From positions 1-37,807 of the forward strand of contig JAFGGA010000223.1 of the NCBI GenBank assembly GCA_016930835.1: 37,807 nt of DNA, read 5' to 3'. The notes under the pieces are model-generated. The model was given only the letters and a program-made list of their open reading frames with translations, was not told the DNA's origin and did no database searches. The stretch's first letter is position 1. Each line of letters starts with the position of its first letter. Shown here piece by piece: positions 1 to 37,807 of the stretch. The stretch is from Deltaproteobacteria bacterium (GTDB taxonomy: Bacteria > Desulfobacterota > DSM-4660 > Desulfatiglandales > HGW-15). Made by a program: the position numbers and the translations under genes.

Positions 1-106
1 GTTTTCCGATCTCACAATAAAAAAGTCCTATTGATTGTATAAAGAACATTGAAGCATTTTGGAAGAGTTGTCGATGAAAGAATTGAACGCACAGGAGGTG
101 CCTTTG

Positions 107-1135
107 ATGTCTCATTTCGCAATCAGGCAGTCAGCCACAAATGGACTTATTGATGGTAGAAAATTGGCTGATTTCCTTCCCATGGAATCCCCGGGAGCCG
201 TCTTTGATGAGGTCAAGATGATCCTTCATATGATCTCTCCTCATTATCATGAAGCAAGTGTTACTTCCTCCTTTATCTTAGCCATGAACCTTTATAATGG
301 AAATTATCCAGGATATCGTGCTTGTAACACAAAATATCATGATCTTCGGCATACAACAGACACTTTCTTGGCAATGGCACGTCTAATTCATGGTGCTATT
401 ATACAGGGGGAAGCATTAACCGAGCATGAGATCCAATTGGGTTTGGCTGCGGCACTTCTCCATGACGCTGGGTATATACAAAAAAAACATGATCAACATG
501 GAACAGGTGCAAAATATACGGCTAATCACGTTCAGAGAAGTATGGATTTTTTTGAACGTTATGGCAGTGAATACGGTCTTTCGGATGATGATATTACATC
601 CGGTCGAAGCATGATTTTGTGTACGGATCTCGCGGTCGAGATCTCTCATATCCACTTTCCTTCCAAACAAATTGCCCTGCTCGGAAAAATGCTTGGTACT
701 GCCGATCTTCTGGCTCAAATGGCGGACAGGATCTACCTTGAAAAACTGCTTTATCTTTACCAGGAATTCAAGGAAGCCAAGATAGGAGGATATAAAAGTG
801 AAATAGATCTCCTTGAAAAAACAGTAGGTTTTTATGACTTTATATCGAATCGGTTTGCGACGGCGCTCGATAAGGTCAATGAATTTATGCTGTACCATTT
901 CCTAACCCGATGGGGGATTATGAAGGATCTTTACTTGGAGGCAGTGGAAAATCAAAAGAATTACCTCAAGAAGATCCTTAGAATGCGAGGTGCTGATCCG
1001 CGCGGCTTTTTGCGACGAAGTGGTATTGTTGCTCACATTCGGCGAAAATACACCCAACAGCGATTTCGTGATATTTTCTCAATCAATCGATCTGTTAATA
1101 ATAGAATACAACCTATACCTCAAACTATTTCATAG
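107..1135 (+). CDS. HD-domain metal-dependent phosphohydrolase
   Basis: Predicted cytoplasmic HD-superfamily hydrolase of 342 residues. The visible metal-binding signature is a YHDLRH segment (His78), the HD doublet in LLHDAGY (His119-Asp120) and a later conserved Asp in a TADLLAQMADR-like helix. This is the arrangement of HDc/PDEase-type phosphohydrolases acting on nucleotides or cyclic nucleotides. The substrate cannot be read from sequence, and no sensor or GYP motif typical of c-di-GMP HD-GYP enzymes is present. The ORF stays open to a TTG at 59 and an ATG at 74. I chose ATG 107 because a strong AGGAGG lies 8 nt ahead of it (93-98). The stop is TAG. A small zinc-ribbon ORF follows 13 nt later. 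Confidence 0.8.
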   Translation: MSHFAIRQSATNGLIDGRKLADFLPMESPGAVFDEVKMILHMISPHYHEASVTSSFILAMNLYNGNYPGYRACNTKYHDLRHTTDTFLAMARLIHGAIIQGEALTEHEIQLGLAAALLHDAGYIQKKHDQHGTGAKYTANHVQRSMDFFERYGSEYGLSDDDITSGRSMILCTDLAVEISHIHFPSKQIALLGKMLGTADLLAQMADRIYLEKLLYLYQEFKEAKIGGYKSEIDLLEKTVGFYDFISNRFATALDKVNEFMLYHFLTRWGIMKDLYLEAVENQKNYLKKILRMRGADPRGFLRRSGIVAHIRRKYTQQRFRDIFSINRSVNNRIQPIPQTIS

Positions 1136-1148
1136 GAAATACGATTAA

Positions 1149-1388
1149 ATGATGGAATATCATTATTGTTCACACTGTGGGATGTTCACGGGAAAAGAAA
1201 ATGGAATTTGCTTGTATTGTTGGAATGATTTAAGAAATCACTCACACCGTTCTTTCAGCGAAGTGGTTCGCTCAATTCTGCTGTCTATGTTTAATAACCT
1301 ACCTCTTTTCCTCCAAGGCAGGGTAGTCCATCCCGAGCCCTGCCTATCCTCCCTTGTCAAAAGACAGCCATCCGAGGATCTCCTTTGA
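1149..1388 (+). CDS. Small zinc-ribbon protein (hypothetical)
   Basis: A 79-residue ORF starting 13 nt after the HD-domain gene. Its N-terminus has a tidy C-x2-C-x10-C-x2-C pattern (Cys7, Cys10, Cys21, Cys24), which suggests one zinc ribbon. The rest has no recognisable motif. A weak AGGAA sits about 9 nt before ATG 1149, and ATG 1152 is an alternative. The last 45 nt run antisense through the 3' end of the downstream amidohydrolase gene, so the C-terminus may be incidental. The function is unknown. It could be a real small protein translated with the HD gene, or a chance ORF. Confidence 0.4.
   Translation: MMEYHYCSHCGMFTGKENGICLYCWNDLRNHSHRSFSEVVRSILLSMFNNLPLFLQGRVVHPEPCLSSLVKRQPSEDLL
1317..1344. 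other. Inverted repeat between convergent genes
   Basis: A perfect 7-bp inverted repeat, GGCAGGG (1317-1323) and CCCTGCC (1338-1344), with a 14-nt loop lies exactly at the 3' end of the minus-strand amidohydrolase gene. There is no T-run on either strand. A factor-independent terminator is therefore unlikely, but it may stabilise the transcript end. Confidence 0.3.
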
Positions 1389-2672
1389 TTTCTTTGCGGC
1401 GCGTGTCATGATATCCGCCAGATCCAAGGTTAAGATCTCTTTGTTTTTCATAACAACATTACCATTGACAATCATATCTGTGATGTCATCTCCTCTCGCG
1501 GCATAAACAATGTGGGAATAGGGATTATACATGGGTATAAGGTGCGGCTTGTTTGTATCAATAATAACAATATCCGCCTTTTTCCCTTTCTCAATCGACC
1601 CGATATACTGATCCATCTTCAAAGCCTTTGCACCGTCTATTGTCGCCATACGCAAAACGGTTAAGGCATCCATAACTGTCGGATCCATCGTGGATACTTT
1701 ATGAAGCTTCGCCGCCATGTCCATTTCTAACAAAAGATCTAAATTATTGTTAGAAGCGCATCCGTCCGTGCCAAGGCCGACCGGAATTCCAGCCGTGAGC
1801 ATTTTATATATGGGAGCGATGCCTGAGGCCAACTTCATATTACTTTCAGGATTATGAATAACATTGACTTTATATTCCGCCAAGACTTCAATTTCATGAT
1901 CATTCAAGTGTACGCAATGATCTGCAATGAGATGTGGCCCCAAGATACCTAACGCGCGAAGATGTTCAACTGGCCGTTTTCCATATTTTTTTTGAATTTC
2001 AACCACCTCATGGTGTGTTTCAGCGAGATGGATAATCAAAGGGACTTGGTATTTTAATGCCAAATCATGGGTGGCTCGAAGTAGATCGGGGCTACACGTG
2101 AATGTGGCATGGGGTTCAACCGCAATCGAAACAAGCGGATCACCCTGCCATTTGTTTATTAGCCATTCAGTATATTGGAGCCCTTTTTCAATAGATCCAT
2201 AATTCGGAGAATCAAAATCATAAAGAACTTCACCCACAAGGCATCTGAGTCCGGAAGCCTTTCCCGCTTTAGCCGTTTCGTCCTCAAATAGATACATATC
2301 ACAAAAAGTAGTCGTTCCGGACATAATCATCTCTGCACAAGCTAGTATCGTGCCCAAATATACAAATTCAGAATCCATTTTACTTTCCACAGGAAATATA
2401 TAATGGTTCAGCCAATCCATGAGAGGTAAATCATCTGCAAGCCCTCGAAACAAAGTCATAGCGGCATGCGTATGCCCATTTATCAATCCAGGGAGAACGA
2501 TGCCCCCTTTGGCGTCGATGATGACATCCGCATGAACGGTTTCCTTTGCTTCTTGACCGATGTATGTGATAGAATCACCTTCAATACCGATGGATCCATT
2601 TTCAATAATGGTATTAAAGGCATTCATTGTGAGGATCATCCCGTTTTTTATCGCTAGATCATAGTGATGCAT
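1344..2672 (-). CDS. mtaD: Amidohydrolase, 5-methylthioadenosine/S-adenosylhomocysteine deaminase type
   Basis: Cytoplasmic metal-dependent amidohydrolase of the MtaD/TrzN/SsnA group, 442 residues (full length for the family). It has the GHTH metal motif (His67, His69), a HLAETHHE segment (His215, Glu218) and the GTDGCASNN loop with the metal-binding Asp303. An N-terminal beta-sandwich with the usual PGLINGHTH entry is present. The expected reaction is deamination of 5'-methylthioadenosine, S-adenosylhomocysteine or adenosine to the inosine analogue. AGGAGG lies 7 nt upstream of ATG 2672. It sits 36 nt behind the purine nucleoside phosphorylase gene, so the pair forms a salvage operon: deaminate, then phosphorolyse. 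Exact substrate preference is inference. Confidence 0.85.
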   Translation of the reverse strand: MHHYDLAIKNGMILTMNAFNTIIENGSIGIEGDSITYIGQEAKETVHADVIIDAKGGIVLPGLINGHTHAAMTLFRGLADDLPLMDWLNHYIFPVESKMDSEFVYLGTILACAEMIMSGTTTFCDMYLFEDETAKAGKASGLRCLVGEVLYDFDSPNYGSIEKGLQYTEWLINKWQGDPLVSIAVEPHATFTCSPDLLRATHDLALKYQVPLIIHLAETHHEVVEIQKKYGKRPVEHLRALGILGPHLIADHCVHLNDHEIEVLAEYKVNVIHNPESNMKLASGIAPIYKMLTAGIPVGLGTDGCASNNNLDLLLEMDMAAKLHKVSTMDPTVMDALTVLRMATIDGAKALKMDQYIGSIEKGKKADIVIIDTNKPHLIPMYNPYSHIVYAARGDDITDMIVNGNVVMKNKEILTLDLADIMTRAAKKSKEILGWLSFDKGG

Positions 2673-2708
2673 GAAAGCCTCCTAACCTTGGAATAGATTT
2701 TAAAACCG

Positions 2709-3521
2709 TTATAGATCTCCAATAATCTTCTCCCAAAGATTCGAGAGGGTAGGGCTGATTGTGTTAGCAGTTGTAATGACTTCATCAATCGAGGTCTGAT
2801 TCATACAATCCGGGAGATTAACATTAGTAATGGCAACAATCACCATTATTTTAAGACCACAATGCACACCTATGATAACTTCCGATACAGTTGACATCCC
2901 CACTGCATCCGCACCCGCTAGTCTCAAGAATCGTGTCTCCGAAGGAGTTTCAAGGCTCGGGCCAACAATTCCGACGTAGATTCCTTGTTTAAGCGAAATC
3001 CTATTTGCCAACGCATGCCGGTGGGCGAGAGATATCAGTTCCGGGTCATAAACCTTGGACATGTCTGGAAAGCGAGGGCCGAATTCATCCAGGTTAGGGC
3101 CTATTAAAGGATTATTGCCCGTTAAATTGATATGATCACTGACAACCATTATATCACCGGGCCGAAAAAGGGGGTTTAATCCACCTGCAGCACTGGAGAT
3201 AAATAGATACTGAATACCGAGTTTGGACATCACCCGGATAGGAAAAGTAATATCATTAAGAGAATAACCTTCATAGATATGAAAACGCCCTTCCATGGCT
3301 ACTATCGGTTTATTGGAGAGGCTTCCAAGGACAAGTGTTCCTTTGTGCCCGGTGATGGTCGATTTCGGAAAATGTGGTATTTCTTTATAGGGGAGTCGAA
3401 AATAAACATCCATATTATGTGTCAGATCGCCAAGGCCTGTTCCCGTGATCATCCCTATCAAAGGCGGTCTATTTAACTTTGATTTAAGAAAAGCCGTGGC
3501 TTCATGGATCTTTTTCAACAT
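2709..3521 (-). CDS. punA: Purine nucleoside phosphorylase (trimeric, PNP/MTAP family)
   Basis: A 270-residue class I (trimeric) purine nucleoside phosphorylase, which cleaves a purine nucleoside with phosphate to give free base and ribose-1-phosphate. Family blocks seen in order: TGTGLG phosphate loop (26-31), GHKG (58-61), EGRFHIYEGY (77-86), SSAAGGLN (109-116), SDHINLTGNNPL (128-139), GPRFPDMS (148-155), GPSLETPSE (187-195) and ITN (231-233). Glu191 in the ET pair and Asn233 are the residues that favour 6-oxopurines, which argues for inosine/guanosine rather than methylthioadenosine. This fits a neighbouring deaminase that would supply hypoxanthine nucleosides. AAGGAGAT precedes ATG 3521. 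It is the first gene of the minus-strand pair. Confidence 0.88.
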   Translation of the reverse strand: MLKKIHEATAFLKSKLNRPPLIGMITGTGLGDLTHNMDVYFRLPYKEIPHFPKSTITGHKGTLVLGSLSNKPIVAMEGRFHIYEGYSLNDITFPIRVMSKLGIQYLFISSAAGGLNPLFRPGDIMVVSDHINLTGNNPLIGPNLDEFGPRFPDMSKVYDPELISLAHRHALANRISLKQGIYVGIVGPSLETPSETRFLRLAGADAVGMSTVSEVIIGVHCGLKIMVIVAITNVNLPDCMNQTSIDEVITTANTISPTLSNLWEKIIGDL

Positions 3522-3645
3522 AATATCTCCTTGATAATTATTTGCAAGGATACCTTATTTGATTCAATAGGCCAGATTATCTGAAATGTCAATAAGTTAA
3601 GTCGTTCTTTTCCCGGTTTTTTGGAAAACGTTACAATAAAAAGGG

Positions 3646-3674
3646 TTGACAAGTATGGAATTAAACTTTAACTT
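3646..3674 (+). promoter_or_regulatory. Sigma-70-like promoter for the lytic transglycosylase gene
   Basis: A perfect TTGACA (3646-3651) is followed after 17 nt by TAACTT (3669-3674), a weak -10. Transcription would begin near 3681, just upstream of the AAGGAGGA ribosome binding site at 3693-3700. It lies between divergent genes. Prediction from sequence only. Confidence 0.5.
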
Positions 3675-3706
3675 TCCATGCCTTTGAATTAAAAGGAGGA
3701 ATTCGA

Positions 3707-4366
3707 TTGGATGCAGAATCACTGAATAAAATCTCTTTTAAAGCCTTGATCCATTGGATGTTCGTAATGGCAATCATCTACTGTTTCATCGTTGGATTTT
3801 ACCGGGCTGTTGAGGAGGATATACAACAAATCTCCATAATTGAGCAAGAGCAACAACCAGACGAGACCGTTGATAAAAATGCCTTAGCTGATGATATTTT
3901 GGAATTCACTGATTACAATCAATATCCTAGTCTCAAAATTGAAGTTAAAGAGGAGATATTTCATCCGCTTATTATTGAAGCATGTAATAAGCACGGCATG
4001 GACCCGGCTTTGGTCAAGGCAATCATCCTGGCCGAATCAAGCTATAATCCACTGGCTGTCTCAAAAAAGGGGGCTCGCGGGCTCATGCAATTGATGCCCG
4101 ATACAGCCTCTGACGTGGGCGTGGAAGATCCATTTGATCCGGAACATAATATTAATGGTGGAATCCTGTATCTCAAGAAACTCATGAAGCAATTTAAGGG
4201 AGATCTTCATTTGACCTTGGCCGCTTATAATGCCGGTAGCAAAAAAGTTAAAAAATATCAGGGCATTCCTCCCTATAATGCCACCCGACATTATGTCGAG
4301 AATGTATTAAAATACTACCAAAAATATCAGAAAGAACACAGTCAAGAAAAAAGCGGTAAGGCTTAA
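3707..4366 (+). CDS. Membrane-anchored lytic transglycosylase (SLT domain)
   Basis: A 219-residue peptidoglycan lytic transglycosylase. A single N-terminal membrane segment (about residues 14-32) is followed by an acidic, low-complexity linker and a C-terminal SLT domain. The domain shows the catalytic Glu110 in AIILAESSYNP, then the GARGLMQLMPDTA block, a DPEHNINGG turn and AAYNAG, all hallmarks of Slt70/MltC-type folds. It would act in the periplasm on murein strands, cleaving with 1,6-anhydro product formation. The start is TTG at 3707: it has AAGGAGGA 6 nt upstream, and the ATG at 3711 is out of frame and closes after four codons. A promoter-like TTGACA lies upstream. Confidence 0.88.
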   Translation: MDAESLNKISFKALIHWMFVMAIIYCFIVGFYRAVEEDIQQISIIEQEQQPDETVDKNALADDILEFTDYNQYPSLKIEVKEEIFHPLIIEACNKHGMDPALVKAIILAESSYNPLAVSKKGARGLMQLMPDTASDVGVEDPFDPEHNINGGILYLKKLMKQFKGDLHLTLAAYNAGSKKVKKYQGIPPYNATRHYVENVLKYYQKYQKEHSQEKSGKA

Positions 4367-4582
4367 TGAGTGTCTAAGATATAGTGGTTTAATGGCGGAG
4401 ATCCACCTACATTTTTTTCGAATGAATATGGCTAAACACCCATCCGAAAATATCATCTGTTCCAATCCCTATCTTGCATTCAATTTTTGTTCTTGACCAA
4501 CCTATTATCTGGCTACTATATACATTCGTATTTAAAGCGATCCTTAACCTTACAAAGCAAGCCGGATACCATTCTATTAAAA

Positions 4583-5461
4583 ATGAAAAAAATCGATCTT
4601 CATATTCATTCAAAATGTTCTGATGGCAAGATGACGGTCCTTGAGATTTTTTGCAGGGCAAATCAACAAGGTCTAAAATTGATATCCATTACAGACCATG
4701 ACTCCATTGAGTGTCAAGAAGAGGCAAAAAGGGTGGCTGATCAATTTCATATGCAATATCTGAATGGGTTGGAACTAAATATTTCATTTTCACACCCAGA
4801 TTATATAGCTGGGAAACCCATATCGCTTGATTTACTTGCCTATGATTATGATGATAAATATCCACCCCTCGTGAATAAGCTTATTGAATTGAGAGCCTTT
4901 AGAGAAAAAAGGGCTGCGGAGATCCTCGAAAAGGTGAATATGGAGCTTGAAAAAGAAAAGCTTCAGAAATTAACAAAAAGAGATTTGGTTGAGATTCAAA
5001 ATTCCGTTGACGGGTCTTTTGGTCGTCCGCACATCGCAAATTATCTGGTTAAAATGGGTATTGTGGCCGGTCGACAAGAAGCCTTTGATAAATACCTGGT
5101 CAAATGCAATGTCCCTAAAATGCCGGTTAGCCTACCCGAAGCCTCTGAATTGGTTAAAGGTGCGGGTGGAAAATTAATACTTGCTCATCCAAATGATCCC
5201 AGAGGCACTTCTCTTATCAAATTTACCAAGGATCCTATGGAACAACAAAAAATTATTTGTGATACAATGCTACCGTTCATCGACGGCGTCGAATGTTTTC
5301 ATTCCATGCATGACCCTGAAACGACAGCGTCATACGTCCAATTCGCACAAGAAATGAATTTGATGATAACAGGAGGGTCCGATTGCCACCAGAACCCCAT
5401 CATCATGGGTAGCTTGGATATTCCCGAATACGTGGCCGAGCAATTTGGTTTGGTATTATAA
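4583..5461 (+). CDS. PHP-domain phosphoesterase (TrpH/YciV-like)
   Basis: A 292-residue PHP-domain protein. Metal-binding motifs are in the expected order: DLHIHSKCSDG at residues 5-15, ITDHDS, GLELN, a LAHPND segment and GGSDCHQ near the end. This matches the YciV/RNase AM group, which acts on nucleoside 3',5'-bisphosphates or 5' ends of short RNAs. The exact substrate here is inferred from family only. The ORF is open back to 4487, but homology begins at ATG 4583. No strong ribosome binding site is seen there. The 216 nt between the transglycosylase gene and this start contain no recognisable gene. Confidence 0.8.
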   Translation: MKKIDLHIHSKCSDGKMTVLEIFCRANQQGLKLISITDHDSIECQEEAKRVADQFHMQYLNGLELNISFSHPDYIAGKPISLDLLAYDYDDKYPPLVNKLIELRAFREKRAAEILEKVNMELEKEKLQKLTKRDLVEIQNSVDGSFGRPHIANYLVKMGIVAGRQEAFDKYLVKCNVPKMPVSLPEASELVKGAGGKLILAHPNDPRGTSLIKFTKDPMEQQKIICDTMLPFIDGVECFHSMHDPETTASYVQFAQEMNLMITGGSDCHQNPIIMGSLDIPEYVAEQFGLVL

Positions 5462-5507
5462 AGATAGGTTTCATCGATTTTAGCAAGAAATAAGGAAAAA
5501 ATTTTCT

Positions 5508-6512
5508 ATGCAATCCTTAATGGAAGATCTTATGGATCCGGCGGCCTTTCCGGATACAACCGAGTGTATCAAACTCGTTCAGACCCACATTTCCATGGTG
5601 TACATTGGGGATTCATTCGTCTACAAGATCAAAAAGCCTGTTAATTTTGGTTTTTTAGATTTTTCAAGCCTTGAAAAAAGGCATTACTATTGTCAACAAG
5701 AGCTTAACCTTAATAAACGTTTAGCAAAAACATTATATCTGGATGTCCTGCCAGTTGTTTTTGATGGAGAAAAACATAAAATATCATTGACCGGAAAGAA
5801 TGGGGATATTGTTGATTATGCAGTAAGAATGAAAAAGATATCAGAACGGATGCTCATGAAATCTCTTTATGAACGAAACGAATTGACGGCTAAACACCTT
5901 GAAGATCTTGCCCATCTTTTGCATCAATTTCATACGACCGCCATGCACTCCTCTGAGATCGCTGAATTCGGGAAACCTGATATGTTTCGAATCAACACGG
6001 ATGAAAATTTTGTGCAGACTCAAAAATATATCGATATAACCATAAACGAAAAGGATTTTAAGTCCATTAAGCGATGGACCGATCATTTTTACCTAAATAA
6101 TCGGGAGACTTTTTTCACACGTATAAAAAATAACAAGATAAGAGATTGTCATGGTGATCTGCATATGGAGCATATCTCGTTGGAGGACCCCATCGCAATC
6201 TTTGATTGTATTGAATTTAACGATCGTTTTCGCTATACGGACACTCTTGCCGATATTGCTTTCTTACTCATGGACTTGGAATACAGGAATGGAAAATCCT
6301 TTTCCGACGCCCTCTGGCGCTATTATTCCCGAATATCCAATGATAAGGAGATCGCTTTGTTGACCTTTTACAAGGTGTATCGGGCTTATGTGAGAGGGAA
6401 GGTTATAAGCTTTCAGATTGACGATCCCCAAATATCCGCAGAAAAAAAAGAGGACGCGACCCAAACAGCAAAAAGATACTTTATGCTGGCAAAGAGTTAT
6501 ACTACAATCTAA
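5508..6512 (+). CDS. APH/choline-kinase-fold protein (COG2187-like)
   Basis: A 334-residue protein kinase-like phosphotransferase of the aminoglycoside phosphotransferase fold. The VYKIKKPVNFGFLDFSS region (about 44-60) carries the ATP-binding Lys. The catalytic loop is CHGDLHMEHI (His215-Gly216-Asp217), and FDCIEFNDRFRYTDTLADIAFL is the second metal-binding segment (quoted here only as the DCIEFN motif followed by an RxxD-rich helix). In many bacteria this domain is fused to a P-loop ATPase in one ~520-residue protein. Here the P-loop partner is a separate gene 34 nt downstream. The substrate is unknown, and there is no reason to call it a resistance gene. Confidence 0.75.
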   Translation: MQSLMEDLMDPAAFPDTTECIKLVQTHISMVYIGDSFVYKIKKPVNFGFLDFSSLEKRHYYCQQELNLNKRLAKTLYLDVLPVVFDGEKHKISLTGKNGDIVDYAVRMKKISERMLMKSLYERNELTAKHLEDLAHLLHQFHTTAMHSSEIAEFGKPDMFRINTDENFVQTQKYIDITINEKDFKSIKRWTDHFYLNNRETFFTRIKNNKIRDCHGDLHMEHISLEDPIAIFDCIEFNDRFRYTDTLADIAFLLMDLEYRNGKSFSDALWRYYSRISNDKEIALLTFYKVYRAYVRGKVISFQIDDPQISAEKKEDATQTAKRYFMLAKSYTTI

Positions 6513-6546
6513 ACCATCCAAGGAGTTTTAAGAGCGAGGTTTTTAT

Positions 6547-7149
6547 ATGAGAGAACCTTTTATCCAATTTATGAAAGATGAGTTAGGACCTGAAACCGTC
6601 TTAATTGCGTGCGGCCTCCCAGCCTCCTATAAAACGGAAACCACAGAGGTGATAGCCAAGCTTAAAGGTTATAGTGTACTTCGAACCGACATGATAAGAC
6701 TCGAGGTATTGAAGAATGAAGATATTTTTGATGAAAAAATCGCATCCAATATGAATAAGCGGACACTCGTTTATGATGAGGTGTTTAGGATGGCTGATGA
6801 GCTCGCCGGGAAAGGAAAAGGATTGATCTTAGATGCCACGTTTATTACCCAAGCACTGCGCAGACGCGCCGCGGAAGTGGCTTCAAAGCATAATAAAACC
6901 TTCGTCATTCAACAAACTCAATGTCCCAAAGAAATATCCATCAGCAGAATATTAAAAAGAACAAAAGAAAATTATGAATCCAATGCCTTAACGGAACAAG
7001 CCTACATGAATAATAAAAACAAATTCGAACATGTGGATACAGAAAACATCAAGGAACTTTATCCGATGCTTAAGGTTGTGCATCTCCTGGTGGACACAAC
7101 GTCTGATAAAGAAGAAGAATGGTTTGTTATTGATAAGGTGACGCGATAG
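6547..7149 (+). CDS. P-loop kinase-like protein with altered Walker A (COG0645-like)
   Basis: A 200-residue P-loop NTPase/small-molecule kinase-like protein, the usual C-terminal partner of the APH-like domain encoded just upstream. The expected Walker A GxxxxGK[ST] reads GLPASYKT (residues 23-30), with Tyr28 where the invariant glycine should be. The following SVLRTDMIR strand and the LILDATF motif look like the substrate and Walker B regions of the family. Whether it binds ATP normally is therefore uncertain. It is translated from ATG 6547 with weak upstream purines, and ends with TAG at 7147-7149, 27 nt before nadK. Confidence 0.7.
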   Translation: MREPFIQFMKDELGPETVLIACGLPASYKTETTEVIAKLKGYSVLRTDMIRLEVLKNEDIFDEKIASNMNKRTLVYDEVFRMADELAGKGKGLILDATFITQALRRRAAEVASKHNKTFVIQQTQCPKEISISRILKRTKENYESNALTEQAYMNNKNKFEHVDTENIKELYPMLKVVHLLVDTTSDKEEEWFVIDKVTR

Positions 7150-7176
7150 ACCAAAATATGAGGATGAAAGGGCTTC

Positions 7177-8073
7177 TTGGTGTCCAGTCGATCAGTAGGT
7201 ATCTATTATAAACATAATTATCAACCCGCCATGCTGGAGGCAAAAAAGCTTGGGAAATGGCTTCAAGAAAAAGGATTGACCATATTTATAGAAGATATGA
7301 GCCCTACCGGGCAACTTGAAGATTTTTCATTCCAGGCTAAGGCCTTAACCTTACAAAAAGAATTCGATTGGGTGGTTGTTCTTGGAGGTGATGGAACGCT
7401 TCTTGGCGCCGCGAGAAAAGTAGGGAGGCATCAAGTACCGATTCTTGGTGTAAATCTCGGAGGGTTGGGTTTTTTAACAAGCATCCCCCTAGATCGACTT
7501 TATTCCGCTATCGAAATGATCCTCAAAGAGCAGTTGGATGTCGAAGAACGATTGATGCTCCGCGCAAAGGTCTTTCGCTCCGATAAAGAGATATTTCGTT
7601 GTGTATGCCTTAACGATGTGGTTATCAATAAAGGCGCACTCGCGCGTATCCTCGAACTGGACGTGTATATTAATGACCAGATTTTAACAACCTTCAGATC
7701 GGATGGCCTGATCGTCGCCACGCCAACAGGATCAACCGCTTATAACCTTTCAGCTGGTGGCCCCATCCTTTACCCTTCCATGTTGAATTTTATTTTAACA
7801 CCCATATGCCCTTTTACATTAACAAATCGCCCTATCATATTACCTGACTCGGATATCATTACGATCCATATCATCAAGGAGAGTGAGGAAAAGGTTCATC
7901 TTACCTTTGACGGCCAAGTGGGGTTTGATCTTATTTTTGGAGATAAAATCGTCATCGATAAATCTGATGAAAAAATAAAACTATATAAATCTCCAGATAG
8001 AACCTACTTTGAGATATTAAGGGCAAAGCTTGGATGGGGAGGCGCAACAAATAATCAGGATGAAAACAGTTAA
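7177..8073 (+). CDS. nadK: NAD kinase
   Basis: Cytoplasmic NAD+ kinase (ATP + NAD+ to NADP+), 298 residues, normal length. Diagnostic motifs: VVLGGDGTLL with GGDGT at about 70-74, GVNLGGLGFLT, CLNDVVINKG (NE/D motif), and the TPTGSTAYNLSAGGPIL glycine-rich motif. The start is TTG 7177 or GTG 7180. Both follow an AGGATGAAAGGG stretch, and no in-frame ATG is close. The 3' end overlaps the start of the next small gene by 14 nt, so nadK is probably co-transcribed and coupled with the downstream genes through miaB. Confidence 0.92.
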   Translation: MVSSRSVGIYYKHNYQPAMLEAKKLGKWLQEKGLTIFIEDMSPTGQLEDFSFQAKALTLQKEFDWVVVLGGDGTLLGAARKVGRHQVPILGVNLGGLGFLTSIPLDRLYSAIEMILKEQLDVEERLMLRAKVFRSDKEIFRCVCLNDVVINKGALARILELDVYINDQILTTFRSDGLIVATPTGSTAYNLSAGGPILYPSMLNFILTPICPFTLTNRPIILPDSDIITIHIIKESEEKVHLTFDGQVGFDLIFGDKIVIDKSDEKIKLYKSPDRTYFEILRAKLGWGGATNNQDENS

Positions 8074-8284
8074 ACGTCGATTTAAAGTGAGACGCAATAT
8101 GATTAATTATATCAGTACTATTTTGGGTTCATATAGCGGTATTTGTTTCGCGCAAACCATCGATCCTAATGAGGCTGTTATCGAATTCGGGATATCCCCA
8201 TGTTGTTTGGAATTGGTTGAAGAAATCATTACATCTTTGATAAGGGATGAGGGAATTCGATTAGAAAAGATGGTTGTTTTATAA
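8060..8284 (+). CDS. DUF4911-like small protein
   Basis: A 74-residue protein (the ORF is open from 8030; ATG 8060 is preferred because it overlaps the nadK stop in a coupling arrangement). It starts with a basic segment, then a domain running from an SYSGICFAQTIDP block to a final helix. This resembles DUF4911, a short domain seen near miaB in related bacteria. I recognise the pattern from memory of family members only. Its stop overlaps the miaB ATG by one base (TAATG), so all three genes are likely translated as a unit. The function is unknown. Confidence 0.65.
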   Translation: MKTVKRRFKVRRNMINYISTILGSYSGICFAQTIDPNEAVIEFGISPCCLELVEEIITSLIRDEGIRLEKMVVL

Positions 8285-9630
8285 TGAATCTAAATTCGAG
8301 ATCGTTCGTGACACAATATTATTATATTACAACCATGGGTTGTCAAATGAATGAATATGATTCGAATTATACGGCCCAATGTCTTCAAGAGATGGGATTG
8401 CAGCCCATAGATCCTCCGGAAAAAGCAGACCTCATATTGATCAATACATGTTCTGTCCGCGCCAAAGCCCAACAAAAGGCTTTAAGTGTACTTGGGCGAA
8501 TGATAAAAATAAAAAAAAAACGCCCTTCAATCATATTGGGGATAATGGGCTGTGTCGCTCAGCAGGAAGGGTGGAATCTCATCAAACGATTTCCGGATCT
8601 GGATCTTGTTCTTGGAACCAGAGAGATTGATAAGCTGCAATCGTTATTGCACCAATTGGTTCGAGGTAAGACCAAGGTCGTCTCGACTGATTTAGACAAG
8701 GAACTATTCACGACAATTTACAATAACCAATTTTTCGAGGGAAAGATAACCAGCTTTATTTCCATCATGCAAGGCTGTAATAATTATTGCAGCTATTGTA
8801 TCGTCCCTTATGTACGGGGAAGAGAGATCTGTCGCCCTCCAGGAGAGATCGTCAAAGAAGCCGAAAATCTCATCAAGCAGGGCGTAAAAGAGATTACACT
8901 ACTTGGTCAAAATGTGAACTCCTACGTCTGGCGCGATAACGGGGAGATAAAGTTTTCTGATTTACTAAGGTTGTTAAATAATGTTCCAAACCTTGTTCGA
9001 ATACGATTTACCACATCTCATCCGAAAGATCTTTCCAATGATTTGATCCGTTGTTTCAATGAGTTTGATCGCTTGTGCCCGCACATACATCTCCCTTTCC
9101 AGGCAGGGTCCAATAAAATCCTTAAAATGATGAATAGAGGCTATACGCGGGAACAGTACATAGACATTATTCAGAGATTACGATCAGCCAGGCCGGACAT
9201 CGCCATCACGAGCGATGTCATGGTTGGCTTTCCGGGAGAATCTGATGAAGACTTCAAAAAGACCCTTGACCTGATACAAAAAATAGAGTTTGATAACTTG
9301 TTTTCTTTTATATATTCCGACAGGAAAGGAACTGTAGCGGAAAAAATGCCAGGAAAGATAAGTGAAAGTGACAAGATTACTCGTTTATCAATCCTTCAAA
9401 ATCTTCAAAAAGAAATAACACTTAAAAAAAATAGGATGCTGGTAGGAATCGATACCCAGGTACTGGTTGAAGGTTATAGTAAAAAAGGAAAACAATTTAC
9501 AGGTCGAACAAGAACAAATAAAATAGTCAATTTCTTGCATGAAAACGATATAATAGGAAGGTTAGTTCAAGTTAAGATTGATGTCGCCTATATCAATTCA
9601 TTATATGGAAAAGTCATCAATTCAATATAA
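8284..9630 (+). CDS. miaB: tRNA-2-methylthio-N6-dimethylallyladenosine synthase
   Basis: Radical SAM methylthiotransferase that converts i6A37 to ms2i6A37 in tRNAs reading UNN codons. At 448 residues it is the usual length. The N-terminal UPF0004 domain has its three cluster cysteines (Cys20, Cys56, Cys90). The radical SAM core has C-x3-C-x2-C at Cys165, Cys169 and Cys172 in QGCNNYCSYCIVPYVRGRE. The C-terminus is a TRAM domain (VLVEGYSKKGKQFTGRT). The C-SVRAKAQ and GQNVNSY blocks favour MiaB over MtaB or RimO. The start codon overlaps the upstream stop. Confidence 0.95.
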   Translation: MNLNSRSFVTQYYYITTMGCQMNEYDSNYTAQCLQEMGLQPIDPPEKADLILINTCSVRAKAQQKALSVLGRMIKIKKKRPSIILGIMGCVAQQEGWNLIKRFPDLDLVLGTREIDKLQSLLHQLVRGKTKVVSTDLDKELFTTIYNNQFFEGKITSFISIMQGCNNYCSYCIVPYVRGREICRPPGEIVKEAENLIKQGVKEITLLGQNVNSYVWRDNGEIKFSDLLRLLNNVPNLVRIRFTTSHPKDLSNDLIRCFNEFDRLCPHIHLPFQAGSNKILKMMNRGYTREQYIDIIQRLRSARPDIAITSDVMVGFPGESDEDFKKTLDLIQKIEFDNLFSFIYSDRKGTVAEKMPGKISESDKITRLSILQNLQKEITLKKNRMLVGIDTQVLVEGYSKKGKQFTGRTRTNKIVNFLHENDIIGRLVQVKIDVAYINSLYGKVINSI

Positions 9631-9637
9631 ACGATGA

Positions 9638-10540
9638 ATGATTAAAAACCATTCATCCATTTTTTACATTATGCTACCAGAACAAATCGATTACACAAAA
9701 GAATCAGTGCTGATTGTGGATGATGATGTCTATCTTAGTGAAACGCTCGAAAAGCTTCTTGAAGCTCTTGGTTTTTCGGCTAGGTCCACCAATAACGGTG
9801 CCGATGCCTTAGAGCTGTTAAAAGATAGTGATTTCACATTTGTATTAACAGACATGAAAATGCCTGAAATGGGTGGAATGGAATTGATCGAAAGGATCAG
9901 TAAAAATATTTCAAATGTGAATATCATCGCTATGACAGGCTATACTGAAGGATATAAATATGTTGATGTAATTAATGCCGGTGCCAGCGATTTCATCAAA
10001 AAACCTTTTAACCTTGAGGAACTTGAAGCTAAAATCAGGAGAATCATCACCGAGCGGAATCTTCGAAGAGAACTCAATAGATTGTCTATCACAGATTCAT
10101 TAACGGAATTGTACAATCAAAGGCATTTTTATTCACGACTACAGGAAGAAGTAACTAGAGCAAAACGACAGCGACATCCGTTATCGCTGATATTGCTTGA
10201 TCTGGATAAATTCAAAGAATATAACGATGCCTATGGCCACCTGGCTGGCGATGAAGTACTGCGTACCGCAGGCCAAATAATCAACCGTTGTATCAGGGTT
10301 GGGGTTGATTCCGGATATCGATATGGAGGAGATGAATTTGCCATTATTTTGATTGATGCGGATCTCGAAATAGCAAACGAAATTGGAAGACGAATTCAAA
10401 ATGCCTTTTGTGAAAACGGAAAGATTGGCGTCAGCCTTGGATATTCTAGATTTTCGGATGAAATGAGCGTTAAAGATCTCGTTTCGGAAGCCGACAAGGA
10501 ACTCTATAAAGACAAGACTATGCGAAAAAATAACACTTAA
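9638..10540 (+). CDS. Response regulator with GGDEF (diguanylate cyclase) output
   Basis: A 300-residue cytoplasmic two-domain protein. The N-terminal receiver domain has the acidic DDD cluster near the start, phospho-acceptor Asp72 in TDMKMPEM, a Thr in AMTGY and Lys in KKPF. After a short helix comes a GGDEF domain, with LTELYNQRHF, the DLDKFKEYNDAYGHLAGDE motif and an intact GGDEF at 230-234, so c-di-GMP synthesis is plausible. The product-inhibition I-site is not a clean RxxD: the residue at the Arg position is Val, with an Arg one place earlier. No histidine kinase gene is adjacent. It starts 7 nt after miaB; ATG 9671 is an alternative start. Confidence 0.9.
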   Translation: MIKNHSSIFYIMLPEQIDYTKESVLIVDDDVYLSETLEKLLEALGFSARSTNNGADALELLKDSDFTFVLTDMKMPEMGGMELIERISKNISNVNIIAMTGYTEGYKYVDVINAGASDFIKKPFNLEELEAKIRRIITERNLRRELNRLSITDSLTELYNQRHFYSRLQEEVTRAKRQRHPLSLILLDLDKFKEYNDAYGHLAGDEVLRTAGQIINRCIRVGVDSGYRYGGDEFAIILIDADLEIANEIGRRIQNAFCENGKIGVSLGYSRFSDEMSVKDLVSEADKELYKDKTMRKNNT

Positions 10541-10669
10541 TCTAACTTCCGATAATATATATTATGTAAACAAAATAGGATTCATTTTTATTGTCTACTA
10601 AAAATAGTGATTCCCTTTCGTATTTCTCAGGTTTTTCAGGATTAAACTGTTTTAATCTTTAAAATGCTG

Positions 10670-10698
10670 TTGACAAATTCAAATAAAAAAGTTAAAAA
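10670..10698 (+). promoter_or_regulatory. Promoter-like sequence upstream of the 29-aa gene
   Basis: A perfect TTGACA (10670-10675) is followed, 17 nt later, by TAAAAA (10693-10698). It lies in a 186-nt AT-rich gap after the GGDEF gene and just ahead of a GGAGGT ribosome binding site, so the tiny downstream gene probably has its own promoter. Confidence 0.45.
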
Positions 10699-10726
10699 CT
10701 AATCCAGTTTTCTTGGAGGTAATTGA

Positions 10727-10816
10727 ATGGGAAGTGTTGTTAAAAAACGTCGTAAGAAGATCAGAAAACATAAATACAGAAAACAAATGAAAAAGATGAG
10801 ACACAAGAATAAGTAA
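10727..10816 (+). CDS. Small basic ribosomal-type protein (AURKAIP1/COX24 domain, bS22-like)
   Basis: A 29-residue, extremely basic protein that starts MGSVVKKRRKKIRKHK and ends MRHKNK. This matches the AURKAIP1/COX24 (mS38, bacterial bS22-like) family, whose members begin MGSV(I/V)KKRRKR and sit in the small ribosomal subunit. A strong GGAGGT (10715-10720) lies 6 nt from ATG 10727, a TTGACA promoter lies upstream, and a perfect terminator follows 26 nt after the stop. Genes this short are commonly missed by automatic annotation. The role in translation is inferred from the family. Confidence 0.85.
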   Translation: MGSVVKKRRKKIRKHKYRKQMKKMRHKNK

Positions 10817-10842
10817 ATTTCTCCTTCCCCCAAAAGAGATAT

Positions 10843-10873
10843 AAAAAAGGCGGATTTGATAACCGCCTTTTTT
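10843..10873. terminator. Bidirectional rho-independent terminator
   Basis: The stem GGCGG (10849-10853)/CCGCC (10863-10867) has a 9-nt loop. It is flanked by six A on one side and six T on the other, so it works as a stem plus T-run on either strand. It ends the 29-aa gene on the plus strand and the NifU-like gene on the minus strand. Confidence 0.85.
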
Positions 10874-10906
10874 ATTATGATTAAACGGTTGTCGTATAAA
10901 ATTACT

Positions 10907-11131
10907 TTAAACCGCGACAACCTTTTCAATCTCTGGAACGTTTTGTTTTAATATCTTCTCAATCCCCATCTTAAGTGTCATTTGAGACATGGGACATCCC
11001 GCGCAGGCACCTTGAAGCTTAACCTTAACAACACCGTCATCACCAACATCAACCAACTGAACATTTCCACCATCCGCCTGGAGCGAGGGTCTAACCTTAT
11101 TCAACGCTTCCTCCACTTTTTGTCTTAACAT
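10907..11131 (-). CDS. NifU-like Fe-S scaffold (Nfu domain)
   Basis: A 74-residue stand-alone Nfu domain, the C-terminal module of NifU/NfuA. It has the QADGGNVQLVDV strand and a CAGCPMSQMT loop whose CxxC (Cys43, Cys46) binds a 4Fe-4S cluster between two protomers. The role is to carry Fe-S clusters to client enzymes. An Fe-S-rich cell is consistent with MiaB, the SPL-type enzyme and the FadH-like flavoprotein in this window. GGAGGT lies upstream of ATG 11131. The gene ends at the shared bidirectional terminator. Confidence 0.88.
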   Translation of the reverse strand: MLRQKVEEALNKVRPSLQADGGNVQLVDVGDDGVVKVKLQGACAGCPMSQMTLKMGIEKILKQNVPEIEKVVAV

Positions 11132-11204
11132 AAAATAACCTCCAAAATCGTTTAATATTTATATAACATAATATTCAAATATGTAAAATCAATATTTTAT
11201 ACGT

Positions 11205-12299
11205 TTAACCCTTAAATAATAACCTTACCCTTTCATCTAGATAATGAGCAAGACCTTCGTTGTTGCGCGGTGACCACCCAAAGCTTTTTCTCCACACCTC
11301 ATGACTCTCCATGCAAAGATAAAGCCCAATATTCGTATACCACTTATCGATGATATCGTGCATAAAAGTATACATCTCAATGCGAACGGGTTTAAAATAA
11401 CGCTGTTTCCCATCCAAACCGATAATAAATTCATCATCTAATATCCCTGAATTCGGATGTCGAGTTCGGATAATCTCTTTAAGTGTGGGAATATATCGAA
11501 AACATCCTAAGCTCATCCATATAATATTTTTAGGGTTAATATATTGGTCCATCAATTCAACAATCCTGGCATATTCTTCTTTCCATCGAGCATGATGGAT
11601 CAGAGGGTCAAAATGAAATCCTAAAACATAACCTTCCTCCTGGCATTTTTTGGCAGCTTCTAATCTCTTTTTTATGGATGGGGCTCCATTTTCCTCATTC
11701 GCTGCGATTCTCATACTATTTAGAGACCATGACACAATCATGCGATCACGGAAAGGGTTTGACAGCATACCGTCTATTTGATCTGTTTTGGTTTTAAATT
11801 CTAAAACAGCATTTTTTCTATCCTGAAAGAATTTCGGTAAAATACGACTCCATTCGGTGATATGATCCAATGCCAGGCTATCGGTAAATTCCCCAGTGCC
11901 TACCCTGAATATCTTTTGGGGTTGCGAATCCATTAACCGCGCGATTTTGGGAAGCTCATTTTCAAGATTCACAAACACGCGTAAAGATGGCTGGTTGAAA
12001 TAGGCTTGAAGGATGCAATAACTACAATTGAATGGGCAGTTCGTCCCAACATTAAGAATTTGATATCCACAACAAATATATTCCTTCGTTCCAGGACATG
12101 GTTTAAATAATGAACCTTGAAATGGAATCAACCTTAAGGTCTCTTTATCCATATCAATGTATTGAACATTCGATTCAGCCCCTTCCGTGATCGGATGATT
12201 CGGGGTCGATTTTAGTCGGTTGATAATTCGAATGCTCTGGTCATATTGCTCTGCGCCTGTCTCAATCAAGAGATTTTTTATGTTAATTTTTTTCGACAA
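11205..12299 (-). CDS. SPL-family radical SAM protein
   Basis: A 364-residue radical SAM enzyme of the spore photoproduct lyase family. The cluster motif C-x3-C-x2-C is Cys88, Cys92 and Cys95 in NCPFNCSYCILQAYF, with extra cysteines at 68, 76 and 77. The region that in true spore photoproduct lyase holds the hydrogen-donor cysteine reads GTGEFTDSLALDHIT here, with no cysteine. Repair of spore photoproduct is therefore not supported, and the organism gives no sign of sporulation. Its start overlaps the end of a ParB-like gene by 17 nt, so the two are translated together and probably work together. The substrate is unknown. Confidence 0.78.
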   Translation of the reverse strand: MSKKINIKNLLIETGAEQYDQSIRIINRLKSTPNHPITEGAESNVQYIDMDKETLRLIPFQGSLFKPCPGTKEYICCGYQILNVGTNCPFNCSYCILQAYFNQPSLRVFVNLENELPKIARLMDSQPQKIFRVGTGEFTDSLALDHITEWSRILPKFFQDRKNAVLEFKTKTDQIDGMLSNPFRDRMIVSWSLNSMRIAANEENGAPSIKKRLEAAKKCQEEGYVLGFHFDPLIHHARWKEEYARIVELMDQYINPKNIIWMSLGCFRYIPTLKEIIRTRHPNSGILDDEFIIGLDGKQRYFKPVRIEMYTFMHDIIDKWYTNIGLYLCMESHEVWRKSFGWSPRNNEGLAHYLDERVRLLFKG

Positions 12300-13314
12300 G
12301 AATTGCTTCCCAAGGTTCCGAAAAATGTTCGATTTTTTCGACCATCGATAATTGATCGAGAGATTCTTTAAGCTCTTGTCCTGTTTTAAAAGAAATCTCT
12401 AGTCTGTAGTCCGATGCCTCAAAAAAAGGTGGATGAATCATCCGAACACGTTTTGGAAGATTCATGTCACTTATCATCTTATTAAATGCCGTTTCAGTTT
12501 GCGTTAAAAGCGGATATTTTTTCCATTTTAAGAAACCTAATATCTTCTTTGTTTTTTGCGGCTTATTTAAATGATTATTGCACAGTATTTCCATGAATGG
12601 GGCTTGATTGATTATTCCGCTGATCGTTTGGTTTTCTTTTTTTGATACATCAGTAATATATTCAATGAATTGCAGTTGTTGATTAAAATTAAGGTTTAAA
12701 TCTGTGATCAGACCAGTCACGAGTGATCGAGAATCACCATCCATTTTTAAGATCTGCCGCACAGCTTTGGGAGAAATTTTTTCATAAATAACCGCCTCTT
12801 TTAGTCGGCCGTCCTGGTCATCAAGCTCTAAAAAAAAATCTATTTCCCGTAAAGAAGTTATTCCGAGAAGCGATATATACCGATCAGAAATTTCTTGCTT
12901 GGAAAAATAGTTGCTCAATCGCTTTAAGATCATTCCTTTTTCTACTGGATTGAATGACCTCATGACGAGGTTATCCTGAAGATTGCATAAGAATAACTCC
13001 TTAGCGGATAGCCCACAATCGGATAAATCAAAAACTGGAACACTTTTCCATCCAATGGATTTTAATGCCGTTATCCTGCGATAACCCATAATCACATCCA
13101 TTTGCCCTTCCCGGTTCTTGGTTACATAAGGTGGATTTATTAACCCAAAATCTTTAATAGATTGTATTAGTGGATCTAAGAAAAAACCAAAGCTTATCGT
13201 AAATGGCCCTGGACCCTCTTTTATCCGATCAAGATCCATGTAGACAGGACCCTTATTGGCATGTCGCTGTATATCCATAATTTTCCATTCCGTTTGATTA
13301 ATATTATTTTTCAC
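12283..13314 (-). CDS. ParB N-terminal-domain-like protein
   Basis: A 343-residue protein whose first ~100 residues resemble the ParB/Spo0J N-terminal (ParB/Srx fold) domain: a LIQSIKDFGLINPP segment, then the MGYRRITALKSIGW box (GYRR at 77-80), which corresponds to the GERR nucleotide-binding motif. A helical middle part (NPVEKGMILKRL..., FSKQEISDRYISLLGI at about 143-158) resembles the ParB helix-turn-helix region. The C-terminal ~100 residues are not recognised. No parA is nearby, so a chromosome-partition role is not supported. The start is GTG 13314 or ATG 13278; neither has a strong ribosome binding site. It overlaps the downstream radical SAM gene. Confidence 0.7.
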   Translation of the reverse strand: MKNNINQTEWKIMDIQRHANKGPVYMDLDRIKEGPGPFTISFGFFLDPLIQSIKDFGLINPPYVTKNREGQMDVIMGYRRITALKSIGWKSVPVFDLSDCGLSAKELFLCNLQDNLVMRSFNPVEKGMILKRLSNYFSKQEISDRYISLLGITSLREIDFFLELDDQDGRLKEAVIYEKISPKAVRQILKMDGDSRSLVTGLITDLNLNFNQQLQFIEYITDVSKKENQTISGIINQAPFMEILCNNHLNKPQKTKKILGFLKWKKYPLLTQTETAFNKMISDMNLPKRVRMIHPPFFEASDYRLEISFKTGQELKESLDQLSMVEKIEHFSEPWEAILVEKN

Positions 13315-13634
13315 AAAAATTCAAGGAAGATGTTTTCAATTCTCAACTCTCTTCATTTCAGCATCATTTCGTCGTCATTGCAAGCGTAAGATGGATGTAT
13401 CAAAGTTTTTAAGAAAACGAAACCCCAATAGTCCCTCCATTTCTATAATTAGTGATTGACTCGATATTCTTTTATTTGTTATAGAATTTTAGACGATCCC
13501 TGTCCTTTACACTCCAAATAATAAGAACGAATAAAGTATTGATCATATTGCTTGGGCAGATGAAATTTCGATCCTTAGTAAAGGACAAAACGGGAGCATT
13601 TTCCGCCAAATTATTTTAGCTCTTTTTTCTTATA
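13315..13634. other. 320-nt intergenic region between divergent genes
   Basis: No ORF with coding character was seen. The stretch separates the minus-strand ParB-like gene and the plus-strand flavoprotein gene and must hold both promoters. One sigma-70-like candidate for the plus strand is listed separately. No repeat or RNA structure was recognised. Confidence 0.6.
13456..13485 (+). promoter_or_regulatory. Sigma-70-like promoter candidate
   Basis: TTGACT (13456-13461) and TATAGA (13480-13485) are separated by 18 nt in the AT-rich gap, about 150 nt ahead of the flavoprotein gene. This leaves a fairly long 5' leader. Sequence match only. Confidence 0.4.
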
Positions 13635-15563
13635 ATGAGTAGAATAATGAAAAAGCTGTTTACACCTTTCCAAATCAAAAAATGCCGTCTAAAAAATCGT
13701 ATTGTTATGCCTCCCCTAGCATCTTTTCTTATTGAAGATGATGGCTCCTATTCTGAAAAAACCATTGAACATTATCGTAGACGGGCTGCTGGCGGTCCGG
13801 GAATGGTCATTATGGAGGCCCATGGCGTATCGCCCGAAGGTATAGTTTCCAATCATCAGGCCAGGATCTATGACGATCGTTTTATTGAAGGGTTGTCGAA
13901 AATCGCTCATGTCATGAAATCCGAAGGTGCGGTCCCGGCCATTCAGATCCATCATGCAGGAAGGCAAGTCCCCTCGAGGGTAATCAATCGCAAACCATTC
14001 GCGCCGTCACCCCTACCCTGCCCTGCGATTAAAGGTGATGTAGAACCTTTAACCTTTGATGGTATACAGGCAATCGTTCATGCATTTGGTCAGGCCGCAT
14101 CCAGGGTAGTTCAAGCCGGTTTTGAGCTTATAGAGATACACGGCGCCCATGGATACTTAATCAATCAGTTTCTTTCCCGTTTTTCCAATATCCGAGAAGA
14201 TGAGTATGGCGGTAACATCACCGGCCGGACACGTTTTGCGCGTGAAATTGTAAGAGAAGTCCGAAAACAGGTTGGAGATAATTTCCCTATCTCATTCAAA
14301 ATAAGCGCCCAAGAGTTTGTTCCCAAAGGGCTTACAACTGAAGAAAGCATCGAGATACTCAAACAATTGGTGGAAGAAAGTATTGATATAGTTCAGGTAT
14401 CTGCGGGAAACGACGCGACTCCGGAATGGATTTGCCAGCCTATGTTTATGAAACAAGCTTGTTTAGTGGATTCAGCCGCCAAGATCAAAAGAGCTTTGAA
14501 CATCCCTGTTATGGTCGTCGGACGCATAAATGACCCACGAATGGCTGATGTGATTATTATAGAAGAGAAAGCGGACTTAATCTGTATGGGGAGAGGACTT
14601 TTAGCCGACCCGGAATTGCCCATGAAAGCAGAACAAGGGCGCTTAGATGATATACGGAAATGTATTGCGTGCAATACATGCATGCAATCCATATTTCGAA
14701 AGGGCAGGATAGAATGTCTGGTAAATCCAAGACTCGGACGTGAGAAAGAGATGGAATTACTCCCTACTCCTTCTCCTAAAAAAGTAATGGTGGTAGGAGG
14801 AGGACCGGCAGGATTAAATGTGGCTTGGGTGGCGGCCAAGCGAGGACACGATGTATCCCTCTTTGAACGGGAACCGTCCCTAGGCGGGCAGCTGGTCTTA
14901 GGCAGCATATCGAGTTACAAAAACGAAATACTGAGCCTTATTGGTTTTCAAAAAAAACAGATTGAAAAATACGGTGTGAAGTGCCACCTAAATACGGATG
15001 TAACAGTCGACATGATTAGGGTACAAGATCCGGATGTCGTTGTTCTAGCCACCGGTTCTATCCCGATAATGCCCCCAGTGGAAGGTACTGATAGCCCTAT
15101 TATCTTATCGATACCGCAGATACTTAATGGCATCAAAAAAACAATTAAAAACACCGTCATTATCGGAGGCGGAGCAACAGGCTGCGAGATCGCATTACAT
15201 TTATCGGGGCAGGAGTGTCATGTCACGATTGTGGAGATGCTTCCCAAGATCGGCACGCAAATTGAATCCATGACCCGAAAGGTGATGTTACAACGGTTGC
15301 GCGATTGTCATGTTGAAATCCTTACCGAGCATAGATTGCGCAAGGTCACGGATCTGAGTGTTATCTTAAATGATAAACAAGGTAAAGAAATCACCTTGAC
15401 CTGTGATAGTGTGGTAATTGCCACAGGTACAAGCCCCAATAATAAACTCTTCGATCAAGTCAAATCACTGGGACCGAAGGTCTATCAAATTGGAGATTGT
15501 CGCGAGGCCAGAAGCGCAAAGGAGGCTATCTTTGAAGGCTTTTCAATTGGAATCGCCATCTAA
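13635..15563 (+). CDS. FMN/FAD/4Fe-4S NADH:flavin oxidoreductase (FadH/old yellow enzyme type)
   Basis: A 642-residue multidomain reductase. Residues ~5-330 form the old-yellow-enzyme TIM barrel (NRIVMPPLAS, AIQIHHAGRQ, EIHGAHGYLINQFLS, GRGLLADPE). A cysteine cluster follows at Cys343, Cys346, Cys349 and Cys361 for a 4Fe-4S centre. Then comes an FAD/NAD(P)H module with VVGGGPAGLNVAW (~385) and IIGGGATGCEIAL (~513). This is the layout of 2,4-dienoyl-CoA reductase and trimethylamine dehydrogenase, so electrons run NAD(P)H-FAD-FeS-FMN to an enone or enoyl substrate. Cys346 to Cys349 is one residue closer than in E. coli FadH. ATG 13647 is an alternative start. The stop overlaps that of the convergent rfbD-like gene by 3 nt. 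Confidence 0.88.
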   Translation: MSRIMKKLFTPFQIKKCRLKNRIVMPPLASFLIEDDGSYSEKTIEHYRRRAAGGPGMVIMEAHGVSPEGIVSNHQARIYDDRFIEGLSKIAHVMKSEGAVPAIQIHHAGRQVPSRVINRKPFAPSPLPCPAIKGDVEPLTFDGIQAIVHAFGQAASRVVQAGFELIEIHGAHGYLINQFLSRFSNIREDEYGGNITGRTRFAREIVREVRKQVGDNFPISFKISAQEFVPKGLTTEESIEILKQLVEESIDIVQVSAGNDATPEWICQPMFMKQACLVDSAAKIKRALNIPVMVVGRINDPRMADVIIIEEKADLICMGRGLLADPELPMKAEQGRLDDIRKCIACNTCMQSIFRKGRIECLVNPRLGREKEMELLPTPSPKKVMVVGGGPAGLNVAWVAAKRGHDVSLFEREPSLGGQLVLGSISSYKNEILSLIGFQKKQIEKYGVKCHLNTDVTVDMIRVQDPDVVVLATGSIPIMPPVEGTDSPIILSIPQILNGIKKTIKNTVIIGGGATGCEIALHLSGQECHVTIVEMLPKIGTQIESMTRKVMLQRLRDCHVEILTEHRLRKVTDLSVILNDKQGKEITLTCDSVVIATGTSPNNKLFDQVKSLGPKVYQIGDCREARSAKEAIFEGFSIGIAI

Positions 15564-16447
15564 GACTTGCCGGTTTTTGTTAGGGATATTAATTCTTTTC
15601 CATACCGTTCCAGAAATATATCCAGATCTTTGTTCCAATCCACCATAACATTCAACCCCCTTTTTTTAAGCAATCGATTTTCAAGGATGCAATTGACTGG
15701 TCTCTTTGCAGGGCGGTGTAGACTTTTCATGGTACATGGCTCAACGGGTGTTTTGATTTTCAATTTATTGAGGATATATTGAGCACATTCTATTCGAGCA
15801 CAGAAACCTTCCGCAGTGGCATGAAATGTTCCTTTTAAGTCAACCTTTAGCAATTCTTTGATCTGGATCGCCAGACGGTATGTCCAGGTAGGTGAGCCAA
15901 ATTGATCCTCCACAACCCTTATCTTTTTCTTTTTTTTCTGTGACGCGCTTACAACAATGGAAGACACAAAATTATTACCATGGATCCCATATAACCAACC
16001 ACTGCGAATAATGAGGTAATTAGGCGCGTTTTCTCTAATGGCAACCTCACTTTCCACCTTGCTTTTACCATACTCGGAAATGGGATCCACGGGATCATCT
16101 TCAAAATAAGGTTGCGGGACATTTTTTCGGCCGCTAAAAACATAATCCGTAGAGATATGAATCAACCTGCAATGAAATCGGGCTGAACCTTGTGCCAGAT
16201 TACGCGGCCCTTCAACATTTACTTTTCTGACTATATATTCTTCTTTCGCACACGCATCGACATCCGTAAAACCAGCACAGTTGATGATAACGTCAGGTGA
16301 AATTTTTTGAAGGTTTTCGATAACCACATCCCAGCTGACAATATCCAATTCTTGTCTGCTAGGGGCAATGACTTCATGTTCTTCATTTAAGACCTCTTTG
16401 CAATCACTGCCCAACATTCCACTGGCACCCAAAAGTAATATTTTCAC
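15560..16447 (-). CDS. rfbD: dTDP-4-dehydrorhamnose reductase
   Basis: A 295-residue extended short-chain dehydrogenase of the RfbD/RmlD family, the last step of dTDP-L-rhamnose synthesis. It shows the GASGMLG nucleotide loop at the N-terminus, NCAGFTDVDACA, HISTDYVFSG and the catalytic YGKSK, then the RSGWLYG and DQFGSPTWT substrate-region blocks. I prefer GTG 16447 (VKILLLG as first residues) because AGGGGG lies 9 nt upstream; ATG 16465 is possible. No other rhamnose genes are adjacent. A Lys-rich run (SQKKKKKIR) replaces a surface loop. The 263 nt upstream are very AT-rich and hold no recognised gene. Confidence 0.87.
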   Translation of the reverse strand: MKILLLGASGMLGSDCKEVLNEEHEVIAPSRQELDIVSWDVVIENLQKISPDVIINCAGFTDVDACAKEEYIVRKVNVEGPRNLAQGSARFHCRLIHISTDYVFSGRKNVPQPYFEDDPVDPISEYGKSKVESEVAIRENAPNYLIIRSGWLYGIHGNNFVSSIVVSASQKKKKKIRVVEDQFGSPTWTYRLAIQIKELLKVDLKGTFHATAEGFCARIECAQYILNKLKIKTPVEPCTMKSLHRPAKRPVNCILENRLLKKRGLNVMVDWNKDLDIFLERYGKELISLTKTGKS

Positions 16448-16728
16448 GTGAATCTGCCCCCTCATCTCAGATTAAAATTCAACCCTACATACTACCAAAA
16501 AAAATGAAAAATACCAGAGAAATCTCTAAATTAGCCTCATTTTTTGATAATATTCCATTTATTCATCATGCATACACAGATAAAGAATATTCTGCTTGAT
16601 AAACATGCATCCTTTTGTTAATGCAATATCTAAATGTTATAATCAAACATTAAAACTTCAATAGATCATTCTAAAATCATCTTTTTTATTATCATTCTAA
16701 CATCCTAATTCCACTGATAAATATTTAA

Positions 16729-17346
16729 ATGAGCCATCTCAAGAAAAGAAAAACACTACTCATTTCCCTAATGTTTTTTATTTTAATAAAGACCTTTGTT
16801 TTTTTGCCAACAAACGTCCATTCCTCCTCAAATATTGCCAGAGAACGAGTTCATGGTGATATCATTCGAGCTATTGACCTTCTCTATGAATGGGAATTTT
16901 ACCATGCTGAGGAAATATTTCGTAGGATCATCAAGGAAAATCCCGACGATCCCATTGGCTATTTTTATCTGTCCATGGTAACCTGGTCCCAACTCGCCTC
17001 GGGCTTCTGGTTCCCTGATGTGGTTGAAGAATATCTTGATCGCATCGAGCAAACCATTTCTATTGCAAAAAAAAAGATACAACTGAATGAGGCAGATAGT
17101 AATACCTATCTGTTTTTAGGAGGAGCTCTTGGATATAAAGGTCGCCTCCAATTGATGCAACATAAGTGGCTTTCTTCTTACTTTTTAGCCGTCGAAGCCA
17201 TAGAGGCATTGAATACTTGTTTGGAATTGGATCCAAATAATAAAGATGTCTTATTGGGTCTTGGGATTTATGATTATTATACCGATCAACTCTCAGGTAT
17301 CCTAAGAATCTTATCTTTTTTTTATTTCATCGTGGAGATAAAATAG
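16729..17346 (+). CDS. Secreted TPR-like protein, N-terminal part (frameshifted gene)
   Basis: The first 205 residues of a secreted helical-repeat protein. The signal peptide is about residues 1-32. TPR-like helices follow: FYHAEEIFRRIIKENPDDPIGYF and EALNTCLELDPNNKDVLLGLGIYDYYTDQLSG are typical TPR A/B pairs (each cited only by its NPDD or DPNNK turn). The frame closes at TAG 17344-17346, but the alternate frame from about 17322 continues the same protein without a gap in homology-like character. The break falls on a run of eight T (17316-17323). It heads the TRAP operon and probably partners the periplasmic TatT protein. No strong ribosome binding site is visible. Confidence 0.65.
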   Translation: MSHLKKRKTLLISLMFFILIKTFVFLPTNVHSSSNIARERVHGDIIRAIDLLYEWEFYHAEEIFRRIIKENPDDPIGYFYLSMVTWSQLASGFWFPDVVEEYLDRIEQTISIAKKKIQLNEADSNTYLFLGGALGYKGRLQLMQHKWLSSYFLAVEAIEALNTCLELDPNNKDVLLGLGIYDYYTDQLSGILRILSFFYFIVEIK

Positions 17347-17924
17347 AGGGTCTTAGAAAGTTACATACAGCCGCGGAAGAGTCCCCTTATTCTTCCGTGG
17401 AGGCAAAAAGTCACCTCATCCATATTTACCTTTTCATTGAATCGGATATAAAAAAGGCCCTACCGCTAGCAGCGGAATTAGCGGATAGATTTCAAAATAA
17501 TCCAAGATATCGATTTCTAGAGGGAGTGTGTGATATACGATTGAATCGAGAGATTGAATACAAAGATCTACTCAAGTATATTTTAAAAAAAACGGATACT
17601 GACAAAACATTTATGTCATCCATTTGGAAGGCCCGCGCCCTTCACCTTGAGGCGGCAACATTTCTTTTTAACGGTCGCTTTCACGATGCTAGGAGAAAAC
17701 TCAATGAGATTTTGTTGCTGGCCAACCCTTCATCGGATCCAACCATGGCTGTGTGGCCATTGTTAAAAATAGGTATGAGCTATGATATTGAGGGGGATAG
17801 AACGAAGGCTATGGATTGTTATCACCATATCATTCATTTAAAAAACGGGGCTGGAGCACAGTTTCTTGCTAAAAAATACCTTCAAAATCCCCCGGACAGC
17901 GATGATCCTTTTTTAGGCTATTGA
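17322..17924 (+). CDS. Secreted TPR-like protein, C-terminal part (after -1 frameshift)
   Basis: This continues the preceding gene in the -1 frame: from 17322 the frame reads LFHRGDKIEGLRKLHTAAEE, then TPR-like helices to the TGA at 17922-17924. An isolated start at GTG 17397 is possible but has no ribosome binding site, and the 17322-17396 stretch clearly codes in the same frame. One extra T in the T8 run would give a single protein of about 398 residues covering 16729-17924. Possible causes are a sequencing or assembly indel, a real mutation, or slippage on U UUU UUU. The next gene starts 1 nt after the stop. Confidence 0.6.
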   Translation, partial: LFHRGDKIEGLRKLHTAAEESPYSSVEAKSHLIHIYLFIESDIKKALPLAAELADRFQNNPRYRFLEGVCDIRLNREIEYKDLLKYILKKTDTDKTFMSSIWKARALHLEAATFLFNGRFHDARRKLNEILLLANPSSDPTMAVWPLLKIGMSYDIEGDRTKAMDCYHHIIHLKNGAGAQFLAKKYLQNPPDSDDPFLGY

Positions 17925-17925
17925 T

Positions 17926-18792
17926 ATGAAGAGAACCTTACTGACATGCCTGTTTCCGATTCTAGTGCTAACCCTATTGTCCCAAGGTTGCATGAAAATG
18001 GCGTTAAGACTGTCCCCTTCCCTTTTACCCAATCTAACGGCTTCACAGTTTGAAGACTGTGATCCTGAATTCGCAAAAAGTGCGATCCCAGCAAATCTAA
18101 AGCTCTTAGAAGGATTACTTAAAAACGATCCTCAGAACAGGCAGGTATTACTTACACTATGTAAGGGTTTTTGCGGTTACAGCCTGCTCTTTATCGAGGA
18201 TGAAAATCCCCTGCGAGCATCGTGTCTCTATCTTCGTGCGAAAGATTACGGGATAAGAGCTTTGGGCGAAAAGGGAGAGGCTTTAAAAACATTGAAGACA
18301 AATGAGGTCCAAGCGTGGTTGAAGGAGATCACAACAACTGAGATAGAGATACTTTTTTGGATTGCCGCGTCCTGGCATGCTTGGATCGGCTTAAATCTGG
18401 ACAATCCCCTAGCCATCGACCAAATGAGCATATCTCAAGCTTGTTTGGAAAAGGTATTGGAATTAAAACCCACTTATTTCCATGGATTACCTTATATATT
18501 ATTAGGCACCAATCTTGCCGCCCGTCCCTCATTATTAGGAGGTGATATTATACAGGCCAAAAAATTTTTTGAAATGGCCCTTGATTTGAATCATAGACAA
18601 TTTTTTTTAACTCAATATTATTACGCGAAATATTATACTGTCAGGACCCAGGATAAAACCATGTTCATCAACCTCTTGGATGAGATTTTTCACAATGATC
18701 CCAAGAATCTTCAAGATGTTTGCTTGATGAACAGCGTGATGCAGAATAAGGCCAAACGGTTGCTTGAAAGCGCTGATGAATTATTTTTCTAA
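17926..18792 (+). CDS. TatT-type TRAP transporter-associated lipoprotein
   Basis: A 288-residue helical-repeat protein of the TRAP-associated TatT family, known from Treponema pallidum, where a TPR-like lipoprotein forms a complex with the TRAP solute-binding protein. The N-terminus is a signal peptide with a lipobox-like LLSQGC (Cys22; the -3 residue is Ser, so imperfect). The body has the RLSPSLLPNL start, a GYSLLFIEDENPLRA block and a LGTNLAARPSLLGGD segment typical of the family. It sits between the broken TPR gene and dctP, starting 1 nt after the former. The likely role is a periplasmic adaptor that hands ligand to DctP. Confidence 0.82.
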   Translation: MKRTLLTCLFPILVLTLLSQGCMKMALRLSPSLLPNLTASQFEDCDPEFAKSAIPANLKLLEGLLKNDPQNRQVLLTLCKGFCGYSLLFIEDENPLRASCLYLRAKDYGIRALGEKGEALKTLKTNEVQAWLKEITTTEIEILFWIAASWHAWIGLNLDNPLAIDQMSISQACLEKVLELKPTYFHGLPYILLGTNLAARPSLLGGDIIQAKKFFEMALDLNHRQFFLTQYYYAKYYTVRTQDKTMFINLLDEIFHNDPKNLQDVCLMNSVMQNKAKRLLESADELFF

Positions 18793-18806
18793 AAAGGAGA
18801 TCTTTT

Positions 18807-19829
18807 TTGAGGAAGCTTATCTTGATAAAGTGTTTTCAGACGTTTTTTCTTCTTTTAGTCTTAGGGCCTTCAATAAGTTTAGCCGAAATGGAGTACCGGA
18901 TCAAATTCGCCACCGTTGCTCCCGATGGTTCTACTTGGATGAAACATATGAGGTCTCTTGATCAAACTCTTCGGGAAAAAAGCCAGGGGCAGCTCGGTTT
19001 TAGTCTTTATCCAGGAGGCATTGCCGGTGACGAACTCGATGTTTTAAGGAAAATACGAATCGGTCAACTTCATTGTGCGGCATTCTCAGGTGTGGGGATC
19101 GCCCAAATTCTCCCGATGGTTCGGGTTCTGGATCTTCCCTTTTTATTTCATACACAAGAGGAGATTACTCAGGTCCAAAATGAACTCCATGAATATTTTC
19201 TAAGACAATTTCGCGCGAAAGGCTTTGAATTCCTTTCATGGGCAGAGGTAGGGGATGTCCATCTGTTCTCAAAAAGCCCCATTGAAAAAATCAGCGATGT
19301 AGCCGGGCTTAAGATCTGGACCTGGTCCGGTGATCCCATCTCAAAAGAGACCCTCGTTGCCATGGGAACCAATCCCATACCGCTTTCTATCACGGACGTT
19401 ACCACCGCCCTGAACACAGGTATGATCGACACGGTATATGCCCCTCCTTTGGGGGCCTTAGCTCTTCAATGGCATCATCAGGTTAAGTATATGACATTGA
19501 TGCCGTTGGCGCACGCAACAGGGGCTATGTTGATTTCGAATAATTATTTCAATAAAATTCCTAGTGAATTGACCAATTTACTTAAGGTACAACTTAAAGT
19601 CACGATGGATGAATTGACCCATGATTTGATTAAGCAAACCAATGAAGCGATTCAAATAATCCAAGAAAACGGGATTAAAATCATTCCCATGCCGTCCCCG
19701 GAGGAGATGAAAGCCTTTCGAAAAGTCCATGATGAAGTTGTTCAGAAATTATCCGGCAACCAATATCCTCGAGAGCTTTTGGATAAGATATACCAAATTC
19801 TTAACCGTTCCGGCGGAATGACTCCATGA
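18807..19829 (+). CDS. dctP: TRAP transporter solute-binding protein (DctP family)
   Basis: A 340-residue periplasmic solute receptor. The signal peptide ends near residue 26 (SLA before EMEY). The DctP fold follows: IKFATVAPDGSTWM at the start, a VLRKIRIGQLHCAAFS strand, the FLFHTQEE segment, an SDVAGLKIW block and an LNTGMIDTVYAPPLG hinge region. It is paired with TatT, so it belongs to the TatP/TtaP type whose ligands may be hydrophobic. The ligand is unknown. The start is TTG 18807, supported by AAGGAG 7 nt upstream; no ATG is near. The stop overlaps the dctQ ATG (ATGA). Confidence 0.9.
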   Translation: MRKLILIKCFQTFFLLLVLGPSISLAEMEYRIKFATVAPDGSTWMKHMRSLDQTLREKSQGQLGFSLYPGGIAGDELDVLRKIRIGQLHCAAFSGVGIAQILPMVRVLDLPFLFHTQEEITQVQNELHEYFLRQFRAKGFEFLSWAEVGDVHLFSKSPIEKISDVAGLKIWTWSGDPISKETLVAMGTNPIPLSITDVTTALNTGMIDTVYAPPLGALALQWHHQVKYMTLMPLAHATGAMLISNNYFNKIPSELTNLLKVQLKVTMDELTHDLIKQTNEAIQIIQENGIKIIPMPSPEEMKAFRKVHDEVVQKLSGNQYPRELLDKIYQILNRSGGMTP

Positions 19830-20347
19830 ATATTTTGAAGATCATTGACACGATCATCTCAAAACTTGAGAGATGGCTAATCATAACCTTGCTAAGTGCG
19901 ATGGTAACACTGACATTTTTGCATGTCTCCTTAAGGGCGCTTTATAGATATGCCCATCTGCAATGGGCTAACGAATTTTTGGGTTTTATTGATTGGACAG
20001 AGATATTCGTTCGGTTAATGGTTTTGTGGATCACATTTTTAGGGGCATCCCTGCTGACACGTGACGGAAAGCATATTAAAATCGATCTCATGTCCACCTT
20101 ATTGCCAAAAAAATGGCAGCCTTTCCGCGAGGCGTTTTTATCCATTGGTTGCGTCTTGATATGTATATTTTTATTAAAGGCATCCGTGGCTTTTCTTATG
20201 ATTGAACGTTCTTTCGGGGGAGTATTATTTCTCGGGCTTCCGTCATGGTTCGGCCAAATGATCATTCCCGTCGGTTTTTCGCTTATCCTTTTTCGTTTTA
20301 TCCTACGGATAATATATCAATCCATTGATCTTCTCCGAGGCAAATAA
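19826..20347 (+). CDS. dctQ: TRAP transporter small permease (DctQ family)
   Basis: A 173-residue inner-membrane protein with four predicted membrane helices (about 17-37, 57-77, 95-117, 137-157). The RDGKHIKIDL motif after helix 2 is the DctQ hallmark. It forms the membrane complex with DctM. It starts at an ATGA overlap with dctP and is followed 2 nt later by dctM, a tightly coupled operon. Confidence 0.9.
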   Translation: MNILKIIDTIISKLERWLIITLLSAMVTLTFLHVSLRALYRYAHLQWANEFLGFIDWTEIFVRLMVLWITFLGASLLTRDGKHIKIDLMSTLLPKKWQPFREAFLSIGCVLICIFLLKASVAFLMIERSFGGVLFLGLPSWFGQMIIPVGFSLILFRFILRIIYQSIDLLRGK

Positions 20348-20349
20348 CC

Positions 20350-21627
20350 GTGGTTCTCCCGGCTTTTATCATGCTACTCCTGCTTATTATTTTCGGTCTA
20401 CCCATTTTTGCCGGAATCATGGCGATTTCCATGTTAGGACTCTACTCCACGCAAGTTCCTTTGTCAGCTATTCCCATTGAAATATCTCGCCTGGCCAATT
20501 CTCCAATTCTTTTGGCTATTCCGCTTTTTACCTTTGCAGGATATCTGCTTAGCGAGGGAGATACATCAAAACGCCTGGTCCGATTTTCGATAAGTCTTTT
20601 TGGATGGCTTCCAGGGGGTCTTGGGGTGGTCGCGCTTGTTTCGTGTGCCTTTTTTACGGCTATCACAGGTGCCACCGGGATCACCATCATTGCATTAGGA
20701 GGCCTATTGCTCCCGGCGCTTATCTCGGAGAAATACAAAGAAAATTTTTCCCTTGGGCTCATAACCACGTCTGGGAGTCTTGGACTTCATTTTCCACCGA
20801 GTTTGCCCATTATCCTTTATGGTTTTGTTTCGGGTGTCCATATTGAAAAACTTTTTATAGCGGGGTTGCTTCCCGGTTTACTCATGCTGGGCATCTTGTG
20901 TATTTTTTCCGTTCTGATGGGTAAACATTGGAGACTAGAGCGACCTGTCTTTAAAAAGGCCGAATTCATCTCAGCGACCCGACAAGCGGCATGGGAACTC
21001 CTCATACCCATTTTGATTCTGATAGGGATCTTTACAGGTTTTTGCACGGCCGCAGAAGCTGCGGCTTTAACGGTCGTATACGTTGTTCTCATGAAGACAC
21101 TCGTATTCAAAGAGCTCAACATCATTCATGATATGCCGCGAATCATGGTGGAAAGCATGAAAATGGTTGGCGGTATTATGATCATATTGGGTGCTGCATT
21201 GGGTTTTACCAATTATTTGGTTGACGCTTTTATACCCATGAAAATCCTCCAAGCAATGGAGGGGGTCGTACACACCAAAATCGGTTTTCTGCTAATACTT
21301 AATCTATTTTTGATATTAGTTGGCTGCATGATGGACATCTTTAGTGCCATCCTTATTGTGGTCCCACTCATCATACCTTTAGCTGATCGTTTTGGGATTG
21401 ATCCTCTCCATTTAGGTGTTATTTTTTTGGCCAATCTAGGAATTGGCTATAACACACCCCCTATTGGATTAAATCTTTTTATCGCCGGTTCACGGTTTAA
21501 CCGCCCCATTGTACTACTCTATAAGGCCACCTTGCCCTTTTTGTTACTATTGCTTTTCACTCTCTTACTGATCACCTACTGGCCCGATTTGAGTCTATTT
21601 TTGCCGAACCTTTTTGACAATAATTAA
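20350..21627 (+). CDS. dctM: TRAP transporter large permease (DctM family)
   Basis: A 425-residue multi-span membrane subunit, which forms the ion-coupled substrate channel of the TRAP transporter. Visible DctM features are the PLFTFAGYLLSEGDTSKRL segment, the glycine-rich SCAFFTAITGATGIT block, GLHFPPSLPIILYG and the C-terminal GIGYNTPPIGLNLF motif. The start is GTG 20350. TRAP transporters are usually driven by Na+, which would fit the Na+-type rotor encoded further on. It ends the operon; an intergenic repeat follows. Confidence 0.92.
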   Translation: MVLPAFIMLLLLIIFGLPIFAGIMAISMLGLYSTQVPLSAIPIEISRLANSPILLAIPLFTFAGYLLSEGDTSKRLVRFSISLFGWLPGGLGVVALVSCAFFTAITGATGITIIALGGLLLPALISEKYKENFSLGLITTSGSLGLHFPPSLPIILYGFVSGVHIEKLFIAGLLPGLLMLGILCIFSVLMGKHWRLERPVFKKAEFISATRQAAWELLIPILILIGIFTGFCTAAEAAALTVVYVVLMKTLVFKELNIIHDMPRIMVESMKMVGGIMIILGAALGFTNYLVDAFIPMKILQAMEGVVHTKIGFLLILNLFLILVGCMMDIFSAILIVVPLIIPLADRFGIDPLHLGVIFLANLGIGYNTPPIGLNLFIAGSRFNRPIVLLYKATLPFLLLLLFTLLLITYWPDLSLFLPNLFDNN

Positions 21628-21678
21628 AGGCAGCTATAATAGCAAAGATGGTTTGATAATATATGTGGTGTAATATAT

Positions 21679-21749
21679 TTTACGGTTTACGATAAAAACA
21701 TGGATTAGGTGCATCCTAAACCTTTTCCCCTTAAACCGTTGACCGTAAA
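21679..21749. repeat. Intergenic structured inverted repeat
   Basis: The outer arms TTTACGGTTTACG (21679-21691) and CGTTGACCGTAAA (21737-21749) pair over 13 positions with two non-Watson-Crick positions. Between them is a small hairpin TTAGG/CCTAA (21705-21719). The arms are variants of a GTTTACGG/CCGTAAAC motif, which looks like a dispersed intergenic repeat or an RNA element rather than a simple terminator. Confidence 0.4.
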
Positions 21750-21853
21750 TCTTATTCCTTTTTTCAAATGATTATTTGGATATTGCATTCCAATTATTTA
21801 TCCTTATTATAGAATGGTTGAAGATATAAAATTTATGGTCTAGGAGAAAGAAA

Positions 21854-22069
21854 ATGCCCATTTATGAATTCAAATGCAATCAATGCGGAAAGAATTTTGA
21901 AAAACTGGTTTTTCCATCTGATGATGAGGGGACCTTTACATGCCCCAGTTGTGGAAGAAAAGATGTCTCCAGGTTATTATCTGCATTTGCCCGCAGTTCA
22001 TCCAATTCACTCAGCGGTTTGGCAAATTCTGTGTCATCAAGTTGTTCTCCCTCAGGCGGATTCTCTTGA
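21854..22069 (+). CDS. FmdB-family zinc ribbon protein
   Basis: A 71-residue protein starting MPIYEFKCNQCG, the standard FmdB/CxxC_CXXC_SSSS family opening. It has four zinc ligands (Cys8, Cys11, Cys30, Cys33), followed by a Ser-rich tail (residues 49-68) that is also typical. It was named after a putative regulator of formamidase/amide genes; the true function is unknown. AGGAG lies about 8 nt ahead of ATG 21854. Overlapping ORFs in the next frame are shadows. Confidence 0.88.
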   Translation: MPIYEFKCNQCGKNFEKLVFPSDDEGTFTCPSCGRKDVSRLLSAFARSSSNSLSGLANSVSSSCSPSGGFS

Positions 22070-22132
22070 GCATCTTAAACTTAGGCAACCGTGTGTTGTA
22101 GGATGAAAAATGAAAGGTAGGGAAAATAAGAC

Positions 22133-22219
22133 ATGAGTATTGTATGGTTTCTTTTGATAATAGCGATTTGGGTATTACTACAGGCTGTAATCCTCCCTAA
22201 ATTGGGGGTTTCAACCTGA
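22133..22219 (+). CDS. 28-residue single-span membrane peptide (candidate)
   Basis: A short ORF, MSIVWFLLIIAIWVLLQAVI then LPKLGVST and stop. It is one hydrophobic helix followed by a polar, proline/glycine tail, which is the pattern of a small membrane protein. TAGGGA lies about 9 nt upstream of ATG 22133. It follows the FmdB gene by 63 nt on the same strand. I have a sense of similar peptides ending LPKLGV in related bacteria but cannot verify it. The function is unknown. Confidence 0.5.
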   Translation: MSIVWFLLIIAIWVLLQAVILPKLGVST

Positions 22220-22326
22220 ATTCGCCAGAGTTGCCAGGTCGGCGATACCAAAAAAAATGACACAGAGAGCCAGCTTAAATGAGGTCTTCCGTGCCATTAT
22301 TGTAGAAATAGCCATTATTAAATGAT

Positions 22327-22932
22327 CTACATAAATCGCGCTTTTGATGTTGTAAGCTTGGATGTGAACCGATCGATGATCTTTTCATTGTCCTCTTGAG
22401 TAATATTATTCCGGAGTTTTTCAACAGCAATGGAGATAGCCTCATTCAACATTTCCATGCTGAATCTCTTTTTCGCCGATTCCAATCTGTATTCGGATTG
22501 CTTTTTGGCATCCTCGATCATCTGATCAGCAGTTTGTTTGGCGCTTTCAACAATCTTGTCTTTTTCGATTCTTCCAAGTTCGATGATATCGTCTTTGATC
22601 TGTTGGAGACTTTGATCAATATCCTTTAGTTTATCTGCTTCAGCGTCCATCAAAACCCGTGCGCTTTTCACCTTTTCCTCAACTGAACTGAGCGTTTCGC
22701 TGATCTTATTTTGTTCGCTGTGTAAAAAATCCATTAAAGGGTTTTTGGCAAATTTAATAAATAGAAATACCAATATACCAAAATTGACCCAAAGCATGAT
22801 ATTATTCCAAAGCTTTCGTCCTTCGCTGATTTGCTCAACCGCAAAAGCGTCACTATAGGATAAAAATATCGATGCGGCCATCATTAGGATCATAATGAAT
22901 ATCATGCGCAGATGTCTATTTATAGGATTCAA
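22327..22932 (-). CDS. atpF: F-type ATPase subunit b
   Basis: A 201-residue peripheral-stalk subunit b. It has an N-terminal hydrophobic stretch that looks like a signal peptide (to about residue 31, SDAFA), then a membrane helix in LWVNFGILVFLFIKFAKNPL, then a long charged coiled coil reaching towards F1. The start is TTG 22932, overlapping the b' stop (TTGA) with AGGAGG 8 nt upstream, which decides the start; the first ATG is nine codons later. It is the last gene of this Fo operon. The delta, alpha, gamma, beta and epsilon genes do not follow. Confidence 0.88.
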   Translation of the reverse strand: MNPINRHLRMIFIMILMMAASIFLSYSDAFAVEQISEGRKLWNNIMLWVNFGILVFLFIKFAKNPLMDFLHSEQNKISETLSSVEEKVKSARVLMDAEADKLKDIDQSLQQIKDDIIELGRIEKDKIVESAKQTADQMIEDAKKQSEYRLESAKKRFSMEMLNEAISIAVEKLRNNITQEDNEKIIDRFTSKLTTSKARFM

Positions 22933-23360
22933 TGGGCAATCCTCCTGCTGATTACCTTTTCCGTTATCTCGTCCGCCAGTGAGACGGCTTCTGATTGGAG
23001 AAATTGTTTCGCCTTTTCCAATTGCTCATCTATCTCTTTATTGATCTCATCACGAATGGTGGAAACCTTATTCCTTGCTTCATCGAAGATCTGTTCAGCC
23101 ACCGCGAGGGCCTCTCTTTTGATCCGGGCGCTCTCGTGTCCGGCTTCCCGTCTTGCATCTTTTTCGATCGCAATACATTTGTTCATCAGTTCTCGGGCTT
23201 CTTCCTCCATATTCATGGCCTGTTTTTTCGCATCTTCAATATATTTACGGCGCTCATACGTTGTCCGAATAATCGGGCGGAACATGAGACGATTCAAGAT
23301 AAAGACCAGGATTAAAATATGGATGATTTGAAGAATCAGGGTTGCGTTAATACTGATCAT
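22929..23360 (-). CDS. atpF': F-type ATPase subunit b' (b-type)
   Basis: A 143-residue second b-type stalk subunit. One membrane helix (residues 7-24) precedes RLMFRPI, then a long alpha-helical coiled coil rich in Glu, Lys and Arg. Two different b-type proteins side by side imply a heterodimeric stalk, as in photosynthetic bacteria and many Desulfobacterota. It overlaps the atpF start by 4 nt and lies 21 nt behind atpE. Confidence 0.87.
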   Translation of the reverse strand: MISINATLILQIIHILILVFILNRLMFRPIIRTTYERRKYIEDAKKQAMNMEEEARELMNKCIAIEKDARREAGHESARIKREALAVAEQIFDEARNKVSTIRDEINKEIDEQLEKAKQFLQSEAVSLADEITEKVISRRIAH

Positions 23361-23381
23361 GATGGAATACCTGTTGTGTGA

Positions 23382-23642
<261 letters not shown>

Positions 23643-23672
23643 CTATAATTATAAATATTTTATCAACATGTT

Positions 23673-24647
23673 TTATACGACAAACACAAGTACCAAACTA
23701 ATAACCATCGCATAAATAGCCGTGGATTGTGAAACGGCCTGCCCCACGAGCATTGTTCTCATGAGTTCACCCGCGGCCTCAATGTTTCGAGAAACCCATT
23801 TCACCGCACCTTGGGCGGTCATGCCATTTCCAATACCAGGGCCGATACCTCCAAAACCCATACAAATTCCTGCCCCTAAAAGGGCCATGGCAGCGCTTAA
23901 GGTAGACGACTCGGGAAAAGTCTTGAACATCAGGATAAAACTCACCAATAATCCAAATATCGATGGAGTTTGGGAAACCGCCTGGCCGACCAACATGGTT
24001 GTCGTCACACGACCCAAGGTCTCAGGATTTCTTGCAATACTCTCACAGCTTGCACCTGCTGTCATTCCGCCCCCCATTCCGGATCCGATCGCAGCTACAC
24101 CAGTGCTGATTCCTGCACCCAGCAATGCCGCCCAAGTGGGTGCTAGAGGAAGATCCCCAATATTCTTAAAGATAAGCATTAGGGATACGACCATGGAAAA
24201 AATCGCCGGTGTCTGACACACGGCAGACCCAATAAGCATATTGGTCATAAGCCGGTTTGACACGGAAGGTTGTCGAGATAGGCCGAGACAAGCTTCGCCT
24301 CCTGGGTAACCGGATCCAATCCCGGAACCGATGGCGCCAAATCCCATACAGATTCCGGCCCCAAACAATGCGGCCGCAGTCAGAAGATTCGTACTTGAGG
24401 CATCCATAAAGATCAAAACAATCGCGATAACCAGGGCAAAGATCCCGGCGGATTCGGCCACGGCCTGTCCCACCAGCATATTTTTCATAATGTCGCCTGA
24501 TCTTTCAGGTTTATGAGATATACTCAGGTTCGCCATGCCCGCTGTATAGCCCTCACCCACGGCTGCTCCTATCGCCCCTAATCCAATACATATGCCGGCT
24601 CCTCCAAAGGAAGCCAGTTTTATAATGGTTGCCACATCCGTAAACAT
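23673..24647 (-). CDS. Four-hairpin fused c subunit of F-type ATPase, one ion site in four
   Basis: A 324-residue protein made of four consecutive c-subunit hairpins (about 1-88, 89-168, 169-250, 251-324), eight membrane helices. Each repeat has the GAGI(C/S) helix-1 and ML(V/I)GxAV helix-2 signatures. Hairpin 1 keeps the site: Glu32, Glu65, Ser66, with Phe70 for Tyr. In hairpins 2, 3 and 4 the essential carboxylate is glutamine (Gln145, Gln226, Gln307) and the helix-1 ligand is Ser112, Gly193 or Asn274; I checked the three Gln codons. Only hairpin 4 keeps a Tyr (312). The repeats have diverged, so this is not an assembly duplication. It lies 2 nt behind atpB and 42 nt before atpE. Functionally it recalls V-type rotor subunits with fewer sites than hairpins. 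Confidence 0.92.
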   Translation of the reverse strand: MFTDVATIIKLASFGGAGICIGLGAIGAAVGEGYTAGMANLSISHKPERSGDIMKNMLVGQAVAESAGIFALVIAIVLIFMDASSTNLLTAAALFGAGICMGFGAIGSGIGSGYPGGEACLGLSRQPSVSNRLMTNMLIGSAVCQTPAIFSMVVSLMLIFKNIGDLPLAPTWAALLGAGISTGVAAIGSGMGGGMTAGASCESIARNPETLGRVTTTMLVGQAVSQTPSIFGLLVSFILMFKTFPESSTLSAAMALLGAGICMGFGGIGPGIGNGMTAQGAVKWVSRNIEAAGELMRTMLVGQAVSQSTAIYAMVISLVLVFVV

Positions 24648-24649
24648 AT

Positions 24650-25324
24650 TTAATTAACCTGTACCGATATATAAACGAGCGTTAACATGGTAAAAACAAA
24701 GGCTTGAATCGTACCGACGAAAAGACCGAAAAAGAGGTTTAGGGCCGGCGGAAGAATCAAACTGTAAACCAAATGAGATACAACCAGGATGATAATCGCG
24801 CCACCCATGATGTTGCCGAAGAGACGGAATGAAATGGATATCACCTTTGAAATCTCTCCAATAACATTCAACGGGGCCAGGAAGATAATAGGCTCCGTGT
24901 ACCCTTTAACATAGGCCTTGAAACCTTTGGCCTTTATCCCCGAATAATGGGCAATACAAAAACCCATGATTCCCAACCCGAGTGGGGTATTCAGATCCTT
25001 GGTCGGTTCCGAAAGCTCGGGAATAATTCCCAGCCAATTGCTGAGAAGTAAAAACATAAACAAGCCACAAATAAGGGGAAAGTATTTTTTTGCCAAATCC
25101 TCTCCTAGGGCATCTAATGTCAAACCTTGAAAGACCGTGACCAATAGCTCTCCAACCACCTGGAATGGATTGGGAAGGAATCCGATTTTTTTTGTAGCCA
25201 GGAACCCAAAACCAATCAATGCGGCCATTACAACCCAAGTCATTAATATCGTTTGTGTGTTGAACACCAAATTGATCCCGAAAAATTCAAGGGTCATTTG
25301 AGGAATCTCGGTCAGTTCATCCAT
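24650..25324 (-). CDS. atpB: F-type ATPase subunit a
   Basis: The 224-residue stator channel subunit, with five or six membrane helices. The essential arginine is Arg167 in SISFRLFGNIMGG, and the GIIPELSEPTKDLNT loop (about 99-113) is typical. It faces the c ring and gives the ion access half-channels. It starts at ATG 25324, 15 nt behind atpI, with a weak ribosome binding site. The fused c gene begins 2 nt after its stop. Confidence 0.93.
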   Translation of the reverse strand: MDELTEIPQMTLEFFGINLVFNTQTILMTWVVMAALIGFGFLATKKIGFLPNPFQVVGELLVTVFQGLTLDALGEDLAKKYFPLICGLFMFLLLSNWLGIIPELSEPTKDLNTPLGLGIMGFCIAHYSGIKAKGFKAYVKGYTEPIIFLAPLNVIGEISKVISISFRLFGNIMGGAIIILVVSHLVYSLILPPALNLFFGLFVGTIQAFVFTMLTLVYISVQVN

Positions 25325-25339
25325 AACGTAAACCCGTTT

Positions 25340-25726
25340 TTATGCCTTTCTCATGATATGGAGGCGATTAATAATGATTTGATCAAACAATATGGCCAAC
25401 TGGACGGTAAAAAGGCCGATAACAACACCGATAAAATGAATGGAAGAAATCTTTAGGGAAATAACCAACGGCACCGCGAGGATTGCAAATCTCAAAAGGA
25501 TCGAAACCAATGCAAAAGCACTCGCCTTTGAGTGGGTCTTTTTACCGAGATAGAGTGGCATAAGCTGTCCCATAACGACAAAATTAATAACGCTAAAAAG
25601 GGTCCCTAACAAAAACCCTTTTCCTATTGCCTTCTCACCTAGCAACAGAAACACGATAAACATGGCAATGGCAAAAAACATGGCCTGGGAACAATATTTT
25701 TTCTGGGTCTGTTTAATCTCTTCCAT
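25340..25726 (-). CDS. atpI: F-type ATPase assembly protein I
   Basis: A 128-residue membrane protein with four predicted helices, in the position and with the character of ATP synthase protein I (GKGFLLGTLFSVINFVVMG block). AtpI helps assemble the c ring, which matters here because two different c proteins must be combined. AAGGAG lies 11 nt ahead of ATG 25726, and the gene overlaps atpZ by 14 nt. Confidence 0.75.
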   Translation of the reverse strand: MEEIKQTQKKYCSQAMFFAIAMFIVFLLLGEKAIGKGFLLGTLFSVINFVVMGQLMPLYLGKKTHSKASAFALVSILLRFAILAVPLVISLKISSIHFIGVVIGLFTVQLAILFDQIIINRLHIMRKA

Positions 25727-25985
25727 CTTCAGGCTTCTCCTTGGTGTGTTTCTGCCCTTTTAAATCAATCACTTCATTAATTTGACGATAGACCGTTATG
25801 CCGCCACCGATAATCCCCAAAATAATGAAGATAAAAATAAATAACCCCTTCGTGCCAAGCCACTTATCCAAAAAATAACCAACAGCAAAGCAGAAGAGGA
25901 TACTTCCGGCCATTGTGAAGCCTAATTGGCTAACAAGAATGATATTTTCAAACAATGGACCGTGTTTCTTGAACTGAAATTTCAA
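25713..25985 (-). CDS. atpZ: AtpZ/AtpI-family membrane protein
   Basis: A 90-residue membrane protein with two helices (about 17-35 and 46-64) separated by a FLDKWLGTKG loop. This is the signature of the AtpZ/putative F0F1-ATPase subunit family, followed by a charged tail. It is the first gene of the Fo operon. The start is TTG 25985 with only a weak AAAGATC ahead; the next in-frame ATG lies inside helix 1. AtpZ and AtpI have been linked to Mg2+/Ca2+ handling and rotor assembly in other bacteria. The 233-nt gap upstream must hold this operon's promoter. Confidence 0.75.
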   Translation of the reverse strand: MKFQFKKHGPLFENIILVSQLGFTMAGSILFCFAVGYFLDKWLGTKGLFIFIFIILGIIGGGITVYRQINEVIDLKGQKHTKEKPEDGRD

Positions 25986-26218
25986 GATCTTTAACGATTG
26001 TTTCTTCGATATTGTTAATGTATTTCTAATGCTTAAACATTTTGTTTGGAGCTTTAATGGCTTCCCGATTGGTGTCTCTATTTAAGTGAAAATTTCTGAA
26101 GTGTAAAGAAAAAAATTCAAGATCTAAAAAAAGAAAAGTGTTGAAAAATAATATAAAAAACGGGTAACGTAAGGCGATTCATATTGGCAAAACAAATCAG
26201 ATATGAGGAGGATATATC

Positions 26219-27733
26219 ATGGCCGGAGAGACTATTGTATCCAGATTTTCTTTAAAAGGGAGGGAAATCCTTTCTTCATACGCTTCTTATACATTGGAAG
26301 GAGTCATGACGGCCCGTGTTAAGAAAGGAAGGGATATCTATACCATACAGGAAAGAAACGGCATTGCAAAAGGCACATCTGATGGTGAAAATGAGGCCAT
26401 ATATATCCCGAACGTCAAGGCTATTCAATCAATTGATAAGAATATTGCACCTCTTCTTCCCCAAAAAGTGGTTATCAAAAAGCCCGCTGATATTCTAAAA
26501 GCGGTGGAAGAGTTTGATCTCAAACTCGTTGAAAGGGCCGGTCCCAATAAGCGCAAATGGGGTGGCAACGCATGCCTGGCCGCTTCCACGGTCTTCTTTC
26601 AGACCTTGCTTAAGGCCTCAGGCTATAGACCCTGGCAACTTCTTCAACCCAAAGGGCTAAAGACATTCTATATGCCCAATATTGCTTTTAATATGGTCTG
26701 TGGGGGTGAACACGTACCCGGTACCAAACAGGATATTCAGGAGATGTTCTTTTTTGCGATGAATGAAAAATCCATTAAAGACGTCTTCTCCTTGGCTATT
26801 AAATTCTTCAAACAGTTTGAGAAGAATTTGGTTCGTGACGGCCTTCCTACGGGAACCGCCAAAGAACGGGGCTTTGTCTTCCCTGTAAAGGATAATTATG
26901 AAGGCCTCCAACGCATCCAGGAATGCGCAAAGCAACTGGGACTTAAAGAAACGGATTATGCCATTGGTACGGACAATGCTTTTTCAGAGATTCAAAAAAC
27001 AGAGGACTTAAGGGCAAAGGGTATGTATGACATGCGATTCTCCGGGCTCGGTTTGAAAACGCGTGAAGAGCTGATTGCATTCAACGCAACTATTGTGAAC
27101 AGCGCCCCAAACTTTGTGACCATGGAAGATCCGGGCTCGGAGACCGATATCGAGGCCCACAAACTCATGAATAAAAAATACGGCCACCGTGTTCAGATCG
27201 TCGTGGATGACGCGGCCGTGACCCAGATGCGTTTTATTATTCCATTTCTGGCTGCTCCTAAACAAGAAGACCGGGCTGGTAATTCCATATTGATTAAGCT
27301 CAACCAGGCGGGTACTTTTACGGAGACTTGTTTAGCTACCGAGATCGTGCTTGGTCTGGCCCACGCCGATAGAGTGGAACGTTTTCTCAAGGCCCGAAAA
27401 GATTTATCACGGGTACTCAAAGATTTAAAAGATGTGGGTGTGGGAAGCCTTGAAGAGGCCTTGAATAATATTAAGGCGCTAGGTTCCACAGCGTTCTTCT
27501 CCCACCGTTCAACGGAAGGTTCTTCGGAATTTCTTCCATATATGCCTTTGATCTATGGATCGGTCTCTAATAAATTATGGTTTAAGGCGGGTGCGCCCAA
27601 TGGGGAGCGAAACCTTCAAAACTACAACCCACTCATTAGAGCCGAGGAAGAAATGAGGGCCACCGGCATTAAAACCAAGGTCACCAACCTTAATGGACTG
27701 CCCAATGGTGTAAAAGTACCAGTTATGAAATAA
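26219..27733 (+). CDS. Divergent enolase-family protein
   Basis: A 504-residue member of the enolase family (enolase is ~430 residues). The catalytic set aligns: Glu175 in DIQEMFF, Glu216 in AKERGF, metal ligands Asp252 (GTDNAF), Glu303 (MEDP) and Asp330/331 (VVDDA), Lys360 in IKLNQAGT, His429 in FFSHRS and Lys456 (FKAGAP). Differences: the mobile GASTGxHEA loop reads KGTSDGENEA, GDEGG reads AKERG, GGAHA reads GGEHV, and about 40 extra residues lie between Lys360 and His429. It may be a phosphopyruvate hydratase or act on a related 2-phosphoacid. AGGAGGATATATC before ATG 26219 is a strong start. It is divergent from the Fo operon. Confidence 0.8.
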   Translation: MAGETIVSRFSLKGREILSSYASYTLEGVMTARVKKGRDIYTIQERNGIAKGTSDGENEAIYIPNVKAIQSIDKNIAPLLPQKVVIKKPADILKAVEEFDLKLVERAGPNKRKWGGNACLAASTVFFQTLLKASGYRPWQLLQPKGLKTFYMPNIAFNMVCGGEHVPGTKQDIQEMFFFAMNEKSIKDVFSLAIKFFKQFEKNLVRDGLPTGTAKERGFVFPVKDNYEGLQRIQECAKQLGLKETDYAIGTDNAFSEIQKTEDLRAKGMYDMRFSGLGLKTREELIAFNATIVNSAPNFVTMEDPGSETDIEAHKLMNKKYGHRVQIVVDDAAVTQMRFIIPFLAAPKQEDRAGNSILIKLNQAGTFTETCLATEIVLGLAHADRVERFLKARKDLSRVLKDLKDVGVGSLEEALNNIKALGSTAFFSHRSTEGSSEFLPYMPLIYGSVSNKLWFKAGAPNGERNLQNYNPLIRAEEEMRATGIKTKVTNLNGLPNGVKVPVMK

Positions 27734-27903
27734 GGTTATATCTGCAAAAAATGACACGATAGATTTTGACCAAGGCTTCGATGATCTACAAAGATTTATG
27801 GATTTTCTCGACATCTTTCAGACGGAGATGCTTATTGCCTGAAATGAACCGACCATAGAATCGCTCCGATTCCATAAAGGTGGATCAAAGATTTTGATAT
27901 TGT

Positions 27904-29562
27904 TTAATATCTTGCTACAAGAGGCATTCTTCGTCCGGCCCCAAAGGCCTTGCTGCTGACACGAAGAATGGGAGGGGTCTGGAAACGCTTATACTCACTA
28001 AGGTTCACCAGTTTGATGGTTTTATTTACAATTTCTTCATTAATGCCTTCATCGATGATCTCCTTTATGGATTGTCTAAGTTCGATAAAATGATAAAGGA
28101 TCTTGTCTAGAATCTCATAGTCAGGCAAAGAGTCCGAATCCTTCTGATCAGGCCTTAATTCAGCCGATGGTGGTTTGATGATGATGTTTTGGGGAATGAT
28201 TTCCCTGTCCCTGTTGATATACCCGGCCAGTTTATACACATCGGTCTTATAGACATCCCCCAGGATGGATATACTCCCGCTCATATCGCCATACAAGGTT
28301 CCATAGCCCACGGCCACTTCGCTTTTGTTTGACGTATTGAGCAGTAGATTTCCGAACTTGTTGGATACGGCCATCAGAAGTGTACCTCGTATCCTCGCCT
28401 GAATATTTTCTTCTGCCAGGCCGGGAGTGGTACCTTTGTAAATGGGTGCCAATTCTCTTAAAAAATCATTAAAGATATTTTTTATCGGTACGGTATCATA
28501 CCTGACTCCCAGATTTTCCGCCAGAGCAACGGCATCCGTCACGGAGTGGTCCGATGAATATTGGGATGGCATAAGCAGGACCCTTATGTTTTCCGCACCC
28601 AAGGCCTTTATTGCCAGAACCAGGGTCACCGCGGAGTCTATTCCTCCTGAAAGGCCGATAATCGCGGTCTTGAAATTCATCTTCTCAAAGTAATCATGGA
28701 TCCCCAATACCAGTGCATCATGGATGGATGTAACTCTTCTTTCTTCGCTGTCCATTTCAGGTTCAATGGATTTTGATGAAGCGAGGTTTTCTGATTCAAA
28801 AAAGGCAAGATCTTCCCGGAATGAGGCTAGTCGGGCTACCACGTCCCCTTTGGCATTTACAACACGAGAACCTCCGTCAAAAATAATTTCTGTGTGAGCA
28901 CCTGTTTGATTCACATAAAATATCGGAATCTTATGCCGTCTCGCGTGTTTTGTAAGCACTTCTGATTTGATCTGATCATGATTATAGGCAAAAGGTGATG
29001 CGGCTATATTAATAACGAGATCACAACCCAATCCCATAAGCTCTTCCATCGGATTGACCGTATACAATTTATGCCTGCCAAAATGAGTCAATAGCGGCAA
29101 CTGGAACCACAAGTCCTCGCAGATCGTTATGGCCAGGCGGGTTCCCAAATGGTTTACAACCGTGAAGGATTGGGAAGGTTGAAAATATCTGTACTCATCA
29201 AAGATATCATAGGTCGGCAGAAGGGCCTTATGGATTATTTTGACGATTTGCCCATTATGGATGAATAAAGCTGAATTAAATAGGTTTTTACCCAGACTAT
29301 TGGTATTCAATGTGGGCGCACCGATTATGACCGCAATGTCTTTTGTTTCTTTGGTGATGGCCCGAACGGATCCCTGGCATTTTTCAATAAAAGATCTATG
29401 TTCCAAGAGATCCAGAGGGGGATACCCACATACAGCCAGCTCACTGAAAACCACCAGATCAGCCCTGTTCTCGCGGGCTTCATGGATCGTATGAATGATC
29501 TTCTCGGCATTCCCCTTAAAATCCCCGATTATATAATTCAGTTGTGCGAGGGCAATTTTCAT
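27904..29562 (-). CDS. nadE: Glutamine-dependent NAD+ synthetase
   Basis: A 552-residue two-domain NAD+ synthetase. The N-terminal nitrilase-type glutaminase domain has its triad Glu41 (VFSELAVCGYPPLDLL region), Lys112 (HKALLPTYD) and Cys148 (ITICEDLWF). The C-terminal ATP-PPi synthetase has SGGIDS at 305-310, NTSNKSE, and a KPPSAELRPDQKD block. It makes NAD+ from nicotinic acid adenine dinucleotide with glutamine-derived ammonia, and so supplies the substrate of NadK. Homology starts at ATG 29562; the ORF is open 20 codons further. An AAGGAGGAA sits about 22 nt upstream, rather far. Confidence 0.93.
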   Translation of the reverse strand: MKIALAQLNYIIGDFKGNAEKIIHTIHEARENRADLVVFSELAVCGYPPLDLLEHRSFIEKCQGSVRAITKETKDIAVIIGAPTLNTNSLGKNLFNSALFIHNGQIVKIIHKALLPTYDIFDEYRYFQPSQSFTVVNHLGTRLAITICEDLWFQLPLLTHFGRHKLYTVNPMEELMGLGCDLVINIAASPFAYNHDQIKSEVLTKHARRHKIPIFYVNQTGAHTEIIFDGGSRVVNAKGDVVARLASFREDLAFFESENLASSKSIEPEMDSEERRVTSIHDALVLGIHDYFEKMNFKTAIIGLSGGIDSAVTLVLAIKALGAENIRVLLMPSQYSSDHSVTDAVALAENLGVRYDTVPIKNIFNDFLRELAPIYKGTTPGLAEENIQARIRGTLLMAVSNKFGNLLLNTSNKSEVAVGYGTLYGDMSGSISILGDVYKTDVYKLAGYINRDREIIPQNIIIKPPSAELRPDQKDSDSLPDYEILDKILYHFIELRQSIKEIIDEGINEEIVNKTIKLVNLSEYKRFQTPPILRVSSKAFGAGRRMPLVARY

Positions 29563-30103
29563 AATGGTCGTTATGTGATAAAAAAATTCCTCCTTGGATT
29601 GAAAGTATAAAAAAAACACCATGGTATATCAAATAAAATCTATCGCATCATTCGCTATCTGTTCTTATTGTCATAGTCTTATCCCCGTCATGATCCATAT
29701 TCTCTTAAGGTTATTTTTACCGGTCTTAAGCAAAATGTCTTGGGTACTCGAAACATTTATCCAGCATGAATCATGTGGCGACTTATCCGTTGACATACAA
29801 TCTGGAATTCCATATGTTTCACTTTTTAAAAAAGAGACTTCTTTTCTACTCAACTTGTTAGATCTCTTGCCCTGTCCTCTATTTTTTTCCATTGGACAAA
29901 ACGAATCACCTTTTTTGGGGAGCGATCCTTTAAGGCCGCTCTCGTGAAAAACCATTCTGTTTGAGGGAAAAAGCACCCCTCAAAAAAATACCAGGGCTGC
30001 GGGATGGCTGTGGCATATGCCCTCCTTTATGACCAGCCTTGCATGAAGATTGATAGTAAAAGTCATTATAAGCTCTGCGGGAAACATACTGAGGAGAAAC
30101 CAT
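29563..30103. other. 541-nt intergenic region
   Basis: This separates nadE (minus) and an MFS gene (plus). Two ORFs of about 100 codons on opposite strands (29621-29947 and 29671-29976) overlap each other. They have no ribosome binding site or recognisable motif, and I do not call either. One 8-bp hairpin is listed separately. The rest presumably holds divergent promoters; it could also contain a decayed gene. Confidence 0.5.
29960..29984. other. Hairpin in the nadE-MFS gap
   Basis: A perfect 8-bp stem TTTGAGGG (29960-29967)/CCCTCAAA (29977-29984) with a 9-nt loop. An A-run, not a T-run, follows on the plus strand and none on the minus strand, so terminator function is not supported. It could be an operator or mRNA structure. 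Confidence 0.35.
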
Positions 30104-31342
30104 ATGTTTTACGGGTGGTATATCGTCATTGCCGGTGTATTGATGAATTCCTATAATAGCGCAATCAATTTCTACGGGTTTACCGCCTTCATTGATCCCA
30201 TCGTGGCTACCTTTGGATGGACTTATGCACAGATATCCCTTGCCACATCCCTGCGCGGTATCGAGGCGGGCGTCCTGACTCCATTGATGGGTTTTATGGT
30301 GGATCGCTGGCCAGCCAGACGGCTTGCATTCTGGGGTGTCTTTGCCCTGGCTTTGGGATATTTTTTAATGAGCAGGGCCACGAACCTTTTCATGTTTTAT
30401 CTCAGTTTTATTGTGATGGGGTTGGGAGGTTCTCTCAGTATCTCCATGGTACCCCAAACGAGCGTCGCCCGATGGTTTAAGAAGGACCTGGGGAAGGCCA
30501 GCGGCTTGCTGTTTACAGGCAACGGCCTGGGAGGCGTATTTATTCCACTGATTGTAGCCGGTATCGATCATTTCGGCTGGCGAACCTGTACCCTGTTCAT
30601 TGCCATCGGTTTTATCCTATTCTGCCTGCCTCTTTCCCTCATTTTTCGCAACCGACCTGAGGAATACGGTCTGTTACCGGATGGAAAGGTCCCTGGAAAA
30701 AAAATTGATAAGGATTGCAATCAGATCATAATAGAAACACCTGATGTTGAATTCAAGGATGTCTTTAAGTTGAGGGCCTTCTGGCAGTTGCTCCTGGGTA
30801 TCACTATGCAGATCGGAACATGGGTGGCCATGACAACCCATCTCATGCCTTATCTAGCGAGCAAAGGATTAAAAAGATCAATCGGCGGAATGACCACAAC
30901 GGCCATCCCCCTGGTGAGTCTTCTGGTTCGAGTTCCTATAGGATGGCTGTCGGACCTTTTTGATAAACGATATATCCTTTCATTTTCAATCCTGCTGGTC
31001 AGCGTATGTCAGTTTCTTTTCTGGGCCTTAGATGACGATTCTTATATCCTATTGTTTGTCTTCATAGCCATTGCCGGTCTTGCAGCAGGGGGGCTGATGA
31101 CCGTCAGAATGCCCATCTTCCGCGAATATTTCGGGGTGAAAAATTTCGGAAAGATATACGGGCTGGGTACCTTTTCGGTTATTATGGGCTCGGCAATAGG
31201 ACCGCCTATTGCCGGCTGGGTATATGACACGCTCGGATATTATGATCCCATTTGGTTGGCATATGGCATTTGCACCCTCTTGGGAGCCATCTCCATCTTG
31301 ACCATGCCCCTTTCGGAGTATTCAAAGAATCAAAGACGCTGA
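30104..31342 (+). CDS. MFS transporter, oxalate/formate antiporter-like (OFA/MCT type)
   Basis: A 412-residue major facilitator with about 12 membrane helices. It opens MFYGWYIVIAGVL, the typical OFA/monocarboxylate-porter start. The GFMVDRWPARRLAF loop after helix 2 is the MFS A motif, and the NRPEEYGLLPDG loop after helix 6 is common in this subgroup. It probably carries a small organic acid; the substrate is unknown. ATG 30104 has AGGAGA 6 nt upstream and is preferred to the ATG at 30050. A second relative lies 1.7 kb downstream. Confidence 0.85.
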   Translation: MFYGWYIVIAGVLMNSYNSAINFYGFTAFIDPIVATFGWTYAQISLATSLRGIEAGVLTPLMGFMVDRWPARRLAFWGVFALALGYFLMSRATNLFMFYLSFIVMGLGGSLSISMVPQTSVARWFKKDLGKASGLLFTGNGLGGVFIPLIVAGIDHFGWRTCTLFIAIGFILFCLPLSLIFRNRPEEYGLLPDGKVPGKKIDKDCNQIIIETPDVEFKDVFKLRAFWQLLLGITMQIGTWVAMTTHLMPYLASKGLKRSIGGMTTTAIPLVSLLVRVPIGWLSDLFDKRYILSFSILLVSVCQFLFWALDDDSYILLFVFIAIAGLAAGGLMTVRMPIFREYFGVKNFGKIYGLGTFSVIMGSAIGPPIAGWVYDTLGYYDPIWLAYGICTLLGAISILTMPLSEYSKNQRR

Positions 31343-31575
31343 CCCGCTTCCTCACTATAGCCATCCACTTCATTCCCACTTCGATGGGATGTATTATCAG
31401 GATATGCTTTATATCTCGGGAAGCCCTATAAACGGAAGATCCAAAACAAAAATTTCAAATGATCATCTTCATTGAGGGAATAAACCTATTTTTTTAATAT
31501 TTTAACAATGGAAAGATCGATGGCAGATGATATAATATATATTTATTTTCCATCTCAAATCAGGGAAGGCCATAT

Positions 31576-32784
31576 TTGCTATTGTTTATTCAGAAAATGT
31601 TTTTTCGGGAGGTTTTAACAGTCTTTTTATTGGCAGTTATCGGTATGCCCATGCAACCGGCCTCGGCTTCCGAATCATCAACCTCCGGTTTGGTCAAAGC
31701 CGCTGTCTTAAAAAACTTTCCACCCCAATATTCAACATCAAAGGATGGCATGCCGCAGGGGTTTGCGATTGATATTATAGAAGAAATCGCCAAAATAGCC
31801 GGTTTCGAGATCGAGTATGTTATAAAAGAGAGTTGGGAGGAAGTTTTTGAGGCCGTGAAAAGCGGCCAAGCGGATATTATCCCGAATCAAGGTATAACCG
31901 ATGTTCGTGAGCAGTGGTTTTCATTTTCCCTTCCTGTGGAAACCTTTCCAGTTTCTTTATTCACTCGAACTTATGAAAAAGATATATCATCCGTATCGAG
32001 CCTTTTTGGAAGAAAAGTGGCTGTGATCAGATTGAATGTTGGAGAAGTGTTGATGAGAAAACAATCAGGGGTTCTTGTACGGACATACGACCATATCCAA
32101 GATGCGCTTTTCGCTCTTTTATCGGGAAATGTGGACGCCCTGATTTTTCCGGAACCTGTTTTATGGAAGCTGGCCAGGGATGCCGGAATTGAGGATAAGA
32201 TTAAGGTTGTGGGTCAACCATTGATTGAGATCCTGCGGTCTGTATCCGTTTCCAAGGATAATACAGCCCTTTTAAACAAAATCGATGCTGCCGTAAGAAC
32301 CCTGGTGGGGTCTGCCGAATATCAGAAGATCTACACAAAATGGTATGGTCAACCCAAACCCTTCTGGACAACCCAAAAGGTCGCGGGTTTTATGACCGCA
32401 TTAATCATACTGGTTGTCCTATTCATGGGGTCGTGGCGATACCTAACAACCATCAAGCTGAATAAGGCGTTAAAGGAAAATATTCATAAGCGTAAAACGG
32501 CCGAAATACAACTTCAAAAATCCTATGATACACTGGAACAAAAAGTCGAAGAGAGAACCAGCGAGCTTCAAAAGGCCTTGGCAGAGGTTAAAACCTTGAG
32601 TGGGCTTCTCCCTATCTGTTCCTATTGCAAAAAAATACGGGATGATCAGGGATACTGGGAGCAGATCGAAATATATATCAGTCAACATTCAAACGCCGAA
32701 TTCAGCCACGGCATCTGCAAAGAGTGCGCACAGAAGCATTATCCGGATTTAGGCTTATTTCCGAACGAATTTAAACCTGATTAA
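31576..32784 (+). CDS. Periplasmic-binding (SBP_bac_3) membrane receptor with C-terminal CxxC...CxxC tail
   Basis: A 402-residue membrane protein. The signal peptide is 1-32. A family 3 solute-binding domain covers about 38-262 (LVKAAVLKNFPPQYS start, FAIDIIEEIAK, SGQADIIPNQGIT). A membrane helix spans 270-289, a coiled coil runs over ~295-340, and a short cytoplasmic tail carries Cys348, Cys351, Cys381 and Cys384 in LPICSYCKKIRDDQGYW...FSHGICKEC. I know that tail from the ends of sensor kinases and response regulators in Desulfobacterota. No kinase, GGDEF or HAMP domain is present. The start is TTG 31576 with GGGAAGG upstream; ATG 31597 is possible. It lies between two MFS genes, so it may sense their substrate. 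Confidence 0.8.
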   Translation: MLLFIQKMFFREVLTVFLLAVIGMPMQPASASESSTSGLVKAAVLKNFPPQYSTSKDGMPQGFAIDIIEEIAKIAGFEIEYVIKESWEEVFEAVKSGQADIIPNQGITDVREQWFSFSLPVETFPVSLFTRTYEKDISSVSSLFGRKVAVIRLNVGEVLMRKQSGVLVRTYDHIQDALFALLSGNVDALIFPEPVLWKLARDAGIEDKIKVVGQPLIEILRSVSVSKDNTALLNKIDAAVRTLVGSAEYQKIYTKWYGQPKPFWTTQKVAGFMTALIILVVLFMGSWRYLTTIKLNKALKENIHKRKTAEIQLQKSYDTLEQKVEERTSELQKALAEVKTLSGLLPICSYCKKIRDDQGYWEQIEIYISQHSNAEFSHGICKECAQKHYPDLGLFPNEFKPD

Positions 32785-33031
32785 AATAATATTCGAAAAC
32801 ACTGATGTACAAAATGAATTCAATTCGGCCTCCTTGCAGGTTTGACTTGTTGTTTATATAAGGCAGTGTCGGCTTTTGGGTGGTGAATTTTTAAAAAAGA
32901 TCCCCGGATCCCCGAAAACCTTTTTTGGACAGGCTTAATTCGAGAATATCCCTTTACTTCACTTTTCATCTAATGATATCCCCTCTTGTATAGACTTAAC
33001 ATTCACAAATATTTTCAAATCCTTGGAGTTA

Positions 33032-34318
33032 ATGTTGAATACTATTGAAAATAAGCGGTTTTATGGGTGGATTGCCCTTTCAGGAGCCATCATAACATAC
33101 ATGGCCTTTGGCGGATGCGTTTTATATTCTTACGGCGTATTCTTGCCCGCGATGAGTGCAGAGCTATCAACCAGTCGAAGTATCCTTTCCGCCCCTTATG
33201 GATTGCAGGGTTTGATTTGCGGTTTGATGGGGCCTCTCATTGGATTAAGCGTCGCCAAGTTTGGACCCAGGCGAAACATCGTTATGGGCAATTTGGTGGT
33301 GGGGTGTAGCCTGATAAGCATGTTCTTTATTACAGAGGTCTGGCACATATATGTCCTCTTTATTTTGCTTGGATCTGCAATTGGATTCGGGACTTTTAAT
33401 CCTTGCACAACCGTTGCCAATAACTGGTTCATCAAAAAACGGTCGCTTGCCCTTAGTCTGGTTGTTGCCGCCGTCGGATTGGGTGGATTTGTATTTCCTA
33501 TGTTGATCAGTTGGTTGATATCCTCCATCGGGTGGCGCTTGTCGTGGGTTGCAATCGGCTCTACCTATATCTTCCTGGCCGCCGTCATGCCGGGGCTTCT
33601 TATTAAGAATAAACCTGAAGATGTCGGGCAGATACCTGATGGTATAAATGCTGATGGGAAAACAACAACAGGCCATGATAAGATCAGTCGTATCTACCAA
33701 ACACCGGTTGACTGGAATGTGGGGGATGCGCTTCGATCTCGCGCATTTTGGATGATATTGGCCATTATGGGGGTGAACACCTTCATCCTCAATATGCTTG
33801 CAACACAGGAGGTGGTTTATTTACAGGACAAGGGATTTGATCCTCTCTTGGCAGCCTCGGTCTGGAGCTTGTTGATAGTGGTTAATTCCATTGCCAAATT
33901 AACAATGGGTGTACTTGGACTGCGATTTGAAAGTAGACATCTGGCCTTGGCGGCATTAGCCGCGTATGGCATTGGAAATCTGCTGCTTTTGAACGCCCAA
34001 AATACCTTTACAATATATTTGAGTTCGATCTTTAATGGGACCGGTTATGGGGGGGTTGTTGTTCTCTATCCCCTTTTGGTTGGGGCCTATTTTGGGCGGA
34101 AAAATTACCAAAGGATTATCGGTTGTATGAGCCCGTTTGTATTTCTTATTGGGTTTTCAAGCCCAATCATTGCCGGTTATGTTTTCGACATCACATCAAG
34201 TTATTTTTGGGCATTTATATTGGCTATCATCCTTGTTATCATAGGAATGATCTGTGCTATCCTGGCAAAACCGCCGCAGATGTTAAAGGAAAGTGGTTCA
34301 GACATCTCGCCTTCATAA
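33032..34318 (+). CDS. MFS transporter, oxalate/formate antiporter-like (second copy)
   Basis: A 428-residue, ~12-helix major facilitator of the same OFA/MCT group as the gene at 30104, with RFYGWIALSGAIITY at the start, a KFGPRRNIVMG A-motif loop and a NKPEDVGQIPDG central loop. The two are related but clearly different, so this is not a recent duplication. GGAG at 33025-33028 is close to ATG 33032, and TTG 33035 would be better spaced. It is convergent with the UGSC-like gene, 40 nt apart. The 247 nt upstream are AT-rich with no gene; one GATCCCCG direct repeat is seen. Confidence 0.85.
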   Translation: MLNTIENKRFYGWIALSGAIITYMAFGGCVLYSYGVFLPAMSAELSTSRSILSAPYGLQGLICGLMGPLIGLSVAKFGPRRNIVMGNLVVGCSLISMFFITEVWHIYVLFILLGSAIGFGTFNPCTTVANNWFIKKRSLALSLVVAAVGLGGFVFPMLISWLISSIGWRLSWVAIGSTYIFLAAVMPGLLIKNKPEDVGQIPDGINADGKTTTGHDKISRIYQTPVDWNVGDALRSRAFWMILAIMGVNTFILNMLATQEVVYLQDKGFDPLLAASVWSLLIVVNSIAKLTMGVLGLRFESRHLALAALAAYGIGNLLLLNAQNTFTIYLSSIFNGTGYGGVVVLYPLLVGAYFGRKNYQRIIGCMSPFVFLIGFSSPIIAGYVFDITSSYFWAFILAIILVIIGMICAILAKPPQMLKESGSDISPS

Positions 34319-34358
34319 TTCTCGAATCATTACTTGCGCTAATATTTAACAATCTATA

Positions 34359-35993
34359 TTATCTCCACTTATCAATAGACACAGTCGCAGGATTTGCCAT
34401 CTTCCAAGCCTGCATGACCGGAGCCATATCCCCTCCAACAACAATGAGATGGATGTTTTCCCTAGGATATACCGGCACAACCGCCTCATCCGGCAAGTCC
34501 AGGTATTCCTTTGGCCAGAGTTTCCCCATTTTTATGCTCGATTTGATTAGCCCGTCAAAGGCATGCCCGGCCCTGAACGCCTTCATGGTCAGGGTAGCGT
34601 TTTTCCAGATATTCTCTTTCACATCGTCTTTGTTCATGCCACTCTCTTTCAGTATTGAGGCATTTTGAGGGGAAATCAGTATCACGATACCATTCGGATA
34701 ATCCAGCATAGCAATGCTTTTGGCTAGATCCTCCAATTCCGCCGAGCCGCTGCTGAAGTTACCCAGATGGGACCAGCCGCCACTGAAGATCGTGAGAGTA
34801 CTCTCATTCGGACTAAATCCCTGCTCAACACCTAGGGATTCCCATGGACTTCTCTCCTCATTTTCCGCAAAACAGAATGGATAGGCACTGACGTTTCCCT
34901 GTATGCCCATAATGTTGGTCCCGATTCTGCCGCCTCCGAGATTTAAAATAAATAATCTCAATGCCCTTCCGATGGTTGCGTTTGCCATGTTCCCCGGACC
35001 AAGCGCATAGGTTCCTGAATTCATCGGCAATTCTTTCCTGATTGGCCCGTTTATAACCTGCATGAATGAAAAGGAATTAATGGAACGTATCGGCCCACCA
35101 ATATTCGCCGTAACAGAGGTCTCAATAAGCGCCAAAAGGACGGGCATATATTCTGGCTTGCATCCCGCCATAACACCGTTGACAGCAACCTGCTCTACGG
35201 TCACCTCAAAACCCTCAGGGACCATAGCGCTTGTTACGATTTCATCGGCCAGATGGCTTGTCCCTTTTAGCATCTCCCTTATATATGTTTCCGTGGGAGG
35301 AATGATGGGCATACCATCCGTCCAACCTTGGTTATAGTAGTAATCCTGGATTTCTGATAATGTCCCCGCAAAGGCCACCCGCTCCGGTTTCAAAGGAAGA
35401 TATCTTCCCTCTTTTTCCTCTTCTTTCTTTAATGGATCAATCAATTTCCCAATCACACTTTCCACGATGTGGAATACATCGTCTTCTAAGATTGATTCAG
35501 CTGGATAGTGGACGGCCGTAAAACGGAGCGGAGAGCCTAATCGCTCGCAAGTAATTCCGGCGACATGAAAGAAGGTGTCATATATAATCACGGACCCCGG
35601 CAGACCGGCCTTCTCCAGCTTGGATGCAAACACAAAGGCGGCTGAAGTGAGTGAACTGGTGGGATTGCCCGCATAGATAAAGGCGTCACCCTTTGGTGTC
35701 ATTTCGTCTCTCAACCCGGGATCATCCGTCATATACTTGGCACCCCTGTTCCGTGGGATAATTTCTACTTTCGGATACCGTTCTTTTAGCGCTTGGATGA
35801 TACGTTCAAGAATGAATTCCAATCCCGTTCCCTGGGGCATGGAGTTAATGACATAGACAACCTAATCATTTAAATCTCCAACCCTTGGGGAAAGCGGAAT
35901 CAACTCCACCTCCGGTATATATCCCCTTGGGTCCAGCACAGAAAGATGACCTGTTCCATTTGTCCTATCTAAATCCGATTGCACTAAGCCCAT
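34359..35993 (-). CDS. UGSC-like two-domain protein interrupted by an in-frame amber codon
   Basis: The intact reading frame would give 544 residues from ATG 35993 (GGAGG 12 nt upstream), but codon 44 is TAG (35862-35864). The codons before it read LDPRGYIPEVELIPLSPR and continue directly as VVYVINSMPQGTG after the stop, as in UGSC-family proteins, where a Lys is usual at about this spot. The ATG at 35840 has no ribosome binding site. Domain 1 (to about residue 200) resembles UGSC proteins, but its redox site reads PTSSL instead of (U/C)GSC. Domain 2 starts at YYYNQGWTDGMPIIPPT and includes VNGVMAGCKPEYMPV and NGPIRKELPMNSG. The function is unknown. It is 56 nt behind the sigma-54 activator gene. 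Confidence 0.65.
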
Positions 35994-36049
35994 ATCTTCA
36001 AACTGCCTCCGGTTCGACCCTGTTTTTTATTTTAGAATACGAATAATGC

Positions 36050-37615
36050 TCAGCTTTTTTCCGCTTTTATAACTTTGCGTCCGAACAGAATACCCAGCTT
36101 TCTCATTCTCTTCCGCAGGGTTGACGGGTTGACTTGCAGGAGTCTGGCTGCTCCTTTTTCTCCACCGACCCTGCCTCTGGTCATATCAAGGACCTTGCGT
36201 ATATGTCCTGAAACAACCTCATCCAACGCGAGTGTATCTTCCGCCTTTGATTGGAGTTTTGCAGTAAGTTTATCATCTGTTCCGAATGTCATTGGAGCCT
36301 GATGGATATCCCCGAAGGCAATGGGTCCGCCCCTGCTTAAGATCAAGGCCCTTTCAACCGTATTCTCGAGTTCCCTTATATTGCCGGGCCATGAATAGCT
36401 CATAATGTCTTCAAGGGCGCCTTGAACCAAAGAAGGTATTTCCCGAATACCGATCTCCTGAGATTTCTTCCGGATAAAATAATGGACCAGGGATGGAATA
36501 TCGCCCCTCCTCTCCCGTAAGGGGGGAAGGGTAATAGGAAAAACATTGAGGCGGAAGTAGAGGTCGTCCCGGAAGGTCTCCTCAGTGATCATGGCCTCCA
36601 GATCACGATGGGTCGCGGCAATCACCCTGATATCCACCTTTATGGGCTCGGTCCCACCTACCCTCTCGATCTCTTTTTCCTGCAAGACCCTTAAAAGCCT
36701 GACCTGGGCCTCGGGTTGGAGTTCCCCCACCTCGTCTAAAAAGATTGTACCTCCATGGGCACGCTCAAAACGTCCCCGCTTCTTTGCGAGGGCGCCGGTA
36801 AATGCCCCCTTTTCATGACCGAAGAGTTCACTATCCATGAGATTCTCCGGTATGGCCCCGCAGTTAACCTTAATGAATGGGCCGTCCTTTCTGGTTGAGA
36901 GGTTATGGATTGCACTGGCGATGACCTCCTTTCCGGTACCCGTTTCTCCGGAAAGCAATACCGGACTTGATAGAGGTGCCACCTGCCGCACCATCTCCAT
37001 CACACCCCTTAATCCGAAGTCAGCCCCGACAATCTCCTCGCCCGCCATCTGTAGAAGCTCCCTATGGAGGAAACGGTTGTCCTCTGCAAGTAGTTCCTTA
37101 AGTTTGAGTAGCTCCTGGTACATGACACTGTTCGAAAGGGCTATGGCAAAGGGCTCCCTTAGCTGCGAAACAAGGTCAGCGTGTTCACGGGTGAATGCGC
37201 CGCTTTGTTTTGAACTAAATGTAACACCTCCTACGATATCTTTGCCCACTATCAAACGAAGTACCAGAAGAGAGGCATCCTTTTCCAAGAGGCCTCTGGA
37301 GATCCAGGGCCTGGCAGTGGGATGCATCTCCGCCTTCTCAAAGATCGGGGTTTCTTTGTCAGGACGCGACACATAGGTGCGTAAGTCTGGAGGAATTTTA
37401 ACCTTAAAGTTGAGCAGGGAACTACCTTCGGCCGACGCAGCGGCGAGGGCAATATGTTCACCTTTTTCCGGGCGATAATGGGTTAAAAACATACTGTCCG
37501 CGGGGAGATAGTCTTGGAGATAAATAAAGCTCTCGTATAAAAAGGTTTGGACATCAAGGCTCCCGCAAATTCGAAGCGTGGCCTCGCGAAAAAACTCTTT
37601 CTCATCTGTTTTCAT
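36050..37615 (-). CDS. GAF-domain sigma-54-dependent transcriptional activator
   Basis: A 521-residue NtrC/FhlA-type activator. The N-terminal GAF-like sensor covers about residues 15-165. The AAA+ domain has Walker A GETGTGKE (223-230), the sigma-54 contact loop GAFTGA (270-275), Walker B IFLDEVG (291-297) and the SYSWPGNIRELEN sensor region. A Fis-type helix-turn-helix lies near 475-515 (GAARLLQVNPSTLRKRM). It would bind an upstream enhancer and open sigma-54 promoters when the GAF ligand is present. AAGGAAAGAT precedes ATG 37615. Likely targets are the neighbouring UGSC-like and MFS genes, but I found no convincing -24/-12 box. Confidence 0.92.
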   Translation of the reverse strand: MKTDEKEFFREATLRICGSLDVQTFLYESFIYLQDYLPADSMFLTHYRPEKGEHIALAAASAEGSSLLNFKVKIPPDLRTYVSRPDKETPIFEKAEMHPTARPWISRGLLEKDASLLVLRLIVGKDIVGGVTFSSKQSGAFTREHADLVSQLREPFAIALSNSVMYQELLKLKELLAEDNRFLHRELLQMAGEEIVGADFGLRGVMEMVRQVAPLSSPVLLSGETGTGKEVIASAIHNLSTRKDGPFIKVNCGAIPENLMDSELFGHEKGAFTGALAKKRGRFERAHGGTIFLDEVGELQPEAQVRLLRVLQEKEIERVGGTEPIKVDIRVIAATHRDLEAMITEETFRDDLYFRLNVFPITLPPLRERRGDIPSLVHYFIRKKSQEIGIREIPSLVQGALEDIMSYSWPGNIRELENTVERALILSRGGPIAFGDIHQAPMTFGTDDKLTAKLQSKAEDTLALDEVVSGHIRKVLDMTRGRVGGEKGAARLLQVNPSTLRKRMRKLGILFGRKVIKAEKS

Positions 37616-37748
37616 ATCTTTCCTTGAATGGGATGTTCGTTAGACTTTAAATACGCCACTGCTTGCGGTGGGATTTCCGTCACTTCCCTATCCGTGGAAA
37701 CTGTGTCGCAACACACAAAACCCGATAAAATGAGAAAGACGGTCTCCT

Positions 37749-37765
37749 TTGAGGCAAAGCCTCAA
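37749..37765. other. Short perfect hairpin at window end
   Basis: TTGAGGC (37749-37755) and GCCTCAA (37759-37765) form a 7-bp stem with an AAA loop, about 130 nt upstream of the sigma-54 activator start. There is no T-run. A second looser inverted pair, GTTAATT/AATTAAC, flanks 37770-37802. It could be an operator or part of a gene beyond the edge. Confidence 0.3.
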
Positions 37766-37807
37766 TTGTGTTAATTAGCGATTAGAACAAAAAACAATTA
37801 ACGCAAA

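Follow-up and report, generated by a model that had tools for sequence, protein, structure and literature searches.

By analysing a 37,807-nucleotide stretch of DNA (contig JAFGGA010000223.1, hereafter the window) from a deltaproteobacterium, we identified two overlapping genes, encoding a ParB-like protein (PAR) and an SPL-like radical SAM enzyme, whose conservation among relatives indicates that they are a functional pair, real and old. At roughly even chances, the two proteins would together form a radical enzyme that acts on DNA or RNA, the ParB-like subunit serving to present the substrate. The window corresponds to contig C68 of a 95.5%-complete genome of 4.7 Mb. Both genes lie on the minus strand. 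PAR (343 aa; 12283-13314) is upstream and consists of a ParB/Noc-type NTPase domain, an HTH region, family-specific helices, and a C-terminal helix-strand-strand-helix. The SPL-like gene (364 aa; 11205-12299; assigned by PF20903, AlphaFold, and Foldseek) follows downstream. The start codons of the two genes are GTG and TTG, and the reading frames overlap by 17 nt (12283-12299, minus strand); the overlap claimed in the original prediction is exact, as are the coordinates, strands, and start codons. Most adjacent PAR/SPL-like pairs overlap by 1-25 nt, with 4 nt being the commonest. A search for a terminator between the two genes and for a strong promoter yielded nothing above chance. The next gene downstream of the pair encodes an NFU-type Fe-S carrier (74 aa; 10907-11131, minus strand; PF01106, 106 bits). 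The divergent neighbour on the other side (window positions 13635-15563) encodes an old-yellow-enzyme flavoprotein of the BaiCD/2-enoate reductase type.

A survey of conservation had been proposed along with the original prediction, and it revealed that the pair is conserved well beyond close strains, also when the genes are unlinked. Among 98 relatives, PAR was found directly upstream of nearly all SPL-like genes at 50-62% identity. For co-occurrence, 197 genomes drawn evenly from the phylum, each at least 90% complete, were screened with thresholds of E <= 1e-50 for the SPL-like protein and E <= 1e-30 for the ParB-like protein. SPL-like genes were detected in 111 genomes, ParB-like genes in 107, both in 102, and neither in 81 (Fisher p = 3e-38, by a test that ignores phylogeny). 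The two genes were adjacent in 68 of the 102 genomes containing both and unlinked in the other 34, where they sat either on separate contigs or on a single contig at distances of 6 kb to 2.3 Mb. Two near-complete genomes (G098 and G133) lack both genes, though their families otherwise carry them, and the survey of relatives added two more genomes without either (G029 and G080). Retention or loss of one gene almost always goes with that of the other, however distant the two are in the genome. Adjacency and co-occurrence span 46 families of one phylum and are far beyond chance.

Inspection of eight of the nine SPL-only genomes (all but G304) revealed a divergent or shortened PAR directly upstream of the enzyme in seven of the nine (G173, G179, G214, G225, G247, G299, and G306) and a possible in-frame PAR-enzyme fusion (weak match, 14.7 bits) in G257. 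A 504-aa frame (L285:1560-3071) may fuse a degenerate part of PAR to the enzyme (weak match, 14.7 bits). For the 34 scanned loci having no adjacent PAR, a full-length PAR is encoded elsewhere in most of the genomes. In a separate scan of named genomes, SPL-like relatives were also detected in KSB1, Caldithrix, Zixibacteria, and Omnitrophota, and an adjacent PAR partner was seen in the KSB1 and Caldithrix genomes.

Within the taxonomic order of the host, the block is PAR, SPL-like gene, and NFU, and genes for MiaB, NAD kinase, and a GGDEF response regulator lie close by. In many members of the order, as in the window, NFU directly follows the pair in the same orientation. The NFU gene adjoins the pair in 30 of the 49 scanned SPL-bearing loci and is probably co-operonic with it within this order only; it is not beside the pair in distant lineages. 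More distant lineages have PurC, IHF, glycosyltransferases, RNase G, SSB, and DnaJ as neighbours instead, and therefore the conserved unit is the pair, not the wider block. An IHF-like gene adjoins PAR in many Desulfobulbales. No recurrent DNA-repair genes were found in the scanned neighbourhoods, which contain mixed housekeeping genes. A family 2 glycosyltransferase is often encoded directly upstream of the pair or the lone enzyme in distant lineages (L086, L089, L090, L151, L158, L279, and L282), and PurC occupies this position in other distant lineages. In one family, a small HAD-like phosphatase (about 160 aa) is encoded directly upstream of a shortened PAR (L275:3763-4242, L277:428-910, and L276:3814-4308). 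A mobile or defence system was considered and rejected, as plasmids and phages yielded distant SPL-like proteins but no close relatives, and no PADLOC system was detected.

The downstream protein contains the C-x3-C-x2-C radical SAM motif that had been read from the sequence (C88/C92/C95; 12015-12038, minus strand; 89 of 89 sequences) and matches PF20903 (SPL) with 109 bits, above the cut-off. It scores 112.7 bits against the SPL equivalog TIGR04070 (cut-off 400) and 38 bits against TIGR03886 (SPL family protein). Its AlphaFold model (pLDDT 94.9) was matched by Foldseek to SPL over the whole length (TM 0.79-0.81 of the query and 0.84-0.86 of the target; E 3e-24; 21% identity); other radical SAM enzymes among the matches listed reached a TM of at most 0.47 of the query. 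In a tree, the main PAR-associated group, the other GE-type paralogs, and the SPL/TIGR03886 members each formed one set. SPL proper was rejected as an identity for the enzyme, since it falls below the TIGR04070 cut-off and the Bacillus-type catalytic residues are replaced. The same genome encodes a second SPL-like radical SAM protein (L102:8960-10267; contig C154 of the host, G000), which belongs to a different group, has GELADS and LCKES motifs and lacks the counterparts of C68 and C77; no ParB-like partner was found for it.

Further examination of the catalytic residues showed that Tyr96 of SPL is retained as the invariant Y94, and that the position of the relay residue Tyr98 is occupied by I96 (Ile in 75, Val in 9, Phe in 3, and Ala in 2 of 89 sequences). 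The position of Cys140, the donor of Bacillus-type SPL, is taken by E137 (89 of 89) of a GTGE motif (residues 134-137; 11889-11900, minus strand), which we take to resemble the GGE motif by which other radical SAM enzymes bind SAM. Relative to SPL, the substrate hairpin is shortened by about six residues. Upstream of the cluster motif, the segment CPGTKxYICCGY (12069-12098, minus strand) contributes C68 (89 of 89), C76 (88 of 89), and C77 (89 of 89), and near the C-terminus C329 of an LCMES motif (11313-11315, minus strand) is conserved in 89 of 89 sequences. C329 is also present in enzymes without PAR, namely in related SPL-like groups having GE(F/L/M)xD, and two divergent PAR-associated enzymes (L293 and L294) lack C68, C76, and C77. 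The donor cysteine of SPL had been described as missing; this holds for the Bacillus-type donor (C140 to E137) but is incomplete, as the invariant C68, C77, and C329 are present. Since alternative invariant cysteines exist, the argument from the lack of a donor needs revision.

Cys140 is the hydrogen donor of Geobacillus SPL (PMC3742179), and that of Clostridium acetobutylicum SPL is C74, located across the pocket (PMC5368176). According to its title, one PDB entry is a C140A/S76C variant of SPL, in which S76 is mutated to Cys, and the references of PMC5368176 include a paper whose subject is a rewired hydrogen-transfer path of SPL. In our alignment, C68 corresponds to S76 of Geobacillus SPL; going by these titles, it would occupy a site from which a donor cysteine can act in SPL. 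The comparison with the clostridial-type donor, an N-terminal cysteine near Geobacillus position 76, runs through this S76C position and makes C68 a candidate for that role; L293 and L294 lack it.

PAR matches Pfam ParB_N (PF02195) with 29.8 bits (cut-off 26.3). HHalign aligned it with the chromosomal ParBs of relatives at 99.6% over residues 22-217 (188 columns; NTPase domain and HTH region), and Foldseek matched its AlphaFold model (pLDDT 95.4) to ParB, Noc, KorB, and the Noc DNA-binding domain. Foldseek also matched it weakly to SbnI and SerK, and the score against the SbnI family was 14.5 bits (cut-off 350). Box I (C motif; residues 52-61; 13132-13161, minus strand) is conserved at S52 (98 of 103 sequences) and G57 (101 of 103). 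Box II (P motif GxxR; residues 77-80; 13075-13086, minus strand) is the GYRR box of the original prediction, located inside the PF02195 match and conserved at G77 (101 of 103) and R80 (100 of 103). A Box III-like motif (residues 114-125; 12940-12975, minus strand) includes Asp or Glu at 114 (87 of 103), N115 (74), R119 (81), and E125 (95). The C-terminal 55 residues form a helix-strand-strand-helix that may correspond to the ParB dimerisation domain, given a similar pattern and a short motif match but an HHalign probability of just 12.7%. As the original prediction noted, parA does not accompany the gene: a scan of the window's first 19 kb and of neighbourhoods in relatives turned up no ParA-like P-loop protein, the sole match belonging to a chromosomal parAB control locus. 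PAR was therefore rejected as a chromosomal ParB, having no parA, while relatives have a separate ParB. Searching the host genome for ParB_N yielded nothing besides the window's PAR; a chromosomal ParB was not found there, perhaps owing to incomplete assembly. No shared palindromic site was found upstream of PAR genes.

Shortened forms of PAR (about 170-250 aa) were detected in one family (G156, G189, G214, and G238) as well as in G287, G225, G247, and G306. They match about residues 150-322 and lack the NTPase domain and most of the HTH region, and they are still encoded beside the enzyme. The retained part (about residues 166-322; 12349-12819, minus strand) points to the C-terminal half as the constant part of PAR. 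ParB folds bind CTP, ATP, or GTP, and which of these is bound is not predictable from sequence (2025 survey, PMC12704722). The shortened partners found in several lineages argue against CTP gating as a general feature; lacking the NTPase domain, they imply that NTP switching cannot be essential everywhere.

We infer that the two genes encode subunits of one enzyme, acting as a physical complex. The SPL-like protein would be the catalyst, its [4Fe-4S] cluster cleaving S-adenosylmethionine, and the resulting 5'-deoxyadenosyl radical would attack a nucleobase of DNA or RNA. A cysteine other than that of Bacillus-type SPL, with C329 and C68 as candidates, may then quench the radical left on the product or the protein. 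PAR would be the dedicated partner that presents or clamps the nucleic acid through its ParB-derived domains, and in full-length PAR the NTP pocket may switch the clamp. This explanation is supported by the overlap of the genes, their conserved order, their co-occurrence even when unlinked, their joint absence from members of families that otherwise have both, and the divergent or shortened partners in SPL-only genomes. Further support comes from the relation of PAR to ParB over the NTPase domain and HTH region, from that of the enzyme to SPL over its whole length, and from the alignment of C68 with S76C, together with the use of C74 by clostridial SPL. Counting against it are the mixed housekeeping neighbours without recurrent repair genes, the shortened hairpin, the lack of C68, C76, and C77 in L293 and L294, and the partners without NTPase and HTH parts. 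The reaction would be lesion reversal or base modification, with a slight preference for lesion reversal, on the ground that this is what the only characterised relative with the full-length fold does. As a speculation, DNA damage in dark anoxic sediment could include radical-derived thymine lesions. A bolder form of the explanation, which we regard as unlikely, is that an NTP-switched ParB-type clamp carries the radical SAM enzyme along DNA, reversing or making a base lesion or modification in the dark, independently of light, anaerobically, and outside sporulation.

Several other explanations were weighed. The pair might install a radical-dependent modification at a specific position of DNA or RNA, with PAR as the specificity subunit and repair playing no part. 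The housekeeping contexts (MiaB, NAD kinase, PurC, RNase G, SSB, and IHF), the lack of recurrent repair genes nearby, the replacement of the Bacillus-type donor cysteine and Tyr98, and the shortened hairpin are all in line with this. So are the genome-wide searches: neither a SASP gene nor a photolyase gene was found in the 95.5%-complete host genome. (The absence of sporulation genes noted in the original prediction holds for SASP, the sole gene class examined.) Against these points stand the lack of any known candidate modification and the fact that the only characterised full-fold relatives are lyases, so that we consider such a modification system possible but doubtful. A second Fe-S cluster in the enzyme, bound by C68, C76, C77, and C329, supplied by NFU, and used for electron transfer or for sulfur insertion as in LipA or MiaB, would be compatible with the two-component radical enzyme. 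It is suggested by the strict conservation of C68, C77, and C329, the near-invariance of C76, and the frequency with which NFU adjoins the pair. Yet distant lineages have no NFU beside the pair, the PAR-associated L293 and L294 lack three of the four cysteines, and C329 occurs in enzymes without PAR; we rate such a cluster as rather improbable.

In a further explanation, nucleic acid is not the substrate. PAR would be a Noc-type nucleoid or transcription factor that the radical SAM enzyme modifies or for which it senses redox, as its ParB/Noc HTH region, its NTP motifs, and the adjoining IHF-like gene in many Desulfobulbales could suggest. This seems quite improbable, given that the enzyme is also accompanied by PAR forms from which the NTPase domain and most of the HTH are missing, and that PAR genes share no upstream palindromic site. 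The least probable explanation, for which we see very little chance, is a small-molecule pathway in which the ParB fold is kinase-like or NTP-processing, as in SbnI or SerK, and the radical SAM enzyme acts on the product. ParB folds can act on small molecules, and weak Foldseek matches to both proteins exist, but the ParB/Noc matches are far stronger and include the HTH region, and several lineages lack the NTPase domain.

Compared with SPL (TIGR04070, PF20903; PDB 4FHC to 4RH1), the enzyme has in common the whole fold, the radical SAM motif, Tyr96 (Y94), the core Lys (K171), and other core residues. It differs by its low identity in the structural alignment (21%), Glu for Cys140, Ile for Tyr98, other invariant cysteines, the shortened hairpin, the lack of a SASP gene, and the ParB-like partner. 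Similarity to TIGR03886 is distant; two of its members, both from plasmids, were examined, and they possess the donor Cys, have no C329, and group in the tree with SPL, apart from the PAR-associated set. PAR shares with chromosomal ParB/Noc the NTPase domain (Box I, II, and III-like), the HTH region, and, more doubtfully, a C-terminal helix-strand-strand-helix pattern, whereas it has no parA, an altered Box III spacing, a long helical insert before the C-terminal part, and a radical SAM partner, and its hosts' relatives have a separate chromosomal ParB. Orphan ParB-CTPase-fold proteins represent a ParB fold outside parAB that is reused with enzymes such as methyltransferases (PMC12704722); the main text of that survey contains neither "radical" nor "photoproduct". 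An SPL-like enzyme is likewise combined with a proposed DNA-binding partner where SOS operons encode SplB-like enzymes together with ImuB-C or SRAP (PMC3765255); the main text of that paper contains no "ParB". In agreement with the claim of an undescribed system, no description of the pair was found in the literature searched, an absence that is no proof of its being undescribed, and no published function unrelated to DNA was found for either partner.

Both kinds of protein are known, whereas no description of their pairing was found in the literature searched. Many sulfate-reducing bacteria and their relatives carry the pair (46 families of a single phylum, as well as KSB1 and Caldithrix genomes), which occurs across non-spore-forming anaerobes, so that its function is a common one. 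Cultured hosts carrying the SPL-like gene include Thermodesulfatator autotrophicus, Desulfacinum infernum, and Desulfobulbus elongatus. If our explanation is true, the pair would link a ParB NTP switch to radical chemistry and would be an instance, open to experiment, of SPL-type chemistry beyond spores in which the hydrogen-donor cysteine has changed naturally.
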